Shown: positions 1 through 64,000 of the stretch, in pieces | How the letters are laid out: each line of letters opens with the position of its first letter | Position numbering within the stretch: the first letter of the stretch is position 1 | From: Aequorivita echinoideorum | GTDB taxonomy: Bacteria; Bacteroidota; Bacteroidia; Flavobacteriales; Flavobacteriaceae | Assembly (NCBI RefSeq): GCF_018476645.1 | Contig: NZ_JAHCTB010000003.1 | Location: 372,001 to 436,000, forward strand | Length of the DNA: 64,000 bases | Reading direction: 5' to 3' | Position numbers and translations under genes: made by a program | Notes under the pieces: generated by a model | What the model saw: only the letters and a program-made list of their open reading frames with translations | Told to the model about the DNA's origin: nothing | Databases searched by the model: none

Positions 1-2
1 AT

Positions 3-386
3 GCCGCAAAGGTAGACGCCGTAATCGTTGCCAACCCAAAAACCGATATGTGCAACCCAAACATTATCCGTAGCAGCGTGGGTTGTGTATTTACGAATAC
101 AATTGCAACGGGAAGCACTTCTGAAATTATTTCATTTTTAAAGAATCACAATATCAACATCTACTGCGCCGCCCTGCAAGCCTCGCTGCCATACCACACC
201 ATAGACTTTACAGAAAATAGTGCCATTGTAATGGGTACCGAAGCCACGGGACTTTCCGAAGAATGGCTGCAAAACAGCACCCAGAACATCATCATCCCTA
301 TGAGTGGTGAAATAGACAGTATGAACGTTTCGGTAGCTGCGGGAATACTTATATTTGAGGCGAAAAGGCAGCGGGGTTTTAATTAA
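3..386 (+). CDS. TrmH/SpoU-family RNA 2'-O-methyltransferase, C-terminal part
   Basis: This is the last 127 or so codons of a SPOUT-superfamily RNA methyltransferase, which transfers a methyl group from SAM to a ribose 2'-OH in tRNA or rRNA. The frame is already open at the window edge, so the true start lies outside. The first in-frame ATG (position 48) falls inside the conserved domain and is not the start. The two hallmark knot motifs are visible: IVMGTEATGLSEEWL, and IPMSGEIDSMNVSVAAG at the C-terminus, which form the SAM-binding trefoil knot. The N-terminal substrate-binding domain is not in view, so whether the target is 23S rRNA or tRNA G18 cannot be decided. Confidence 0.9.
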   Translation, partial: AAKVDAVIVANPKTDMCNPNIIRSSVGCVFTNTIATGSTSEIISFLKNHNINIYCAALQASLPYHTIDFTENSAIVMGTEATGLSEEWLQNSTQNIIIPMSGEIDSMNVSVAAGILIFEAKRQRGFN

Positions 387-413
387 TAATTAATGATGAA
401 TAATTAGTGATTT

Positions 414-758
414 ATGAAAGAGAATATTATTGCTACAAAATCATATCAGTTTGCTATAAAAATTGTAAAACTCACAAAGTCATTGGTTGAAAAAAAAGAA
501 TATGTTCTTTCAAAACAAATTTTGAGATCGGGCACTTCCATTGGTGCAAATGTTGAAGAGGCCATTGGAGGAATTTCAAAAAAAGATTTTAGGGCAAAAA
601 TGTCGATCGCGTATAAAGAAGCGAGAGAAACCCACTATTGGTTACGACTTTTAAAAGACACGGAATATATTGCAGTCGAAGAGTTTGAAGTCTTAAATAC
701 CGAACTTACTAGTATTTTAAAAATTCTTTTCAAAATAATAGATTCATCAAAAGAGTAA
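414..758 (+). CDS. Four-helix-bundle protein (S23/IVP-like family)
   Basis: A 114-residue protein of the four-helix-bundle family often annotated as 23S rRNA-intervening-sequence protein. Typical features are the N-terminal YQFAIKIVKLTKSLV helix, the central SKQILRSGTSIGANVEEA segment with its conserved R-x-x-x-S-I-x-A-N core, and the later YKEARETHYWLRLL helix. Members form small pentameric bundles and have no proven enzymatic role. Despite the family name there is no rRNA gene nearby, as is usual for chromosomal copies in Bacteroidota. The gene follows the methyltransferase by 27 bp and is followed by a long 7-bp tandem array. Confidence 0.85.
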   Translation: MKENIIATKSYQFAIKIVKLTKSLVEKKEYVLSKQILRSGTSIGANVEEAIGGISKKDFRAKMSIAYKEARETHYWLRLLKDTEYIAVEEFEVLNTELTSILKILFKIIDSSKE

Positions 759-771
759 AGTTTTTAAATAA

Positions 772-852
772 ATTATTCATTATTCATTATTCATTATTCA
801 TTATTCATTATTCATTATTCATTATTCATTATTCATTATTCATTATTCATTA
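772..852 (+). repeat. Tandem array, 7-bp unit ATTATTC, about 11.6 copies
   Basis: A perfect direct repeat of the heptamer ATTATTC fills 81 bp. It ends one base before the ATG of the M48 peptidase at 854, so it would form most of that gene's untranslated leader. The copies do not differ, which points to recent expansion by slipped-strand replication. Copy number probably varies between strains. Confidence 0.97.
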
Positions 853-853
853 A

Positions 854-2080
854 ATGACAATTTTCAACATACTAATAGTCATCCTCTCCGTAAGTTTTAT
901 CATTGACCAACTTTTGGATTATCTGAACGCGCGGCATTTTGATGATCCGTTGCCGGCCGAATTGCAGGATGTTTTTGATGAAACCGAATACAAAAAATCC
1001 CAACGGTATAAAATGGAACGCTATAGGTTTGCAACCCTTACCGCCACCATATCCTTTGTGGCCACGCTCCTATTTTTCTTTCTGGATGGCTTCGCGTATG
1101 TGGATACCTTGGCACGTTCCATTTCAGAAAATGAAATTGTTATCGCATTGGTTTTCTTCGGAATTATATTGATTGCCAGTGATATTCTCAGCACGCCCTT
1201 CGGTTATTACAGCACTTTTGTAATTGAGGAAAAATACGGTTTCAACAAAACAACCCGCAAAACCTTCTTTCTCGATAAACTGAAAGGTTGGCTTATGGGC
1301 GCCATTCTCGGCGGAATTATCCTAAGTGCCATCATCTGGTTTTATCAAACTACGGGCAAGAATTTCTGGCTTTACGCTTGGTTGCTCATAACCGTTTTTA
1401 CCATATTTATGAATCTATTTTATGCGAAATTGATCGTGCCGCTTTTCAACAAACAGACTCCGTTGGAAAATGGCCCACTACGTTCCGAAATTGAAAAGTA
1501 TGCGCTCAAAGTAGGTTTTACCCTCGAAAAGATTTTTGTGATTGACGGCAGCAAGCGCAGTACAAAGGCAAACGCCTATTTTTCTGGCTTTGGAAGTGAA
1601 AAGCGCGTAACGCTGTACGATACGCTGATAAAGGATTTAAATGAAGATGAAATTGTGGCAGTGCTTGCGCACGAAGTGGGTCACTATAAAAAAAACCACA
1701 TCATCTTCAATCTATTTGCTTCCATAATCACCACCGGATTCACGCTTTGGCTGCTTTCGCTGTTTATTGGCAATCCCTTACTTTCCGAGGCCTTGAATGT
1801 TTCTGAACCCTCGTTCCATATTGGCTTGATTGCCTTCGGCGTGCTTTTCAGTCCCATTTCTGGAATTACAGGCTTGCTCATGAATTATTTAAGCCGAAAA
1901 TTTGAATACCAAGCAGACGATTACGCCAAAACAACCTTTGCCGGGCAACCGCTCATTAACGGACTCAAAAAGCTTTCAAAGAATAGTCTTAGCAACCTTA
2001 CCCCGCATCCGCTGTACGTATTTGCGCACTATTCGCATCCCACGCTTTTACAGCGTTTCAACAATTTAAAGAAGAAATAA
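854..2080 (+). CDS. M48-family membrane metalloprotease (Ste24/CAAX protease 1 type)
   Basis: A 408-residue integral membrane zinc endopeptidase. It carries several transmembrane segments in the N-terminal half, the zinc motif HEVGH in VAVLAHEVGHYKKNH near residue 273, two further hydrophobic segments, and the downstream third ligand region RKFEYQADDYAK, where the glutamate completes the site. The order TM region, HExxH, TM hairpin, ExxxD is that of Ste24-type CAAX prenyl protease 1 rather than of the shorter HtpX. Bacterial members are thought to take part in membrane-protein quality control. The ATG directly abuts a heptamer repeat array. A DUF3050 gene follows 15 bp downstream in the same direction. 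Confidence 0.92.
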   Translation: MTIFNILIVILSVSFIIDQLLDYLNARHFDDPLPAELQDVFDETEYKKSQRYKMERYRFATLTATISFVATLLFFFLDGFAYVDTLARSISENEIVIALVFFGIILIASDILSTPFGYYSTFVIEEKYGFNKTTRKTFFLDKLKGWLMGAILGGIILSAIIWFYQTTGKNFWLYAWLLITVFTIFMNLFYAKLIVPLFNKQTPLENGPLRSEIEKYALKVGFTLEKIFVIDGSKRSTKANAYFSGFGSEKRVTLYDTLIKDLNEDEIVAVLAHEVGHYKKNHIIFNLFASIITTGFTLWLLSLFIGNPLLSEALNVSEPSFHIGLIAFGVLFSPISGITGLLMNYLSRKFEYQADDYAKTTFAGQPLINGLKKLSKNSLSNLTPHPLYVFAHYSHPTLLQRFNNLKKK

Positions 2081-2095
2081 AAAAATAAATCCCCC

Positions 2096-2866
2096 ATGAA
2101 TCAAATTGAAAAAATTGAAGCAGAATTGCTTCCGCTTCGTAACCAACTCAAAAACCACCGCCTTTACAGCAATCTTTCATCACTGGCTGATATTCGTACA
2201 TTTATGGAGCAGCACGTGTATGCCGTTTGGGATTTTATGTCGCTTTTGAAGGCGCTGCAACGCGACCTTACCACGGTTACCCTTCCCTGGGTTCCGGCAA
2301 ACAATGCAACCTTGGCGCGGTTTATCAATGAAATAGTCCACGGCGAGGAAAGTGATGTAAATGAAGTGGGCGAACCCCGCAGCCATTACGAAATGTATAT
2401 TGAAGCTATGCAGCAAGTTGGCGCCGATACCGCCCCCGCAAACCAATTCATTTCAAAAGTAAAAGAGGGAAAAAGCGTGGCTGAAACGCTACAAGCAACC
2501 CAACTCCCACAACGCACAAAGGATTTTGTAAACTTTACGTTTGAAACCATTGCTTCCGGGAAAACGCACACCATTGCCAGCGCATTTACCTTTGGCAGGG
2601 AAGATTTGATACCTGATATGTTTATCGAAATCCTAAAAAGTGCCGACGCAAAAAACCAGCAATACAACAAACTGAAATATTACCTAGACCGCCACATTGA
2701 ATTGGATGGCGATGAGCACGGACCGCTTTCCGTGCAAATGATAACCGAACTCTGCGGAAACGACGATAAAAAATGGAACGAAGCCCTAGAAATCGCCAGA
2801 CAAGCGCTGCAGCACAGAATCGCCTTATGGGACTGCATCGCGGATAGAATAGCGATTAGCCAATAG
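2096..2866 (+). CDS. DUF3050 protein, heme-oxygenase-like fold
   Basis: A 256-residue helical protein of family DUF3050. Recognisable segments are [19 protein letters not shown] near residue 37, [22 protein letters not shown], and the C-terminal [16 protein letters not shown]. The spaced Glu, His and Asp residues in these segments resemble the metal ligands of heme-oxygenase-like diiron oxidases, so an iron-dependent oxidase is a reasonable inference, but the substrate is unknown. The last two codons and the stop codon lie inside a 7-bp tandem array, so the present C-terminus (AISQ) is partly repeat-encoded. The gene probably shares a transcript with the M48 peptidase. Confidence 0.85.
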
Positions 2867-2926
2867 CCAATAGCCAATAGCCAATAGCCAATAGCCAATA
2901 GCCAATAGCCAATAGCCAATAGCCAA
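2857..2926 (+). repeat. Tandem array, 7-bp unit TAGCCAA, 10 copies
   Basis: Ten perfect copies of the heptamer TAGCCAA start inside the DUF3050 reading frame and run past it. The second copy supplies the TAG stop codon at 2864-2866. Because 7 is not a multiple of 3, TAG recurs in all three frames within three copies. A more degenerate 7-bp-periodic stretch (variants of CAAAATT) follows at about 2950-2978. Confidence 0.97.
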
Positions 2927-2989
2927 AACTAATATTTCTAACATACCATTCAACATTTAAAATTCAAAATTCAACATAATTAGAAAAAA

Positions 2990-4825
2990 TTGCCTAGACA
3001 AGTCCCAAAATCCATAACCGATAAAGAAAAAACAAGCGTCCGTGATTCCTTCAAGGCGTTACGCACCATTCCACGGTTTTTTAGGGAAATCTACCGCGCC
3101 AGCCCCAAGTTGTTTTTTGTAAATACCTTCAGCAGGTTGCTCAATGCCTTTACCCCCGTGGTGATCCTGTGGGTGGGGAAAATGATCATTGATGAAATTA
3201 TCCAGCAGGTTTCCCTCGAAGATAAAGACTTCACCCAACTATGGAACCTCGTGCTTATCGAGTTCTGTGTGGCAGTGCTTTCCGATTTACTCGGAAGATT
3301 GATAAACCTGACTGACGGACTCCTGGGCGACCTCTACAGCAATGCCTCTTCCGAAAAAATAATCCGAAAGACTGCTGAGCTTACCATCGCGCAACTGGAA
3401 GACCCCGAGTTTTACGATAAACTGGAGCGCGCACGTACGCAAACCAACAGCCGCGTGGACTTGATGAGCAACGCCTTGGGCCAAGCCGAAAGCCTTATTT
3501 CCATGGTATCGCTCATTGCGGGCTTGGTCTATTTTGAACCCATCCTTATATTGATCCTCGTCCTTAGCATCATCCCCTCATTTATCAATGAGGCCAAATT
3601 CAGCAGTACGCGCTATTCCGTGGCACGCAGTTGGACCGCCGAACGCCGCGAACTGGATTACCTCCGCTTCATTGGGGCCAACAACCAGACCGCCAAGGAA
3701 ATCAAACTCTTCGGGTTAACCGATTTTATCGCCGAACGCTTCAAAAACCTTTCAACCGACTATTACCTCATCAACAAAAAACTGTCGCTCAAGCAGAGCC
3801 TGTACGGGTCGCTGTTCAACATTTTGGGCGTGCTCAGCTATTACGGCGCGTACGTTTACATTATCCTGCGTGTGCTGGCGGGCGCCATCACCATTGGGGA
3901 GCTTACCTTCCTTTCGGGTTCCTTCAACCGGTTGCGCAACAACTTGCAGGGTTTCTTTTCGCGCTTTACCCGCATTTCAGAAAGTGCGCTGTACCTTCAG
4001 GATTACTTCGATTTTATTGATTTAACGGTTGAGCAGACTGCTGAAACCAAGACCCCCATCCCCGAAACCATCACGCAAGGTTTTCAAGTGAATAATCTGC
4101 ACTTCGCCTACGCCGGAAGCGAAACCGAAGTCCTAAAAGGCGTAACCTTTACCCTAAAGGCAGGCGAAAAAATGGCGTTTGTGGGGCAGAACAGCGCGGG
4201 CAAGACCACGCTCATCAAACTCTTTCTCCGCTTTTACGAACCCACGCAGGGCGAGATCCTTTTGGACGGCATCAACATAAACCGGTTTGATGTGGACGAA
4301 TACCGAAAACGGTTTGGCGTCATCTTTCAGGACTTTTTTAAGTATGAATTCACACTGCGCGAAAACATAGCCGTGGGCAATATAGACCAAGTGCAGAACG
4401 ACGAAATAATAAACTACGCCGCGAGCAGAAGCCTTGCCGAACAGGTGGTGGGCGAGATGGCGCACGGCCTCGAGCAACGCCTGGGCCGCAGGTTTTACAA
4501 AGGCACCGAACTTAGCGGTGGTCAGTGGCAAAAAGTGGCATTGGCGCGCGCTTATATGAAGGATGCGGATGTTATGGTGCTGGACGAACCCACCAGCGCG
4601 CTGGATGCGCAGGCGGAGTACGATGTTTTTGAACGCTTTATCGCCCTTACCAAAGGCAAGACCAGCATTATTATTAGCCACCGCTTTAGCACCGTGCGTA
4701 TGGCAGACCGTATTTTGGTACTGCAACACGGCCAAGTGCTGGAGCTGGGCACCCACCAAGAGTTAATGGAGAATGGAAAACTGTATGCCGAGCTGTTTAG
4801 GTTGCAGGCGGCGGGGTATCAATAA
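2990..4825 (+). CDS. ABC exporter, fused permease and ATPase
   Basis: A 611-residue half-transporter of the type IV (former type I) exporter fold. It has an N-terminal six-helix membrane domain (about residues 20-340) and a C-terminal nucleotide-binding domain. The latter shows Walker A GQNSAGKTT, signature LSGGQWQKVALARA, Walker B VMVLDEPTSALD and the switch histidine in IIISHRFSTV. It would work as a homodimer, and the substrate cannot be told. The start is TTG at 2990: an in-frame TAG at 2981 excludes anything upstream, and the first downstream ATG would remove the first membrane helices. The 3' end of this gene is duplicated twice downstream (5719-5797 and, partly, 5860-5874), which marks it as an integration site. 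Confidence 0.92.
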   Translation: MPRQVPKSITDKEKTSVRDSFKALRTIPRFFREIYRASPKLFFVNTFSRLLNAFTPVVILWVGKMIIDEIIQQVSLEDKDFTQLWNLVLIEFCVAVLSDLLGRLINLTDGLLGDLYSNASSEKIIRKTAELTIAQLEDPEFYDKLERARTQTNSRVDLMSNALGQAESLISMVSLIAGLVYFEPILILILVLSIIPSFINEAKFSSTRYSVARSWTAERRELDYLRFIGANNQTAKEIKLFGLTDFIAERFKNLSTDYYLINKKLSLKQSLYGSLFNILGVLSYYGAYVYIILRVLAGAITIGELTFLSGSFNRLRNNLQGFFSRFTRISESALYLQDYFDFIDLTVEQTAETKTPIPETITQGFQVNNLHFAYAGSETEVLKGVTFTLKAGEKMAFVGQNSAGKTTLIKLFLRFYEPTQGEILLDGININRFDVDEYRKRFGVIFQDFFKYEFTLRENIAVGNIDQVQNDEIINYAASRSLAEQVVGEMAHGLEQRLGRRFYKGTELSGGQWQKVALARAYMKDADVMVLDEPTSALDAQAEYDVFERFIALTKGKTSIIISHRFSTVRMADRILVLQHGQVLELGTHQELMENGKLYAELFRLQAAGYQ

Positions 4826-4855
4826 TTATGAATTTTGAATGGCGAATTTTGAATT
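4777..4855 (+). repeat. Exporter-gene tail, copy A (in place)
   Basis: The last 48 bp of the ABC exporter gene plus about 30 bp of downstream sequence. The same segment recurs 942 bp further on at 5719-5797 with about five mismatches. The three differences before the stop codon are all synonymous, so both copies encode the ending KLYAELFRLQAAGYQ followed by TAA. Confidence 0.95.
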
Positions 4856-4911
4856 ATTAAAATTATTCTAAAACTTTTCAATCATTGTCCGGTTGAGCAA
4901 TTACAATGGCT

Positions 4912-4931
4912 GGTCGAGCGCAGTCGAGACC
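4912..4931. repeat. REP-like palindrome (GGTCGAGCGCAGTCGAGACC)
   Basis: A GC-rich imperfect palindrome, GTCGA-GCGCA-GTCGAGAC, stands out in AT-rich intergenic DNA. It resembles the repetitive extragenic palindromes found in many copies in Bacteroidota genomes. It lies between exporter-tail copy A and the AbiF-like gene, so it marks the left side of the accessory island. It could also act as a small transcription-blocking hairpin. Confidence 0.6.
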
Positions 4932-4976
4932 TCCTCTTGAAGAAAATTATTAAAATATATTGTAAATTGAAGACAT

Positions 4977-5037
4977 AAAAAAAACCCGGATTCATCACCA
5001 GCATCTAATATCTGGGAGAGGAATTACCGGGACAGCA
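4977..5037 (-). ncRNA. Probable divergent small RNA of the AbiF-type system
   Basis: Read on the minus strand this is a compact structured transcript of about 60 nt. A perfect TAnnTTTG promoter box lies just upstream (5043-5050). The RNA can form an outer stem, CCCGG (5031-5027) with CCGGG (4989-4985), enclosing a second stem, CCAG with CTGG, and it ends in eight U, as an intrinsic terminator does. It lies directly upstream of the AbiF-like HEPN gene and is transcribed away from it. Abi_2/AbiF proteins are known to be accompanied by a conserved structured RNA, so this is the likely partner. That it neutralises the toxin is inference from that family. Confidence 0.65.
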
Positions 5038-5042
5038 GGGTA

Positions 5043-5050
5043 CAAATATA
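5043..5050 (-). promoter_or_regulatory. Minus-strand -7 box TATATTTG
   Basis: The sequence matches the Bacteroidota housekeeping -7 consensus TAnnTTTG exactly and points away from the AbiF-like gene. It would start the small RNA at about 5037. No clear -33 TTG was found. Confidence 0.55.
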
Positions 5051-5057
5051 CATAAAA

Positions 5058-5708
5058 ATGGACAGACATTTCTACGAAAAAGTTTTTTCCACACAACGAA
5101 TGGATAAATACTTCAAACGTTATCCAAAAGATGAAGCAAAAGCTATCATCCATTATAAAACAAATATTGAACTTTCTGAAGCATTTTATGCCGTTCTTTC
5201 ATTATATGAAGTGGCTTTCAGAAATAGTTTGAATAGAGAATTAACCGAATATTTTGGAACTGTTGATTGGTATTTAAAAATTGGTTCTGTTCCAGGATTA
5301 AAAAATTTGAATGGCAGTATTCAAAACGCTCAAAAGCACATTGCCAATAGAAGCGAAACAATAACTGCTAATAAGGTTATCGCTGAACTAACAATGGGTT
5401 TTTGGGTAAGACTGTTTAATGCTGAGTATGAACTTATATTGTGGAAACCCTTACGGAAAGCTTTTCCGTATTTGGAAAAAAGTGAAAGACAACGTAACAA
5501 TGTTTCTGCCCCAATAAACAAAATTCGCGATTTCAGAAATAGGGTTTTCCATCACGAACCTATTTCGTGGAATTTAGATAAATTAGCTGAAACACACGAA
5601 AGAATTTTGAAAGTAATGGGCTGGTTGAATGAAGATTTGCCAAAGGTTGCTAAAGAAATTGACCGAGTTCCGCAGATTATTAATCAAGCTAAGCAATTAA
5701 ATATTTAA
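5058..5708 (+). CDS. Abi_2/AbiF-like HEPN abortive-infection protein
   Basis: A 216-residue cytoplasmic protein of the Abi_2 (AbiD/AbiF) family. The N-terminal signature is the helix around TNIELSEAFYAVLSLYEVAF, followed by RNSLNRELTEYFG. The HEPN ribonuclease motif R-x4-H is present as RNRVFH in RDFRNRVFHHEP near residue 165, so the protein is probably an active RNase. Family members act in phage defence as toxins that shut down growth, paired with a structured RNA, and are considered related to the ancestors of Cas13. A divergent small RNA candidate lies directly upstream, and the gene sits between two copies of the exporter gene's 3' end. It is more AT-rich than the exporter, as expected for a transferred gene. 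Confidence 0.85.
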   Translation: MDRHFYEKVFSTQRMDKYFKRYPKDEAKAIIHYKTNIELSEAFYAVLSLYEVAFRNSLNRELTEYFGTVDWYLKIGSVPGLKNLNGSIQNAQKHIANRSETITANKVIAELTMGFWVRLFNAEYELILWKPLRKAFPYLEKSERQRNNVSAPINKIRDFRNRVFHHEPISWNLDKLAETHERILKVMGWLNEDLPKVAKEIDRVPQIINQAKQLNI

Positions 5709-5718
5709 AACCTCACCC

Positions 5719-5797
5719 AAAACTGTATGCCGAGTTGTTTAGGTTGCAGGCAGCGGGGTATCAGTAATTATGAATTTTGAATGCAGAATTTTGAATT
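5719..5797 (+). repeat. Exporter-gene tail, copy B
   Basis: A displaced copy of the exporter gene's 3' end, about 94% identical to 4777-4855. It keeps frame and stop codon but has no coding sequence upstream of it. It lies 10 bp after the AbiF-like gene. The purely synonymous changes in its coding part suggest it evolved as a functional gene end before being separated. Confidence 0.95.
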
Positions 5798-5837
5798 GAT
5801 TTTAAAAGGAAATTTTAGAGTAATTTGTAACGGAAGA

Positions 5838-5866
5838 GCACGAGCGAGACGCTCGCGCTAGCGGGG
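5838..5866 (+). repeat. REP-like inverted repeat, left arm
   Basis: A 29-bp GC-rich element containing the inner palindrome GCGAG-ACG-CTCGC followed by GCTAGC. Its reverse complement recurs at 6882-6910 with two mismatches, and an outer GTAATTTG also matches on both sides with a 10-bp indel. The pair flanks the membrane coiled-coil gene, in the manner of a REP pair or a small non-autonomous mobile element. Confidence 0.85.
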
Positions 5867-5874
5867 TATCAGTA
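5860..5874 (+). repeat. Exporter-gene tail, copy C (15-bp remnant)
   Basis: AGCGGGGTATCAGTA repeats the last codons and stop region of exporter-tail copy B. It overlaps the end of the left REP-like arm in the shared word AGCGGGG, which looks like the junction of a short-homology recombination event. Confidence 0.7.
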
Positions 5875-5920
5875 GATTAAAATAAAAATATTTGTTATAG
5901 TAAGTATTGAAAATAAATCT

Positions 5921-6877
5921 ATGGAAGTAATTAATTCATTTTTCAGCAACATAAAAGATAAGTTAACAAATCCATTTTTCGGAACACTCATTATTGTTTT
6001 GCTGATAGATTATTGGGAACTATGGTATGCTTTGTTCAATTTTGATGAAGGGTTTACTCTTAATGATAAAATAATTTTCATTGAAAACTATGTATTGAAC
6101 AACATAACCTTTTGGTCATTTGTATGGAATATCGCGCAAGCAATAATTTTCATGTTTGCTGGATATCTAATTGTGGTGGGGACTAGAAGTATAGTTCTTT
6201 GGATTGAATTTTACCTGATGCCTCTAATTACTGGAAAAATTATAAATAAAAATGTTGTTCGTAAAAAAGAATATGATGATGTGGTAAAAGAACGTGAAGA
6301 ATATTTTGATCAATATGAAGAACAACGTCAAAATGTTAGAAATTTTTCTAAAACAATTGATGAACAGACAGAACAAATTAAATTAAAAGATCAGCAACTT
6401 TTGGAACAAAGTGATAAACTCAGTCACACAATTGGAGAGTTAGATTTAAATAAAGAGAGATGGGGTCAATCTCAAAAATTGAATGAAGATAAAGATAGAA
6501 ATATTGAGGTATTGACAAATAAATTAAGTCAACTTGAAAGTCAATACGCCTTTGAATTGAGAAGATCAAAAAAATATAGAAATCTCTTTTTTGGAAGTGA
6601 AAACACTAGTTATTATAACTCAACAGTAAAATTTCCCCCAGAAATAATAAACAAAGTAAAAGAATTAAAAAATTATGGAAAATGGAATGGATTTTTAGGT
6701 TTGGGTAATTTTTTAGAATATGGTGGATCTATCGGAGGGGAATTAATTACGGATATGGTAGAAAGAGGTATTATATTTAAACGAGGCGAGCACGAAGAAT
6801 TTACTCCTCTAGGCTTAATTATATGGAAATATCGAAAAATTTTCGAGAATAGTAATTCTGACTTTGGTCCTGAATAA
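5921..6877 (+). CDS. Membrane-anchored coiled-coil protein, accessory
   Basis: I do not recognise the family. The 318-residue product has two hydrophobic segments (about residues 19-40 and 65-100), then a long charged region predicted as coiled coil (about 115-215, rich in Glu, Gln and Lys), then a compact C-terminal domain of about 90 residues. That domain ends LITDMVERGIIFKRG...FTPLGLIIWKY, which looks like a small winged-helix-like fold. The layout of two membrane helices plus a C-terminal ending in a TPLG motif recalls phage superinfection-exclusion proteins of the SieB type, but this is only a resemblance. The gene is AT-rich, flanked by inverted REP-like repeats, and follows the AbiF-like gene, so a defence role is plausible. 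Confidence 0.75.
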   Translation: MEVINSFFSNIKDKLTNPFFGTLIIVLLIDYWELWYALFNFDEGFTLNDKIIFIENYVLNNITFWSFVWNIAQAIIFMFAGYLIVVGTRSIVLWIEFYLMPLITGKIINKNVVRKKEYDDVVKEREEYFDQYEEQRQNVRNFSKTIDEQTEQIKLKDQQLLEQSDKLSHTIGELDLNKERWGQSQKLNEDKDRNIEVLTNKLSQLESQYAFELRRSKKYRNLFFGSENTSYYNSTVKFPPEIINKVKELKNYGKWNGFLGLGNFLEYGGSIGGELITDMVERGIIFKRGEHEEFTPLGLIIWKYRKIFENSNSDFGPE

Positions 6878-6881
6878 TTCC

Positions 6882-6910
6882 CCCCGCTAGCGCGAGCGTC
6901 CAGCTCGTGC
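6882..6910 (-). repeat. REP-like inverted repeat, right arm
   Basis: The reverse complement matches 5838-5866 at 27 of 29 positions. It lies 4 bp after the stop codon of the coiled-coil gene and, with its GCTAGCGCGAGC core, may also act as a terminator hairpin. Confidence 0.85.
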
Positions 6911-6939
6911 AAATTACCCCCCCAACTCATAATCAATAA

Positions 6940-7027
6940 AAAACCAAGCTTGGTTTCATACAAAACAAAGCTTGGTTTGGAGTAAAACACAGTTGTGTTT
7001 TGGGTAAAACATAACTGTGTTTTTTAA
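6940..7027. repeat. Four tandem 22-bp units, each a palindrome
   Basis: Four 22-bp units (6940-6961, 6962-6983, 6984-7005, 7006-7027) each begin AAAAC. Each holds a hairpin of the form AAACCAAGCTTGGTTT (unit 1, perfect 16-bp palindrome) or AAAACACA-GT-TGTGTTTT (unit 3). The stem sequences differ between units 1-2 and 3-4 while symmetry is kept. The block lies between the convergent ends of the coiled-coil and HU-like genes, and on the minus strand the last hairpin is followed by a run of T. Termination of the HU-like gene is therefore likely. Confidence 0.9.
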
Positions 7028-7042
7028 AAAAGAAGGCTATGT

Positions 7043-7432
7043 TTAGGAATTCTTCTTAAAACCTGCGTTTTTCATAGCATCCAGAATGCGCTTGCCGGCA
7101 CGGTAGCGTACGCTCACCTTTTCTATCATGGTGTTGGCAGAAAAAGCATTTTCATTGTCTGACCCCTTACTGCTGATGGATGGATAGAGCGAACCTAACT
7201 TTTCCAAACGCACTACCTTACTATCTGCAAGTGCTTTTTGGATTACGTTTTCCAGCGCTATAATCACTCCCTTAATATCAGGCTCACTAAGCGCGCTGAA
7301 CTTTTCAATTTCAGACACTAGGTCGTCAATTGTCACTTCACCATCATTTACAATGCTGGCATACCATTTTCTGTTTCCGCCCCCTGCAACACCGGGCTCC
7401 ACTTTTTGAACTAATTTGTACTTGATAGGCAT
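7043..7432 (-). CDS. HU-family DNA-binding protein (Bacteroidota type)
   Basis: A 129-residue member of the HU/IHF superfamily branch typical of Bacteroidota. It opens with MPIKYKLVQKVEPG, carries the HU-like helical body EIEKFSALSEPDIKGVIIAL, and shows the arm region VRLEKLGSLYPSISSKG, which corresponds to the RL-x-x-FG-x-F segment of HU. The C-terminal tail is basic (RYRAGKRILDAMKNAGFKK). It probably binds DNA non-specifically, and such paralogues are abundant in this phylum. It is transcribed against the accessory island and ends beside the 22-bp palindrome block. Confidence 0.88.
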   Translation of the reverse strand: MPIKYKLVQKVEPGVAGGGNRKWYASIVNDGEVTIDDLVSEIEKFSALSEPDIKGVIIALENVIQKALADSKVVRLEKLGSLYPSISSKGSDNENAFSANTMIEKVSVRYRAGKRILDAMKNAGFKKNS

Positions 7433-7720
7433 ACTAATTAAATTTAAAGGTTAATATAAATAATTAAAGATGTCCAAAAATGTCAGCGTTACAGACCATA
7501 ATCCCACAGCAAGCCTAGTACTGTTTCATGATAATCAGCTGGTAAAAGTGGTAATGCTGTAATGCTATAAAATGCCGAAGGTCTGTTAGGGGAGAGAAGT
7601 TGACCCACTGCGTTGTTTAATTATCATAAATATAGGAAAGTGTTCCTAAAAGAACAATTTATCTTTCGGCTTTATGTGCATGCTATAATTTCCGTACTTT
7701 TAAACAAAATCAGCCACACC
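7433..7720. other. 288-bp gap between divergent genes
   Basis: This divergent intergenic region must hold the promoters of the HU-like gene and of the M13 peptidase. No exact TAnnTTTG box was found for either. A reading frame runs through 7613-7720 into the peptidase but shows no protein-like features. No repeat or RNA gene is visible. Confidence 0.6.
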
Positions 7721-9739
7721 ATGAAACACGCACTCATCATCACCCTTGCCCTGCTCCTATTGGCTTCGTGCAAAGAGGAAAACACTTCAGAAAAAAAATA
7801 CATGGAGATTACCGGGGTAAATACCGCCCTTAATCCGGGCGATGATTTCTTCCGCTACGCAAACGGAAAGTGGTACGATTCCATCACCATCCCCGCCTCA
7901 CAGGCCGGCGTGGGCGCGTATATGTTTATGAATTATCCGCAGCGCCTTAGGTTGCAGGGCATTTTGGACAGTCTTTCCAAAGAAACCCACACCCCCGGCA
8001 GCCTACAGCAGTTGGTGGGAGATTTCTATGCCGCCGGGATGGACACCGTCACCATTAACGAGCGCGGCTATGAGCCACTAAAACCCACCCTTCAGAATAT
8101 TGAGAACATTACCGATATACCTTCGCTGATGGATTACGTTGCAGACCAACTGAAGGTGGACCACGGCACGTTGATGGGGTTTGCCATTGGCGCAGATGAC
8201 AAAAACAGTACGATGACCATTGCCCACGCCTACCAAACCGGGTTGGGCCTGCCGGACAGGGATTATTATTTTAATACCGATGCGGAAACCGTTGCCATAC
8301 AGGAGGCTTATAAGCAGTATGTGGCGAATTTGTTTCAGCTTACGGGCAGCAATGCCGAAGCTTCAAAAAAAGATGCAAACCGCGTGTATGAAATTGAAAA
8401 GGAAATCGCCGCTGCCCACAGAACCCGCACCGAAAGACGCGATGTTATTGCCAATTACAATATGATGGCGGTAAACGATCTTGAAAAAACCCAGCCCAAC
8501 ATCCACTGGAATGCTTTTCTGGAAGCCTTGGGCGCCAAGGTGGACTCCATAGACATTGGCCAGCCTCCCTATTATGAAAAATTGAATTCCCTTTTGAAGT
8601 CCGTTTCCATTGCAGATTGGAAAACCTATTTAAAGGCGAACGCCCTCACCAGCTACGCTGATAACCTGAGCCAACCGTTTGTGGATGCTTCGTTTGAATT
8701 TACCAAAGTGATTTCCGGTCAAGAAGTTCAAAAATCGCGGGGCGAAAAGATGGCAAGCGCGGTAGATAGTTATTTGGGCGAAGCCTTGGGGCAATTATAC
8801 GTAAGTAAATATTTCACTGAAGATGCCAAAAAACGAATGCTCGATTTGGTGAACAACATCCAAAAAGCATACGCAAACCGAATCGATAAGCTGGAGTGGA
8901 TGAGCGACAGCACAAAAACGAAGGCGAAGGAAAAGCTTTTTGCCATGACGAAAAAAATAGGCTACCCAGATGTGTGGAAGGATTATAGCCAAGTAACCAT
9001 AGGAAGGGATACCTATTTTGAAAATATACAATCTGCAGCAGCCGCCAACTATAAACGGGAAATGGCGAAACTCGGCAAGCCAGTGGACAGGTCAGAATGG
9101 TACACCACGCCCCCAACCGTAACGGCGTACAACAATCCCGCCGCCAATGAAATTGTATTCCCGGCCGGCATTCTGCAATCCCCTTATTTTGATAATAACG
9201 CAGATGATGCCCTCAATTATGGCGGCATTGGGATGGTGATAGGCCATGAGATTACCCACACGTTTGATGATCAAGGCGCGCAATATGACAAGGATGGCAA
9301 CGTAAAAAACTGGTGGACGAAGGATGATTATGCAAAATTTAAGGAAAGAATCCAGCAGGTGATAGATCAGTACGGCACCTTTACCGTTTTGGACAGTCTT
9401 CACATTAATGGTGCCATGACGGTGGGTGAAAATACGGCAGACATCGCCGGGATTGCCGTGGCGTACGATGCTTTTAAAATGACCAAGCAGGGGCAGGACA
9501 CCACAAAGGTGGGCAACTTTACACCAGACCAGCGCTTTTTCCTATCCATCGCCAGAATTTGGAAAGTAAAGATGAAAGATGAATTTTTACGGCTATGGCT
9601 CAATAGCAATTCGCATTCACCACCAGTTTGGCGTGTTAATGGCCCGCTGATGAACACCACGCCGTTTTACAATGCTTTTGATGTTCAGCCAGGCGATAAA
9701 ATGTATCTGCCAGCAGAGGAAAGAATCACCATTTGGTGA
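7721..9739 (+). CDS. M13-family metallopeptidase, lipoprotein (PepO/neprilysin type)
   Basis: A 672-residue zinc endopeptidase exported as a lipoprotein. The signal sequence MKHALIITLALLLLASC ends in the lipobox LASC, which fixes the start at 7721 rather than at the open frame from 7613. The N-terminal domain follows with the family motif FFRYANGKWYD. The catalytic motif HEITH (in VIGHEITHTFDDQGAQYD, near residue 508) is followed by GENTADIAG, whose glutamate is the third zinc ligand near residue 568. The C-terminus ends in the usual tryptophan (ITIW). It would degrade peptides in the periplasm or at the cell surface. It is not closely linked to other genes. Confidence 0.95.
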   Translation: MKHALIITLALLLLASCKEENTSEKKYMEITGVNTALNPGDDFFRYANGKWYDSITIPASQAGVGAYMFMNYPQRLRLQGILDSLSKETHTPGSLQQLVGDFYAAGMDTVTINERGYEPLKPTLQNIENITDIPSLMDYVADQLKVDHGTLMGFAIGADDKNSTMTIAHAYQTGLGLPDRDYYFNTDAETVAIQEAYKQYVANLFQLTGSNAEASKKDANRVYEIEKEIAAAHRTRTERRDVIANYNMMAVNDLEKTQPNIHWNAFLEALGAKVDSIDIGQPPYYEKLNSLLKSVSIADWKTYLKANALTSYADNLSQPFVDASFEFTKVISGQEVQKSRGEKMASAVDSYLGEALGQLYVSKYFTEDAKKRMLDLVNNIQKAYANRIDKLEWMSDSTKTKAKEKLFAMTKKIGYPDVWKDYSQVTIGRDTYFENIQSAAAANYKREMAKLGKPVDRSEWYTTPPTVTAYNNPAANEIVFPAGILQSPYFDNNADDALNYGGIGMVIGHEITHTFDDQGAQYDKDGNVKNWWTKDDYAKFKERIQQVIDQYGTFTVLDSLHINGAMTVGENTADIAGIAVAYDAFKMTKQGQDTTKVGNFTPDQRFFLSIARIWKVKMKDEFLRLWLNSNSHSPPVWRVNGPLMNTTPFYNAFDVQPGDKMYLPAEERITIW

Positions 9740-9783
9740 TTCCATAAAACGGAAAATGCCGAAATTTTATTAATAGAAAAAAA

Positions 9784-9791
9784 TACATTTG
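9784..9791 (+). promoter_or_regulatory. -7 box TACATTTG
   Basis: An exact TAnnTTTG match 24 bp before the ATG at 9815. It supports that start over the in-frame TTG at 9800 and gives a leader of under 20 nt. Confidence 0.6.
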
Positions 9792-9814
9792 CCTTTTATT
9801 TGAAACCGTTACAG

Positions 9815-10183
9815 ATGCAAAAAACAATCATACTTCTCTTCTTCGCAGTAACTACGCTACTCTCGTGTAAAAATGACGAAAACAATACCGAAACAGCCAC
9901 AACCAATTTAAGAGGCGAATGGTTGCGAAGCGATGCTTCTGAAAATTATGGGTACACGCTGTTTTTCAATGCAGAAAACAAAGGCTACAGTACGGAATAT
10001 ATAAAGAATCCGGACGGCACCGCTATTTCGGGACTACGGGAATATATTTGGAATACAGAAGGAAATATTTTGACGTTGACGTACACCGCCGGAGGTTCAG
10101 AAACTTCGCCTTTTACAATAAATTCTGAAGGGCAATTGATTGTAACAGGCATAAGCGAATTGCCATTCAATAAAGTGGAATAA
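9815..10183 (+). CDS. Small lipocalin-like lipoprotein
   Basis: A 122-residue lipoprotein. [18 protein letters not shown] is a signal peptide with lipobox LLSC. The mature part starts with an acidic Asn/Thr-rich linker, then [20 protein letters not shown], the pattern of small lipocalin-like domains in which a G-x-W near the N-terminus opens an eight-stranded barrel. Its ligand is unknown. The DUF2200 gene follows after 11 bp, so the two are probably co-transcribed. Confidence 0.75.
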
Positions 10184-10194
10184 ATTTTTGTAAT

Positions 10195-10545
10195 ATGAAA
10201 AACGATAGAATCTACAAGATGATTTTCGCGGGCGTATATCCGCATTACGTCACCAAAGTAGAAAAAAAGGGACGCACAAAGGAAGAATTGCACACTGTGA
10301 TCCATTGGCTTACGGGCTATGATGAAAAAGCACTCCAAAAACAAATAGATAATAAAGTAACCTTTAAAAACTTTTTTGACGAAGCGCCTCAACTCAATCC
10401 CAACGTTTCAAAAATCACGGGCGTAATCTGCGGCTACCGCGTAGAGGAAATCGAAGAACCCTTAATGAAAAAAATACGCTATCTCGATAAATTGGTAGAC
10501 GAACTCGCCAAAGGCAAAAAGATGGAAAAAATCTTGAGGGAGTAA
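10195..10545 (+). CDS. DUF2200 domain protein
   Basis: A 116-residue cytoplasmic protein that covers the whole DUF2200 family domain. Recognisable blocks are [39 protein letters not shown] and [21 protein letters not shown]. The function is not known. The stop codon is immediately followed by a heptamer repeat array that itself begins with TAG. Confidence 0.88.
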
Positions 10546-10586
10546 TAGCAATTAGCAATTAGCAATTAGCAATTAGCAATTAGCAA
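10546..10586 (+). repeat. Tandem array, 7-bp unit TAGCAAT, about 6 copies
   Basis: Perfect heptamer repeats start at the base after the DUF2200 stop codon. The unit contains TAG, so stop codons occur in every frame across the array. Confidence 0.96.
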
Positions 10587-10654
10587 AAATAAATATCTTA
10601 ACTGATAATCAAAAACAGCCAAAAACGGCCAAAAGCCAAAGGCTAACAGCTAGC

Positions 10655-10693
10655 AGTCAACAACCAAAAACCAAAAACCAACAACCAACAACA
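10655..10693 (+). repeat. Degenerate 7-bp array (AACCAAA/AACCAAC)
   Basis: About five imperfect copies with units AACCAAA and AACCAAC run up to the TTG start codon of the anion symporter gene. This is an older, diverged counterpart of the perfect heptamer arrays nearby. Confidence 0.85.
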
Positions 10694-10695
10694 AA

Positions 10696-12171
10696 TTGAA
10701 ACCAACCAAAACTATCCCCCTCCTCCTAGGCCCTCTTCTTTTTATCGTATTGCAATTTCTGGAGGCGCCGGAGGGAATGTCCACTGCGGCTTACAGCGTT
10801 CTTTGTGCAACCTTGTGGATAGCCATTTGGTGGGTTAGCGAGGCAGTGCCCATTGCCGTGACTTCGCTTTTGCCCATTGTTCTTTTTCCGCTTACGGGCG
10901 CGCTGGATCTTTCTACTACCACAGCAGCATACGGGCACAAATATATATTTCTATATCTAGGAGGTTTTTTGATAGCCATCGCCATTGAAAAATGGAATCT
11001 CCACAAACGGATAGCTTTGTTCATTATAAGAAACATCGGCACCAATGTTTCAAAGATTATTTTAGGTTTTATGGTGGCTACCTCATTTCTTTCTATGTGG
11101 ATTTCAAACACAGCCACAGCCGTAATGATGTTGCCTATTGGGATGAGCATTGTGGCGCAACTTACGGACAACCCAGCAACCGATGAAAATGAAAATTTAC
11201 TTTTCGGGAAGGCATTGATGTTGGGCATTGCCTATTCGGCATCCATTGGCGGGATAGCAACATTGATTGGCACCCCACCCAACCTTATATTGGTGGGCTA
11301 TGTGGAAGAAGTCTATAACATTGAAATCAGTTTTTGGAAATGGATGAAATTTGGTTTTCCCATTGCTTTGGTGCTTCTCATTATCTGCTGGTATTACTTA
11401 ACGCGGATTGCCTTCAGCTTTAAACAGAAAAAATTTCCGGGTGGCAAAGAGGAAATTGAAAGACTCATCAGAGAATTAGGACCAATGAAAAGCGAAGAAA
11501 AAACCGTACTGACCGTTTTTACGCTTACCGCCATTTGCTGGATAGGCAGGGAATTTATGCTTCAGCCATTTATTCCAGGAATTGACGATACCATCATAGC
11601 TATAGCTGCTGGAATTTTATTGTTCACGCTTCCAGCGAAAAAAGGGCAGGAAAAAATAATCAACTGGGAAGAAGCCGTGAAATTGCCGTGGGGAATCATT
11701 CTTCTTTTTGGGGGTGGAATGGCTTTGGCCGCAAGTTTTGAGACTTCCGGACTGGCGGCTTGGCTCGGCCAGCAAGTAACCTTACTTAAAGGATTGCCGC
11801 TGTTCCTATTGATTTTATTAGTAATTGCAGCAGTAAACTTTCTAACGGAAGTTACATCAAACACAGCGACTACTGCGATGTTGCTTCCCATCTTGGCGCC
11901 CATTGCCATAGGTATGGGCGTAAATCCCTATGTGCTTATGGTTGCCACGACAGTGGCCGCTTCCTGCGCCTTTATGCTCCCCGTTGCAACGCCGCCCAAT
12001 GCAGTGGTGTTCGGTTCGGGCAACTTACGGATTTCAGATATGGTGAAAAGCGGTTTGGCAATGAACATACTTTCCATATTTTTGCTTGCGCTCGCCGTTT
12101 ATTTCTTATTGCCATTTCTATGGAATTTCAACCCAACGGAACTTTCCGCAGAATTTATTTTAAGCGAATAG
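10696..12171 (+). CDS. SLC13/DASS-family sodium:anion symporter
   Basis: A 491-residue inner-membrane carrier with a dozen hydrophobic segments that belongs to the divalent anion:sodium symporter family. It takes up dicarboxylates or sulfate with sodium. The two-fold repeated SNT motifs are present, SNTATAVMMLPIG and TSNTATTAMLLPIL, as are GTPPNLILVGY and the signature near the end, ASCAFMLPVATPPNAVVFG. The exact substrate cannot be read from the sequence. The start is a TTG at 10696 right after a heptamer array, and no ATG precedes it in frame. Confidence 0.92.
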   Translation: MKPTKTIPLLLGPLLFIVLQFLEAPEGMSTAAYSVLCATLWIAIWWVSEAVPIAVTSLLPIVLFPLTGALDLSTTTAAYGHKYIFLYLGGFLIAIAIEKWNLHKRIALFIIRNIGTNVSKIILGFMVATSFLSMWISNTATAVMMLPIGMSIVAQLTDNPATDENENLLFGKALMLGIAYSASIGGIATLIGTPPNLILVGYVEEVYNIEISFWKWMKFGFPIALVLLIICWYYLTRIAFSFKQKKFPGGKEEIERLIRELGPMKSEEKTVLTVFTLTAICWIGREFMLQPFIPGIDDTIIAIAAGILLFTLPAKKGQEKIINWEEAVKLPWGIILLFGGGMALAASFETSGLAAWLGQQVTLLKGLPLFLLILLVIAAVNFLTEVTSNTATTAMLLPILAPIAIGMGVNPYVLMVATTVAASCAFMLPVATPPNAVVFGSGNLRISDMVKSGLAMNILSIFLLALAVYFLLPFLWNFNPTELSAEFILSE

Positions 12172-12240
12172 TGAGGAATGAGGAATGAGGAAAATTAACT
12201 TTTTTAACTTGAAACTTTGAACTTTCAACTTTGAACTAAA
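12172..12240 (+). repeat. Two adjacent 7-bp arrays (TGAGGAA, then AACTTTG variants)
   Basis: Three copies of TGAGGAA begin at the symporter stop codon. A degenerate run follows at 12194-12240, made of AACTTGA, AACTTTG, AACTTTC, AACTTTG and AACTAAA in register. The second run ends just before the ATG of the DUF1801 gene. Confidence 0.9.
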
Positions 12241-12245
12241 AAAAC

Positions 12246-12701
12246 ATGCAATCCAAAGCCACAACCCCAGACCAGTATATGCAGGAGCTTCCGGAAGAGC
12301 GAAAAGCGGCAATGCAACAATTACGGCAAACTATTTTAAAGAATTTACCCAAAGGTTTTGAGGAAACAATGCAATATGGAATGTTGGGTTACGTGGTACT
12401 GCACAGCAAATACCCCAGCGGCTACCACTGCAACCCAAAAGATCCGCTGCCCTTTATGGCAATTGCTTCGCAAAAAAACTATGTCGCTTTTTACCATATG
12501 GGGATTTATGCCGATGAAAATCTAATGAATTGGTTCAAGGAAGAATATGCAAAAATTGCTAAGGGAAAACTAGATATGGGCAAAAGTTGCATCCGCTTCA
12601 AAAAAATGGAATCCATTCCCTATGAATTGTTGGGCCAGTTATGCTCAAAAATATCGGTAGATCAATGGATTGAGCAATATGAAAACAAGATAAAACGATA
12701 A
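12246..12701 (+). CDS. DUF1801 domain protein
   Basis: A 151-residue member of the DUF1801/YdhG-like family, a small fold related to the frataxin-like iron-binding group. Blocks include ERKAAMQQLRQTILKNLPKG, EETMQYGMLGYVV, FMAIASQKNYVAFYHMG and GKSCIRFKKMESIPYELLGQ. The biochemical role is undefined. Its 3' end overlaps the open frame of the start-less DUF1853 gene by 8 bp. Confidence 0.88.
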   Translation: MQSKATTPDQYMQELPEERKAAMQQLRQTILKNLPKGFEETMQYGMLGYVVLHSKYPSGYHCNPKDPLPFMAIASQKNYVAFYHMGIYADENLMNWFKEEYAKIAKGKLDMGKSCIRFKKMESIPYELLGQLCSKISVDQWIEQYENKIKR

Positions 12702-13506
12702 GAATATCGCTACGGAGCATTTACTTCAACATTTCAAAGACATTCCTGATTTCAGGATAAACAATGCCAATTATTCTTTTGAAAGTTTTCTGTTTCGTGA
12801 TGAAAAAATTATTGGGGAAGATTTTAAATTTCCCTCTTATTCAGTTCTTGGAATACAAGCTGAAGCCTGTTTTAAAGCATATTTACAGCAATCCCCATAT
12901 TTTGAAGTGTTAGCATCAAACCTTCAAATTCAAGGTGAGACCGAAACTTTGGGTGAGCTGGATTATATTGTAAAAAACCTTATTACGAAAGAAAACATCC
13001 ATATAGAATTAGCTTGTAAATTCTATTTATACGATGAAAACAGATCAAAAATTGAAGAACAAAAATGGATTGGCCCAAACCAAAAAGACACCCTTTTTGA
13101 AAAGTTGGAAAAATTAAAATCGAAACAATTTCCATTGCTTTACGCTTCAGAAACAACGAAAACTTTAAACGAAATGGAAATTGAAATTCCTTCCAAGCAA
13201 CAGCTCTGTTTAAAAGCATTTCTCTTTATCCCGAAGGATTCAAACCAAAAATCTTTTCCGAAGAACTATAGAAATTGCATCGTTGGCCATTATTTAAAAT
13301 GGGAAGAATTTTCCGAGGAAAAGCAGGCGAAATATTATCTACCCTCTAAGAAAGAATGGCTATTGCCAGAAAATTCCATCCACAACTGGCAATCCTTTTC
13401 AGAAATAGGAAAGCAAGTTGAAGAACAAATCAGAATAAAAAAATCACCGTTGGTCTATGAAAAAACACAAAATAATGTAGAACGGTTTTTTGTAGTTTGG
13501 TGGTAA
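12694..13506 (+). CDS. DUF1853 family protein with no visible start (5' truncated?)
   Basis: The frame is open from 12694 and reads as DUF1853 throughout, including the block LGELDYIVKN followed by IELACKFYLYDE, then WIGPNQKDTLFEKLEKL. This nuclease-like core supports membership in the restriction-endonuclease-like fold, but the function is unknown. The region before 12907 is clearly homologous coding sequence (for example YSVLGIQAEACFKAYLQQSP), so the GTG at 12907 is not the natural start. There is no ATG, GTG or TTG between the stop at 12691 and that point. Either a rare start such as ATC at 12706 is used, or a deletion joined the truncated gene to the end of the DUF1801 gene. Confidence 0.7.
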   Translation, partial: NDKNIATEHLLQHFKDIPDFRINNANYSFESFLFRDEKIIGEDFKFPSYSVLGIQAEACFKAYLQQSPYFEVLASNLQIQGETETLGELDYIVKNLITKENIHIELACKFYLYDENRSKIEEQKWIGPNQKDTLFEKLEKLKSKQFPLLYASETTKTLNEMEIEIPSKQQLCLKAFLFIPKDSNQKSFPKNYRNCIVGHYLKWEEFSEEKQAKYYLPSKKEWLLPENSIHNWQSFSEIGKQVEEQIRIKKSPLVYEKTQNNVERFFVVWW

Positions 13507-13509
13507 ATT

Positions 13510-14901
13510 TTATTTTGTTCCGTATTTATCGAATAGATAAACCAAACTGGCCATACTGGCCGCACCCAGTTCCAATTCACGTTTATTGACTGCGTCAAAA
13601 GTATCGTTAGCAGCGTGATGATAATCAAAATACCGCTGACTGTCTGGGCGCAATCCTGCCAAAACCTCCGCATTTTCAGCTAACGGGCCAATGTCGGCAC
13701 CGCCGTGTCCTTTTTCAAAAAGATGAATGTTATACGGTTTAAATAGCGGTGCCCAAGACCGTACCTGCGCCAAAGTTGCGGCATTGGATTCAAATGAAAA
13801 TCCACGCGGGGTGAAACCGCCCGCATCGCTTTCCAGCGCCAGTAGATGTTTTTCGTTTTTGCGTTTGGCTTCTTCGGCGTATTTCAATCCGCCACGCAAT
13901 CCGTTTTCCTCATTCATAAACAGAACTACGCGCAACGTGTGTTTTGGCTTATAGCCAATTTCCTTTAAAATGCGCAACACTTCCATACTCTGCACGCAAC
14001 CTGCACCATCGTCGTGCGAGCCGTCGCCCAAATCCCAACTATCCAAATGGCCGCCAACGACTATATATTTGTCAGGTTGCTCGCTGCCCGTAATTTCACC
14101 AATTACGTTATAGGACTGCACATCATCAAAGGTTTTGCAATTCAACTTATAATAAAATTTCAAATTAGGTTGAAGGCTCAATAAATTGCTTAAATATTCA
14201 GCTCCGTTGGTACTTATGGACGCCGCAGGAATGCGCTGATTTGTGGGAGTATCTCCGTAATTCATAGCACCGGCGTGTGGAAAATCGTCCAAACGTAAAT
14301 TCATGGAACGCACCAAAACGCCAACGGCTCCATACTTTGAAGCTTCTGCAGCACCCCGTGAACGCTGGTCTACCGCGCCGCCATACGCCTCAAAAGTTGA
14401 TATTAAACTTGCGTCCATCGGCCGATTGAAGAAAACAATCTTTCCTTCAATTTTATCTTTTCCCAGCATTGCCAAATCTTCCAAGCCCTTTACCTCAACA
14501 ACCTCTGCCTTTATCCCAAGATTTGGTGTAGGCACGGAACCACCCAACGCACAGATGTCCGTAACCGTGGTTTCCCCGGATAGCGTTTCTATGTATGCAT
14601 ACTCCTTGAAACCGCGCGTCCATTTGGGTACCATTACTGGTTGAAGCCAGACTTTGTCAACGCCCAATTGTTTCAATTCTTCCTCTGTATATTTTACCGC
14701 ATTTTCAGCTTCAAGGGAACCGCTTAATCTTGAACCAATCTGATTGCTCAAATAATCCAACCAATCGTAGGATTTACCTTCAGTTAATGCTTTTGTAAAA
14801 ATTTTTCTCAGCATTAACGAGTCTTCGGAAGTGTTTTGCGAAATTAACGTGGAAGAAACCAGAAGGAAGCAAAGCGAAATTATAAACGAATAGTTTTTCA
14901 T
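13510..14901 (-). CDS. M28-family exopeptidase (carboxypeptidase Q-like)
   Basis: A 463-residue secreted zinc peptidase. After a signal peptide (MKNYSFIISLCFLLVSSTL) comes a PA-like insert and the M28 catalytic core. The di-zinc ligands can be read in order: His in VGGHLDSWDLG, bridging Asp in DDGAGC, Glu pair in MNEENGLRGG, Asp in LESDAGGF and His in FDYHHAANDTFD. Carboxypeptidase Q-like members remove amino acids from peptide ends and in Bacteroidota serve peptide scavenging in the periplasm. It is the last gene of a long minus-strand run and starts 48 bp after PPK2. Confidence 0.92.
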   Translation of the reverse strand: MKNYSFIISLCFLLVSSTLISQNTSEDSLMLRKIFTKALTEGKSYDWLDYLSNQIGSRLSGSLEAENAVKYTEEELKQLGVDKVWLQPVMVPKWTRGFKEYAYIETLSGETTVTDICALGGSVPTPNLGIKAEVVEVKGLEDLAMLGKDKIEGKIVFFNRPMDASLISTFEAYGGAVDQRSRGAAEASKYGAVGVLVRSMNLRLDDFPHAGAMNYGDTPTNQRIPAASISTNGAEYLSNLLSLQPNLKFYYKLNCKTFDDVQSYNVIGEITGSEQPDKYIVVGGHLDSWDLGDGSHDDGAGCVQSMEVLRILKEIGYKPKHTLRVVLFMNEENGLRGGLKYAEEAKRKNEKHLLALESDAGGFTPRGFSFESNAATLAQVRSWAPLFKPYNIHLFEKGHGGADIGPLAENAEVLAGLRPDSQRYFDYHHAANDTFDAVNKRELELGAASMASLVYLFDKYGTK

Positions 14902-14949
14902 CTGAAGTATTTAAATTTCATTCCAATAGTAACTGAAACGAAGAGCAAT

Positions 14950-15828
14950 TTAGTCATTCTGGAGCCTTTTTCTATATTCAGCAATTTTGGCGTGAATATC
15001 GGGACTTAGTGTAGGTTCTTTTATGTCTGGATATTTCTGAAGTTCCTGCAACATAATTTCGGCTACAATCAACCGCGCCGCCCGTTTATCATCTGAAGGA
15101 ATGAGATACCAGGGTGCATTTTCCTTTGAAGTTCTGTTGATAGCGTCTTCGTAGCAATTCAAATATTCTTGCCAAAGCTCACGCTCATCGAGGTCGCCGG
15201 GTGAAAATTTCCAGTTTTTTTCTGGTTTATCCAACCTTCGCAGCTGCCTGTGCTTTTGTTCTTCTTTGGAAAGATTCAGAAAAAATTTAAAGATTATCGT
15301 TCCGTTTTCTTCGATGGTTTTTTCAAAATTATTAATCTGTTCAAAACGTCTATCCCAAAATTGTTCATTGATATCCTCAAGTTTATTCACATCGGGAAGT
15401 TTTTCGCCTAAAATATAATTGGGATGCACTCTGGTGACCAGAACATTTTCATAATGTGTCCTGTTGAAAACACCAAATTTTCCGCGTTCTGGCAACGCTA
15501 TGTAGTGGCGCCACAGATAGTCGTGCTTTTTCTCAAGCTCGGTGGGTGTTTTAAAACTGTGCACCACAACACCGCGTGCATTAAAATCCTTGAAAACTTC
15601 CCGTATCAAACTATCTTTTCCCGCCGTATCCATTCCCTGAAGGCACACCAAAACCGCATATTTTCCGTGGGCATAAAGTGTATCCTGCAATTTCCCAAGC
15701 TGTTTTCGGGTTTTCTTCAATTGCTTTTCAAGTTCTTTTGAGGAAGCATCCAAATCTATGGAGGTGCGCGATCCGTCCAATTTAATTGTGGAATTAACTT
15801 TATAATCGGCTGGAAATATGGATTTCAT
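14950..15828 (-). CDS. ppk2: PPK2-family polyphosphate kinase/phosphotransferase
   Basis: A 292-residue cytoplasmic enzyme that transfers phosphate between polyphosphate and nucleotides. The Walker A loop is GMDTAGKDSLI near residue 68. The Walker B region and lid show FGVFNRTHYENVLVTRVHP, and ELWQEYLNCYEDAINRTS is the typical late motif. The length and the SPGDLDERE block place it in the PPK2 single-domain class of the TIGR03709 type. Whether it prefers ADP or NMP substrates is not certain. It is preceded by 18 bp from the NtrC-type regulator gene and probably belongs to the same operon. Confidence 0.93.
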   Translation of the reverse strand: MKSIFPADYKVNSTIKLDGSRTSIDLDASSKELEKQLKKTRKQLGKLQDTLYAHGKYAVLVCLQGMDTAGKDSLIREVFKDFNARGVVVHSFKTPTELEKKHDYLWRHYIALPERGKFGVFNRTHYENVLVTRVHPNYILGEKLPDVNKLEDINEQFWDRRFEQINNFEKTIEENGTIIFKFFLNLSKEEQKHRQLRRLDKPEKNWKFSPGDLDERELWQEYLNCYEDAINRTSKENAPWYLIPSDDKRAARLIVAEIMLQELQKYPDIKEPTLSPDIHAKIAEYRKRLQND

Positions 15829-15846
15829 TTTTAAAAAACAATTTTA

Positions 15847-17010
15847 TTATTTACTCGCAAAAAGCTTAACGTCTTCTTCCGTAATTTCTGAACCTCCCAA
15901 AATAATTAGTCTTTCTACTACATTACGAAGTTCGCGGATATTCCCTGTCCAGTCATATTCCTGCAAAAGTTTTAATGCTTTTTCTGAAAATTTCTTTTGC
16001 GCAGTCCCGTGTTCTGAAGCTATTCTTCCCGTGAAATAGTCTACCAAAAGCGGAATATCATCACGTCTGTCATTAAGCGCGGGAACTTTTATTAAAATAA
16101 CCGCGAGACGATGGTATAAATCTTCCCGGAAATTACCGTCCTCAATTTCCTTTTTTAAATTTTTATTTGTGGCAGTTATTACGCGAACATCTACCTTAAT
16201 ATCTTTATCGCTTCCCACTCTTTGCACTTTATTTTCCTGCAAAGCTCGTAACACTTTTGCCTGCGCTGAAAGACTCATATCCCCTACTTCATCCAAAAAT
16301 ATGGTTCCTCCGTTTGCAGCCTCAAATTTTCCAGCCCTGTCTTTATTGGCCGAAGTAAATGCACCTTTTACGTGTCCAAAAAGTTCGCTTTCAATCAGCT
16401 CACTTGGAATGGCGGCGCAGTTAACTTCAATCATCGGGCCGCTGCTGCGATCACTTTTTTGGTGTAGCCAATGTGCCACGAGCTCTTTTCCCGTTCCGTT
16501 GGGTCCCGTAATCAAAACGCGTGCTTCGGTAGGCGCTACCTTTTCAATCATTTCCTTTATTTGGCCAATGGCTGGCGATTCGCCTACCATCTCGTAATTT
16601 TTTGAAACCTTTTTCTTCAGCAGCGTGTTTTCAACCACAAGTTCCTTTCTATCCAAAGCTATACGGACTGTATTCAATAAACGGTTGAGATCCGGTGGTT
16701 TTGAAATATAATCGAAAGCGCCCAAACGCATTGTATTTACTGCTGTGTCAAGATCTCCGTGTCCGGAAATCATTACCATGGGAATTTCGGGTTTTATCTT
16801 TTTGGCAGCCTCGAGTACTTCTACGCCATCCATTTTTGGCATTTTGATGTCGCAAAGCACAAGATCGAAGTCCTCATTCTTTATAAGTTCAATTCCCGAA
16901 AGTCCATCTTCGGCTTCAGAAACTTCATATGAATTGTTTTCTTCAGATAAAATTTTGACCAAAACCCTGCGGATGGCGGCTTCGTCTTCAATAATTAATA
17001 TTTTGGGCAT
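15847..17010 (-). CDS. NtrC-type sigma-54 response regulator lacking the HTH domain
   Basis: A 387-residue protein with a receiver domain (phospho-acceptor Asp in DLVLCDIKMPKMDG, near residue 54) and an AAA+ sigma-54 interaction domain. The latter has Walker A GPNGTGKELV, the GAFTSA loop in ELFGHVKGAFTSA and the R-finger region YHRLAVILIKVP. The chain ends EEDVKLFASK, right after the AAA+ lid, so the Fis-type DNA-binding helix-turn-helix is absent. It may activate sigma-54 promoters from solution or with a partner. No histidine kinase gene is adjacent. It lies 1 bp from the DUF6268 gene, which indicates tight operon organisation. Confidence 0.93.
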   Translation of the reverse strand: MPKILIIEDEAAIRRVLVKILSEENNSYEVSEAEDGLSGIELIKNEDFDLVLCDIKMPKMDGVEVLEAAKKIKPEIPMVMISGHGDLDTAVNTMRLGAFDYISKPPDLNRLLNTVRIALDRKELVVENTLLKKKVSKNYEMVGESPAIGQIKEMIEKVAPTEARVLITGPNGTGKELVAHWLHQKSDRSSGPMIEVNCAAIPSELIESELFGHVKGAFTSANKDRAGKFEAANGGTIFLDEVGDMSLSAQAKVLRALQENKVQRVGSDKDIKVDVRVITATNKNLKKEIEDGNFREDLYHRLAVILIKVPALNDRRDDIPLLVDYFTGRIASEHGTAQKKFSEKALKLLQEYDWTGNIRELRNVVERLIILGGSEITEEDVKLFASK

Positions 17011-17011
17011 T

Positions 17012-17959
17012 TTAAAATTTAAATTTGAATCCGGTACGTAAATACGGACTTAGTTCATCATTTATGATATAAATTTTTTCACCATCCCCATCTTCGAGCC
17101 TAAAATCGTTGTAGACCGAATGAGCCGCATATACATAAAGCAGCAGATGATCTGTAAAAAAATGCTCGTAGCCTAAACCGCCAATAACAATGGTCTGCTG
17201 AATACTTTCGGCGAAGGCATTAGTAACATTTTGTGGAGAAGTGGGAATGAAATTCTGCTGAATATTGGCATAAATGTTATCCAATGTGGCAAAAAGCTGA
17301 AGCGCATCTTTGTGATTATCATTCAAATAATGGCGGATATTGGTTTTAGGAACCCCGAGCGTGTAGGTCCAATTCGGTTTAAATTCTTTGTAATAATTAA
17401 GGATGGGAAGTGGAAAATTACGTCCGGGCGTGGTAGAATAGGACAATCCCAACACAAGGCGGTACGGTTTTTTGAGTTCCACCGTATCATTTTTTCTATC
17501 TAAGATGGCATACACGGCAGCTTCATATATGTAATCATCGCTTTGTAATTTCTGTTCAAAATCACTTTGGATTTTTACACCTGCCCTAGCACCGAAGCGC
17601 CAATTTTCAGAATGTTTCCAGGTGTAACCCAAATAAATATCCATTTGCTGTACGGATGTTACGAGATTATCCTGTACAAGCTGGGTTTCCTGGTTTAATC
17701 CAGAAAATGCATTCATATCTTCCATATCCTTCAGGTTGATATCTACATATCTGTACTCCAGACCTACAACGAGAAAATTCTTTTTTTCTAAATTAGTGGG
17801 AATGGGGCCCTGCAAAATAGCTCGATAACGACTGATGTTGTTATCCGATTTTGAGAATGGAATGTTGAGATATTCAATCCGTGCCAGATCTGTGGTCTGT
17901 GCGAAAAATGCCGTGGTAAAAAACAACAGCATAAGTGGTACTAAATTTTTCTTTTTCAT
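17012..17959 (-). CDS. DUF6268-family outer-membrane beta-barrel protein
   Basis: A 315-residue exported protein with signal peptide MKKKNLVPLMLLFFTTAFFAQ and a body of alternating amphipathic strands (GLEYRYVDINL, YLGYTWKHSENWRFGARAG, GGLGYEHFF, LLLYVYAAHSVYNDFRL). It ends in aromatic LRTGFKFKF, as outer-membrane barrels do. It fits the DUF6268 family. Its role is unknown, but its place between the MscS channel gene and the NtrC-type regulator gene suggests envelope stress or osmotic functions. Confidence 0.75.
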   Translation of the reverse strand: MKKKNLVPLMLLFFTTAFFAQTTDLARIEYLNIPFSKSDNNISRYRAILQGPIPTNLEKKNFLVVGLEYRYVDINLKDMEDMNAFSGLNQETQLVQDNLVTSVQQMDIYLGYTWKHSENWRFGARAGVKIQSDFEQKLQSDDYIYEAAVYAILDRKNDTVELKKPYRLVLGLSYSTTPGRNFPLPILNYYKEFKPNWTYTLGVPKTNIRHYLNDNHKDALQLFATLDNIYANIQQNFIPTSPQNVTNAFAESIQQTIVIGGLGYEHFFTDHLLLYVYAAHSVYNDFRLEDGDGEKIYIINDELSPYLRTGFKFKF

Positions 17960-17972
17960 AGTTTGATTTATA

Positions 17973-18896
17973 TTAATCTGCCTTCAATTTAGGTTCTCCG
18001 GCAGCGGCAATTTGAGACTGAAATAAATGTACATCGCGTTGCGGAAATGGAATCGTAATATTATTATCCCTAAAAGTTTTATCAATCTCAAACCGTATGG
18101 CACTTTTAATCCGTGGATCTGAAAAGCTATCGCTCAAGAAAAAATAAACCCCGAAATTTAAGGATGAATCCCCAAAATCCTCAAACAACACAAATGGTTC
18201 GGGAGATTCGTGCACTCCCTGTTGACCCTTTACGCATTGAATCAAAAGTTTTTCTACCAGCCGGGTATCGCTTCCATAAGCAACACCCACTTTTACCGCC
18301 TCACGGGTCATATTCTGATTTTGGGTATAATTGAATATGGTATCGGTTATGAATTTGTGGTTGGGTATAATTATAATCTTATCATCCCTCGTTATTGCTC
18401 TAGTCGTGCGCAGTTTGATTTCTATTACACGGGCTACTTTATCTTCTGTTTCAATAACGTCGCCTACTAGAAGGGATTTATCCAGAATAATATAAATACC
18501 CGCAATTACATCTTGAAAAAGTTCCTGCAATGCGAGCCCCAAACCCACCAACAATGCCGCCGAGGCCGCCAAAAACGGAGTAACATTCACACCAGCAATG
18601 CTCAGCACTGCAAATACAACAATGATATAGGTAATATATTTTATGAATTTAAAAACGCTGATAAACTTTAGCTTATCCGTCGTATTCATTTTGCGTGTAA
18701 AGAGCAAGCGCAATCCTTTCAACAAAAAGCTCGCCAGCAAAAAGGAAATTATAACAAGGAGTAATAGGCCAATGGTTATATGTATGGTTTTATCACCCGA
18801 GCCATAAGTAAATCCAAGATTGAGAAAATCCTGAATCCCGCCCCAGATATCCTCCTTCACCACCTCGGTAATTTGATCCTCTACTTTTTGCTGCAA
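17973..18896 (-). CDS. MscS-family mechanosensitive channel
   Basis: A 307-residue inner-membrane protein. Three hydrophobic segments (about residues 35-60, 80-100, 105-135) are followed by the cytoplasmic beta and alpha/beta domains. The pore-lining helix carries the small-residue pattern AASAALLVGLGLALQ, and the following VIAGIYIILDKSLLVGD is the family hallmark after TM3. It releases solutes on hypo-osmotic shock. The start is TTG at 18896, 6 bp after the ABC permease stop, because an in-frame TAA precedes it and no ATG is available. Confidence 0.92.
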   Translation of the reverse strand: MQQKVEDQITEVVKEDIWGGIQDFLNLGFTYGSGDKTIHITIGLLLLVIISFLLASFLLKGLRLLFTRKMNTTDKLKFISVFKFIKYITYIIVVFAVLSIAGVNVTPFLAASAALLVGLGLALQELFQDVIAGIYIILDKSLLVGDVIETEDKVARVIEIKLRTTRAITRDDKIIIIPNHKFITDTIFNYTQNQNMTREAVKVGVAYGSDTRLVEKLLIQCVKGQQGVHESPEPFVLFEDFGDSSLNFGVYFFLSDSFSDPRIKSAIRFEIDKTFRDNNITIPFPQRDVHLFQSQIAAAGEPKLKAD

Positions 18897-18901
18897 ACCT
18901 A

Positions 18902-20209
18902 TTAATATTTAAGCCACTTGAAAATTTCCTTGTATGTAGGTTTTTTGCCATACATCAAAATTCCTACACGGTATATTTTTGCCGCAAACCACACTGTGGC
19001 GCCAAATGATAAAAACAGGATAACAACCGAAAGAATTTGCTGCCATAACGGTACACCGAAGGGAATACGCATAAGCATAACCACTGGGGAAGTAAATGGA
19101 ATGTATGAAAAAACCTGCGAAACCGTACCGTGCGGATTATCAATTACAGTGAAAAAACCTACATACACGGCCAGAATTAATGGCATCAATATAGGCATCA
19201 TAAATTGTTGCGTGTCTGTTTCGCTATCCACTGCCGCGCCAATTGAGGCATATAGTGATGCATAAAGTAAATATCCGCCCACAAAGAACAGAATGAACAT
19301 AATGATTAAATTCAATATCGGGAGGTTATTTATTTCCATCAGTACTTGTCTAATTACCTCTTGTGCGCCTCCATCCACACCCTGTTCAAGTGCCTGTTGT
19401 TGTGGCGATACCGAAGCGGGATCTATCCCAAAAAGTGATGTTACAATGGTTGATAGAATTCCTATTAAAATGACCCACACTAAAAATTGCGTTATCCCGG
19501 CCAGCGTAGTTCCAAAAATTTTTCCCAAAAGAAGCGCCCTCGGTTTTACCGAAGAAATAATAACTTCAATAACCCGACTCGTTTTTTCTTCTATCACACT
19601 GCGCATAATCATATTTCCGTAGATGATGATGAACATAAACAGCAAATATCCCGCTGCTCCACCAAATATCAACTTCAACCCAGATCCAAGCTTTGAGGTT
19701 TCCATTCCCTGAAATGTTTCTTGATTTGCATTAATATTTATATGAAGATTTTTTATGGTTTCAGAATCAATCCCCTGTTCCCTCAGCTTCAGATTGTTTG
19801 CCTTGGTTTCCAAGACATTGTTGATATCTTTCATAACGGAAAGCGATGGAGAATCTTCAGAATAAAAGGTTATAGTATTTGAAAATTCATCTATGCCCTT
19901 GGTTTTGGGAATATATAATAATCCATAAACTTCAGATTTTTCCGCTTCTTCTTTCGCTTTTGAAAGCGGCGTATTCTGAATAATTTTGTATTGCATTTGC
20001 GGTGTACTTTCAAATTCATTGGCAAAAAGTCCGCTCTCGTCCAAAATAGAAATTTGCCGAACCGTATTGTTGTTCAAACTAGAAAGATAAGCCACCAACG
20101 CAAAAATAGCCACAATCAAAAGAGGACTTAAAAACGTCATAATAATAAAGGACTTGTTTTTGACCTTCGTTAGATATTCCCTTTTTAAAATAAGTGAAAG
20201 ATGGTTCAT
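18902..20209 (-). CDS. ABC-2 type transporter permease (NatB-like)
   Basis: A 435-residue membrane protein. One N-terminal helix (SFIIMTFLSPLLIVAIFALV), a large extracytoplasmic domain and a C-terminal cluster of about five helices form the ABC-2 exporter layout also seen in NatB. The segment RSVIEEKTSRVIEVIISSVK is the conserved cytoplasmic coupling region. It pairs with the ATPase gene ending 2 bp before its start. The exported substrate is unknown. Confidence 0.92.
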   Translation of the reverse strand: MNHLSLILKREYLTKVKNKSFIIMTFLSPLLIVAIFALVAYLSSLNNNTVRQISILDESGLFANEFESTPQMQYKIIQNTPLSKAKEEAEKSEVYGLLYIPKTKGIDEFSNTITFYSEDSPSLSVMKDINNVLETKANNLKLREQGIDSETIKNLHININANQETFQGMETSKLGSGLKLIFGGAAGYLLFMFIIIYGNMIMRSVIEEKTSRVIEVIISSVKPRALLLGKIFGTTLAGITQFLVWVILIGILSTIVTSLFGIDPASVSPQQQALEQGVDGGAQEVIRQVLMEINNLPILNLIIMFILFFVGGYLLYASLYASIGAAVDSETDTQQFMMPILMPLILAVYVGFFTVIDNPHGTVSQVFSYIPFTSPVVMLMRIPFGVPLWQQILSVVILFLSFGATVWFAAKIYRVGILMYGKKPTYKEIFKWLKY

Positions 20210-20211
20210 CG

Positions 20212-21141
20212 TTATCTATTTTTTTGGATGGTTTCAATAAATATGTCGCTAGAGGAAGGTATAACTTCAACAAAATGTGTAAGTTGTCCTACAGAAGTGA
20301 GATAAGAAACCAAATCATTTGAAGATATGGTTTCAGGAATTTTGACCCTGTATTGAAGTTCATTATTGATGCTTTTAAATGATGCGGGCGAAATTTCAAA
20401 CTTATCACGCAACGTAGCAGAAACCGCATCCGGATTTTGCGTGAGCAATCCTATTTCAAAAGTATTAGATTTATAGGCGCGTTTTATATCAATCAATTTC
20501 CCGTCTAGGATTTTATTCGATTTATTGATAAGTGCTATGTGGTCACACATTTCCTCCACGGATTCCATTCTATGTGTGGAAAAAATAACGGTAGCTCCAT
20601 CGTTGCGAAGCTGGAGAATTTCATCTTTTATAAGGTTTGCATTTATGGGATCAAAACCGCTGAAGGGTTCGTCGAAAATAAGTAGTTTTGGTTGGTGCGA
20701 AACTGTTACCACAAACTGGATTTTTTGCGCCATCCCTTTTGAAAGTTCCTGTATTTTTTTATTCCACCAATCCCTAATATCCAGGCGGTCAAACCAATAT
20801 TTTAAGCGCTCCTTTGCCTGCTTTTCACTTAAACCTTTCAATTGGGCCAAATAAAGAGCCTGCTCTCCCACTTTCATCGATTTATAAAGTCCACGCTCTT
20901 CGGGAAGATAGCCTATATATTGAATATGATTGGGTTGAAGGGGTTCTCCGTCAAGAATTACCGAGCCAGAATCTGGCATTGTAATCTGATTTATAATTCT
21001 GATTAAGGTTGTTTTTCCAGCTCCATTGGGACCCAATAGGCCAAAAATGCTTCCTTTCTGCACTTCCAGCGACACGTTGTTGAGGGCCGTATAATCGCCG
21101 TAAGATTTGGAAACATTGTTTACTTCTAAAAGTTTTTCCAT
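20212..21141 (-). CDS. ABC transporter ATP-binding protein (NatA-like)
   Basis: A 309-residue ATPase for the adjacent ABC-2 permease. It shows Walker A GPNGAGKTT, signature LSKGMAQKIQFVVTV, Walker B LLIFDEPFSGFDP and the switch histidine in VIFSTHRMESVEEM. The C-terminal extension of about 80 residues is typical of the NatA/CcmA-like group. It is the first gene of the minus-strand run that continues through the permease, MscS, DUF6268, NtrC-type regulator, PPK2 and M28 genes with gaps of 2, 5, 13, 1, 18 and 48 bp. Confidence 0.93.
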   Translation of the reverse strand: MEKLLEVNNVSKSYGDYTALNNVSLEVQKGSIFGLLGPNGAGKTTLIRIINQITMPDSGSVILDGEPLQPNHIQYIGYLPEERGLYKSMKVGEQALYLAQLKGLSEKQAKERLKYWFDRLDIRDWWNKKIQELSKGMAQKIQFVVTVSHQPKLLIFDEPFSGFDPINANLIKDEILQLRNDGATVIFSTHRMESVEEMCDHIALINKSNKILDGKLIDIKRAYKSNTFEIGLLTQNPDAVSATLRDKFEISPASFKSINNELQYRVKIPETISSNDLVSYLTSVGQLTHFVEVIPSSSDIFIETIQKNR

Positions 21142-21290
21142 AGGTTGTTGTTGAAGAATGTAAATATATATATTAGCCAGCGAAGCACCGTAAATATTAA
21201 GAACATTTTAAGTGGACGCTCTTTTTTTTGAATTTCTGGTCAATTATTTTTCTCATAAATTTCAGTTACGAAACCGTTATAAAAGCAAAA

Positions 21291-21318
21291 CCCACCCAAG
21301 AAATTAATCTTGGGTGGG
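21291..21318 (-). terminator. Intrinsic terminator of grpE-dnaJ
   Basis: Stem CCCACCCAAGA with TCTTGGGTGGG around a 6-nt loop, followed on the minus strand by TTTTGCTTTT. It lies 84 bp after the dnaJ stop codon. Confidence 0.85.
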
Positions 21319-21401
21319 AAAAAAAATTGCTATGAAAAAGAAAAATTATCGTTTTAGAAAACGATAGTCAAATATATGAATTTTTTTTAATTAACGTTTA
21401 T

Positions 21402-22511
21402 TTAAGAAAACATATCTTTCACTTTTTCAAAAAAAGATTTGTCCTCTTTTTCCGGTTTCGGCTGAAAATGCTCGTCTTGACTCATTTTTTCAAAGAAATC
21501 TTTTTGTTCCCTTGAAAGTGATTTTGGTGTCCAAACATTAATATGAACCAGCAAATCACCAGTACCGTATCCATTAATGCTCGGAATTCCTTTATTGCGT
21601 AAGCGGAGAATTTTTCCACTTTGTGCGCCGGCATCAATCTTTATTCGAACCTTCCCGGTAACTGTTTCAATTTCCTTCGAAGTTCCCAAAACCGCATCAG
21701 AAATGCTTATGTATAAATCATAATGAAGATTGTCCCCTTCCCTTTGAAGTGTATCGTGCGGTTTTTCCTCAATGGCAACCAGCAAATCCCCGGCTATTCC
21801 ATTCCCAGGAGCATCATTACCTTTACCAGATACCTTGAGCTGCATGCCGTCCACCACGCCTGCAGGAATTTTTATGGAAACAGTTTCTTCCGTTAACAGC
21901 ATACCTTCAACATCTGCATTACTTGGCTTGCTCTCTACAATTTGACCCAAACCGCCACAAGCGCTACACGTAGCTGCGGTCTGCATTCTTCCCAAAATTG
22001 TATTTTGAATGCGGGTCACTTGGCCCTGCCCGTTGCAAGTAGCACACGTTTTATAGGTAGTGCCCTTTGCTAATTTTTTTCGTTTAACTTTTATTTTTTT
22101 CTCGACACCGTTGGCAATTTCTTCCAATGTAAGCTGAACACGGATACGAAGGTTGCTACCTTTTACAGTTCTACGCCCGCCACCAAAGCCGCCGCCGCCA
22201 AAACCACCGCTGAAGGCACCGCCAAAAATATCACCAAACTGGCTGAATATGTCATCCATATTCATTCCGCCGCCGCCGAATCCGCCGCCCTCAAAGGCTC
22301 GATGGCCGTATTGATCGTAACGGGAGCGTTTATTTGGGTCGCTTAAAACTTCATAAGCCTCAGCAGATTTTTTGAACATTGCTTCCGCTTCAGCATCGCC
22401 CGGATTTTTGTCTGGGTGGTATTGAAGCGCTTTTTTCCTATAAGCCTTTTTTATTTCTGCTGCCGAGGCACTTTTCGAAATGCCCAGAATTTCATAATAA
22501 TCTTCCTTCAT
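21402..22511 (-). CDS. dnaJ: Chaperone DnaJ with two zinc-finger motifs
   Basis: A 369-residue Hsp40 co-chaperone that stimulates the ATPase of DnaK. The J domain has the HPD motif in YHPDKNPGD near residue 33, followed by a Gly/Phe-rich linker (about 70-115). In the cysteine-rich region only two CxxCxGxG-type motifs are present, CATCNGQG and CSACGGLG, where the classical DnaJ has four. The C-terminal peptide-binding domains are complete and end [10 protein letters not shown]. It follows grpE by 1 bp. The reduced zinc region seems to be a lineage trait rather than damage, because the frame and the flanking domains are intact. Confidence 0.95.
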
Positions 22512-22512
22512 A

Positions 22513-23079
22513 TTATTGTCCTATAACTACTTTTGGATATCGTATTATTTTATCGCCCAAGGCATATCCTTTTTCCAAGACGTCAATTATTTTTCCTTTC
22601 AGCTTATCCTCCGGCGCCGGAATTTGTGTAATTGCTTCGTGCGTATCTGCATTAAAGTCATCGCCCACCTGTGTCTCTATAGTCTGTAGACCCTTTACAC
22701 GTAGGGTTTCACGGAGTTTACTGCTAATCAATTTTACGCCTTGAAAAAGATTGTCATCGTCGCTTTTTTCAATTTCTTTTAAAGCTCTATCAAAATCATC
22801 CAAAACAGGTAGCATGGAAACCATGATTTCCTCACCGGCAGTTTTAAACATTTCAATACGCTCCCGCGCAGTCCTTTTTTTGAAGTTCTCGAATTCAGCA
22901 AATAGCCTTAAATACCTATCTTTTTCACGCTCCACCTCTTCTTGCAGTTTAGATATCTGTATCGTTTCTGCATCATTTTTTGAATCAGCTTCTTCATTAG
23001 CGGTGTTGTTTATTTTCTGATCCTGCTCTTTCATATCCATTTCTGCTTCTTCAACGGAAGACTTTTTCTTTGTGCTCAT
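22513..23079 (-). CDS. grpE: Nucleotide exchange factor GrpE
   Basis: A 188-residue partner of DnaK that promotes ADP release. After an acidic disordered N-terminus of about 35 residues comes the long dimerisation helix ([32 protein letters not shown]). The beta domain follows, with [10 protein letters not shown] and a C-terminus in [17 protein letters not shown], the usual GrpE ending. It heads the grpE-dnaJ operon from a promoter box at 23105-23112. Confidence 0.96.
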
Positions 23080-23104
23080 AAAAAATTAATTTTCGTCAAC
23101 GGAA

Positions 23105-23112
23105 CAAAAGTA
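23105..23112 (-). promoter_or_regulatory. Minus-strand -7 box TACTTTTG of grpE-dnaJ
   Basis: An exact TAnnTTTG match reading toward grpE, 26 bp from its start codon. No CIRCE-type inverted repeat is seen, so HrcA control is not indicated. Confidence 0.6.
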
Positions 23113-23190
23113 CTGCCATTCATTTATAAATGTCAAAATGTCATTGATAATATTTAATAATATATTAAGAATTATTACCTCTTCAAATAC

Positions 23191-23198
23191 TACTTTTG
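23191..23198 (+). promoter_or_regulatory. -7 box TACTTTTG of the YceI gene
   Basis: An exact TAnnTTTG match 31 bp before the ATG at 23229. It favours that start over an upstream in-frame codon at 23196, which would overlap the box. Confidence 0.6.
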
Positions 23199-23228
23199 CG
23201 CCTTAATCCAAACCAATATTTTATTATT

Positions 23229-23882
23229 ATGAAAACAACAATATTAAACTTAGCTCTTATAGCTTTTATAGGATTTGGTGCTACTTCTTGCAAAGATGGC
23301 AACAAAGAAACTGAAATGGAAACCGAAGAAGCTGCAACTGCTTCTGAAATGGCCGTAGATTACAAAGTTGATACTGCTGCTTCTGAAATTTTATGGGAAG
23401 GTTCAAAACCTACAGGTTCCCACAATGGAACAATTAAATTGGCTTCTGGTACCATTTCAGCAAACCAAGGCGCTCTTGAAGCTGGAAACTTTACCATCGA
23501 TATGAAAAGCATCACAGATACTGATCTTGAAGGTGAGCAAAAAACCAACCTTGAAGCTCATTTGATGGGAACTGTGGAAGGACAGGAAGGCGATTTCTTT
23601 AATGTAAATCAATATCCTACCGCTATGTTTGAAATGACCGGAGCTGAAAATAATATGATTAAAGGAAACTTGACCATAAAAGATAAAACCAACGCAGTAG
23701 AATTTCCTGCAACGGTTACGATGGATGGTGACAAGTTGATGATTAAAAGCGAGCCGTTTACTATAGACAGAACAAAATGGGGAGTTAACTACGGATCAAA
23801 ATCTGTTTTTGACAACCTAGGTGATAAGTTTATTAACGATGATATGAAAATCACCGTAAATGTAGTTGCTAACAAAGCGTAA
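23229..23882 (+). CDS. YceI-family lipoprotein
   Basis: A 217-residue exported protein. The signal sequence from MKTTILNLALIAFIGFG to GATSC is a lipoprotein signal and sets the start at 23229. After an acidic linker, one YceI lipocalin-like domain fills the rest: YKVDTAASEILWEGSKPTGS, FNVNQYPTAMFEMTG, and the end motif FTIDRTKWGVNYGS. YceI barrels bind isoprenoid or other lipidic molecules in the periplasm, but the ligand here is unknown. A clear bidirectional terminator follows the gene. Confidence 0.93.
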   Translation: MKTTILNLALIAFIGFGATSCKDGNKETEMETEEAATASEMAVDYKVDTAASEILWEGSKPTGSHNGTIKLASGTISANQGALEAGNFTIDMKSITDTDLEGEQKTNLEAHLMGTVEGQEGDFFNVNQYPTAMFEMTGAENNMIKGNLTIKDKTNAVEFPATVTMDGDKLMIKSEPFTIDRTKWGVNYGSKSVFDNLGDKFINDDMKITVNVVANKA

Positions 23883-23903
23883 CTAAAGAAATTGAATAGT
23901 ATT

Positions 23904-23931
23904 AAAAAGACGGCATGAAGCCGTCTTTTTT
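23904..23931. terminator. Bidirectional terminator
   Basis: Stem GACGGC with GCCGTC around ATGAA, with A and T runs on the two sides. It serves the YceI gene and the convergent TIGR01777 gene. Confidence 0.9.
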
Positions 23932-23932
23932 G

Positions 23933-24841
23933 TTATAGCAAATCCTGGAGCGCGGATTCTATGTTGTAGAATTTGAAATTATATCCCAATTCCTGAATTT
24001 TTCTGGAACTGACCAATTGACCTTCCAAAACCAAAATGGACATTTCCCCTAGCAATAATTTAATAACAAATGCTGGGATATTTGGTAACCACAAGGGTCT
24101 GTCCAACTGGATAGCTATTTGTTTCGTGAGTTTTTTATTGATAACTGGGTTGGGCGCAACGGCATTAAATTCCCCTTCGTGTTGATTTTTTAGAAGAAAT
24201 AAATAGATACCCGCTATATCTTTAATATGAATCCAGCTTTGCCACTGTTCCCCACTTCCCAAGGGCGCGCCAAGTCCAAGTTTTATTGGTTTTACAATTT
24301 GCGGTAATGCTCCATCATCTTTGGCGAGAACCATTCCCGTTCGCACCTTGCTCACCTCCATTCCCAAATTTTTAAATTGTGATGCTGCGGCCTCCCAAGC
24401 CACCACAACCTTAGCAAGAAAAGAATCATCCACTTCTTTGTTTTCTTCGGTATAAAGTTTGGTTTTTGAATTTGGATAGACACTAATCCCGCTTGCGGAA
24501 ATAAAATGTTCAATGGCGTGATCTATTTTTTGAAGAGTTTCATAGATTAAATTCATCGATTTAACCCGACTGTCCATAATTACCTTCTTGTAACTTCTGG
24601 TCCATCGTTTGGAAATCGTAGCCCCTACCAAATTCACTATTGCCGAAACTCCCTCGAATGCGGCTACGTCAATTTCGCCTTTTTTTGGATTCCAATAATA
24701 ACCGTAATAATCTTCGGTTTTCTCAATTTTTTCCCTATCTGTAGTGAAATAATTTACTGAAATGCCCTCAGCACGGCATAACTTTACCAGTTCACTCCCG
24801 ATAAGACCCGTAGCTCCTGTTATGAGTATTTTTTTATTCAT
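23933..24841 (-). CDS. TIGR01777-family NAD(P)-dependent epimerase-like protein
   Basis: A 302-residue member of the extended short-chain dehydrogenase family TIGR01777 (YfcH-like). The nucleotide-binding loop is GATGLIG at residue 8. Typical family blocks are NLVGATISKRWT, SRVKSMNLIYE, SASGISVYPN, KVRTGMVLAKDDGALPQ and WQSWIHIKDI. The substrate is unknown. In the active-site region the usual Tyr-x-x-x-Lys is not obvious, as in other family members. Confidence 0.93.
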   Translation of the reverse strand: MNKKILITGATGLIGSELVKLCRAEGISVNYFTTDREKIEKTEDYYGYYWNPKKGEIDVAAFEGVSAIVNLVGATISKRWTRSYKKVIMDSRVKSMNLIYETLQKIDHAIEHFISASGISVYPNSKTKLYTEENKEVDDSFLAKVVVAWEAAASQFKNLGMEVSKVRTGMVLAKDDGALPQIVKPIKLGLGAPLGSGEQWQSWIHIKDIAGIYLFLLKNQHEGEFNAVAPNPVINKKLTKQIAIQLDRPLWLPNIPAFVIKLLLGEMSILVLEGQLVSSRKIQELGYNFKFYNIESALQDLL

Positions 24842-24963
24842 ACCCTTAAATTTATATATTCAAAAAATGAGTGCAATAATTGTTAACGGAAGATTGTGAT
24901 AACTTTTGGTGTTTAACAAAATGCATTTCAAGGGATTTTAAAAAAGCGACTTTTGAAAGAAAA

Positions 24964-25632
24964 TTATTTTTTTGTACCTCTTAGCATTTCTTTCTTTCCC
25001 GGTGGCCCAGCTAATCTCTCCACAGAAAAACCTACGGCTTGCATTGCTCTTCGGGCGTTTCCGTTCGCCGCATAGGTTACCAGCATACCACCATTCTTTA
25101 AAGCTGTAAACATTTTTTGAAAAATGGATTCGGTCCAAAGTTCTGGTTGAACCCTTATGCCAAAGGCATCAAAATAGATGAGATCAAATTCTTCCGTTTC
25201 ATTAATTTCTAAAAAAAAACGCTGTTGCTTCAGAAGGAAGAAATTCTGGGAAATTGCAGATAATTTATCCCACGGCGAATCATGGAGTTTTAAAAAATCT
25301 GACTTCGGAAAATTTAAAAGTTCGGGATAGTTGAGTTTATTTATTTCCTCCAAGGGTAATGGATAACCTTCCACACCTACATAGTGAATGTTGAAATTGT
25401 TTTTTTGGGCTTCCTGAAATGTCAAAAAGGCATTCAGGCCCGTCCCAAAGCCTATTTCCAAAATGGCCAGCGAAGCATTGTTGTGAGAAGAAACCCAATG
25501 GTGCAATCCTTCTTTTATAAACACGTGTCGCGCTTCATTAATAGCGCCGTGCTTGCTGTGGTATTGTTCATCCCACTCCGGGAGATGGATGGTAAGTGAG
25601 CCATCTCCCGTGGTTAGGAATTTTCTTTCCAA
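24964..25632 (-). CDS. mnmD: tRNA 5-methylaminomethyl-2-thiouridine methyltransferase MnmD
   Basis: A 222-residue SAM-dependent methyltransferase that completes the mnm5s2U wobble modification of tRNA. It shows the SAM-binding loop ILEIGFGTGLNAFLTFQEA, the conserved N-terminal GSLTIHLPEWDEQYHSKHG, the catalytic region IYFDAFGIRVQPELW and GMLVTYAANGNARRAM. The length matches free-standing MnmD rather than the MnmC fusion, which also carries an FAD oxidase. It starts 2 bp after the DUF4920 gene, so the two are co-transcribed. Confidence 0.93.
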   Translation of the reverse strand: MERKFLTTGDGSLTIHLPEWDEQYHSKHGAINEARHVFIKEGLHHWVSSHNNASLAILEIGFGTGLNAFLTFQEAQKNNFNIHYVGVEGYPLPLEEINKLNYPELLNFPKSDFLKLHDSPWDKLSAISQNFFLLKQQRFFLEINETEEFDLIYFDAFGIRVQPELWTESIFQKMFTALKNGGMLVTYAANGNARRAMQAVGFSVERLAGPPGKKEMLRGTKK

Positions 25633-25634
25633 AA

Positions 25635-26150
25635 TTAATTTATTTCAGATTCTGGTATTAGCACTCCGTTGGCCTCAAAAGCTAGGGTGCGTTTTGGTTC
25701 GGTGATTTCAGCTAATTCAGCTTCAGTTGCGCCGCCATCTTCAGCGTAATGGCGTTGGTCCTCTACGCTCATTTCCTCAACATATGCTTTTCCTTCAACA
25801 ATTACATCCTTTCCAGCAATATCCTTCGGCATAAAAAATGCGTAATCCTTAAATCGTACCATCGTTTCATCTTCTCCCATTTCTAGATTCATCCAGCATC
25901 CTTTATTCTGGCACACATCTTTTACCTTTGAAGTAAATTTCACATTTACGGTATCCCCTGTTTTAAGACTTTTATATTTTTCAATCATTTCGTCTTTGGT
26001 CATTACTCCTTCATCCGTAATCTCATCACCAAAAGATTGATAGTTCATCGCCATTTCTTCAGCTTGGGGCTGGGTGGCTTCCTCGCTTTTTTCATTTTTA
26101 CAGCTTACCACGGCTGCCGCAAGTGCTAACATTAAGAATATTCTTTTCAT
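25635..26150 (-). CDS. DUF4920 lipoprotein
   Basis: A 171-residue lipoprotein. The signal sequence MKRIFLMLALAAAVVSC ends in lipobox VVSC. The mature part matches DUF4920: YQSFGDEITDEGVMTKDEM, then the block VKDVCQNKGCWMNLEMGED with its two cysteines, which could bind a metal, then FFMPKDIAGKDVIVEGKA. The function is not established. It precedes mnmD by 2 bp. Confidence 0.9.
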   Translation of the reverse strand: MKRIFLMLALAAAVVSCKNEKSEEATQPQAEEMAMNYQSFGDEITDEGVMTKDEMIEKYKSLKTGDTVNVKFTSKVKDVCQNKGCWMNLEMGEDETMVRFKDYAFFMPKDIAGKDVIVEGKAYVEEMSVEDQRHYAEDGGATEAELAEITEPKRTLAFEANGVLIPESEIN

Positions 26151-26243
26151 TTTAATTACTATTTATGTGAAAATTAATTTATTGATTGATAACAGTTTGC
26201 AATTTTAATAAATTTTTGAATTTAAATTGGCCTAAATTTTACC

Positions 26244-26251
26244 TATTTTTG
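26244..26251 (+). promoter_or_regulatory. -7 box TATTTTTG of ilvE
   Basis: An exact TAnnTTTG match 18 bp before the ilvE ATG. A TTTG at 26215-26218 could be the -33 element, but its spacing is slightly long. The leader is too short for an attenuator. Confidence 0.55.
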
Positions 26252-26268
26252 CACCTAAACCAACACAA

Positions 26269-27339
26269 ATGAGTCTTTCCTCCACGAAATCGATTTCGGT
26301 ACAAAAAGTTGAAAAAAGCCGAATTGGGCAAGTAGATTTTGACAATCTAACGTTTGGTGCTACTTTCAGCGACCACATGTTTGAATGTGATTACAAAGAT
26401 GGTGAATGGCAGAATCCTACCATAAAACCTTACGGAAATATTAGCATTTCGCCGGCAGCAAAGGTTTTTCATTATGGCCAAGCGGTTTTTGAAGGAATGA
26501 AAGCCTATAAGGATGATAACGGAAAGATTTGGTTATTCCGTCCCGAACAGAATTTTCTTCGTATAAATAAGTCATCAAAGAGAATGGCAATTCCCGAATT
26601 TCCGAGAGAAATTTTCTTTGAAGCCCTTGAGCAATTGGTAAAGCTCGATAAAGAATGGGTTCGTCCGGGAATGGGAAATTCACTTTACATCCGTCCCTTC
26701 GCAATGGCCTCGCAAGTAGGTGTTTCCGCATCGCCGTCAACCGAGTATAAATTTATGATTTTGATGTCACCAGCCCAAGCATATTATACGGGTGATGTGA
26801 GAGTGGAAATTGCCGAACATTACAGCAGATCTGCGAACGGCGGCGTTGGGGCGGCAAAGGCCGCTGGAAATTACGGCGCACAATTTTACCCCACAAATCT
26901 CGCTCGCGAAAAAGGGTTTCAGCAAGTAATCTGGACGGACGCAAGTGACCACAAATATTTGGAAGAAGCTGGTACAATGAATGTTTTCTTTAGGGTAAAT
27001 GATACTCTTTTAACTGCACCAATAAGCGACAGAATTCTTGATGGAGTTACCCGAAAGAGTATTATTGCACTGGCTAAAAATGATAATATTAAGGTAGAAG
27101 AAAGACCCGTATTGGTTTCTGAAATAGTTGAAGCCGCAAAAAATGGTTCTTTGAAAGAAATTTTTGGAGCTGGAACAGCGGCCGTTATTAGCCCCGTTAG
27201 TGCTTTCAGTTATAAAGATACTGTTTATGAAATTGATAAGCAGGAAGATAGTTATGCTGCCCAATTCAAAAAAGAATTACTGGATATTCAATATAACCGA
27301 AGTGAGGATCCATTTAACTGGAGATACGAGATCATTTAG
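26269..27339 (+). CDS. ilvE: Branched-chain amino acid aminotransferase
   Basis: A 356-residue PLP-dependent transaminase of fold class IV that interconverts branched-chain amino acids and their keto acids. It shows HYGQAVFEGMKAYKDDNGKI, the region around the Schiff-base lysine in GVGAAKAAGNYGAQF, QVIWTDASDHKYLEEAGTMN, and the C-terminal phosphate-binding EIFGAGTAAVISPV. The length is that of the bacterial BCAT group 2. It is a single-gene unit bounded by its own promoter and a strong terminator. Confidence 0.96.
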   Translation: MSLSSTKSISVQKVEKSRIGQVDFDNLTFGATFSDHMFECDYKDGEWQNPTIKPYGNISISPAAKVFHYGQAVFEGMKAYKDDNGKIWLFRPEQNFLRINKSSKRMAIPEFPREIFFEALEQLVKLDKEWVRPGMGNSLYIRPFAMASQVGVSASPSTEYKFMILMSPAQAYYTGDVRVEIAEHYSRSANGGVGAAKAAGNYGAQFYPTNLAREKGFQQVIWTDASDHKYLEEAGTMNVFFRVNDTLLTAPISDRILDGVTRKSIIALAKNDNIKVEERPVLVSEIVEAAKNGSLKEIFGAGTAAVISPVSAFSYKDTVYEIDKQEDSYAAQFKKELLDIQYNRSEDPFNWRYEII

Positions 27340-27357
27340 TAATAATCCAATAAGATT

Positions 27358-27399
27358 AAATTCCTAATTCAAATATATTTGAATTAGGAATTTTTTTTT
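27358..27399. terminator. Bidirectional terminator, 36-bp perfect palindrome
   Basis: A perfect palindrome at 27358-27393 forms an 18-bp stem centred on AATATATTT, with a T run on the plus strand. It separates ilvE from the convergent MazG-like gene. Confidence 0.9.
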
Positions 27400-27408
27400 G
27401 CCAAAGAA

Positions 27409-27795
27409 TTACTTTTCGAGAATTGATTTTATATCTGGCTTAAAATAATTCGGCCCCTTTAAAACTTTGCCATCCTCGCGGTAGATTGGTTTTCCATCAG
27501 CGCCAAGTTTGCTCATATTGCTTCGTTGAATTTCATTGAAAACATCCTCAATTTTCTCTTGCATTCCGTGTTCTATAATGGTTCCGCAAAGGATGTAAAG
27601 CATATCGCCCAATGCATCTGCAACCTCAACCATATCTCCATTATTTGCTGCTTCCAAATATTCCTCATTTTCTTCCCGCATCAATTCATAACGTAGCAGG
27701 TTTTTTTTGATTCCAAGATTTGCAGTAGGTTCAGCATTATTTCCCAAACCGAATGCTTCGTGAAAGGCAGCCACTGCCGCTATCTTATTCTTCAT
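27409..27795 (-). CDS. MazG-like nucleotide pyrophosphohydrolase
   Basis: A 128-residue all-helical NTP pyrophosphohydrolase of the MazG/dUTPase-related superfamily, which hydrolyses nucleoside triphosphates to monophosphates for nucleotide-pool cleaning. The metal-binding pattern is E-E-x-x-E followed by E-x-x-D, visible as REENEEYLEAANNGDMVEVADALGD in two adjacent helices. The C-terminal block GKVLKGPNYFKPDIKS is typical of the Bacteroidota version. Its natural substrate is not known. Confidence 0.85.
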   Translation of the reverse strand: MKNKIAAVAAFHEAFGLGNNAEPTANLGIKKNLLRYELMREENEEYLEAANNGDMVEVADALGDMLYILCGTIIEHGMQEKIEDVFNEIQRSNMSKLGADGKPIYREDGKVLKGPNYFKPDIKSILEK

Positions 27796-27813
27796 AATAT
27801 AATTTTAAGGTTG

Positions 27814-27821
27814 TAAATTTG
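27814..27821 (+). promoter_or_regulatory. -7 box TAAATTTG of the small membrane protein
   Basis: An exact TAnnTTTG match 20 bp before the ATG at 27842. Confidence 0.55.
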
Positions 27822-27841
27822 TTGGGTAAATCTACAATTTT

Positions 27842-28030
27842 ATGATAAGTACCGGCCAGATAGTTTTTGCAATTTTATTCATTATTGCTTTTGTTATAAT
27901 TTTAATCTATAGCTATCGCGGCGATTTGAAGCTGCACAGAAAATATTATAAGAATTCCGTCTGGATTTTAGTGGGCTTTATTATTTTTCTTTTGTTCTTA
28001 ATGGGACTTAAAATACTTTTTAAGGAATAA
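27842..28030 (+). CDS. Small two-helix membrane protein
   Basis: A 62-residue protein consisting of two transmembrane helices (about residues 6-24 and 41-58) joined by a short positively charged loop, YRGDLKLHRKYYKN. The loop should face the cytoplasm by the positive-inside rule. It matches no family I can name, but it has its own promoter box and its own terminator, so it is most likely a real gene. Confidence 0.75.
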   Translation: MISTGQIVFAILFIIAFVIILIYSYRGDLKLHRKYYKNSVWILVGFIIFLLFLMGLKILFKE

Positions 28031-28031
28031 A

Positions 28032-28059
28032 AAAAGCCCCTCAATCTAGAAGGGCTTTT
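28032..28059. terminator. Terminator between convergent genes
   Basis: Stem AAAAGCCC with GGGCTTTT around an 12-nt loop, with T run on the plus strand and A run on the other side. It serves the small membrane protein and the M49 peptidase. Confidence 0.8.
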
Positions 28060-28079
28060 GAATGGTTTAAAATAAAACC

Positions 28080-30119
28080 TTAATTTTTAGCGGGTAGATT
28101 GCTGTAATTCTTTGAGTAATAAAGCATTTGCTCAGCGAACGTTTCGGGCTGTTGGATGGTAAAACTCTCAATCTCGCCAGCACTGTCCATTTTTGGAACA
28201 AGCATCGGGTTTACAAAACCACTATATGGGGCTGATGTAAATTGTTTGTTACGGTCCAAAATTTCCTTGTGCAGATTTTGGTCCACTTTTACACCGTAGG
28301 TTTCGACAAGGTTTTCAACAGCTGCGTAGTCACCTTCAGATTTTATACGTTGCGTTTCGCGCAGTAGTTCTCCGAAAAGTTCGTGTAACTTATCATAATC
28401 ATTGATGTTATAATAGGTCTTGCCATCTCTCGTTATTTTTTCAATAACATTATCTTTTTTACCTTTTTCAAAAACCCAGGCAGAAACCCATTGGCGGTTT
28501 CGCATATGTGCCTCTTCCACATCATCGCCCACATTTAGTCTTATCAATTGTGTCATTAGTCCATTGCGGATGTAACCATCATACGCTGCCATACCTACTT
28601 TTTTCCAATCTTCCACCAAGCCAAGTTCCTGTAATTTTGGATTGTACAGATAATATAGCCCAACTAAATCTGCACGCCCTTCTTCTAAAGTGGAGGCATA
28701 ATTTTTCAATGTTTCTTTGGTCTCGCCAACGCCAGGATTCAGTTGTCCGGATGCGTGACCAATTACCTCGTGCAGTGCGGTATGTAGCTTATCTGCAATT
28801 TGTCCGTATTCTTCTTCTAGAGCAAATTCTGTTGAATCGTTTACAAATTCTTTCAATCTTCCAGAACTTCCCGCATTGTTATAAGAATCTATAATATTTC
28901 CAAGCGAAACCGATTTGCTGCCCACTGCCGCCCGGATCCAGTTTGCGTTGGGAAGATTTACGCCGATTGGCGTGCTAGGTGAAGCATCTCCAGCTTCCCC
29001 AGCAACATTAACGACCTTATAGGTTACACCCACAACATTTTTCTTTTTGTGTTCCTGCATCAATGGAGAATTATCCTCAAACCATTGTGCATTATCTGAA
29101 AGTACAGACATCTTCTCGCTCATATCAAAATCCTTTATTTGAACAATGGTTTCGTAAGAACCTCTATACCCCAATGGATCATTATATACTTCAATGAAAC
29201 CGTTTATATAATCAATATTCCCAGCAGTGGCAGCCGTCCAAGCCACATTGTAATCATCCCAAGTTTGTAAATCTCCCGTTTTGTAATATTCAATCAAAAG
29301 GCCTATTGCATCAGCTTGTTCCGGGTTATCTGCAACACCTTTCGCTTTCTCCAACCACTCAATGATTTTATCAATGGCAGACCCATAAAGACCTCCGGAT
29401 TTGTAGACCAATTCTTTAATTTCACCGTTTTCCTTTACCAATTTTGAATTAAGCCCAAAAGAAAGCGGCTTATCCGGATTGGGCGATTTTTTATTCGCAT
29501 AAAAATTTTCAACATCCTTATTGGTGACCTCTGGCCCGTAGAAATTTACCGCGCTTTTGGAAACATTATCCACACCCTTTGCAAGATTTACTTTTTTTGA
29601 ATCCGTATCGTTGAAAATAACCTCAAATGCCTCTCCTTCCAGCGTGGTATTGGTACCTGCAAGCAATTGTTTCAAGTAATCTGAAGAAAATTCTGGCTTC
29701 AGCTTATCCTTTGAATAATGGTGGTGAATTCCATTGCTAAACCAAACTCTCTTCAAATAGGTTTCAAAATTTTTCCAGTCCTCGCTATTTTTATCACCGT
29801 TATAGGTGGTGTAAATTTTTTCCAGCGCATTTCTTATTTCAAGATTGTGGCGGTAGTTTTGGTCCCACATTATATCCCTTCCAGCAAGACCTGCCTGCGT
29901 TAGGTAATATACAAGTTTTTGTTCCTTAAGCGAAAGTTGGTCCCAGCTCGGTATTTTATAACGCAAGATTTTTACGTCGCCAAATTGTTCTACTTCGTAA
30001 TTGAAGTCTGAAACTTGTTCATTTTGAATTTCAGCAACTTCCTTTTTTTCTTCCTTTTCTTTACAGGAAAAAAGTAGGATACCGCTTACTGCCATTGCCA
30101 AAATAAGGGTTTTCTTCAT
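28080..30119 (-). CDS. M49-family peptidase (dipeptidyl-peptidase III), lipoprotein
   Basis: A 679-residue zinc exopeptidase that removes dipeptides from the N-terminus of short peptides. The start is ATG at 30119: MKKTLILAMAVSGILLFSC is a lipoprotein signal with lipobox LFSC, and a promoter box at 30144-30151 lies inside the longer open frame. The M49 motif HExxGH is HEVIGHASGQLNPG, and the third ligand lies in TLEEGRADLVGLYYL (EExRAD). Classical DPP III is cytosolic, so the lipoprotein form suggests action in the periplasm or at the surface. Related genes are sometimes misannotated as dihydrofolate reductase. Confidence 0.93.
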   Translation of the reverse strand: MKKTLILAMAVSGILLFSCKEKEEKKEVAEIQNEQVSDFNYEVEQFGDVKILRYKIPSWDQLSLKEQKLVYYLTQAGLAGRDIMWDQNYRHNLEIRNALEKIYTTYNGDKNSEDWKNFETYLKRVWFSNGIHHHYSKDKLKPEFSSDYLKQLLAGTNTTLEGEAFEVIFNDTDSKKVNLAKGVDNVSKSAVNFYGPEVTNKDVENFYANKKSPNPDKPLSFGLNSKLVKENGEIKELVYKSGGLYGSAIDKIIEWLEKAKGVADNPEQADAIGLLIEYYKTGDLQTWDDYNVAWTAATAGNIDYINGFIEVYNDPLGYRGSYETIVQIKDFDMSEKMSVLSDNAQWFEDNSPLMQEHKKKNVVGVTYKVVNVAGEAGDASPSTPIGVNLPNANWIRAAVGSKSVSLGNIIDSYNNAGSSGRLKEFVNDSTEFALEEEYGQIADKLHTALHEVIGHASGQLNPGVGETKETLKNYASTLEEGRADLVGLYYLYNPKLQELGLVEDWKKVGMAAYDGYIRNGLMTQLIRLNVGDDVEEAHMRNRQWVSAWVFEKGKKDNVIEKITRDGKTYYNINDYDKLHELFGELLRETQRIKSEGDYAAVENLVETYGVKVDQNLHKEILDRNKQFTSAPYSGFVNPMLVPKMDSAGEIESFTIQQPETFAEQMLYYSKNYSNLPAKN

Positions 30120-30143
30120 TTTTATGATGATTTTAGATTTTAG

Positions 30144-30151
30144 CAAATGTA
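30144..30151 (-). promoter_or_regulatory. Minus-strand -7 box TACATTTG of the M49 gene
   Basis: An exact TAnnTTTG match 25 bp upstream of the ATG at 30119, which decides the start of that gene. Confidence 0.6.
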
Positions 30152-30286
30152 ACAAATTATAAAATTTTAATCCGAAAGCTTTTCCCGGTCGATTTAAAGG
30201 AATGCTTCTGAAGGGGATACTTTTTAAAATTTAACAATAGCACAGAATTTCATTATATTAGCCGTGCTAAATCAATACCTCCCAAT

Positions 30287-31342
30287 ATGAAGATTTTAAA
30301 ATACTTATTCTTCCTCATTTTAATATTTATTATCGGAACGGCCATTTATTTCGGAACAAAGGACGGAACGTACGATATAAGCGATTCAATGGTAATCCAG
30401 GCTCCGCCGGAAGTAGTTTTCAACAAAGTGAATGACTATAAAAATTGGGAAAGCTGGGGTCCTTGGAAAAAAGAAGATTCCACAATGACGTTTAATTATG
30501 CTGAAAAGACAGTTGGTGAAGGTGGTTCGTATTCTTGGGAAGGTACTGTTAATGGCTCCATGGTAACGACCAAGGTTATTCCTAATAAAGAAATCGAACA
30601 AGATTTAAAGTTGGAAACTCCCGCAGGTGAACGAACTTCAAAAGTTTACTGGACGTTTGAGGAAACTGAAGAAGGTACAAAAGTAACGTGGCGAATGGCG
30701 GGGGAGCACACGCTTGTTGATAAGGCATATTTTGCGATAACCGACTACGATTTTGAGGAAGGAATCCACAAAATGAACGAAGCAGGATTGGAAGGCATTG
30801 CCGAAGAAGTGGCGGCAGATATGAAAAGATATTCCATAAATGTAGATGGCGTCACCCGCTACGGCGGTGGTTATTATATGTATACCACAACGGTTGCTCA
30901 ACAAGATGAGATTGCGGAAAGAATGGAGCCAATGCTTACACAAGTTATGGGATTTATTGAACAGAACAATTTAAATATGGCTGGCCCTCCGTTTACAATT
31001 TACAATCAGTTTGACAATACTACTGGAACTGTAATATTTTCGGCAGGAATACCTGTGAGAGAGCAGGTTATAACTCCCGAAGGCAGTCCAGTGGTTTGTG
31101 GATTCATGGATCCCGTCCAAACGGTAAAAATTTCTTTGAAAGGTGATTATTCCCATTTAACCGAAGCCTACAAAACCGGAATGGAGTTTATTGAAAAGAA
31201 CAATCACCAATTGCACCCCACGGCAAAAATGTTTGAAGTTTATGTAAGCGACCCGGGGGAAACGCCCAACCCAGCGGATTGGCTCACGGAGATTTATATT
31301 CCCATAACTGTACAGGAAACCGAGACACCAATCAGTTTTTAA
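30287..31342 (+). CDS. SRPBCC plus GyrI-like two-domain protein, membrane anchored
   Basis: A 351-residue protein. One N-terminal transmembrane helix (ILKYLFFLILIFIIGTAIYFG) is followed by an SRPBCC/polyketide-cyclase-like domain (about 30-170; APPEVVFNKVNDYKNWESWG, TKVTWRMAG). A GyrI-like effector-binding domain follows (about 195-345; ending MFEVYVSDPGETPNPADWLTEIYIPI). Both folds bind small hydrophobic molecules, so a ligand-sequestering or sensing role is possible, but no substrate can be named. Its stop codon overlaps the crcB start (TAATG), so the two genes are translationally coupled. Confidence 0.9.
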   Translation: MKILKYLFFLILIFIIGTAIYFGTKDGTYDISDSMVIQAPPEVVFNKVNDYKNWESWGPWKKEDSTMTFNYAEKTVGEGGSYSWEGTVNGSMVTTKVIPNKEIEQDLKLETPAGERTSKVYWTFEETEEGTKVTWRMAGEHTLVDKAYFAITDYDFEEGIHKMNEAGLEGIAEEVAADMKRYSINVDGVTRYGGGYYMYTTTVAQQDEIAERMEPMLTQVMGFIEQNNLNMAGPPFTIYNQFDNTTGTVIFSAGIPVREQVITPEGSPVVCGFMDPVQTVKISLKGDYSHLTEAYKTGMEFIEKNNHQLHPTAKMFEVYVSDPGETPNPADWLTEIYIPITVQETETPISF

Positions 31343-31713
31343 TGAAACAACTTGCCTTGGTATTTATTGGAGGAGGCTTGGGCAGTGCGTTGCGCTTTTG
31401 GATATCCAAATATTTGAACAGCTTTGAAAATGGAATTCCCTACGGAACTTTTGCCGCAAACATTCTCGGAAGTTTTTTAATTGGAATAATACTTGGGCTT
31501 GCCTTAAAAAACAATTCGCTATCCACCAATACCGTTCTATTTTTGGCGACCGGATTTTGTGGTGGCTTTACAACCTTTTCCACCTTTGCCTATGAAAATC
31601 ACTTATTCCTTAAATCGGGTGATTTTTTCACATTTGCTTTATACACCATCGCTAGTTTTGTGATAGGTTTTGCCGCGGTATTTTTTGGAATGTGGCTTGT
31701 GAAGATTTTTTAA
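31342..31713 (+). CDS. crcB: Fluoride channel CrcB/Fluc
   Basis: A 123-residue four-helix membrane protein that exports fluoride as an antiparallel dimer. Family motifs are GGGLGSALRFWISK at residue 10, the conserved Asn in GTFAANILGSFLIGI, and the sodium-site/selectivity block ATGFCGGFTTFSTFAYE. The start is the ATG at 31342 that overlaps the upstream stop codon. The longer open frame from 31279 lies inside the neighbouring gene. No fluoride riboswitch is possible at this overlap. The stop overlaps the convergent DUF1684 gene by 4 bp. Confidence 0.95.
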   Translation: MKQLALVFIGGGLGSALRFWISKYLNSFENGIPYGTFAANILGSFLIGIILGLALKNNSLSTNTVLFLATGFCGGFTTFSTFAYENHLFLKSGDFFTFALYTIASFVIGFAAVFFGMWLVKIF

Positions 31714-32315
31714 TGCTTTTTGAAATCCTTCACTCCCGCTTCTATTCTTACTTCCAGATCATTTTCGGCCGGAGGGATTGGGCATGAATATCTATGATTA
31801 TAGGCACAATACGGATTGTATGCAGTGTTAAAGTCAATTACAATAGTTTCACCTTCAGGAATTTTAAGGTCTATAAATCTTCCGCCACCGTAAGAGCCAT
31901 CCCCGCTGGTAAAATCTGTAAAAGGCAGAAAGAGATAATCCTCATATCCCGGTTCATCGTACGGTTCAATGCTTTTATATAAATTCAACTTTAATTTCTG
32001 TCCATTTATATCAAAATGCGCTTCCCCATATTTCACATATTCCGGCTTTCTGCTTGTGGTTGTTTGCATTAAAAAAGGTTTCTCGCCTGGGGTGCGCACA
32101 AATTCAGCCTCGACAATATATTTTTCAGAAATGGGATAAAACTCTAAACCTTTAAAATTCTTAAAATCTTTGGGTTTCAGGATTGTAGTTTCCGGATTGC
32201 TAAATTCTTCGTTCAACTTCTGTTGTGCTGCTTTGCTTTGCTCAATACCAGCTCCATTTTGCGCCAATAAAATTTTCGAAATAAGTAAAAAGCTAAAAAG
32301 TAAAATTTGTTTCAT
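31710..32315 (-). CDS. DUF1684 domain protein, secreted
   Basis: A 201-residue exported protein with signal peptide MKQILLFSFLLISKILLAQ and a single DUF1684 domain. Blocks are FKGLEFYPISEKYIVEAEFV, LKLNLYKSIEPYDEPGYEDY, FLPFTDFTSGDGSYGGGRFID and the family signature DFNTAYNPYCAYNHRYSCPI, with cysteines that may form a disulfide. The function is unknown. Confidence 0.92.
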   Translation of the reverse strand: MKQILLFSFLLISKILLAQNGAGIEQSKAAQQKLNEEFSNPETTILKPKDFKNFKGLEFYPISEKYIVEAEFVRTPGEKPFLMQTTTSRKPEYVKYGEAHFDINGQKLKLNLYKSIEPYDEPGYEDYLFLPFTDFTSGDGSYGGGRFIDLKIPEGETIVIDFNTAYNPYCAYNHRYSCPIPPAENDLEVRIEAGVKDFKKH

Positions 32316-32394
32316 TTCATTGAATTTGAGATAAAAATAAAAAACAAATCCGGAAAAATATCATTCAGAAAAATTTATCAAAAAGAAATTTGAT

Positions 32395-32402
32395 TACATT
32401 TG
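32395..32402 (+). promoter_or_regulatory. -7 box TACATTTG upstream of the leader peptide
   Basis: An exact TAnnTTTG match 20 bp before the leader-peptide ATG. It would start a transcript that runs through the leader, the hairpin and the MFS gene. Confidence 0.6.
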
Positions 32403-32421
32403 AATTGAAATCAACATCAAA

Positions 32422-32487
32422 ATGAAAAATACATATTCAACCGTAAAAAGAAATGTTTCAAAGCTGAAGCACGGGAATATGTTTTGA
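32422..32487 (+). CDS. 21-residue leader peptide upstream of the MFS gene
   Basis: A short reading frame begins with ATG right after a promoter box and ends TGA. The peptide starts MKNTYSTVKRN and ends LKHGNMF, and it is basic. It is followed after 25 bp by a strong terminator hairpin and then by the MFS transporter gene. This order of promoter, leader peptide, terminator and transporter is that of ribosome-mediated attenuation, as known for drug-efflux and methylase genes. Whether the peptide senses a drug, an amino acid or translation speed is unknown. It could also be a chance frame. Confidence 0.55.
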   Translation: MKNTYSTVKRNVSKLKHGNMF

Positions 32488-32512
32488 TTATTTAGTTTAA
32501 AACTTTCAATAT

Positions 32513-32547
32513 AAAACGTCCCGATTCAAATTCGGGACGTTTTAGTT
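32513..32547 (+). terminator. Terminator hairpin in the MFS leader (possible attenuator)
   Basis: A 12-bp perfect stem (AAAACGTCCCGA with TCGGGACGTTTT, loop TTCAAAT) is followed by TTTTAGTTTG. It lies 15 bp before the GTG start of the MFS gene, so it must be read through for expression from the upstream promoter. Confidence 0.85.
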
Positions 32548-32557
32548 TGTACCAACT

Positions 32558-33778
32558 GTGAAAAAAATTTACACAAGCTATATCGATAATTTTCGAGGCC
32601 TCTCTCGGGAAATTTGGCTATTGTCGCTGGTTACGTTTATAAACCGTGCCGGCGCAATGGTCATTCCATTTTTGTCCCTGTACTTGGTAAATGCAAAGAA
32701 TTTTACCCTGCCGGAAGTGGGAATAATAATGACGTGCTTTGGTGCCGGTTCTCTTTTGGGAACATGGATAGGAGGAAGACTTACAGATGCCGTTGGTTTT
32801 TACAAAGTAATTCTTTTTAGTTTGCTTTTTGGCGGGATCGGGTTTGTGTTATTGCAAATTTTAGAGACTTTTTATGAATTTTGCATTGGTATTTTTCTAC
32901 TTATTTTAGTAGCGGATGCAGGACGGCCTGCCATTTTTGTGGCTGCGGAAACATATAGCAAGCCAGAAAATATTACCCGGAGCATTACCCTTATAAGGTT
33001 GGCAATAAATTTGGGCTTTTCAATTGGACCTCTCATCGGCGGACTTATTATTGCGCACATAAATTACACATCACTTTTTTGGATTGATGGACTTACGTGC
33101 GTAATTGCAGGCATAAGTGTCTTTTTGCTATTAAAACCAAAACGACCAAAAGATGCCGATGAACAAATAATAATTGTTAAAGAAGGAATTCCACCTTATT
33201 TGAACAAATACTTTCTGCTATTTTTCATAATTATGATAGCGAACAGCATGATCTTTGTTCAGTATTTTTCGGTAATGCCACTGTATTATGAAAAAGCACA
33301 TTTCCTCTCAGAAGATTTAATTGGTTGGCTACTATTCATCAATGGCGCAACGATCGTATTATTCGAAATGCCACTGATTGCGTGGTTGGATAGAAAGGGA
33401 ATAAGTAAAACCATGGCTACTTTTTGGGGAATATTTTTCCTCGGTTTAAGTTTCGTAGTGTTAAATCTGACAGACTTTACTGGAGTTTTGATTGTCGGGA
33501 TGTTGCTAATGACGATTGGCGAAATGGTTGGCTTTCCATTTTCGAACGCGCTCGCGCTTAAAATGGCACCCAAAGGAAGAAAAGGCAGCTACATGGGATT
33601 GTATAGTATGAGTTTTTCAATCGCGCACTTGGCGGGCCACAATGGCGGAATGAATTTGGTAAATACCTTTGGATACTCCAAAACATGGTTGATTTTTTCA
33701 ATATTTTTAATAGTAATATGTATGCTCACTATCTGGCTCTATTTTCTTCTGAAAAAATCTGGCGCCAAAGAAATTTAA
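32558..33778 (+). CDS. MFS transporter
   Basis: A 406-residue major-facilitator carrier with about 12 transmembrane helices. The loop between helices 2 and 3 has the MFS signature GTWIGGRLTDAVGFYKVI (G-x-x-x-D-x-x-G-x-(K/R)). The N-terminal FINRAGAMVIPFLSLYLV is typical of the MdtH/YfcJ-like drug-efflux branch. The start is GTG at 32558, just after a terminator-like hairpin, which suggests conditional expression. The substrate is unknown. It is convergent with the small membrane protein at 33782. Confidence 0.92.
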   Translation: MKKIYTSYIDNFRGLSREIWLLSLVTFINRAGAMVIPFLSLYLVNAKNFTLPEVGIIMTCFGAGSLLGTWIGGRLTDAVGFYKVILFSLLFGGIGFVLLQILETFYEFCIGIFLLILVADAGRPAIFVAAETYSKPENITRSITLIRLAINLGFSIGPLIGGLIIAHINYTSLFWIDGLTCVIAGISVFLLLKPKRPKDADEQIIIVKEGIPPYLNKYFLLFFIIMIANSMIFVQYFSVMPLYYEKAHFLSEDLIGWLLFINGATIVLFEMPLIAWLDRKGISKTMATFWGIFFLGLSFVVLNLTDFTGVLIVGMLLMTIGEMVGFPFSNALALKMAPKGRKGSYMGLYSMSFSIAHLAGHNGGMNLVNTFGYSKTWLIFSIFLIVICMLTIWLYFLLKKSGAKEI

Positions 33779-33781
33779 AGT

Positions 33782-34000
33782 TTAGCTATTCAATTCGGTA
33801 TTTTGAATTTTGGTTTGTCTTCTTGCTTTTCGTTGACTTCTGCTGATAATTACTGAATCCAAACAAGAAACCATCAACCCAATACCAGCAAATAAACAAA
33901 TAAGGCGTACTACGATTCCGCCGGGAAAATCAAGTCCCGTAAAGCCTAAAAGCGCTGAAATAATTGTGATTATTAAGAAGTGAAGAGTAAATTTTTTCAT
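33782..34000 (-). CDS. Small two-helix membrane protein (DUF1328-like)
   Basis: A 72-residue protein with two hydrophobic helices (about 5-22 and 28-47), SALLGFTGLDFPGGIVVRL and LFAGIGLMVSCL, and a basic tail. The spacing of G-F-x-G and the G-I-V-x-x-L pattern resemble the DUF1328/UPF0391 family. The function is unknown. It has its own promoter box and ends 3 bp from the convergent MFS gene. Confidence 0.7.
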   Translation of the reverse strand: MKKFTLHFLIITIISALLGFTGLDFPGGIVVRLICLFAGIGLMVSCLDSVIISRSQRKARRQTKIQNTELNS

Positions 34001-34021
34001 AATGCGATATTTTTAGTATTC

Positions 34022-34029
34022 CAAAGATA
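34022..34029 (-). promoter_or_regulatory. Minus-strand -7 box TATCTTTG
   Basis: An exact TAnnTTTG match 22 bp upstream of the small membrane protein gene start at 34000. Confidence 0.5.
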
Positions 34030-34096
34030 ATTTCTGAAAGAGTCGAAAATTCACAAGAACTTCTCAATTGTAAAATTTTTAACAGCGGTGAAACAT

Positions 34097-34540
34097 TTAT
34101 TTAAGCGGTTTCAACTCTTTATTCTTTACTACTTGCGATAGGACAATTTGCGTTTTGGTTTCTCCGAAAACAATCAATTGATCAATAAAACTTTCCAAAT
34201 GTTTTTGATTTTTTAAAACAACTTCCATTACAATATTTTCGTTACCGGTTATTCTATAACAATTCAAAACTTCATCGTATGTTTTTACAATCTCCAAAAA
34301 AGGTTTCAATTTTCCCATAAAGGCACGTAATGTAATTATCGCCTTGAATTGATAACCCGCTTCATAGGGAGAAACGAGTGTTACATAGCCTTCAATAACA
34401 CCTGAATCCTCCATTTTTTTGATGCGCTCAGATACGGCCGGGGAACTTACCCCAACCTGCCTGCCAATTTCTGTATTTGCTTGTCTTGCATTTTTCTGAA
34501 GTGCTTTAAGTATTTTCCAATTCAAAATATCTATTGCCAT
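34097..34540 (-). CDS. Lrp/AsnC-family transcriptional regulator
   Basis: A 147-residue DNA-binding regulator. The N-terminal winged helix-turn-helix (DILNWKILKALQKNARQANT, IGRQVGVSSPAVSERIKKME) is followed by the RAM ligand-binding domain (about 65-140; NCYRITGNENIVMEVVL). Such proteins form octamers and sense amino acids. A perfect 10-bp dyad lies in its divergent upstream region (34572-34603) and is the natural candidate for its own operator. It is divergent from the four-helix-bundle gene. Confidence 0.93.
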   Translation of the reverse strand: MAIDILNWKILKALQKNARQANTEIGRQVGVSSPAVSERIKKMEDSGVIEGYVTLVSPYEAGYQFKAIITLRAFMGKLKPFLEIVKTYDEVLNCYRITGNENIVMEVVLKNQKHLESFIDQLIVFGETKTQIVLSQVVKNKELKPLK

Positions 34541-34557
34541 ATTTTAAAATTTTAAAT

Positions 34558-34565
34558 CAAAAATA
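34558..34565 (-). promoter_or_regulatory. Minus-strand -7 box TATTTTTG of the Lrp-type gene
   Basis: An exact TAnnTTTG match 18 bp before the regulator start codon. The dyad at 34572-34603 lies immediately upstream, where a bound regulator would contact polymerase. Confidence 0.6.
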
Positions 34566-34571
34566 CATAAA

Positions 34572-34603
34572 TATTAAAGCAAAAATTATATTCTGCTTTA
34601 ATA
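34572..34603. promoter_or_regulatory. Dyad TATTAAAGCA-N12-TGCTTTAATA, probable Lrp operator
   Basis: Two perfect inverted 10-bp arms are separated by 12 bp, in the gap between the divergent Lrp-type regulator and four-helix-bundle genes. It is centred about 25 bp upstream of the regulator's promoter box. It is too AT-rich and has no T run, so it is not a terminator. Confidence 0.6.
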
Positions 34604-34631
34604 ATGAAATTTAGTTGTACTGTCTTGTGAT

Positions 34632-34639
34632 TAAATTTG
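34632..34639 (+). promoter_or_regulatory. -7 box TAAATTTG of the four-helix-bundle gene
   Basis: An exact TAnnTTTG match that would start transcription near 34645. Starts upstream of that point (34615, 34642) are therefore unlikely. Confidence 0.55.
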
Positions 34640-34683
34640 GAATGCTTAAGAAAAGAAATATGCTGCCACATTTGGGCAATTCT

Positions 34684-35055
34684 ATGAATCATTCTGCCAT
34701 TTATAAAAAGGCCCTTGAAATCTTTGCCCTAACACGACAAATATCTTTTTATTTGACTCCGGATGTTTCGCATCTTCAAAAAAACGGAACCGAAGATCCC
34801 AATATATATTTTACCGGAGATATTGTTCAGCAATCAGTTTCGTTGGGACCACAAATATTAAAAGCAGAGCGTCAATATTTTTCCGAAGAGAAACATAAAT
34901 ATGCAGCCTCGGTAATGCGGTTGTCCAATCTGCTATACAAAAACTGTGAAAGGCTCGAACAAATAAACAGCAATGGAAAAGATTTTCTGCCTTTATTGCG
35001 TTCCGAGATAAAAAAATTCCGAAAGTTACAGCGCAATTGGCTTCTTACATTGTAA
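34684..35055 (+). CDS. Four-helix-bundle protein
   Basis: A 123-residue helical protein from the ATG at 34684. Earlier in-frame starts at 34615 and 34642 would lie before the predicted transcription start. The sequence MNHSAIYKKALEIFALTRQI followed by GDIVQQSVSLGPQILKAERQ, then KHKYAASVMRLSNLLYKNCERLEQ, shows the S-x-x-x-x-x-x-I-x-E pattern of four-helix-bundle/IVP-like proteins. No enzymatic function is known. It is divergent from the Lrp-type regulator and probably shares its control region. Confidence 0.75.
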   Translation: MNHSAIYKKALEIFALTRQISFYLTPDVSHLQKNGTEDPNIYFTGDIVQQSVSLGPQILKAERQYFSEEKHKYAASVMRLSNLLYKNCERLEQINSNGKDFLPLLRSEIKKFRKLQRNWLLTL

Positions 35056-35178
35056 ATTTCAGTAAGAATATTTATTTGGTTTTCGTTTCGTGATTTTAAA
35101 AGGTAATGGTAAAATATACGTGAGCATACCACCATTTTGCCAAAGAATTTAAATGAGATTCTTCCTATAAAATTTAAT

Positions 35179-38100
35179 TTACATATTCCTTCTATACTGC
35201 CCGCCTACTTCAAACAAAGCTTCGGTAATTTGCCCAAGGGAACAAACCTTTGTGGCCTCCATTAGCTGTTCAAAAATATTTTGGTTGTGTACGGCAGCAT
35301 CTTTTACTTTATCCAGAGCTTTTTTAGCATTTTGTTTATATACTTTATGAAGATTTTTTAAGGTTTCAATTTGAGCCATTTTTTCATCTTCAGTAGCTCT
35401 AATTACTTCCGCCGGTAAAACCGTTGGCGAGCCTTTACTGCTCAAAAATGTATTCACACCAATGATTGGGAAATCGCCATTGTGCTTCAAAGTTTCATAG
35501 TATAAACTTTCCTCTTGGATTTTTGAACGTTGGTACATTGTCTCCATAGCACCAAGCACACCACCACGTTCCGTAATACTATCAAATTCCTTTAATACAG
35601 CCTCTTCAACAAGATCGGTCAATTCTTCAATAATGAAGGAACCTTGTATAGGATTTTCATTTTTGGCCAATCCCAATTCCTTATTAATTATCAATTGAAT
35701 CGCCATGGCGCGCCTTACACTTTCTTCGGTTGGTGTCGTGATGGCCTCATCGTAAGCATTGGTATGCAATGAGTTACAATTATCATAAATAGCATACAAT
35801 GCTTGAAGCGTAGTTCTTATGTCATTAAAATCAATCTCTTGCGCGTGGAGTGATCGACCGGAGGTTTGAATATGATATTTCAACATCTGCGCCCTGCTAT
35901 TGGCACCATATTTCTCCTTTAATGCCTTTGACCAAATTTTTCTGGCAACGCGGCCAATCACGGAATATTCCGGATCAATACCATTGCTAAAGAAAAAGGA
36001 AAGATTTGGACCAAATTCATTTATGTCCATCCCACGACTCAAATAATATTCTACATACGTGAAGCCGTTTGATAAGGTAAACGCTAATTGCGTTATTGGG
36101 TTCGCTCCAGCTTCCGCAATGTGATAGCCAGAAATGGATACGGAATAAAAATTTCGGACCTTTTTTTCAATGAAATATTCTTGTACATCACCCATTAACC
36201 GCAAGGCGAATTCAGTTGAAAATATACAGGTATTTTGCGCTTGATCTTCCTTTAAAATATCTGCCTGCACCGTGCCTCTTACTTGTTGCAAAGTTTCAAA
36301 TTTAATTTTATTGTAGACTTCAGCTGGCAAAACTTGATCGCCCGTAACACCTAACAACATAAGCCCCAGACCATTATTGGATTCAGGCATAGCGCCATTG
36401 TATTTCGGTCTCTCAATCCCTTTTTTCTTATATATTTCTGAAATTTTATTTTCAATTTCATCAACCAAATTATTTTCAGAAATATATTTTTCACAATTTT
36501 GATCGATAGCCGCATTCATAAAAAAGCCGAGAAGCATAGGCGCGGGACCGTTTATAGTCATACTCACAGAGGTCATCGCGTGACTTAAATCAAAACCTGA
36601 ATATAATTTTTTCGCATCATCCAGACAGCAAATAGAAACTCCCGCATTCCCGATTTTACCATAAATATCCGGCCGTAAATCTGGATCATTTCCATAAAGC
36701 GTTACACTGTCAAACGCTGTGGAAAGCCTCTTTGCCGGCAGGCCCATACTCACATAATGAAATCTGCGATTGGTACGCTCCGGCCCACCTTCTCCGGCAA
36801 ACATACGAGCCGGATCCTCATTAGTCCTTTTGAAGGGATATAACCCAGCCGTATAGGGAAATTCACCCGGCACATTTTCCTGTAATACCCAGCGGAGCAC
36901 ATCGCCCCACGCTTTGTATTTGGGAAGTGCAACCTTAGGGATTTGGGTATGCGAAAGTGATTCGGTGTGTGTGTCAATATTAATTTCCTTATCGCGAACC
37001 TTAAATGTATACACAGGAGCTTTATATTTCTCAACCTTTTCATTCCAATTGATAATAATCTCCCAATTATAAGGATTTAAATTCAGCTTTTCCCTATCAA
37101 ATTCAGCCAAAAGCAATTTCAGCAATGGTTGGTTTTTTTCTGAAGAATTTAATTTTTCTGAATCAATGCCAGATTTATCCAATATTGGCCTTTTACCTGA
37201 AATGGATTCAATGGTTTTGAAGATTCCATATAGCTTCTGAGCAACTTCAGCTTGCTCAGCAACTTTAGTATCGTAATTTCTATTATTTTCAGCAATTTCT
37301 GAAAGATAGCGCGTGCGTGAAGGCGGGATTACAAAGACTTTTTCATCCATTTCCTCAGAAATTTTGAAATTGCTTTTTAATTCAGAATTCGTTTTGGTAA
37401 CTATTTCGGACATGATCGCCTTGTATAGTCTATTCATTCCAGGATCATTGAACTGCGAAGCAATAGTACCGTAAACTGGCAGATTTTCTTGGGGGGTGTC
37501 CCACAATTGATGGTTGCGAACGTACTGTTTTTTTACATCCCTTAAGGCATCCAAAGATCCACGTTTATCGAATTTATTGATGGCAACCAGATCGGCGAAA
37601 TCCAGCATATCGATTTTCTCCAATTGTGTTGCGGCACCAAATTCCGGAGTCATTACATATAGCGATACATCACTGTGTTCCAGTATTTCCGTATCGCTCT
37701 GTCCAATGCCAGAAGTTTCCAATATAATAAGATCATATTTTGCGGCTTTCAAAATTTCAATTGCTTCCGAAACATATTTTGAAAGCGCCAAGTTGCTTTG
37801 CCGGGTCGCTAAGCTCCTCATATATACCCTTGGTGAATTTATAGCATTCATACGAATTCTATCACCCAAAAGTGCACCGCCCGTTTTTCTTTTTGAAGGA
37901 TCGACTGAAATTATACCCAATGTTTTTTCGGGAAAATCAATTAAAAATCTGCGCACTATTTCATCCACCAAGGATGATTTTCCAGCACCCCCTGTTCCTG
38001 TAATTCCAAGAACGGGTATCGAGGAATTTTTATTTATGGTATGAATTTTTTTTAGAAATGGATCTGCTACCTCCGGAAAGTTTTCAGCAGCTGAAATCAT

Positions 38101-38604
38101 GCGCGCCACAGCACCATTGACCTTATTATCAAGCTTATCAATTTCACCATTTAGAGTTTCACCTATTGCGAAATCTGATTGCTCCACCAAATCATTGATC
38201 ATACCCTGAAGCCCCATTTCACGGCCGTCATCAGGTGCGTAAATCCTGGTAATCCCATAATCCATCAATTCTTTAATTTCAGTGGGAAGTATAACACCGC
38301 CTCCCCCACCAAAAATCTTGATATGTTCCGCCCCTTTCTCCTTCAGCAAATCATACATATACTTAAAGTATTCCGTATGGCCTCCTTGATAAGATGTTAA
38401 AGCGATAGCATTGGCATCCTCTTGTATAGCAGTATTTACAACCTCCTCCACACTCCTGTCATGGCCCAGATGGATAACTTCCACACCCGTTGATTGTATA
38501 ATCCGGCGCATTATATTAATAGCGGCATCGTGACCATCAAAAAGTGAAGCGGCCGTTACTATTCTTACTTTGTTTTTTGGTTTATAGGGAGTTATATTCT
38601 GCAT
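35179..38604 (-). CDS. icmF: Fused acyl-CoA mutase IcmF
   Basis: A 1141-residue adenosylcobalamin-dependent fusion enzyme that rearranges isobutyryl-CoA/butyryl-CoA or related acyl-CoAs. Domain order: B12-binding domain (about 10-145; [12 protein letters not shown] with the cobalt-ligating His, [14 protein letters not shown]); a MeaB-like G-protein chaperone (about 190-430; P-loop [16 protein letters not shown], and the [16 protein letters not shown] switch); a linker; and the TIM-barrel mutase (about 560-1110; [38 protein letters not shown]). This order is specific to IcmF and excludes separate methylmalonyl-CoA mutase subunits. No B12 riboswitch fits in the roughly 20-nt leader. Confidence 0.95.
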
Positions 38605-38630
38605 GAATAAATTTAATTTTAAATGGTTAG

Positions 38631-38638
38631 CAAATTTA
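38631..38638 (-). promoter_or_regulatory. Minus-strand -7 box TAAATTTG of icmF
   Basis: An exact TAnnTTTG match 27 bp upstream of the icmF start. Confidence 0.55.
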
Positions 38639-38716
38639 ATGAAAACTTACTGAAAACAGCATGTTATTGGCGTTGAGACAATTTAAATTTTTCAAAATAT
38701 GCTTGTTTGTTTTTCA

Positions 38717-38724
38717 TAATTTTG
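38717..38724 (+). promoter_or_regulatory. -7 box TAATTTTG of the T9SS substrate gene
   Basis: An exact TAnnTTTG match about 43 bp before the ATG at 38767. The in-frame codon at 38707 lies upstream of it and cannot be the start. Confidence 0.55.
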
Positions 38725-38766
38725 TATATTGCGTCATCAATATTAAACAATTTAAAACTTAACATT

Positions 38767-39717
38767 ATGAAAAAAATTTACTTATTGGCATTTGCTTTAG
38801 GGGCATTTGCTTTTTCATCTAATGCCCAAATCATTAATGATGACTTAGAAAGTTATTCATTAGGGCCTGTTCATGAAGATCATTGGTCTAGTTGGAGCGG
38901 AGATGCCGGAGCAGAGGATCTAATTATCCAAACAGCTTTCGCCAATTCTGGTACACAATCCGGGGTTATAGGACCTGGAGATGTGCCTAACGGTGGTCCT
39001 CAAGATGCATTATTGTTATTAGGAAATAGAACTTCGGGTACCTACTATTTAAGATTTCAAATGTATATTCCTGCAGGGAAATCTGGATATTTCAATTTCC
39101 AAGGAACTACAACTGCTAATGGTGGTGCCGGAACTAGTACAACTACTGGTAATCAAGGAATATTCAACTCTCCAAATTTAGTATTTAATAATGCCCAAAG
39201 CGCTAGTGGTGCACCTGGACTTGGTGGTGCTTATGGAAATATTGATGATGCAGATCCTATTTACACTTGGACTTACCCTGAAGATCAATGGTTCCCAGTT
39301 GATATAACATTTAATGTTGATGCTGGTTTATGGACAATGACTGTCGCTGGTGATGAAATTCCATCACAACTATTTGATGATGAGAATGTTTTGGGAGGAA
39401 TTGATTTCTTTGCTATTGACCCAAATAACGAATATTATATTGATGATGTTCTTTTTGATGATGAAGTATTAGGAACTAACGATTTCTCAGCGGACGCTTT
39501 CAGTGTATATCCAAACCCTGTTAAAGACATTTTGAACATCAGCTCAAAAGCTGCTGTTGACTCTGTAGTTGTTTATGATATTCTTGGAAAACAAGTTCTT
39601 TCTGCACAGCCAAATGCTATTTCACCTAAAGTGGATATGAGCGGCTTAACTTCAGGAGCTTACCTTGTGAATGTTACTATCGGTAACGCTTCAAAAACAG
39701 TAAAAGTTATCAAATAA
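38767..39717 (+). CDS. Secreted protein with type IX secretion sorting domain
   Basis: A 316-residue exported protein. The signal peptide is MKKIYLLAFALGAFAFSSNA, which fixes the start. The middle (about 22-235) is a jelly-roll-like region rich in Gly, Asn and Asp, with AYGNIDDADPIYTWTYPEDQ and WTMTVAGDEIPSQLF, and could be a carbohydrate-binding lectin-like domain. The C-terminus (about 240-316) is a T9SS type A sorting domain: FSVYPNPVKDILNISSK, VVVYDILGKQVL, MSGLTSGAYLVNV, ending KTVKVIK. The protein is therefore carried across the outer membrane by the type IX system. Its target is unknown. Confidence 0.9.
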   Translation: MKKIYLLAFALGAFAFSSNAQIINDDLESYSLGPVHEDHWSSWSGDAGAEDLIIQTAFANSGTQSGVIGPGDVPNGGPQDALLLLGNRTSGTYYLRFQMYIPAGKSGYFNFQGTTTANGGAGTSTTTGNQGIFNSPNLVFNNAQSASGAPGLGGAYGNIDDADPIYTWTYPEDQWFPVDITFNVDAGLWTMTVAGDEIPSQLFDDENVLGGIDFFAIDPNNEYYIDDVLFDDEVLGTNDFSADAFSVYPNPVKDILNISSKAAVDSVVVYDILGKQVLSAQPNAISPKVDMSGLTSGAYLVNVTIGNASKTVKVIK

Positions 39718-39740
39718 TTTTTATATATAATAATTTACTT

Positions 39741-39769
39741 AGCCTCTTCATTTTGAAGGGGCTTTTTTT
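39741..39769 (+). terminator. Intrinsic terminator of the T9SS substrate gene
   Basis: Stem AGCCTCTTC with GAAGGGGCT (one G-U pair), loop ATTTT, followed by seven T. The next gene's promoter box overlaps the end of the T run. Confidence 0.85.
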
Positions 39770-39776
39770 ATCTTTG
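39769..39776 (+). promoter_or_regulatory. -7 box TATCTTTG of the DUF4197 gene
   Basis: An exact TAnnTTTG match 23 bp before the ATG, starting on the last T of the preceding terminator. Confidence 0.55.
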
Positions 39777-39798
39777 GTTTACACATTTCAATTCTATT

Positions 39799-40512
39799 AT
39801 GTTTCTTAAAAAGATTTTTTTCACCGCTATAGCAATCGCTACTATATCTTGTTCCGAACTTCAACAGGTAGTGAACACACTCCCAAACCAGTCAGGAATC
39901 GGCTTAGACCAAAATACAATCGCTAGGGGACTAAAACAGGCATTGAATCTAGGGATTGACAAACAGGTTACAAAGCTTACTGAAACTGACGGGTTTTATA
40001 AAAATCAGTTAGTAAAAATTCTTTTGCCTGCTGAATTGCAGGAAGTGGACAACACCCTGAGAAGTATCGGTCTTTCAAGCTTAGCTGACGAGGGATTAAA
40101 AGCTCTTAACCGAGCCGCTGAAAATGCCGTAAAAGAATCCACGCCAATTTTTGTTAATGCCGTTCGGGAAATAACATTCACCGATGCAAAAAATATTCTT
40201 CTTGGTCCAGATAATGCAGCCACAAATTATTTGGAACAAAGAACTACCCAACAACTTTACAATAAATTCAATCCTGAAATAAAAAAGTCATTTTCGAAAG
40301 TTGGTGCGGACCAGATTTGGTCAAATATTATAACCAGATACAATGCGGTGCCATTTGTTAATAAAGTAAATCCTGATCTTACAGATTACGTAACCAAGCA
40401 GGCATTAGATGGGGTGTTTAAGATGATCAGCGTTGAGGAAAATAACATCCGTTCAAATATTAATGCTAGGACAACCACCCTTTTGCGCCAAGTTTTTGCC
40501 CTCCAGGACTAA
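39799..40512 (+). CDS. DUF4197 lipoprotein
   Basis: A 237-residue lipoprotein with signal MFLKKIFFTAIAIATISC (lipobox TISC). The whole mature chain fits DUF4197, a helical family with the blocks IARGLKQALNLGIDKQVTKL, TDGFYKNQLVKILLPAELQE, LNRAAENAVKESTPIFVNAV and TTQQLYNKFNPEIKKSFSKV. The biological role is unknown. Confidence 0.93.
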   Translation: MFLKKIFFTAIAIATISCSELQQVVNTLPNQSGIGLDQNTIARGLKQALNLGIDKQVTKLTETDGFYKNQLVKILLPAELQEVDNTLRSIGLSSLADEGLKALNRAAENAVKESTPIFVNAVREITFTDAKNILLGPDNAATNYLEQRTTQQLYNKFNPEIKKSFSKVGADQIWSNIITRYNAVPFVNKVNPDLTDYVTKQALDGVFKMISVEENNIRSNINARTTTLLRQVFALQD

Positions 40513-40582
40513 ACATCCCACATTTTGAAATCTTTAAAATACAATTAACCAACTGTTAATACAGCTTTTAATACAATAAATA

Positions 40583-40590
40583 TAATTTTG
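40583..40590 (+). promoter_or_regulatory. -7 box TAATTTTG of the Lacal_2735 gene
   Basis: An exact TAnnTTTG match 24 bp before the ATG at 40614. Confidence 0.55.
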
Positions 40591-40613
40591 CTTCAATAAA
40601 TAAATGGATAGCA

Positions 40614-40796
40614 ATGGGAAATTGGTTCAAAAATAAAAGCAAACTTGAACAGCTCAAAGAGCGTTACACGCAGTTGATGAAAAAATCATACAATCTGTCC
40701 CTCAACCATCCAGAGAAAAGTGAAAAAGTTCATAAAGAGGCAGATAGGATTTTTCGAGAAATAAAAATGTTATCCTTTAACTCTTCGGAAGGATAA
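40614..40796 (+). CDS. Lacal_2735 family small protein
   Basis: A 60-residue helical, basic protein that matches the Flavobacteriaceae family named Lacal_2735: MGNWFKNKSKLEQLKERYTQ, LMKKSYNLSLNHPEKSEKVH, ADRIFREIKML. It is probably a short coiled coil. Its function is unknown. It ends 3 bp from the convergent substrate-binding-protein gene. Confidence 0.88.
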   Translation: MGNWFKNKSKLEQLKERYTQLMKKSYNLSLNHPEKSEKVHKEADRIFREIKMLSFNSSEG

Positions 40797-40798
40797 TT

Positions 40799-41575
40799 TT
40801 AAGCGTGTAATTGCTTAAAATAATTGAAAGCATCTAGCAACCTAGACCCATACCAACTAAAGTATTCTCCATTCACCAATTTCACATTTACATTTAAGTT
40901 TTTTTGAAATATTTGAACATCTTCTTCCTTAAATGGATATGGTTCAGTTGATAAAAAAATAATATCTGCTGTTTGAAAATTATCTTCCGAGATTTCTGGA
41001 TACCTTGTATCAAACCGTTTTCCTAGATTCTCAAAATTATTTAATTCCAAAATGGTATTAATGAAAGTTCCATCTCCTACACACATATATGGATTCTTCC
41101 AAATAAGATAAAAAACTTTTAATGAAGGTCTATTTTTGATAAAGTCGTAAAATTCATCACGTTTTTGAATCAAATTTGATACTAGTTTCTTGGCATTATC
41201 TGACACATCGAAAATTTCACCCAGTTTCAAAATCATATCAAAACTATCTTCTATTGAAATTATATCGCTTACCCAAACCGTTGCTATTTCCTCAAGCTCA
41301 GCAACCATTTCCGCGGTATTTTCCTCTTTGTTGCAAATTATAATATCTGGATTTAATTCTTCGATTTTATCAATATGGACTGATTTTGTTCCGCCTACTA
41401 CAACCGCACTCTCCCGAAGATTTTTAGGATGTACGCAGAATTTAGTAATACCCACAATACGATCACGTAGCCCCAAATCAACTAATAGTTCGGTTTGCGA
41501 AGGCACCAATGATACTATTCTAGCGGGTGTGTTTTTAAGAGAAACAGTTCTTTGAAGTTGGTCTTTAAAGTCCAT
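40799..41575 (-). CDS. Helical-backbone metal receptor (BtuF/FecB-like) without signal peptide
   Basis: A 258-residue protein with the fold of class III substrate-binding proteins that bind cobalamin, heme or siderophores: [69 protein letters not shown], and a long backbone helix. It starts MDFKDQLQR with no signal peptide or lipobox, so as annotated it stays in the cytoplasm. No permease or ATPase gene is adjacent. It overlaps pyrF by 11 bp and is co-transcribed with it. Confidence 0.88.
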
Positions 41576-42383
41576 TGATTATTTCCTCCATTTGCATTTG
41601 CATAGAAGAAGCCTCCTGAGTAGCCTTTTCAGCAAAATCATCTTTATTTGAAGCATAGATAATTCCACGGGAAGAATTTATCAATAAACCAATGTCTGCA
41701 GTAATACCGTATTTACAAACATCTGCCAAACTACCGCCTTGAGCCCCAACGCCCGGTACCAGTAAAAAACTCTCGGGAATAATGTCACGGATATCCCGCA
41801 AATATTCGGCTTTTGTGGCGCCAACCACATACATTAAATTCCGGCTATTGACCCAAGTTTTGGATACTTGCAATACATTTTTGTAAGTTTCCAATCCATC
41901 CATTTTTTTTGTTTGAAAATCAAAAGCGCCTTCATTGCTGGTCAATGCCAATAAAATAGTATGCTTATTTTCAAATTTCAAAAAAGGTTCAACCGAATCC
42001 TTACCCATATAGGGTGCAACCGTAACAGAATCAAAACCCAAATCTTCAAAAAATGCTTTGGCATACATGGACGAAGTATTGCCAATATCGCCGCGCTTGG
42101 CATCTGCAATAGTAAAGATTTCTGGAAAATTTGTGTTTAAATAATCAATAGTTTTCTGAAGCGCTTCCCAACCTTTTAAACCATAAGCTTCGTAAAATGC
42201 AGTATTCGGTTTATAGGCCACCGCAAAGCGATGTGTGGCATCAATAATAGCTTTATTGAATGCAAAAATAGGATCCTCTTCTTCCAACAAATGCGCTGGA
42301 ATCTTTTCCATATCCACATCCAACCCAACACACAGAAATGATTTTTTTCTTTTTATTTCTGAAATGAGTTGCGTTATTTCCAT
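41565..42383 (-). CDS. pyrF: Orotidine-5'-phosphate decarboxylase (long form)
   Basis: A 272-residue enzyme of pyrimidine synthesis that converts OMP to UMP. It shows [14 protein letters not shown], the catalytic motif in [20 protein letters not shown] (D-x-K-R-x-D), [13 protein letters not shown] and the phosphate-binding [10 protein letters not shown]. The length of about 270 places it in the type 2 family used by Bacteroidota and actinobacteria. It lies 19 bp after prfA and runs into the metal-receptor gene. Confidence 0.95.
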
Positions 42384-42402
42384 AATTTAAATTTGGATAT
42401 TT

Positions 42403-43479
42403 TTAGAAGGTCTCGCCCGTTTCTTTAAGCTTTTCAGTATTGCTCACCAATTGAAGTTCATCAATAATTTCCTGCACATCACCATTCATGATATTGCCAA
42501 GATTGTAAAGCGTAAGATTTATACGGTGATCGGTTACCCGGCCTTGCGGATAATTGTAGGTTCTAATCTTTGCGCTTCGGTCGCCACTCGTAACCATGGA
42601 TCCACGCTTGAGTGCATCCTCAGCTTGTTTTTTCGCAAGTTCCATATCATACAATCGGGAACGTAGCACCCTAAATGCCTTTTCCTTGTTTTTATGTTGG
42701 GATTTTTGATCTTGGCACTGCGCAACAATCCCGGTAGGAACGTGAGTCAACCGCACTGCGGAGTATGTAGTATTTACAGATTGTCCCCCTGGACCAGAAG
42801 AGCAGAAAAAGTCAATCCGCACATCTTTCGGGTTAATCTCAATATCAAATTCCTCAGCTTCCGGAAAAACCATTACCGTTGCGGCACTGGTATGAACCCT
42901 TCCTTGGGTTTCAGTTTGGGGAACACGTTGAACACGGTGAACGCCAGCTTCAAATTTCAACGTTCCATAAACGTCCTCGCCTTCTATTTCTAACTGTACC
43001 TCCTTAAAACCGCCGCTGGTTCCTTCATTAAAATCAATCACATTGGTTCTCCAGCCTTTTCCTTCGCAATATTTTGTGTACATTCTAAACAAATCTCCCG
43101 CAAAAATACTGGCCTCATCACCGCCGGTCCCGGCACGTATTTCCATAACTGCATTTTTCGCATCTTCGGGATCCTTTGGCACCAATAAGAATTTAATTTC
43201 TTCTTCCAATTGCGGAAGCCTGGTTTTTGCTTCCTCCAACTGAAGTTTTGCCATATCCACCATTTCGGCATCGCTGCCATCCGCAATTATTTCTTCGGCC
43301 TCTTTAATATTATCGTTCAATGCAATATATTCACTGCGCTTATCCATCAATACCCGCAGATCCTTATATTCCTTATTCAACTCAATGTAGCGCTTTTGGT
43401 CGCTAATAATATCGGGCTGAATGATAAGATCACTTACCTCGTCAAAACGTTGCTTTATTATTTGGAGTCTGTCTAGCAT
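42403..43479 (-). CDS. prfA: Peptide chain release factor 1
   Basis: A 358-residue class I release factor for UAA and UAG codons. The GGQ catalytic motif is in [20 protein letters not shown], and the domain-2 region carries [18 protein letters not shown]. The codon-recognition segment corresponds to [18 protein letters not shown], where PQT replaces the usual PAT/PVT tripeptide: the family pattern P-x-T is kept. It heads a minus-strand operon prfA-pyrF-metal receptor. Confidence 0.96.
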
Positions 43480-43498
43480 ATTGATTTTATAATGGGTG

Positions 43499-43506
43499 CA
43501 AATTTA
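43499..43506 (-). promoter_or_regulatory. Minus-strand -7 box TAAATTTG of prfA
   Basis: An exact TAnnTTTG match 20 bp upstream of the prfA start codon. Confidence 0.6.
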
Positions 43507-43551
43507 CAATTTTTTAACCGAAAAAAATCTGCCAAATCCAGTGTCAAAATT

Positions 43552-44730
43552 TCAATAATTGAATTCGCCAAACTCACTTTTTATGGTAAGCCTTTTTTCA
43601 TCTGAAGCTTCAACCCTTCCGATAATTTTCGCATCTATATTGAAAGATTTTGAAATGGCAATAATATTCCCTGCAATTTCTGAAGGTATATAGAGCTCCA
43701 TTCTATGCCCCATATTAAATACTTGATACATCTCCTTCCATTCGGTCTTGCTCTCCTGCTGAATCAATTTAAAAAGTGGAGGCACTTCAAATAAATTATC
43801 TTTTATTATATGAAGATTTTCAATGAAATGAAGAATTTTGGTCTGCGCGCCGCCACTGCAGTGCACCATTCCGTGAATATCCTTATTGGAATATTCCTGA
43901 AGGATTGCTTTTATAATAGGAGCATACGTTCGCGTAGGTGAAAGCACCAATTTACCGGCATCCAGCGGACTGTTCTCTACAAAATCCGTCAACTTTTTTG
44001 AACCGGAATAAACCAAATCCTTCGGCACGGCAGCATCAAAACTTTCAGGGTATTTTTCTGCCAAATAAGAATTGAAAACATCATGCCGTGCAGACGTCAA
44101 ACCATTGCTGCCCATTCCACCATTATATTCCTTCTCATAGGTAGCCTGGCCAAAGGATGCCAGACCAACAATCACATCACCAGATTTAATATTCTTATTG
44201 TCAATAACATCCACTCTTTTCATCCGTGCGGTCACCGTGGAATCTACAATGATGGTGCGAACCAAATCGCCAACGTCCGCCGTTTCGCCACCAGTTGAAA
44301 ATATATTAATTCCAAATTTTCCCAGATCCGAAATCAATTCCTCGGTCCCGTTGATTATAGCTGAAATAACTTCGCCAGGAATCAAATTTTTATTCCTTCC
44401 TATTGTTGAGGAAAGCATAATGGAATCTACTGCGCCAACGCAAAGCAAATCATCAATATTCATTATTAAGGCGTCTTGGGCAATGCCTTTCCAAACTGAA
44501 ATATCTCCAGTCTCCTTCCAGTACATATAGGCAAGTGATGATTTGGTGCCGGCTCCATCGGCGTGCATTATCACGCAATAATCGCTATCTCCGGATAGAT
44601 AATCTGGAACTATCTTACAAAAAGCTTGGGGAAAAAGGCCTTTATCCACATTTTTTATGGCATTGTGCACATCTTCCTTCCCGGCAGAAACACCGCGCTG
44701 CGCATATCTTTTTGAAATTTCCTGGCTCAT
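43552..44730 (-). CDS. purM: Phosphoribosylformylglycinamidine cyclo-ligase (AIR synthase)
   Basis: A 392-residue enzyme of purine synthesis that forms AIR from FGAM with ATP. It shows RYAQRGVSAGKEDVHNAI, the ATP-site block VIMHADGAGTKSSLAYMYWK, NIDDLLCVGA, FSTGGETADVGDLVRTIIVD and NMGHRMELYIP. It is longer than the E. coli enzyme (345), as usual in Bacteroidota. The start is ATG at 44730 because the only promoter box (44748-44755) lies downstream of the earlier in-frame ATG at 44760, which would place that start inside the promoter and the preceding terminator. Confidence 0.92.
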   Translation of the reverse strand: MSQEISKRYAQRGVSAGKEDVHNAIKNVDKGLFPQAFCKIVPDYLSGDSDYCVIMHADGAGTKSSLAYMYWKETGDISVWKGIAQDALIMNIDDLLCVGAVDSIMLSSTIGRNKNLIPGEVISAIINGTEELISDLGKFGINIFSTGGETADVGDLVRTIIVDSTVTARMKRVDVIDNKNIKSGDVIVGLASFGQATYEKEYNGGMGSNGLTSARHDVFNSYLAEKYPESFDAAVPKDLVYSGSKKLTDFVENSPLDAGKLVLSPTRTYAPIIKAILQEYSNKDIHGMVHCSGGAQTKILHFIENLHIIKDNLFEVPPLFKLIQQESKTEWKEMYQVFNMGHRMELYIPSEIAGNIIAISKSFNIDAKIIGRVEASDEKRLTIKSEFGEFNY

Positions 44731-44747
44731 ATCTTCGTGTTGATTGG

Positions 44748-44755
44748 CAAAAGTA
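44748..44755 (-). promoter_or_regulatory. Minus-strand -7 box TACTTTTG of purM
   Basis: An exact TAnnTTTG match 18 bp upstream of the purM start at 44730. It decides that start codon. Confidence 0.6.
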
Positions 44756-44765
44756 CGCATTAAAA

Positions 44766-44789
44766 AAAAGCCCACAAAGGTGGGCTTTT
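44766..44789 (-). terminator. Terminator of the csg operon
   Basis: Stem AAAAGCCCAC with GTGGGCTTTT around loop AAAG, followed on the minus strand by eight T. It ends the curli secretion operon 19 bp after its last gene. Confidence 0.9.
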
Positions 44790-44807
44790 CAGTTTGTTGA
44801 TATTTGG

Positions 44808-46307
44808 TTATTCCCAGTCTGGGTTGAAGGCATTTTCAAAAAGTAATTCCCTGCTGTCATCATCTTCAATAACAATTTTAAAAACGTTTCGCTGGGAAAT
44901 ACCATCATTTGAAGTATTTGTAAAAATTATTTCTGCCTCATTAGGCGAAAACCTAGGTTCAAGATCATTGGTTCCACCCGGTTTTTGATATGAAACCTCA
45001 TTTTCTACTCCGCTTGTAAATTCGTAAATGAAGAGTCGGGAATCAAATCTTCGGTAAGCTCCAGATGCGTCCTCAAATCCTGAAACATCTCGTGCATACA
45101 TAATTCTTTGGTTTGTTGCTGATAAGTTTAATCCGCTAGCCGCACCTGCCACTCCAGTTAAAATAGTCTGGAGCAGAGTTCCACTCATATCAATCGTAAA
45201 AATTTCTACATTATACCCATTAATATCATTCGTTTTTAATGCGATCATATTATTGTTCTGGCTTACACTTACTTCAGATATCAGTGACCCATCAGTAGTT
45301 TCATAAATCTGCGTCAACCCTTGTCCATTGGTGTTGATGCTGTAGAGACGATTGAAGTTTGGGAAATAAATTTTGTCACTATTTGCGGGCCAGGAAAAAC
45401 CTATTTCACTTAAATTGAAACCATTGGGCCGAACGCTGGAAGTGATTTTAGTTTTTTCCGTTCCGTCACGGTTCATGGTAAAAATATCAATTTGGGAGCC
45501 CGAGGTCTGGAAATACGCAATCTTTCCAGCCGCCACATTTCTGCGAGGTCTAAAACTATTGGTATTGCTATCTGTAAGCTGAAATTCATCCCCATCCTCG
45601 TTTGCAGAAAAGATAACATTATTCCCATTTATATTTCGAACAAAGAGAAATCTATTTTCTGTTGGGGAACTCGTTACTTCGAAAGCGCTCACGGCACTTC
45701 CCACAGGATCGTTGATGTTATCGGTAGCTATAATTTGCCAAAAATATTTTGTCCCAATAGTTAAAGGCGATACCGTAAAAGTTGTATCCGTTATATTCTC
45801 AAAACGTTGAATTTCGTTATTGTTTCCATTTCTTAATTCTAGGGTGTAGCTAAGAACATCATCATCGGGATCACTGGAGGACCAAATAAAATTTGCCTCT
45901 ATATTTTCAAGGATTTCATTATCCTCCGGCGAAATTAATATGGGCGTACTTGGTGGACGGTTGTTTGCGGTTGAAATATCTAACTCAAACACAACATTTG
46001 AGGTATTGCCAATGGTTATAGTAGTACCCTCAAAGGCAGTTTGGAAATCATCTAATTCTGCTTGGACGGAATACTCTCCAGCAGCAATTTGATCAATAGC
46101 AAATTTTCCTTGGTCATTCGTAAATACAGTAGTAGATGATGGAGTAGTAGTAATTTTTACATTTGCCAATGGTGTATTATTTCCAGAACTTACAACGGTT
46201 CCGACTAGTGAGCCTGTGCCAGTCTCATCTATACCATCTTCTGAACAGGATTGAAGAGCATAAATAAAAAAACACGAAAGTATAATTCTTATAACGTTAT
46301 TCATCAT
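44808..46307 (-). CDS. Lipoprotein with CarboxypepD-reg, FN3 and TolB-like propeller domains, csg operon
   Basis: A 499-residue lipoprotein: signal to LQSC near residue 21, an Ig-like carboxypeptidase-regulatory domain (about 33-112; GSLVGTVVSSGNNTPLANVK), a fibronectin-type-III-like domain (about 118-205; PPSTPILISPEDNEIL, FIWSSSDPDDDVLSYTLELR), and PD40/WD40-like beta-propeller repeats (about 215-499; DIFTMNRDGTEKTKITS, FSPNEAEIIFTNTSNDG). It overlaps csgG by 4 bp (ATGA), so it is a translationally coupled last gene of the curli operon. No counterpart exists in the enterobacterial operons. It may anchor or cap fibres at the surface; this is inference. Confidence 0.88.
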   Translation of the reverse strand: MMNNVIRIILSCFFIYALQSCSEDGIDETGTGSLVGTVVSSGNNTPLANVKITTTPSSTTVFTNDQGKFAIDQIAAGEYSVQAELDDFQTAFEGTTITIGNTSNVVFELDISTANNRPPSTPILISPEDNEILENIEANFIWSSSDPDDDVLSYTLELRNGNNNEIQRFENITDTTFTVSPLTIGTKYFWQIIATDNINDPVGSAVSAFEVTSSPTENRFLFVRNINGNNVIFSANEDGDEFQLTDSNTNSFRPRRNVAAGKIAYFQTSGSQIDIFTMNRDGTEKTKITSSVRPNGFNLSEIGFSWPANSDKIYFPNFNRLYSINTNGQGLTQIYETTDGSLISEVSVSQNNNMIALKTNDINGYNVEIFTIDMSGTLLQTILTGVAGAASGLNLSATNQRIMYARDVSGFEDASGAYRRFDSRLFIYEFTSGVENEVSYQKPGGTNDLEPRFSPNEAEIIFTNTSNDGISQRNVFKIVIEDDDSRELLFENAFNPDWE

Positions 46308-47728
46308 TCAAGAGTTTTTGTGCCAGTATCAAGTATCTTCACGGTTGAACTACGACCAAAATAATAATTTAAACCTATACCAAAATTATAATAAAAATCA
46401 TCACGCTTTCCATTTACCGCTAGATCTAACTCATCACTAAATGTGAAATTATTTTCAGCAAATGCTTTTATTCCTACTCTGCTAGAAACTAAAAAAAGCA
46501 AACCAGCACCAACCTGTAATTTAAATACAGGGTTTATTTTTCGTATAGCATTCTGTCTCTCATCAAGATCAAACAAATATCCTACACCTCCATATACGTA
46601 CGGAGTAAATTTTTCATATGGTAATATAAATATATCAGCATTTAAGGAAGCTTCAACAAAATCTTTGGAATAAGTATTACCACCTTCTAAAGTTAGATGA
46701 TTAGCCTTGAGTGATAAATCTAAATTACTGGTGATTTTTCTTGAATAACCCAAACCATAACTCAATCCCAATCGCTTCTTCGAATAATCTCCATTTAAAA
46801 GCGGAGCACTACCCATAGCAGAAAATACGTTTTGAAAATCTTTCGGAGTTTGTTCTCTATCATATAAAAGTGTCGCCTCTTCTAATTTTTTTTCTTTTTG
46901 ATATACTTCTATTAAAGCTTTATTTGTTTGCTCACCATCTTTAGTACTCCATAACTTATCTTCAATACCCTCAATAATTAATGCTTCAACTGATTTTTCT
47001 ATAGCATCTTTCATTGCCAATTGTACAGGTTCATTCTTAGTGAATCCTGTTTCAACCTCCAGAAGCCTTTGAAAATTTACATATCTAAATAAACTTGCAT
47101 TAACTGCCTGGGATAGAATAGTCTTTGAAACATAAACTGTTTTAAGTATTTTCCCATTAGATGTAGATACAGCCCTTAAATAAACCGTTATTCTATCTTC
47201 TCTATATTGTGTGGATCCGCCAACGCCGAAATATCTAGCACCCAATCCACCAGTTACAATATTTGAATCATATGAGATAATGCCCCCTTCTAATAGAACT
47301 CCTGCATACAGTAAAGGCGGTAAATTTGGTTCGTTCGGATTATTATTCTTCCTGTATTCTTCGCGCGTAGTTCGAATAATATTTCGCTCGTTTAAAAGAT
47401 TGCCTAAGTTTTCGCGCTCTATAGGTGTAAACCACTTGGAATCTTCTAAGGCTTTTACAAGCATAGTTGTGGCACCCTGTGAAACGGCCGTACTGAAAGT
47501 ACTCCCATTTTCCACGCTTTTGTACTGACCAGTTTGATCCTTGAAGTTGTAGACACCAACTACAACTGGCTCAATTGGCAAAGGAAACTCTTGAAGTACA
47601 GTGCTTTTTGGAGTCAATTCACCAATTCTGGCGTTTTGTTGTTGAATAGGTTGATTAAAATAGGTTCCACAACTATTTAAGTTAAATCCTAATAAGAGAA
47701 GTAAAAAAATCCGTCTAAAAAAAAGCAT
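46304..47728 (-). CDS. csgG: CsgG curli secretion channel with C-terminal beta-barrel-like domain
   Basis: A 474-residue lipoprotein that forms the outer-membrane curlin secretion pore. The start is ATG at 47728, which leaves 4 bp to csgF and gives the signal MLFFRRIFLLLLLGFNLNSC. The CsgG core (about 20-270) shows VVGVYNFKDQTGQYKS, WFTPIERENLGNLLNERNII, LLEGGIISYDSNI and RITVYLRAVSTSNGKILKT. E. coli CsgG ends near residue 277, but here about 200 more residues follow. From about 295 on they read as an OmpA-like eight-stranded barrel (LGLSYGLGYSRKITSNLDL, FTPYVYGGVGYLF, NFGIGLNYYFG). The role of this extra domain is unknown. Confidence 0.92.
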   Translation of the reverse strand: MLFFRRIFLLLLLGFNLNSCGTYFNQPIQQQNARIGELTPKSTVLQEFPLPIEPVVVGVYNFKDQTGQYKSVENGSTFSTAVSQGATTMLVKALEDSKWFTPIERENLGNLLNERNIIRTTREEYRKNNNPNEPNLPPLLYAGVLLEGGIISYDSNIVTGGLGARYFGVGGSTQYREDRITVYLRAVSTSNGKILKTVYVSKTILSQAVNASLFRYVNFQRLLEVETGFTKNEPVQLAMKDAIEKSVEALIIEGIEDKLWSTKDGEQTNKALIEVYQKEKKLEEATLLYDREQTPKDFQNVFSAMGSAPLLNGDYSKKRLGLSYGLGYSRKITSNLDLSLKANHLTLEGGNTYSKDFVEASLNADIFILPYEKFTPYVYGGVGYLFDLDERQNAIRKINPVFKLQVGAGLLFLVSSRVGIKAFAENNFTFSDELDLAVNGKRDDFYYNFGIGLNYYFGRSSTVKILDTGTKTLE

Positions 47729-47732
47729 TAAA

Positions 47733-48134
47733 TTAAGGATTTGGGACAATAATTTGTGTTTCTTCACCCGTTGAAGTATCTAAAATATTTATGACTAAGC
47801 CATCTCCAGATTCAAATACCTCTAAAGATAACGAGCCAAAATTAAATGTTCCCGGTTCAAGCCCCCCCTCAAGTTGTGAACCCAAAAGTGAACGGGATAT
47901 TTGACTCAGCAATTGCCTATTTAGGCTTTCCGCAAATTGATCAATAGTAGACCTATTGTTATTGCTAGCAGCATCGGGATCTTTAAAAGAATTCTGGGCA
48001 TTAGCAGCGTTTAGCAACCATTGATGATTGAAAGTTTCGCCACCAAAAGCGGGATTTATCGCTTTGTATACCAATTGCTGCCCAAAGCTTGCAATTGAAA
48101 TGAAAAAAACAAAAAAAGTAAATATAGCTTTCAT
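47733..48134 (-). CDS. csgF: Curli assembly factor CsgF
   Basis: A 133-residue exported protein with signal peptide MKAIFTFFVFFISIASFGQ. The mature N-terminus QLVYKAINPAFGGETFNHQW is the conserved segment that inserts into the CsgG pore and narrows it. The rest, ending in the strand-rich GDGLVINILDTSTGEETQII, matches CsgF (Curli_HfaB family). It lies between the CsgE-type gene (8 bp gap) and csgG (4 bp gap). In known systems it links the secretion channel to the growing fibre. Confidence 0.93.
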   Translation of the reverse strand: MKAIFTFFVFFISIASFGQQLVYKAINPAFGGETFNHQWLLNAANAQNSFKDPDAASNNNRSTIDQFAESLNRQLLSQISRSLLGSQLEGGLEPGTFNFGSLSLEVFESGDGLVINILDTSTGEETQIIVPNP

Positions 48135-48142
48135 GATAAAAT

Positions 48143-48934
48143 TTAATATTGGCGAACTATATCTTTTTGTTTTTTCTGTCTTTGAAAATACTCATATACT
48201 TTTCTAATTGAAAAATCTGACATAGATTTTAAATATTCATTATTTGGTCTTGCGAAAAATTCAAAAATAGATTTATCATCTATCAGAATTTCAATTTTGG
48301 TATTTGTGCCCAAGGCTAAAACTTCCTTTATTACAATAATTTTTTCACCATTGATATTATTTAGACTATATGATGAATAGAACATATTGTAAAAATCCCT
48401 TCCCGGTTTGGTCTTGGTATCTTCTACAACAATACCACGCAAAATAATTCCATCTTTATTTTTATTATCAACATCATCAGAGTTATCTACCTCAGCTATG
48501 TTTTCCTTTTCGGGTATAGCCTCTATGAAAACCTCTCCGTTTTTAAAGACTATTCGATCCTTACCTTTTATATTGTCATCCAAATCATATATCAAAAGTA
48601 AAACAGTAACTTTATCAGGGTCATCCGCATTAATAATAGTCGTGGCCAATTGTAGTTTTTCTAAAGGCTCAATAACAATCCTCCCACCTTGACTATCTTT
48701 CGTTATATTCTCATTTAAATTTCCACTATCCCTAAAGACGGATAATTCAAATCTTAAACTTTCACTAATTTCAGATTTATTGAGAGCAGTTCCCGTAATT
48801 TGAATAAATTCAATATTGTTTTCAACGTCAATCTTCGCTTCAATCTCCTTATTGTAAAATTGCGCAATGGAGTCAAAGGAAAAAAGTAACACAAAAATAG
48901 TTAAAACAAAATTATGTTTAATTTGACGAACCAT
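48143..48934 (-). CDS. csgE: CsgH-CsgE fusion protein, curli secretion adaptor
   Basis: A 263-residue exported protein (signal about 1-24, ending SIAQ). The C-terminal part (about 160-263) is CsgE: GIILRGIVVEDTKTKPGRDF, YNMFYSSYSL, NTKIEILIDDKSIFEFFARP, VRKV-like end helix; CsgE caps CsgG and delivers curlin. The N-terminal part (about 30-135) is a beta-sandwich-like domain with SESLRFELSVFRDSGN, SQGGRIVIEPLEKLQLATT and VTVLLLIYDLDDNIKGKDRI. It aligns with CsgH, the amyloid-inhibiting curli chaperone of alphaproteobacteria. An acidic linker joins them. The CsgH call rests on pattern similarity and is less certain than the CsgE call. Confidence 0.85.
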   Translation of the reverse strand: MVRQIKHNFVLTIFVLLFSFDSIAQFYNKEIEAKIDVENNIEFIQITGTALNKSEISESLRFELSVFRDSGNLNENITKDSQGGRIVIEPLEKLQLATTIINADDPDKVTVLLLIYDLDDNIKGKDRIVFKNGEVFIEAIPEKENIAEVDNSDDVDNKNKDGIILRGIVVEDTKTKPGRDFYNMFYSSYSLNNINGEKIIVIKEVLALGTNTKIEILIDDKSIFEFFARPNNEYLKSMSDFSIRKVYEYFQRQKKQKDIVRQY

Positions 48935-48942
48935 TTAATTCG

Positions 48943-49467
48943 TTAATTATAACTTCTTATAATCATTGATTTGGACTCACCTTGCATTGAGATTTTCAAT
49001 CTTTCTGAAATAGAATTCCCTCCAAACCATTCAATATTTTGATTATTTCCATTTTGTAGAATTTGAGTGGCCTGATAATTAACCCGAAACGGATTTACAT
49101 GAAAGTAACGGTTACTATTTCCGTTTTGAACAATGGTTTCTTCAATCCGTTCTCCCGAAACATTCAAAAAAACTTCGTTGTTCACCCCGTTTTGTGCTAT
49201 ATTAATATCACTCGAGTTGGTTTGTGTATTTACAATAGCCTGATTATTTGTTCCAATTTGATTTATAAAAACACTATTATTCGCCTCACCCGAAATAGAA
49301 TTTCTTTGAACATTCTGTGAGTTTTGTTCGGCCAAAAATTTTATTTCGGCAGACTTGTTTTCAAAACTTTCAAATTCGGCGTTAGCATCTCCATTTTTAT
49401 AGGTTTGACCAACCATATTGAGACAAATAAAAAATAGAACAATGCTAAAAAAGATTTTATTTTTCAT
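48943..49467 (-). CDS. Short curlin-repeat protein, candidate CsgB-like nucleator
   Basis: A 174-residue exported protein. ATG at 49467 gives the signal MKNKIFFSIVLFFICLNMVG, while the longer open frame lacks one. After a linker of about 35 residues come four or five imperfect curlin-type repeats (FINQIGTNNQAIVNTQ, INIAQNGVNNEVFLNV, ETIVQNGNSNRYFHVN, QILQNGNNQNIEWFGG), then a divergent end ISMQGESKSMIIRSYN. Its short repeat region, basic C-terminus and place as first gene of the secretion operon suggest a minor or nucleating subunit like CsgB. This is inference. Confidence 0.8.
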   Translation of the reverse strand: MKNKIFFSIVLFFICLNMVGQTYKNGDANAEFESFENKSAEIKFLAEQNSQNVQRNSISGEANNSVFINQIGTNNQAIVNTQTNSSDINIAQNGVNNEVFLNVSGERIEETIVQNGNSNRYFHVNPFRVNYQATQILQNGNNQNIEWFGGNSISERLKISMQGESKSMIIRSYN

Positions 49468-49566
49468 AATTCTAAATTTTATAGGAAATATAAGCATTTT
49501 AGATGGAAATGATTTAGCGGAATGATAAAATACTTCCATTGATTTCAAATTTGAAAATTATTTTTT

Positions 49567-49574
49567 CAAAATTA
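49567..49574 (-). promoter_or_regulatory. Minus-strand -7 box TAATTTTG of the csg operon
   Basis: An exact TAnnTTTG match 100 bp upstream of the first gene of the operon, directly after the terminator of the curlin gene. It gives a leader of about 95 nt. Confidence 0.55.
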
Positions 49575-49584
49575 TAATATTTAT

Positions 49585-49614
49585 AAAAAAGGAGGGAAAA
49601 ATCTTTCCCTCCTT
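49585..49614 (-). terminator. Terminator of the major curlin gene
   Basis: Stem AAGGAGGGAAA with TTTCCCTCCTT around a 4-nt loop, with a T run on the minus strand. It sets off the curlin subunit from the secretion operon. Confidence 0.85.
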
Positions 49615-49659
49615 GAACTTGCATTTTCAAAATATTTGGAATGATTAACTCTGAAAAAA

Positions 49660-51015
49660 TTAGTTTGACTGATTAACTGTTATAGAGTTACCAGTACCAT
49701 TCTGTGTATTCTGGCTCCAATGAGAAGTCCCGGTCTGGTTTGTAATGGCTGAGTTATTACCCCCAGTTTGGATATCCCAAGCTTGATGACTGTTTCCGTT
49801 CTGAGTAATCAAGCTCGAATTGGCAGATCCGTTTTGTAAAGAATTTGCGTAATTATTTCCACCAGTTTGGTTCTGATCAACAAAATTGTCAGTTCCTGTT
49901 TGTGATGAAATCGCCTCGTTACTGTTACCTTCTTGATACTGTACTGCTTCGTTAAGATCACCTAGCTGAGATGCGGTAGCATCGTTGTTATCACCTATCT
50001 GGTCTTGGTCAATAACATTTTGGGTTCCACCAACACCACCTTGTGTAGCCGTTGCAGTATTTCCGTCACCATCCTGATATTGGTCTACATCATTTGCTGT
50101 ACCAATTAATCCAGATTGTGTAGCGGTTGCAGTATTGCCATTTCCATCTTGTTCTTGATAGATATCGTTAAACATTCCGACTACACCACTTTGGTTTGCT
50201 GAGGCAGTATTGCCGTTTCCATCTTGTATTTGCTCAATGTAGTTAACACCAAAACCACCAGCTAAGCCAATGTTTTGATTTGCTGTTGCAGTGTTGTTAT
50301 CTCCAATTTGCGTCTGATAAATTTCATTGGAAGAATTTTCTTGACTAGCAGTGGCGCTGTTACCGTCTCCATCTTGTATTTGCTCAACAATTCCACCATA
50401 AGATTCGTATAAAGGAAATCCCAAAAAACTTCCTGTAGTTCCTTGAGTAGAAGTGGCAGTGTTATTATGTCCATCTTGCTCTTGATACAAAGTATTATCA
50501 TCTCCAACCTGTGCACCCACAGCCGTATTTCCAGCAGAACCATCGGGAGCACTGTCTTGATATTGGTCAGAAATGTTTCCATTTCCGTTTTGCACCATTG
50601 AGGCATCGTTGTTGTCATACTGTTGTCTTTGATAAGCATCGTTGTCATCTCCATCTTGATCAATAGAAGAAACGTTATCTTGCGCTTGGCCATTAGTCGA
50701 TGTCAAACCTCCCACTTCTACCTTGGCAATGTTATCATCACCATCTTGCATAACAGTACTAGTATTGTTATCACCATTTTGCCATACATAAGAGTCATTA
50801 CGCTCTCCGTCCTGATCAACCGTAGCTTCATTACTTACACCACTAATTGCACTCACATTTCCAGCTTGGTGAACTTTAGAATTGTTCTCCAAACCTTGTT
50901 GATCTACAGTTGCAACGTTTGTTGTACCGCTTTGATCCACTTGACTCGTGTTGTCTTGAGCAAAAACAACCGCTCCAATCATTAGCGCTGCTGCGCTTAA
51001 CACTACTTTTTTCAT
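49660..51015 (-). CDS. Major curlin-repeat amyloid subunit (CsgA-like), expanded repeats
   Basis: A 451-residue exported protein, signal MKKVVLSAAALMIGAVVFAQ. The mature chain is almost entirely curlin repeats with the Q-x-G-x-x-N pattern at 11-residue spacing (VDQDGERNDSYVWQNGDNN, SSIDQDGDDNDAYQ, TQNGNSHQAWDIQTGGNN), which stack into a beta-solenoid amyloid. Between about 177 and 350 the repeats grow to about 30 residues by a Gly-rich insert (QSGVVGMFNDIYQEQDGNGN, QSGLIGTANDVDQYQDGDGN). It is very acidic, with Asp in many loops, which could bind calcium; that is inference. E. coli CsgA has five 22-residue repeats, so this fibre unit is roughly four times longer. Confidence 0.93.
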   Translation of the reverse strand: MKKVVLSAAALMIGAVVFAQDNTSQVDQSGTTNVATVDQQGLENNSKVHQAGNVSAISGVSNEATVDQDGERNDSYVWQNGDNNTSTVMQDGDDNIAKVEVGGLTSTNGQAQDNVSSIDQDGDDNDAYQRQQYDNNDASMVQNGNGNISDQYQDSAPDGSAGNTAVGAQVGDDNTLYQEQDGHNNTATSTQGTTGSFLGFPLYESYGGIVEQIQDGDGNSATASQENSSNEIYQTQIGDNNTATANQNIGLAGGFGVNYIEQIQDGNGNTASANQSGVVGMFNDIYQEQDGNGNTATATQSGLIGTANDVDQYQDGDGNTATATQGGVGGTQNVIDQDQIGDNNDATASQLGDLNEAVQYQEGNSNEAISSQTGTDNFVDQNQTGGNNYANSLQNGSANSSLITQNGNSHQAWDIQTGGNNSAITNQTGTSHWSQNTQNGTGNSITVNQSN

Positions 51016-51034
51016 AAAAATAAATTAAAGATTA

Positions 51035-51065
51035 ATATTTGGTTAAAAACTATATTTGGTTAAAA
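51035..51065 (-). repeat. 14-bp direct repeat ATATTTGGTTAAAA, two copies
   Basis: Two identical copies (51035-51048 and 51052-51065) lie 17 bp apart, 20-50 bp upstream of the curlin start codon. On the minus strand each copy reads TTTTAACCAAATAT. They could be binding sites for a regulator or part of the mRNA leader. Confidence 0.8.
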
Positions 51066-51283
51066 TATTCATACTTCGATTGCCAGCTTACGCTTGCATG
51101 AAGAACAATACCTAAATTGTTCTTGATAAAATAATTGTGGGGATACATTTAAAATCATTCAGCCAAACTATATTGGTAAATGAATTTATTTTAAAAATTG
51201 CAAACTATTCAGTCTGTCAAAAATCTAAGGGGATAAATTTTTTGAGGAGTATGTGATTGGAGTTTGTTATTTCCCTTTCACAT

Positions 51284-51510
51284 TTCAAATATCCTACTTT
51301 TTTCCAAACTACCAAACTGTTATAATCTGTAGGAAAACTTATACTCTAAAAATGTAGGAATATACTTGTTAATAGTTTTTGTAAGAAAAGTTGTGCCAAG
51401 TGATTTTATCGTTGAACTGCACGAAAAGGAACCCTTGTTAATTTATGTTAAATTTATGTTAAAATCAGATTGTTGTTTCAAGGGACACTTATTATTCAAA
51501 TATCCTACAT
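51284..51510. promoter_or_regulatory. Four TCCTAC motifs, candidate operators of the curlin genes
   Basis: The word TCCTAC occurs four times in the AT-rich gap: forward in TTCAAATATCCTAC (51284-51297) and TTCAAATATCCTACA (51495-51509), and reversed in TGTAGGAAAAC (51329) and TGTAGGAATATA (51353). The two forward copies share 14 identical bases. The arrangement is symmetrical around the centre of the region. Confidence 0.45.
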
Positions 51511-51616
51511 TGTCAGCAAAACATTTGTTTTTAAAACATTCTACAACAATAAATTAATCACAGGTGTAATGGGTAATAACTATTTTATTTTCATTTGATG
51601 CAATAGCATCCATAAT

Positions 51617-51647
51617 AAAAAACCCATCCTTTAAGGATGGGTTTTTT
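51617..51647 (-). terminator. Terminator of the second curlin gene
   Basis: Stem AACCCATCC with GGATGGGTT, with A and T runs of six on both sides. It lies 18 bp after the stop codon. Confidence 0.9.
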
Positions 51648-51665
51648 ACATATATTTTAAACTGG

Positions 51666-52637
51666 TTACTGACCACCTGTATAATTCTGACGGACGCGTG
51701 CTGTATTATTATTCCCAATCTGTTCCACACGGGAATAATTACCATACAAATTTTGGTAAACGTAGGAAGTATTACTATTTCCAGTTTGCGTAACAAGGCT
51801 CACATGGTCGTCCCCATTGGTGCGGCCCTGAAAAACATCGGAGGCATTGTTATTTCCGGATTGGTTGACGAAGCTATCATTCCTGTTGCCCCATTGGCCC
51901 ACCCAAGAATAATTATCAAAACCATCCTGACTGCTATCGCTTATGTTTTCATTTCCCTTTTGGAAAGAATAATTGTAGTTCTGCATCCCGAATTGTGAGA
52001 CCATACTCCTATTATTGTTTCCTATATAACCCTGCCAGACAGTTGACACATTATTAGTCCCATTTTGAGCTACGTCAGATTGATTGCCATCCCCCTCTTG
52101 GTTCACTTCCGAAAAATTGCGAAGTCCATTTTGTGTGGTGTTGAGACGATTCAAATCTCCCTCTTGGTTTCCGTTGGATTCATTAAAGACACCTATTTGA
52201 AAAACAGTACTGCTGTTCAAATTTCCAAACTGATAACTTTCAGAATCGTGCCTGTTCCCCAATTGAAGTAAAATACCAATATTGCCATCTCCAGTCTGCT
52301 CTGCTATGGAAAAATTTCTATTTCCCAATTGAACGGAATTATTTGAATTGGCATCTTCTAACTGGGAAAGCGTTGCACTGTTGTTATTCCCAATCTGCGC
52401 CATACCGCCGTCATTACCATCTCCAATCTGGTCCAATGTTAAAACATTGGATGCTCCCAACTGGATGACACCACCAAAATTGCCCAATCCATTTTGGTTT
52501 ACATCACTGTCATTCTCGTTCCCCAATTGATATACAACGGCATCATTGGTGCCGTTCTGGTTGACTGTGCTTTCATTCTGGGCAGAAACCCCACACGTAA
52601 ATACCAGCAATCCAATACTATAGAATAATACTTTCAT
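51666..52637 (-). CDS. Second curlin-repeat amyloid subunit
   Basis: A 323-residue exported protein with signal MKVLFYSIGLLVFTCGVSAQ. The rest is about 26 regular half-repeats of 11 residues with Q-x-G-x-x-N (NQNGTNDAVVYQLGNENDSD, QIGDGNDGGMAQIGNNN, AEQTGDGNIGILLQLGNRH, VNQEGDGNQSDVAQNGTNN). Unlike the other subunit its repeats keep the 22-residue period nearly throughout and carry more aromatic residues in the C-terminal half (NYNYSFQKG, YSWVGQWGNRN). It forms its own transcription unit, so the two subunits can be expressed in different ratios. Confidence 0.93.
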   Translation of the reverse strand: MKVLFYSIGLLVFTCGVSAQNESTVNQNGTNDAVVYQLGNENDSDVNQNGLGNFGGVIQLGASNVLTLDQIGDGNDGGMAQIGNNNSATLSQLEDANSNNSVQLGNRNFSIAEQTGDGNIGILLQLGNRHDSESYQFGNLNSSTVFQIGVFNESNGNQEGDLNRLNTTQNGLRNFSEVNQEGDGNQSDVAQNGTNNVSTVWQGYIGNNNRSMVSQFGMQNYNYSFQKGNENISDSSQDGFDNYSWVGQWGNRNDSFVNQSGNNNASDVFQGRTNGDDHVSLVTQTGNSNTSYVYQNLYGNYSRVEQIGNNNTARVRQNYTGGQ

Positions 52638-52681
52638 AATTCAAATTTAATAGTAAGGGGATATATGTGGGGAGTATTGAA

Positions 52682-52689
52682 TCAAATGT
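52682..52689 (-). promoter_or_regulatory. Minus-strand -7 box TACATTTG of the second curlin gene
   Basis: An exact TAnnTTTG match 45 bp upstream of the start codon. A second match at 52642-52649 is too close to the ATG to be the promoter. Confidence 0.55.
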
Positions 52690-52732
52690 ACAATAATATT
52701 GAAAGAAACAACTTACACAATACCGAATTTCG

Positions 52733-52823
52733 TTAAGCGGGATATTTTGTCGACAAACCGCTTATATTAAATATTCTTTCGTTAATACCTTATTTCCCTG
52801 AAATTTAAATGCAAATAGGTATT
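52733..52823. promoter_or_regulatory. Two dyads upstream of the second curlin promoter
   Basis: TAAGCGG (52733-52739) pairs with CCGCTTA (52758-52764), and AATACCTTATTT (52784-52795) pairs with AAATAGGTATT (52813-52823) with one bulged base. Neither is followed by a T run, so they are more likely regulator sites than terminators. Confidence 0.4.
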
Positions 52824-52945
52824 ATCCGCATTCTTTTAATGATCCTTTTTGAACCCGTCCTTTGTGGAATCGTCCTTTTCACTGTGCACCTATTTACTCC
52901 CTCTCGCCGTTTTATTGTATTCTATCAATAACAGATATCCCAATT

Positions 52946-53482
52946 TTATTTATCTGTTTTATCTTCTTCCGTAGAAATCAACGGATGGTCCTTTCGCATT
53001 CCAACTATCCAGATAATATTGGTTACAGTTGTATACAGCAGAAGAAGAACGGTAATAAGCATACCGCTTAAAATGGATGAGATAAACAGCGTAGACCAAT
53101 AGATTGTGGTAAACCAAGAGGTAGGTACAGACTCCGCCTCCGTGATGGGAATGTTGAAAAGTTGGAACAGTATCAATGCCATAATAAATAATATGGTATC
53201 AAATTTAGCAATAGTAAGCACCTGCTGGTAATGGGCTTCCTTTAATTTGTTATCCGTTCCGGAGCTTATCCCCAAGAGTGTCAACAATAGCGCGAGGATG
53301 GTTGCCGAAGCAAGTACCACCGTATTGCACAACATATTGATTCCGGAAAGTGAGCTCGAGATTAGGTGCTTGGCTTCGTAACCGGAAATATTACCCAGTA
53401 CGAACACGGCAAGCCCTATAAATAAGGTAGAAACCAGACCGCCAATGATGGGCAATTTATTTTCCTTAAAGAATTTTATCAT
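52946..53482 (-). CDS. Four-helix membrane protein of unknown function
   Basis: I do not recognise the family. The 178-residue product has four transmembrane helices (about 12-30, 48-68, 90-110, 127-155) and short charged tails. The first helix segment is LPIIGGLVSTLFIGLAVFVLG, and the loop KLKEAHYQQVLTIAKFDTIL is the only long hydrophilic part. It lies between the curlin gene and an AraC-type regulator on opposite strands and has no visible link to either. Confidence 0.75.
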   Translation of the reverse strand: MIKFFKENKLPIIGGLVSTLFIGLAVFVLGNISGYEAKHLISSSLSGINMLCNTVVLASATILALLLTLLGISSGTDNKLKEAHYQQVLTIAKFDTILFIMALILFQLFNIPITEAESVPTSWFTTIYWSTLFISSILSGMLITVLLLLYTTVTNIIWIVGMRKDHPLISTEEDKTDK

Positions 53483-53891
53483 AATAGTTTAATTATTGGT
53501 ATTTTGAAGATTCAAAAATTGAGATTCCCAGCAAATCGTTCCTTCAAACTTAAAAGCTAGGGACAGCATGCAACAAAATGCACGGTAATGCCCCGGTGGA
53601 ACCAGCCTTTTAAAATCCCAAGTCTCACACATTTCCGCCCGGTTGTTTCGCAAATCTAAAAAGAATGATAGCCGCTGTATGCCACAATGGAATTTTTTTA
53701 TAATTGGATTGATTCTTCCAATTTCACTTCAACACGTTTAGGCTTATCCCATTACAAATTGATTTCAGATACAACCAGACTAAATCCGCGGTGCTGATCT
53801 TTCAAATTATGAGATAGTGTTAATGCCTGAAGCAATCGAGTTATAGGCGCATATATATAATTTCTAATTTTACCTGAAACCAACCAACTAC
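53483..53891. other. 409-bp gap between divergent genes
   Basis: The gap holds the control regions of the membrane protein and the AraC-type regulator. I see no gene, RNA or repeat in it, and no exact TAnnTTTG box for either gene. Confidence 0.55.
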
Positions 53892-54914
53892 ATGCAGATA
53901 TATAAAGTTACTTCCCTCCCTTTGGATGAAGTTATAAGGGATATAGCAAACGAATTTGAAACGGACTATTATAAAGAAAAGGGAGAATACATTCTTAACG
54001 TACCCCATAATATCGGTAGCGGAACTATCAAAGGAGTCAACTTTGACGGCGGGCTGGGTATAATCCAGTACAATTGCGCATTTAAAGATGAGACTGAAAT
54101 ACGTTTTACGGTAAATGAAGTCCATCCCCTAAAATTTATCTATCTCCTGGAAGGGGAACTATACCATAGATTTGCCAATAAAAATACGCCTCATAAATTA
54201 AATCGTTTCCAGAATGCCATCGTGGCAAGCGAGGATAAAAACGGACATATTCTTCGGTTTAAAAAAGAGACCCCTACCAGTATTTTCAGTCTGGAAATAG
54301 ATAGAAAGAAATTCCAGCGCAATAACAGTTTTGATAAGGATGATATGAATATTTCCTTAAAAAAACTCTTTGAAGACGTGGAAGCAGAAACATCCTTTTA
54401 TTACGAAGGGGATTATAGTCTGCGTATGACCGATCTATTTAAGACCGTGGAAGATCACCGGGATTGTACTTTCATTAACCTTATAAATATGGAAAGCGTG
54501 GCATACCAAACGCTTGTGCAACAATTGTCCCAATATCTGGATGACTTGAACGATTGTAATCAGCGGCATATTTTACGCAGGAAGGAAATGGAACAAATAA
54601 AGATAGCAGCAGATTATGTGAAGGATAATATAGCAACCTATAAAGCTATGCCAGAGTTGATAAAATTAACTGGCCTCAACCCGTTAAAACTTCAACAGGG
54701 ATTCAAGGACCTTTACAATAAAACCGTTCACCAATATGTATTTGACACCCGGCTGGACTTGGCAAAGGATTTACTGGTGAATACAGATCAATCCATTTCT
54801 GAAATAATCTTTAAGGTAGGTCTTACCAGCAAAAGTTATTTCTCTAAAATTTTTAAAGAGGAATACGGCGTGCAACCTTCAAACTTTCGCGCAAAAAATA
54901 AAAGAAATAATTAG
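53892..54914 (+). CDS. AraC-family transcriptional regulator
   Basis: A 340-residue regulator. The N-terminal about 215 residues form a cupin-like sensor part (FTVNEVHPLKFIYLLEGELY, HILRFKKETPTSIFSLEID). The C-terminal AraC domain (about 240-335) has both helix-turn-helix motifs: MPELIKLTGLNPLKLQQGFK, and ISEIIFKVGLTSKSYFSKIF followed by KEEYGVQPSNFR. The effector is unknown. It could control nearby genes, but nothing in the sequence shows the target. Confidence 0.9.
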   Translation: MQIYKVTSLPLDEVIRDIANEFETDYYKEKGEYILNVPHNIGSGTIKGVNFDGGLGIIQYNCAFKDETEIRFTVNEVHPLKFIYLLEGELYHRFANKNTPHKLNRFQNAIVASEDKNGHILRFKKETPTSIFSLEIDRKKFQRNNSFDKDDMNISLKKLFEDVEAETSFYYEGDYSLRMTDLFKTVEDHRDCTFINLINMESVAYQTLVQQLSQYLDDLNDCNQRHILRRKEMEQIKIAADYVKDNIATYKAMPELIKLTGLNPLKLQQGFKDLYNKTVHQYVFDTRLDLAKDLLVNTDQSISEIIFKVGLTSKSYFSKIFKEEYGVQPSNFRAKNKRNN

Positions 54915-54980
54915 CTTAATTTTCAGTAAATTGAAATTTAAATAATTACATTTTCAATATAAATTATAAAATATAAAGCT

Positions 54981-55124
54981 ATGGCAGAAACAGAAGACGG
55001 CTTCGGAAAAAAAAGGGACCAAAACCAATATGGTGAGGTAGAAAAAGATCCAAAAAAAGAGAAAAGGGAACAGCCCGTACCCAAATCCGATAAGCAGAAT
55101 CCCGATAAAAAGAAAAAGAAGTAA
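54981..55124 (+). CDS. 47-residue highly charged small protein
   Basis: A short frame with a good ATG, 66 bp after the AraC-type regulator and followed by a strong terminator. The product starts MAETEDGFGKKRDQNQYGE and ends in a Lys run (PDKKKKK), with Pro, Glu and Lys making up most of the rest, so it is intrinsically disordered. Similar short KD/EK-rich proteins occur beside stress-protein genes in Bacteroidota. Reality is supported by the terminator 27 bp after its stop codon. Confidence 0.65.
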   Translation: MAETEDGFGKKRDQNQYGEVEKDPKKEKREQPVPKSDKQNPDKKKKK

Positions 55125-55150
55125 TAAGAATTCGGAAATATTCAATATAA

Positions 55151-55186
55151 AAAACCCTTGGAAATACATCCAAGGGTTCTTTTTTT
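55151..55186. terminator. Terminator between convergent genes
   Basis: Stem AACCCTTGGA with TCCAAGGGTT, loop AATACA, then CTTTTTTT. It serves the small charged protein and the ferritin-like gene. Confidence 0.9.
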
Positions 55187-55207
55187 AAATAAAAATAGAA
55201 ACAATCG

Positions 55208-55690
55208 TTACTTTGCTTTTTTGTTCAATCGATCCTCGGCAAGATCGTTCAAGTTTTCGTCCGCATTGTATTCTTCATCCAGCGTTTCTTGAAGTTTTTT
55301 CGCAATGCTGACGTGGCCCAGTTCCTTTGCATACCGCACCGCCGTTCCATATCCAGAAATTTCATAGTGCTCCACACGTTGGGCCTCGGCAATCATCCCT
55401 GCGTGTTTTACATCATCATCATCCACCTCATCAAGAAATCCTTCCGCCTCTTTTATCAATCCTTCCATCGCTTTGCATTTTTCGCCCTCCGGCTTGATGG
55501 ATAGCTCCTTGCAAATTTCTTCCAAACGCTTTTTGTGTCCTTTGGTTTCCTCCAAATGGTCCTCAAAGGCCTTTTTCAATTTTGAATCCCCAGCATTCTT
55601 TACCATTTTCGGCAATGCCTTTGTCAATTGGTCTTCCGCGCTGTAAAGATCCTGCAACTGATGTTCAAATAATGCTTCTAAATTTTTCAT
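55208..55690 (-). CDS. DUF892/YciE-type ferritin-like protein
   Basis: A 160-residue protein of the YciE/YciF ferritin-like family, a four-helix bundle with a probable diiron centre. It shows the characteristic start LFEHQLQDLYSAEDQLTKAL, a second helix with FEDHLEETKGHKKRLEEIC, the third with AEAQRVEHYEISGYGTAVRY and LQETLDEEYNADENLNDL at the end. The Glu and His residues spaced in these helices are candidate metal ligands. Members are induced by osmotic or envelope stress. Confidence 0.93.
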   Translation of the reverse strand: MKNLEALFEHQLQDLYSAEDQLTKALPKMVKNAGDSKLKKAFEDHLEETKGHKKRLEEICKELSIKPEGEKCKAMEGLIKEAEGFLDEVDDDDVKHAGMIAEAQRVEHYEISGYGTAVRYAKELGHVSIAKKLQETLDEEYNADENLNDLAEDRLNKKAK

Positions 55691-55889
55691 TTTTCAAGTT
55701 TTTTTGGTTATTGAATACTTAAAGATAGAAACCCATACAAAAATTGCCGCCGCATTTTAATTCTCTTTAACGCTCTTTGATTGATAGCGTTACAAATTAT
55801 TGCAATCAAATCAAATTCACGCTCAGCATAACCTTCTTAATGCACTTTTTTACCGCTATCCTTTGAATTCAAATTCCCAATTCAAAACC

Positions 55890-56861
55890 TCATACTGCCA
55901 TTTTGTTATATTTATTCCGATACTCCGTGGGCGTGAGACCCGTATTTTTCTTAAAAACGTTTCTGAAAGCCTTCGTATCGGTATAACCTACCTCATACAT
56001 AATTTCATTCATATTTTTTCGGCTGTTCTCAAACCCTCTTTTGGCAGCTTCCACCTTTATTCTTTGTATATATTCCAAGACCGTATTGTTGGTGGCGGCC
56101 TTAAATCTGCGCTCAAAACTTCTTCTGCCCACGCTTACCAATTCGGTCAAATCCTCCACGCATATTTTAGCTTCCACGTGTTGCTCAATAAATCCCTGCG
56201 CCTTCAGCACGGCGTCATCGGTATGGTTTTTCTGTCCTTGGAACATCGCAAATGCCGTCTGGCTCTCCCTATCCATATCAATGGCAAAATATTTTGAGGC
56301 CAATATCGCGGTTTCCCTGTCCGTATACTTTTCAACCAAATGCAAGAGCAGATTCCAGTATGAATGGGCACCACCACTGGAATAAATACCCTGTTCCTCT
56401 GTGATGATGCTCCCCTCCATCACCTCAACCTGTGGAAATAATTCCCTGAACTCATTCTGAAATCCCCAATGGGTCGAACATTTTTTTCCGTCCAACAGTC
56501 CTGTGGAAGCCAACAAAAAGGCACCCAAGCACAAGGACGCTACTTCTGCCCCATTTTTGTAGTGCTTCTTAATCCAAGGCAATGCCGATTTATTACTAAC
56601 GATAGCTTTCCGCATATCCCCGAACAACGCCGGGATTATGATTAAATCGGTCTGCTTCACTTCCTGTAACAAATGGGTGGGCCTAACCGAAAAAAGCCCG
56701 TCGTTTATTTTCACTTGTTTTTTTTGCCCTACCAATTGAATATTGAAAATGGGCTCCCTTCCCTTATTTATTTCAAATTGGTTCACGGTTGAAAAGAGAT
56801 ACTGCGGGTCTGCCACTGCCTGCATGACAGAGTGCTCCGGTACCAGAATGGAAATGTTCAT
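55890..56861 (-). CDS. GlxA-type AraC regulator with DJ-1/PfpI domain
   Basis: A 323-residue regulator. The N-terminal DJ-1/PfpI (class I glutamine amidotransferase-like) domain (about 1-185) has the nucleophile-elbow cysteine in VASLCLGAFLLASTG. The C-terminal AraC helix-turn-helix domain (about 215-315) reads EDLTELVSVGRRSFERRFKA, and NEIMYEVGYTDTKAFRNVFK followed by KNTGLTPTEYRNKYN. The ligand is unknown. It is divergent from the SRPBCC gene at 56993, a common arrangement for a regulator and its target. Confidence 0.92.
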   Translation of the reverse strand: MNISILVPEHSVMQAVADPQYLFSTVNQFEINKGREPIFNIQLVGQKKQVKINDGLFSVRPTHLLQEVKQTDLIIIPALFGDMRKAIVSNKSALPWIKKHYKNGAEVASLCLGAFLLASTGLLDGKKCSTHWGFQNEFRELFPQVEVMEGSIITEEQGIYSSGGAHSYWNLLLHLVEKYTDRETAILASKYFAIDMDRESQTAFAMFQGQKNHTDDAVLKAQGFIEQHVEAKICVEDLTELVSVGRRSFERRFKAATNNTVLEYIQRIKVEAAKRGFENSRKNMNEIMYEVGYTDTKAFRNVFKKNTGLTPTEYRNKYNKMAV

Positions 56862-56992
56862 AATAGTGATATTGCTTTTCTATAAAGATAAAAACTATTT
56901 TGTCGCAAATCACCCCATATTTGTCATTTTCAAACAGTTGCAATTGCCAAAAGTCTTTGCACCTTTACACTACGTAACATTTTAAAACAGCA

Positions 56993-57454
56993 ATGATGAA
57001 AAACAATAGCGTAAGCCTGCATCGTATTTTACCGGTGCCACCTGAAAAATTGTTTAAAGCCTTTACCGATGCAGATGCCATGGCGGCTTGGATTCCACCT
57101 TATGGCTTCTTGTGCAAGGTCCATAATATGGATGCCACGATTGGGGGAAAATATAAAATGTCCTTCACCAATTTCTCAACGGGCAGTTCCCACTCCTTTG
57201 GTGGGGAATATCTGGAGATCGTGCCGAACGAACTTATAAAATATACAGATCAATTTGATGACGAAAACCTGCCGGGCAAAATGATAACTACAGTGAAGTT
57301 TAAAAAGGTTTCCTGTGGCACCGAATTGAACATTACCCAGGAAGGCATTCCAGAGGCAATCCCGGCAGAGCTATGTTATTTGGGCTGGCAGGAGTCTTTG
57401 GATAAATTGAAAAGGCTCGTGGAACCCAGTATTCCCGACGCACCGGAAGTTTAA
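56993..57454 (+). CDS. SRPBCC/AHSA1-family protein
   Basis: A 153-residue ligand-binding fold protein of the AHSA1-like SRPBCC group: LHRILPVPPEKLFKAFTDAD, AMAAWIPPYGFLCKV, GGKYKMSFTNFSTGSSHSFG, and the C-terminal helix GWQESLDKLKRLVEP. The start is ATG at 56993, with a second ATG three bases later that is equally possible. It is followed after 18 bp by a VOC-family gene, a frequent pairing, and is divergent from the GlxA-type regulator, which may control it. Confidence 0.9.
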   Translation: MMKNNSVSLHRILPVPPEKLFKAFTDADAMAAWIPPYGFLCKVHNMDATIGGKYKMSFTNFSTGSSHSFGGEYLEIVPNELIKYTDQFDDENLPGKMITTVKFKKVSCGTELNITQEGIPEAIPAELCYLGWQESLDKLKRLVEPSIPDAPEV

Positions 57455-57472
57455 CATACCAAATCACAAAGA

Positions 57473-57913
57473 ATGGCAAACGTTGCAATCTATCTAAACT
57501 TTCAGGGAACTACGGAAGAAGCATTTAATTTCTACAAATCAGTTTTTAAAACTGAATTTTCCTCACCCATCATGCGCATTGGCGATATGCCTCCCAATCC
57601 AGGCGCACCCACCTTTTCTGAAACCGATAAAAATTGTGTGATGCACGTCTCCTTGCCCATCATTGGCGGCACGGAACTAATGGGAACCGATATGCTGGAA
57701 TCCCTGGGGCATAAAGTGATCGTGGGCAATAATACCACCATCAGCTTACAATTGGATTCAAAAGAGGAAGCCGATGAATTTTATGGGCTACTCTCCAATG
57801 GCGGAAGCGATAAAGCGCCTATGCGGGATGAATTCTGGGGCTATTGGGGTTGTTGCCTGGATAAATTTGGCATCCGCTGGATGTTCAATGTAATTGACAA
57901 TCTTAATAGTTAA
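57473..57913 (+). CDS. VOC-family protein (PhnB-like glyoxalase fold)
   Basis: A 146-residue protein of the vicinal-oxygen-chelate superfamily with the PhnB/3-demethylubiquinone-methyltransferase-like layout. It shows VAIYLNFQGTTEEAFNFYKS, NCVMHVSLPIIGGTELMGTD, and the ending FWGYWGCCLDKFGIRWMFNV. The usual metal ligands are not all obvious, so catalysis is uncertain. It probably forms an operon with the SRPBCC gene. Confidence 0.9.
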   Translation: MANVAIYLNFQGTTEEAFNFYKSVFKTEFSSPIMRIGDMPPNPGAPTFSETDKNCVMHVSLPIIGGTELMGTDMLESLGHKVIVGNNTTISLQLDSKEEADEFYGLLSNGGSDKAPMRDEFWGYWGCCLDKFGIRWMFNVIDNLNS

Positions 57914-58022
57914 ATGAGAAAAAAATTAGTTTACCTTTTTAAGTTAAAGAAAGAGTATAATTATAATAAATTTAATATTTAACAATATAGTTATTTTAGA
58001 ATGGATCAGGCAGAATGATTTT

Positions 58023-58093
58023 GTATAGATGGTGTATAGATATTGTATGAATAGTGTATGGATAGTGTATGGATAGTGTATGGATAGTGTATG
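58023..58093 (+). repeat. Tandem array, 11-bp unit GTATGGATAGT, about 6.5 copies
   Basis: The last three or four copies are perfect, and the first three show one to four changes each (GTATAGATGGT, GTATAGATATT, GTATGAATAGT). The array lies in a 474-bp gap between the convergent VOC and glutamine synthetase genes. It differs from the other arrays in having an 11-bp period. The remaining gap holds no gene that I can support. Confidence 0.93.
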
Positions 58094-58332
58094 AAAAAAA
58101 TGTTAGATAAATTCCTTATGATCAAATAAATTATTGATAAAAACCTAAAAAACTAAGAAATTCCAAAAACACACCTCATTTAAAACTAACTATCAAATCA
58201 GCACCGACTAATGCTGGCAATTATATAAAGGACAATATGAAAAATCCTAAATTGCGATCACATCTAAAGCTTAAACTATATCCATCCTCCCCCCCAAATA
58301 TTTTGACCTATCTGCTACAAAAATTACCAAAT

Positions 58333-58362
58333 AAAAAAAGCACTTAAATCAATAAGTGCTTT
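58333..58362 (-). terminator. Terminator of glnN
   Basis: Stem AAAGCACTTA with TAAGTGCTTT, loop AATCAA, with a T run on the minus strand. It lies 26 bp after the glnN stop codon. Confidence 0.85.
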
Positions 58363-58387
58363 CTTCAATTGTTATTTATATTTTCAA

Positions 58388-60574
58388 CTACTTCGTGAAA
58401 AGCAACTCCCTGTATTTGGTCAACGGCCATATTTCATCATCTACCAACAGTTCAAGCTTGTCACAGTGGTAACGTATGATTTCGAAATAAGGCTTTACCT
58501 CGTTGCAGTAAGCAAAGGCACGTTTTTCGCCATTTTCAATTTTATTGGCTTTTTTGCGCTCCTCAATCATATCGGTTATCCCTTTGTTGATATTCGATAT
58601 ATGCGCACTTATTTCCTCAATAAGTTGCATTTGTTCTTGGGAATGCTTTTTAAAATCCTTTCCATAGATTTCCTTCAGCCCCTGAACATTTTTAATTAGA
58701 ATATTTTGGTATCTAATGGCCGTGGGTATTACGTGGTTGCGGGCAATATCTCCTAAAATACGTCCTTCTATCTGTATGCGAAGCGAGTAATCCTCAACCT
58801 CTATCTCGTGGCGAGCCTCAAGTTCCACCTTGCTCATAATCCCCAATTCCTCAAATAGCGCGATTGATTTTTTTGAAATCTTTGCCTTCAAGGCTTCCGG
58901 TGTGGTCTTGTGGTTGCTCAATCCGCGTTTTTTCGCTTCCTTTTCCCAAGCTTCTCCGTATCCATCTCCCTCAAACCGTATACGCTTGCTTTCTTTAATA
59001 TACTCCCGCAATACGTTGAAAATGGCGTCGTCCTTCTTCATTTTCTTGTCCTTTATCAACGAATCCACCTTCTTTTTGAAATCAATCAATTGCTTGGCGA
59101 CAATGGCATTCAAAACAGTCATTGGGTTTGCACAGTTTGCCGAAGAACCTACGGCACGCAATTCAAATTTATTACCAGTAAAAGCAAATGGGGACGTTCG
59201 GTTTCTATCCGTGTTGTCCAAAAGTATCTCTGGAATCTTACCCACAACGTTCAACTTAAGATCTGTTTTTTCCTGAGGCGAAAGTTTGCCATTGGTCACC
59301 TTTTCCAATTCGTCAAGAACATCCGTCAATTGCGAACCGATAAAAGCTGAAATAATTGCAGGCGGCGCCTCGTTTGCCCCTAAACGGTGGTCATTGCTCG
59401 CACTGGCTATGGATGCACGAAGCAATTCCTCATATTCATTTACAGCCATCAGCGTATTGATGAAAAACGTTAAAAACTGAAGGTTTTTCATGGGCGTACT
59501 GCCAGGCCCCAGAAGATTCACTCCCGTATTGGTAGCCAAGGACCAATTATTGTGTTTTCCGCTTCCGTTTACACCGGCAAAGGGTTTCTCGTGGAAAAGC
59601 ACCTTAAAATTATGGCGAAGCGCAACCTTATCCATCACATCCATCAATAGCGAATTGTGATCCACGGCGAGATTGGTTTCCTCAAAAATAGGCGCCAACT
59701 CAAATTGGTTTGGCGCAACTTCATTGTGTCTTGTTTTTACGGGAATTCCCAAGAGCATACACTCCCCTTCCAAATCTCTCATATAGTTAAGAACCCGCTC
59801 TGGAATGGATCCAAAATAATGGTCATCCAATTGTTGCCCTTTGGCTGAGGAATGGCCCAATAAGGTTCTTCCAGCCAAGGAAATATCAGGTCTGGTAGCT
59901 GCCAACGCTTTATCTACCAAAAAGTATTCCTGTTCCCAACCTAATGTCGCAGTAACTTTAGTGACATTTTTATCAAAATATTTTGCCACATCCGTAGCTG
60001 CGGAATCCATTACCTGCAATGCGCGCAACAAAGGTGTTTTATAATCCAAAGCTTCTCCGGTATAGGCCACAAAAACGGTAGGGATACAAAGTGTTGTTCC
60101 AAAGATGAATGCCGGGGAAGTTGGGTCCCACGCAGTATAACCCCTTGCTTCAAATGTATTTCGGATTCCCCCATTTGGAAAACTGGAGGCATCTGGCTCT
60201 TGCTGCACCAACTGTCCACCGCCAAATTTTTCTATGGATTGTCCATTTTCCAAGGTCTCAAAAAAGGCATCGTGTTTTTCTGCAGTTGCACCGGTTAAGG
60301 GTTGAAACCAGTGTGTATAGTGTGTTGCCCCCTTTGCTATGGCCCATTCCTTCATCCCTGTAGAAATGTGATCTGCCATGGAGCGCTCTATTTTTTTTCC
60401 ACTTTCCACGGCATCCATCACGCTGGTAAAGGATTGCTTGGTAAGATATTGTCGCATTGCGGCTTCATTAAAGACATTTTTTCCGAAAACGGCCGACCGT
60501 CTTTCCGGCTCGGTTATCTTAATGGGCACTCGATTAAAGGTTTCCTTAATTGCAAAAAATCTCATGGTGGGCAT
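58388..60574 (-). CDS. glnN: Glutamine synthetase type III
   Basis: A 728-residue enzyme that forms glutamine from glutamate and ammonia with ATP. It belongs to GSIII, the dodecameric class found mainly in Bacteroidota and cyanobacteria, and is far longer than GSI (about 470). The GSIII signatures are VFGKNVFNEAAMRQYL, THYTHWFQPLTGATAEKHDA, KTRHNEVAPNQFELAPIFEE, ATP-binding KPFAGVNGSGKHNNWSL and NDHRLGANEAPPAIISAFIG. The start is ATG at 60574 (MPTMRFFAIKETFNR), matching the family N-terminus, rather than the frame extension from 60604, which overlaps the promoter box at 60602. No adjacent nitrogen regulator is seen. Confidence 0.96.
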   Translation of the reverse strand: MPTMRFFAIKETFNRVPIKITEPERRSAVFGKNVFNEAAMRQYLTKQSFTSVMDAVESGKKIERSMADHISTGMKEWAIAKGATHYTHWFQPLTGATAEKHDAFFETLENGQSIEKFGGGQLVQQEPDASSFPNGGIRNTFEARGYTAWDPTSPAFIFGTTLCIPTVFVAYTGEALDYKTPLLRALQVMDSAATDVAKYFDKNVTKVTATLGWEQEYFLVDKALAATRPDISLAGRTLLGHSSAKGQQLDDHYFGSIPERVLNYMRDLEGECMLLGIPVKTRHNEVAPNQFELAPIFEETNLAVDHNSLLMDVMDKVALRHNFKVLFHEKPFAGVNGSGKHNNWSLATNTGVNLLGPGSTPMKNLQFLTFFINTLMAVNEYEELLRASIASASNDHRLGANEAPPAIISAFIGSQLTDVLDELEKVTNGKLSPQEKTDLKLNVVGKIPEILLDNTDRNRTSPFAFTGNKFELRAVGSSANCANPMTVLNAIVAKQLIDFKKKVDSLIKDKKMKKDDAIFNVLREYIKESKRIRFEGDGYGEAWEKEAKKRGLSNHKTTPEALKAKISKKSIALFEELGIMSKVELEARHEIEVEDYSLRIQIEGRILGDIARNHVIPTAIRYQNILIKNVQGLKEIYGKDFKKHSQEQMQLIEEISAHISNINKGITDMIEERKKANKIENGEKRAFAYCNEVKPYFEIIRYHCDKLELLVDDEIWPLTKYRELLFTK

Positions 60575-60601
60575 AACAATATTTTTTAGGGTTGAACGGT
60601 G

Positions 60602-60609
60602 CAAAAATA
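60602..60609 (-). promoter_or_regulatory. Minus-strand -7 box TATTTTTG of glnN
   Basis: An exact TAnnTTTG match 28 bp upstream of the ATG at 60574. It decides that start codon. Confidence 0.6.
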
Positions 60610-60751
60610 TAAAATTTATTGTTCGTACCCCTAAATTCTGAATACCTATTTATAAAAATTATATTAAAATTTATAAACACACCCCAAAAAATTCATACTA
60701 CATACAAAATAAAGCATTTCAGTATTATTTCGCCGAGCTCTACTTCAATAA

Positions 60752-60794
60752 ATCCAACAATCTAAAAATCCAACAATCAAACCATCCAACAATC
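60752..60794. repeat. Three copies of ATCCAACAATC, 16-bp period
   Basis: The word ATCCAACAATC occurs at 60752, 60768 and 60784, each followed by different bases. The last copy reaches the stop codon of the DUF2130 gene. The rest of the 219-bp gap upstream of glnN is AT-rich and shows nothing else. Confidence 0.85.
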
Positions 60795-62035
60795 TATTCC
60801 GGCAATTCCAGAGCCTTTACAGGTTGAATTGCATTCCCCGCAATCCCACGGATGGACGCATGAAGATCAATTGTATTGAAGGTCACTTTATCTATCTGCT
60901 TTTCACGCTCTTTCCAAATGCGCTGCATAGCCCTTTTTTCGCTTTCCAAGGCCGTTTTCATTGCCGTGAAACCCTCAACGATTGCCTCAATCTGCATACG
61001 GAATTGGTTGCTGGTTAAATAATCATAGAGCATATGCATTTTGTCCCCTTTGTTTTCCTGGGTGCTAACGGCGAGATTTATTTTGATGATGGATTCCCGA
61101 AGTACGTGGCACAGCCCCTTAAATTCGGTGTAGTTGCAAATCCAGATTCCGTCCCGCAACCCCATTCTATCCATTCCCGCGGGCATAACTTCCGTGACCA
61201 AAACACCTATATTGGCTCCTTTTTCACGAATGTCGTTCTTGAATTTCTCTATCCAACTGGGTTGAAAATCCTTCGCCCTCTTGCTTTCGTAATAAATCTT
61301 TCCGCAATTCTGGTCAGACCTTGTATTTACTATCTGTATGCAATCGCCCCCGCGAGCTCCTTTCTTTATTTCTTCAATGGTATCCAGCGGAAATTGTTCC
61401 GAGAGCCATTCCTCAATTCCCAACTCCTGCACTTCGCCCTGCAACTGCATGCTTCCCTGCTCCTGCTTCCGCTTCATTTCCTCGGTCAACTTTTTCTGGT
61501 CCTCCAGCTGCTTTTGCATCTCCCGAAAACGCATTTCGTTACGCTCCTCCTCGCTCTTTCGTATTTTATCTTTTTCTGAAATGAGCAATTCATTCAATTT
61601 TTTTTGCGCTTCGGCTTCAGCGATTTCCTTGAGCTCATTCTTTTCGCGCTTCAGTTTTTCAATTTCTGCCTTTGTCCTGTTGAGCTCCTTTATCTGTTCC
61701 GATTTTTCATTGAGTTCCGCTTGCAACGATTTAAACTGATCTTGCTGCTCCTCGCTAATTTTGGCCTTCAGCTTTGCCTCCATCACGCTTTTTTCCTCGC
61801 GGAGTTTCCTATCAAAACGCTCCTGGAAAAGTTCATTTTCCTGTTTCTTTTTTGCTTCAAATTCCTGTCGCTCGCGTTGCAATTTTTCTTCGGCAACATC
61901 ATAACGCTTCTTTTCCGCGGCAATTTGCAATTGGTATTTTTTCTTGATCTCATCCTCAAGTTGATGCGCAAGAATATCCTGAACATCAATGGATGTACCG
62001 CAGTTGGGGCATTTTATTTGTGTCTCTTTTTTCAT
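60794..62035 (-). CDS. DUF2130 coiled-coil protein with zinc-ribbon start
   Basis: A 413-residue protein. The N-terminus IKCPNCGTSIDVQDILAHQL has a CPxCG half zinc ribbon. A long Glu/Lys/Gln-rich coiled coil covers about 25-205. The C-terminal DUF2130 domain (about 210-370) shows GIEEWLSEQFPLDTIEEIKK, GGDCIQIVNTRSDQNCGKI, YYESKRAKDFQPSWIEKFK and VLVTEVMPAGMDRM, a nuclease-like core with a possible D/E-x-K motif (YESKRA). It may act on DNA, but its role is unproven. Confidence 0.9.
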   Translation of the reverse strand: MKKETQIKCPNCGTSIDVQDILAHQLEDEIKKKYQLQIAAEKKRYDVAEEKLQRERQEFEAKKKQENELFQERFDRKLREEKSVMEAKLKAKISEEQQDQFKSLQAELNEKSEQIKELNRTKAEIEKLKREKNELKEIAEAEAQKKLNELLISEKDKIRKSEEERNEMRFREMQKQLEDQKKLTEEMKRKQEQGSMQLQGEVQELGIEEWLSEQFPLDTIEEIKKGARGGDCIQIVNTRSDQNCGKIYYESKRAKDFQPSWIEKFKNDIREKGANIGVLVTEVMPAGMDRMGLRDGIWICNYTEFKGLCHVLRESIIKINLAVSTQENKGDKMHMLYDYLTSNQFRMQIEAIVEGFTAMKTALESEKRAMQRIWKEREKQIDKVTFNTIDLHASIRGIAGNAIQPVKALELPE

Positions 62036-62052
62036 TTTATTTTCAAATTATT

Positions 62053-62060
62053 CAAATATA
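62053..62060 (-). promoter_or_regulatory. Minus-strand -7 box TATATTTG of the DUF2130 gene
   Basis: An exact TAnnTTTG match 18 bp upstream of the start codon. Confidence 0.55.
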
Positions 62061-62142
62061 AATATTTTATGGAAGATGGTTTTGGAACTGGGAACGGTTA
62101 TAATTTGTGAATTCCAAAATTCATAACTAGCTTCGAAATCAC

Positions 62143-62174
62143 ATTCAAAATTCAAAATTTAAAATTCAACATTA
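62143..62174 (+). repeat. Degenerate 7-bp array (ATTCAAA variants)
   Basis: ATTCAAA, ATTCAAA, ATTTAAA and ATTCAAC follow each other in register just upstream of the alkB start codon. Very similar degenerate units occur at 2950-2978. Confidence 0.88.
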
Positions 62175-62178
62175 GAAT

Positions 62179-62757
62179 ATGGTAAACCTGCTCCCAAAAG
62201 ATGGAATCGTACATTACTACGGAAAGATTTTTTCTGAAGAAGAAGCCGCATATTATTTTGAGGCCCTGCTTCAATCTATTACCTGGAAAAATGATGAGGT
62301 TTTTATGTTCGGGAAAAAAATTGTCACCAAACGGAAAGTGGCGTGGTATGGCGACAGTGAATTTGAATATACCTATTCCAAAGTCACTAAAAAAGCAAAT
62401 CTATGGACTCCCCAGCTGTTGGAAATCAAAAATAAAGTGGAGGCCACCACCGGCGAAACCTTTAACAGTTGCCTATTGAATCTTTACCACACCGGCGCCG
62501 AAGGAATGGGCTGGCACACGGACGCCGAAAAGGATTTACAGAAAAATGGCGCCATTGCCTCGGTAAGTTTTGGCGCGGAACGCAAATTTGCCTTTAAACA
62601 TAAAATTACAAAGGAAACCGTCAACCAAAATTTGGAAAACGGTAGCGTCTTAATTATGAAAGGCACTACCCAAAGCCATTGGCTGCATCGCCTTCCACCA
62701 ACCAAAACGGTTAACGCGCCGCGTATCAATCTTACGTTTAGGACAGTTGTTTTTTGA
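62179..62757 (+). CDS. alkB: AlkB-family 2-oxoglutarate/Fe(II) dioxygenase
   Basis: A 192-residue DNA/RNA alkylation-damage repair oxygenase. It shows the nucleotide-recognition lid region FGKKIVTKRKVAWYGDSEF, the iron ligands in GMGWHTDAEKDL (H-x-D) and, distally, HWLHRLPPTK, and the 2-oxoglutarate-binding R-x5-R at the end, RINLTFR. The Y-N-x-Y-like motif before HTD reads LLNLYHTG. The single-domain form without Ada is typical. It forms a unit with no obvious partner. Confidence 0.95.
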   Translation: MVNLLPKDGIVHYYGKIFSEEEAAYYFEALLQSITWKNDEVFMFGKKIVTKRKVAWYGDSEFEYTYSKVTKKANLWTPQLLEIKNKVEATTGETFNSCLLNLYHTGAEGMGWHTDAEKDLQKNGAIASVSFGAERKFAFKHKITKETVNQNLENGSVLIMKGTTQSHWLHRLPPTKTVNAPRINLTFRTVVF

Positions 62758-62831
62758 AAGAAAGATTTTTAAATATGATGTTTAATTAAATCCAACTTTC
62801 CCATTTTGTACCTTTACAGAAAACCAAATAA

Positions 62832-63578
62832 ATGCAATCCCTAAAAGCCATAATACTTCTTCTGTTGTTCGTTTCTTGCGATCAAAAAGAAGAAAACCTC
62901 ACCGCGCAGCAAATCGTGGATAAGGCCATTGAAAATGCTGGCGGCAACATTTATGAGAATGCAACAATCAATTTCACTTTTCGAGACACGCAATACTCGA
63001 GCCTAAGAAAAAATGGCAATTTTGAATACCGCCGTGTGGCAAAAGATTCCATCGGAGAGATTACCGATGTACTTACAAATAACGGTTTTGAGCGTTTTGT
63101 AAACAATCAAAAAATCAATTTGGCAGATACCACAGCTGCAAAATATGCCAATTCATTAAATTCGGTGAATTATTTTGTGCAATTGCCCTTCGGATTAAAT
63201 GATCCCGCCGTCCAAAAGGAATTAATTGGCACAGCCGAAATCAATAAGGAAAAATATTACGAAATAGAGGTCACTTTCAAGGCCGAAGGCGGAGGCAAGG
63301 ATCACGAAGACATTTATATGTACTGGATACATCAGAAAAACTTTACCGTAGATTATTTGGCATATAAATTTTACACCAATGAAGGCGGGATTCGCTTTCG
63401 AGAGGCTTTCAATGAACGAACCAACAACGGGATTCGATTTGTGGACTATAAAAACTACAAACTAGAACCGTGGAAAAATGTACCTTTACAACAACTGGAT
63501 AGTCTTTTTACAGCGGGAAAACTCGAACTGCTCTCAGAAATAAAAACCGAAAATATCTCCGTAACGGTAAGCCAATAA
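62832..63578 (+). CDS. DUF6503 family lipoprotein
   Basis: A 248-residue lipoprotein with signal MQSLKAIILLLLFVSC (lipobox FVSC). The mature chain resembles the LolA-like fold of the DUF6503 family: TAQQIVDKAIENAGG, INFTFRDTQYSSLRKNGNFE, FVQLPFGLNDPAVQKELIGT and the Tyr-rich IYMYWIHQKNFTVDYLAYKF. It may bind lipid or lipoprotein, but no function is established. It starts 74 bp after alkB in the same direction. Confidence 0.85.
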   Translation: MQSLKAIILLLLFVSCDQKEENLTAQQIVDKAIENAGGNIYENATINFTFRDTQYSSLRKNGNFEYRRVAKDSIGEITDVLTNNGFERFVNNQKINLADTTAAKYANSLNSVNYFVQLPFGLNDPAVQKELIGTAEINKEKYYEIEVTFKAEGGGKDHEDIYMYWIHQKNFTVDYLAYKFYTNEGGIRFREAFNERTNNGIRFVDYKNYKLEPWKNVPLQQLDSLFTAGKLELLSEIKTENISVTVSQ

Positions 63579-63628
63579 TTTTTTTCAATTAAAACTTGTT
63601 CATAATTCACTATCAATTAAAATTTCAG

Positions 63629-63689
63629 AACTGATAACTGATAACCGACAACTGATAATTGTTTATTGTTTATTGTTTATTGTTTATTG
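63629..63689. repeat. Two adjacent 7-bp arrays (AACTGAT, then TTGTTTA)
   Basis: Four copies of AACTGAT (63629-63656, one diverged) are followed directly by four and a half perfect copies of TTGTTTA (63659-63689). The second array contains the stop codon of the convergent carboxypeptidase gene, so on that strand the unit reads TAAACAA. Confidence 0.93.
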
Positions 63690-64000
63690 AAAAAAGACCG
63701 CATTTGCCAAAAACAATTTTCCATTGTGCCAAAAGGACCTGAACGAAACATCGTCCACCATATAAATCACGCTACCCCTACCCTTTTTCGCTTCCGCAAA
63801 TACTATGGAATTTGCCAATCCTGCTTTCGCATTTTCACCAGAAAAACCAGAGACACTTTCTGGCTCTCCCTTAATATAGCCCACATTATAGCCCTCCGTG
63901 ATCAAACCATAACTGTCGCTGCCTAATTTCAAACTATAATAAGCATCGCCATACCCAAAAGCCAGCGGATGTGTGCTGTCCAGCGTAACTTTGTAAATGC
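63684..64000 (-). CDS. C-terminal end of an M14-type carboxypeptidase (partial)
   Basis: The frame is open from the window edge to a stop at 63684, giving about 105 residues. They match the C-terminal extension of M14-family zinc carboxypeptidase proteins in Flavobacteriaceae: LDSTHPLAFGYGDAYYSLKL, GYNVGYIKGEPESVSGFSGE, GRGSVIYMVDDVSFRSFW and the ending FLANAVFFQ. The catalytic domain lies outside the window, so neither the HxxE motif nor the substrate class can be seen. The stop codon lies at the edge of a heptamer array. Confidence 0.72.
   Translation of the reverse strand, partial: IYKVTLDSTHPLAFGYGDAYYSLKLGSDSYGLITEGYNVGYIKGEPESVSGFSGENAKAGLANSIVFAEAKKGRGSVIYMVDDVSFRSFWHNGKLFLANAVFFQ

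Follow-up and report, generated by a model that had tools for sequence, protein, structure and literature searches.

In ToxIN, a type III toxin-antitoxin system, a tandem-repeat RNA lies upstream of the toxin gene on the same strand and is co-transcribed with it. Among HEPN proteins of the AbiF type, the accessible text of one report describes AbiF-RCd22 of the C. difficile phages phi027/phiC2, in which an AbiF-type protein is paired with a structured RNA (PMC12373285), and that of another describes the PbAbiF-AbiFr system (PDB 8vz6) and proposes AbiF as the ancestor of Cas13 (PMC12737573). PD-T4-5, an E. coli plasmid gene for abortive defence, has been called a distant relative of AbiF/D, and the accessible part of that report mentions no RNA partner for it (PMC9519451).

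The locus described here lies in a 64,000-nt stretch of Aequorivita echinoideorum DNA, the whole of which we call the window. Like AbiF-RCd22, it joins an AbiF-type HEPN protein to an adjoining short RNA with a P1-P2 structure, and by eye both RNAs have a CU-rich segment after the 5' strand of P1; it differs in that the phiC2 RNA lies upstream on the same strand in two motif copies, whereas the window RNA is on the opposite strand. A covariance model of the window RNA and its relatives (R2, below) has no match in phiC2, whose own RNA matches the Rfam abiF RNA, RF03085. PbAbiF, compared on protein alone, is 13% identical to the window protein, and the PD-T4-5 model, at 309 positions, is longer than it. 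As in ToxIN, a structured RNA gene directly adjoins the gene of a predicted toxin and the RNA is predicted to neutralise an RNase toxin, but the window RNA is single-copy in its own genome and divergent, and its partner has a HEPN fold. In the accessible part of the literature, a search brought up no account of AbiF-like genes with a divergently encoded RNA; the AbiF covariance models 'AbiF5_iter3' and 'diverse_rna_xinsi' of Zilberzwige-Tal et al., named in the accessible text of PMC12804078, might include the window RNA.

An AbiF-like HEPN protein

The gene at 5058-5708 (plus strand) encodes 216 aa, a predicted, toxin-like RNase with a single HEPN domain. The sequence-only reading had called it an AbiF-type HEPN protein with an intact RNRVFH motif, and both parts of that description stand. 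The motif (R160 to H165, 5535-5552) fits the R-polar-x3-H pattern, and R160, N161, R162, F164 and H165 are unchanged throughout 14 aligned homologs (alignment A1); in a fold comparison the predicted fold of the window protein is of the AbiF type, with the PbAbiF chain 8vz6_A well ahead of the next chain. That chain was reached through the fold comparison only, as sequence searches of solved structures with phmmer and with a profile returned nothing relevant. Because the protein scores 24.0 bits against Pfam PF07751 (AbiF/Abi_2), under the gathering score of 25.6, we name it 'AbiF-like' and do not file it as a member of AbiF/Abi_2; among relatives, L093 and L094 pass (31.5 and 32.5 bits), L092 fails (19.9) and the fetched frame of L039 has no PF07751 match. 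The top PADLOC profile for the window protein is PD-T4-5 (PDLC04038; E 7e-13, 46.5 bits, residues 11-172, with no curated cut-off attached), as it is for all seven homologs scanned.

A divergent, covarying RNA

Upstream of the gene, the same reading had picked out on the opposite strand a perfect TAnnTTTG box and a segment of about 60 nt with nested CCCGG/CCGGG and CCAG/CTGG stems ending in eight U, and all of these elements are present. In minus-strand order, TATATTTG (5050-5043), which we take to be a -7 promoter box of the Bacteroidota type, is followed by a short spacer, 47 nt of conserved core (5031-4985) and a run of eight T (4984-4977) that would probably serve as a built-in terminator behind P1. 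The core, defined in alignments A3 and A5, comprises P1 (5 bp; CCCGG..CCGGG), P1b, an invariant UCUC, P2 and a side bearing GAUGAA. With its start and ends predicted from sequence, the RNA would span 4977-5037, in keeping with the very short length proposed; it scores 76.9 bits with model R1 and 72.9 bits with R2. When R2, which includes the window RNA, was run at E<=10 on the whole of its own genome, the window RNA was the sole match. TAnnTTTG begins 15-20 nt ahead of P1 in 17 of 19 loci from the phylum Bacteroidota (L017 and L018 are near-duplicates). The minus strand folds in a mildly unusual way that could be chance (z -1.6 to -2.1) and the plus strand folds equally well or better (z -2.9), so the strand was called from the promoter box, the U-run and the few G-U pairs and not from folding energy.

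What persuades us that the RNA is real is comparison, in which the core recurs ahead of homologs drawn from many families whereas its flanks decay; a single fold is not decisive. Scanning genome contigs with the protein gave 18 loci, 16 of them usable (L015 and L019 start inside the gene), and the same RNA lies upstream on the opposite strand in 15 of 15 Bacteroidota loci; the remaining one, from Cupriavidus (L021), has a larger form that matches weakly (15.8 bits, E 0.23). Some 50 nt away from the RNA, flank identity among ten divergent loci is already close to that expected by chance (0.29). Homologs on gammaproteobacterial plasmids, at 32-41% protein identity, carry the RNA as well (L024-L028, L087, L095), with P1 as CCUAG/CUAGG or CUUGG/CCAGG, P1b mostly as GUC/GAC and, by eye, an extra 3' hairpin and a terminator-like stretch downstream; in L084 and L085 P1 is CCAAG/CUUGG.

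The compensatory changes that the sequence-only reading had proposed to look for are found. R1, built from 12 in-register Bacteroidota rows, served to realign A3 as A5 with all but one of its rows (22 of 23; L032, with a core identical to the window's, was omitted), and R2 was built from A5. In the 22 distinct rows of A5, 97.9% of cells are paired, as against 85.5% after shuffling, and 48 cells show double changes against 15 in shuffles, with 10 of 15 pairs changing on both sides, although these counts lean towards the structure, the rows having been aligned by a model of it. The covariation score is 0.421, compared with at most 0.073 when partners are slid; further pair types show no excess (16 versus 18.5 in shuffles). 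In the unfitted alignment A3, 7 of the 10 pairs predicted there show double changes. Conservation and covariation of the RNA and a HEPN fold in the protein, whose absence the reading had named as grounds for refutation, are all observed, and the reading is supported.

The reading had also proposed a search with the abiF RNA model. RF03085 has no match in the window at gathering, and none at E<=10 in 4820-5110 or in the organism's own genome, so that we call the unit AbiF-like and do not place its RNA in that family.

Linkage of RNA and gene

Of 71 sources with a possible gene, 70 match the family profile (phiC2, L096, does not), and the RNA accompanies 43 of these 70 genes, a count that retains the weak matches of L038 (18.8 bits, E 0.034) and L021. 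It is on the strand opposite to the gene in all 43, and upstream in 42; the divergent orientation noticed at the window stands. In L083 (1501-1546), a locus itself fetched through an RNA search, the RNA is at the gene's 3' end and convergent. With a profile score of at least 155, a close-clade threshold picked after the data had been seen, there are 42 genes, of which three lack usable upstream sequence and the other 39, with at least 150 nt upstream, all have the RNA (L038 resting on its 18.8 bits); after 95% dereplication the figure is 30 of 30. Below 155 it is found at 4 of 27 genes with upstream sequence. Mapped onto a 50-protein tree, presence of the RNA requires 6 changes, compared with 15 in shuffles; it occurs on both sides of the midpoint, and L015 and L037, whose upstream regions are missing, are scored as lacking the RNA. 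Matches of L039, L040 and L045 (11.0-14.2 bits, E 1.1-9.5) and of L048 (12.2 bits, E 2.3) were taken as chance and kept out of the count, that of L040 lying on the gene's own strand past its 3' end; a second copy in L034 (20 bits), past the 3' end of the same gene, was also left out. Protein matches occur in 680 plasmid records, and in 8 of the 15 fetched the model finds the RNA adjoining the gene. On one Bacteroides plasmid (L023, 1911-1957), an RNA with broken P1 pairs stands by an apparently frameshifted homolog, in two pieces with a 148-aa gene, a case of joint decay.

More distant homologs have other segments upstream, which we offer as leads and not as results. By eye, L004, L039, L040 and L041 carry on the opposite strand a P1-(A)AAGCCUCU-hairpin-NGUA-P1' arrangement whose AAGCCUCU also occurs in the RF03085 consensus, and which may bridge the window RNA family and that of RF03085; L042, L043 and L050 have a divergent short hairpin with arms like CCCGGUAG..CUAUCGGG and then a U-rich stretch, and L088, L089 and L094 a CU-rich segment within a stem. 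Nothing clear was seen by eye upstream in L029, L060 and L091. RF03085 has no match beside the genes of distant homologs where tested; in G510 it reaches 35.5 bits, against a cut-off of 37, on another contig.

A cargo site, and RNAs without the gene

In the window the RNA and gene form a cassette bounded by a 79-nt direct repeat, whose left copy (4777-4855, plus strand) covers the 3' end of an ABC transporter gene and beyond and whose right copy (5719-5797, plus strand) is 94% identical. Searching the 28 genomes of the genus gave the ABC 3' end in 20; four of these, including the organism's own, have the RNA immediately behind it, the others having mostly unlike sequence there. Since the sequence behind it varies between genomes in this way, we regard the ABC 3' end as a cargo site. 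The varied site spans window positions 4825-6877, where the protein encoded at 5921-6877 looks, by eye, similar to the first part of an L100 protein. Elsewhere in the window, tandem-like repeats lie at 2690-2890, behind the gene at 2096-2866, with GYWLLAI repeated in an antisense frame.

Within this genus the RNA is present in 5 of 28 genomes, accompanied by the gene in three and not in two. One of the latter (G021, L111) has an RNA core identical to the window's, the gene being cleanly missing and the repeat still in place; in the other (G026, L157) the RNA is near the same ABC 3' end and adjoins other cargo, with the gene absent. Across the phylum, R2 under strict filters gives at least 20 matches in at least 16 of 395 Bacteroidota genomes, both being lower bounds. 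Eight of the 20 adjoin the gene (one is the window's and one a second copy by the same gene as another of them), and 12 have no match to the protein family within the fetched flanks, 11 of these 12 orphans coming from a single genus, g150 (L063-L066, L072-L074, L076, L077, L079 and L080, three of them in one genome). By eye, the g150 orphans often adjoin genes resembling type I methylase subunits, and some adjoin what we take to be BrnT/BrnA-like gene pairs. Searched genome-wide at E<=1e-10, the protein has no match in seven orphan-bearing genomes, while G328, G363 and G423 bear orphans and have protein matches elsewhere in the genome, mostly fragments. In Pseudomonadota, 6 of 398 genomes match R2: two with the gene, three as orphans and one (L086, 27.6 bits) dropped as probably false because by eye it looks like coding sequence.

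The orphans have largely kept the structure, with 92.7% of cells paired in 20 distinct rows, compared with 83.9% in shuffles; one pair is mostly open, and six pairs show double changes, a number equalled by 32 of 500 shuffles. Loss is one-sided: the gene without the RNA occurs in 0 of 39 close-clade cases, and the RNA without the gene in 12 of 20 Bacteroidota and 3 of 6 Pseudomonadota matches. Loss of the toxin is tolerable for a cell that still has the antitoxin, whereas loss of the antitoxin alone is not, and the asymmetry therefore speaks for an antitoxin; an RNA useful in its own right would give the same pattern.

Copies in viral contigs

A strict pattern of the RNA finds 11 stretches in viral contigs, five with the gene and six without; the family protein was not found across the whole contigs of these six, in a search without a positive control and in records that may be fragments. 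Several of the gene-less copies are close to tRNA genes, a proximity that we give as description. In L121 (1883-1923) and L125 (769-809), contigs of 66.6 and 78.2 kb that share the same locus, the core (39.3 bits) follows a TATATTTG box and is flanked on the same strand by tRNA-Arg/Met ahead of it and a tRNA-Trp gene 28 nt after it; in L124 (865-912, 47 bits) it is between tRNA-Gln and tRNA-Thr; and in L127 (3435-3473, a 315 kb contig, only 21.5 bits) it is about 1 kb ahead of a run of 19 tRNAs. In L119 (7650-7699) and L128 (4106-4156; 51.3 and 48.1 bits), the RNA immediately follows a prophage gene of the same orientation, with no HEPN gene found; the prophage gene of L119 is weakly DUF6575/PDC-M32A-like. 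Head or tail genes are near the RNAs of L124 and L119. Among the tested neighbours in L121 there is no structural gene, an HNH endonuclease is present, and the DNA has stretches in common with uncultured phages of 635-642 kb.

Looser patterns added 5 and then 19 stretches. The five (24.1-24.5 bits) were set aside for their near-identical context, by eye conserved coding sequence, and so were the 19, of which 15 lie in open frames of at least 100 aa and six have any model match at E<=1, none above 23 bits; one, L147, has 22.8 bits and no long frame. One further viral pattern had no matches. Blast of the window RNA region gave one weak match among phages, to an Aeromonas phage (E 7e-3), and among plasmids nothing beyond the Bacteroides record already known.

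Discussion

The RNA is real, covarying, divergently encoded and fixed to an AbiF-like HEPN protein, and its most likely role is that of an antitoxin. We consider it likely that the unit is an AbiF-like HEPN RNase with its own RNA antitoxin, placed back to back, a function as toxin-antitoxin or defence module being suggested by homology, co-occurrence and the patterns of gene loss. The steps that we propose, from transcription through binding and neutralisation to toxicity, its trigger and any anti-phage effect, are predictions. The RNA would be transcribed from a promoter between the two genes, fold as a P1-P1b-P2 hairpin whose strands bear the invariant UCUC and the conserved GAUGAA, and end at the U-run behind P1. 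By binding to the HEPN dimer it would then block the active site, in the way reported for AbiFr with PbAbiF (PMC12737573) and for RCd22 with AbiF of C. difficile (PMC12373285). Should a phage shut down host transcription, or the RNA be lost, the freed dimer would cleave RNA and growth would stop. A second, weaker layer may exist in several relatives, where a gene-strand -7-like box behind the RNA terminator would give the toxin mRNA a leader antisense to the whole RNA.

That second layer touches on an unlikely alternative, that the RNA acts on the gene and not on the protein, either pairing in a type I-like manner with a toxin mRNA leader that is antisense to it or, through its own transcription, interfering with that of the gene. 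The promoter of the RNA does sit between the RNA and the start codon, and a gene-strand TAnnTTTG is found at -96 to -110 in 8 of 15 loci (four perfect, two of these near-duplicates, and four with one mismatch), a range noticed only afterwards; as these boxes lie behind the RNA, the leader would be fully antisense to it. The window itself, however, has no gene-strand TAnnTTTG box, the RNA of L083 is at the 3' end of its gene, and orphan RNAs keep their structure with no adjoining mRNA; antisense pairing, moreover, would not depend on the pairs within the RNA that the compensatory changes maintain. It seems less probable still that the RNA is a conserved terminator or a recombination boundary of the cargo site in which the protein has no direct part. 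P1 with its U-run does resemble a terminator in Bacteroidota, orphan copies occur, and the 79-nt repeat flanks the cassette at a site of varied cargo, but termination requires neither the invariant UCUC nor the conserved GAUGAA side nor covariation in P2, the gammaproteobacterial plasmid copies have, by eye, their further hairpin and terminator-like stretch downstream, and the conserved promoter box keeps an almost constant distance.

That the RNA activates or guides the RNase as its cofactor, on the way to guidance of the Cas13 kind, would be in line with the proposed ancestry of Cas13 (the accessible text of PMC12737573), yet we hold this to be very improbable: apart from a short hairpin loop and a few bases of the P1-P1b linker the core is nearly invariant, with no long variable segment resembling a guide, and loss of the gene with retention of the RNA fits an inhibitor better. 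Returning to the RNA as antitoxin, our guess is that the viral orphan copies might be phage mimics of it, by analogy with the pseudo-ToxI of phage PhiTE, described as an RNA mimic in the accessible text of PMC3475682. As a wider and only tentative proposal, possible but short of probable, there may be a new family of RNA antitoxins, divergent and single-copy, that partner short AbiF-like HEPN RNases in Bacteroidota and Pseudomonadota, of which the toxin-less phage copies, two lineages of them beside tRNA genes, would be mimics and the bacterial orphans anti-addiction RNAs.

Beside the co-directional RNA of phiC2, a covarying RNA that differs in sequence, lies opposite to the gene and accompanies an AbiF-like RNase in two phyla would enlarge the set of systems proposed as ancestral to Cas13. 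An RNA partner may now be testable for many plasmid and genome genes of the 'Abi family', and the viral orphan copies allow a direct test of whether phages mimic the antitoxin to counter HEPN defences.
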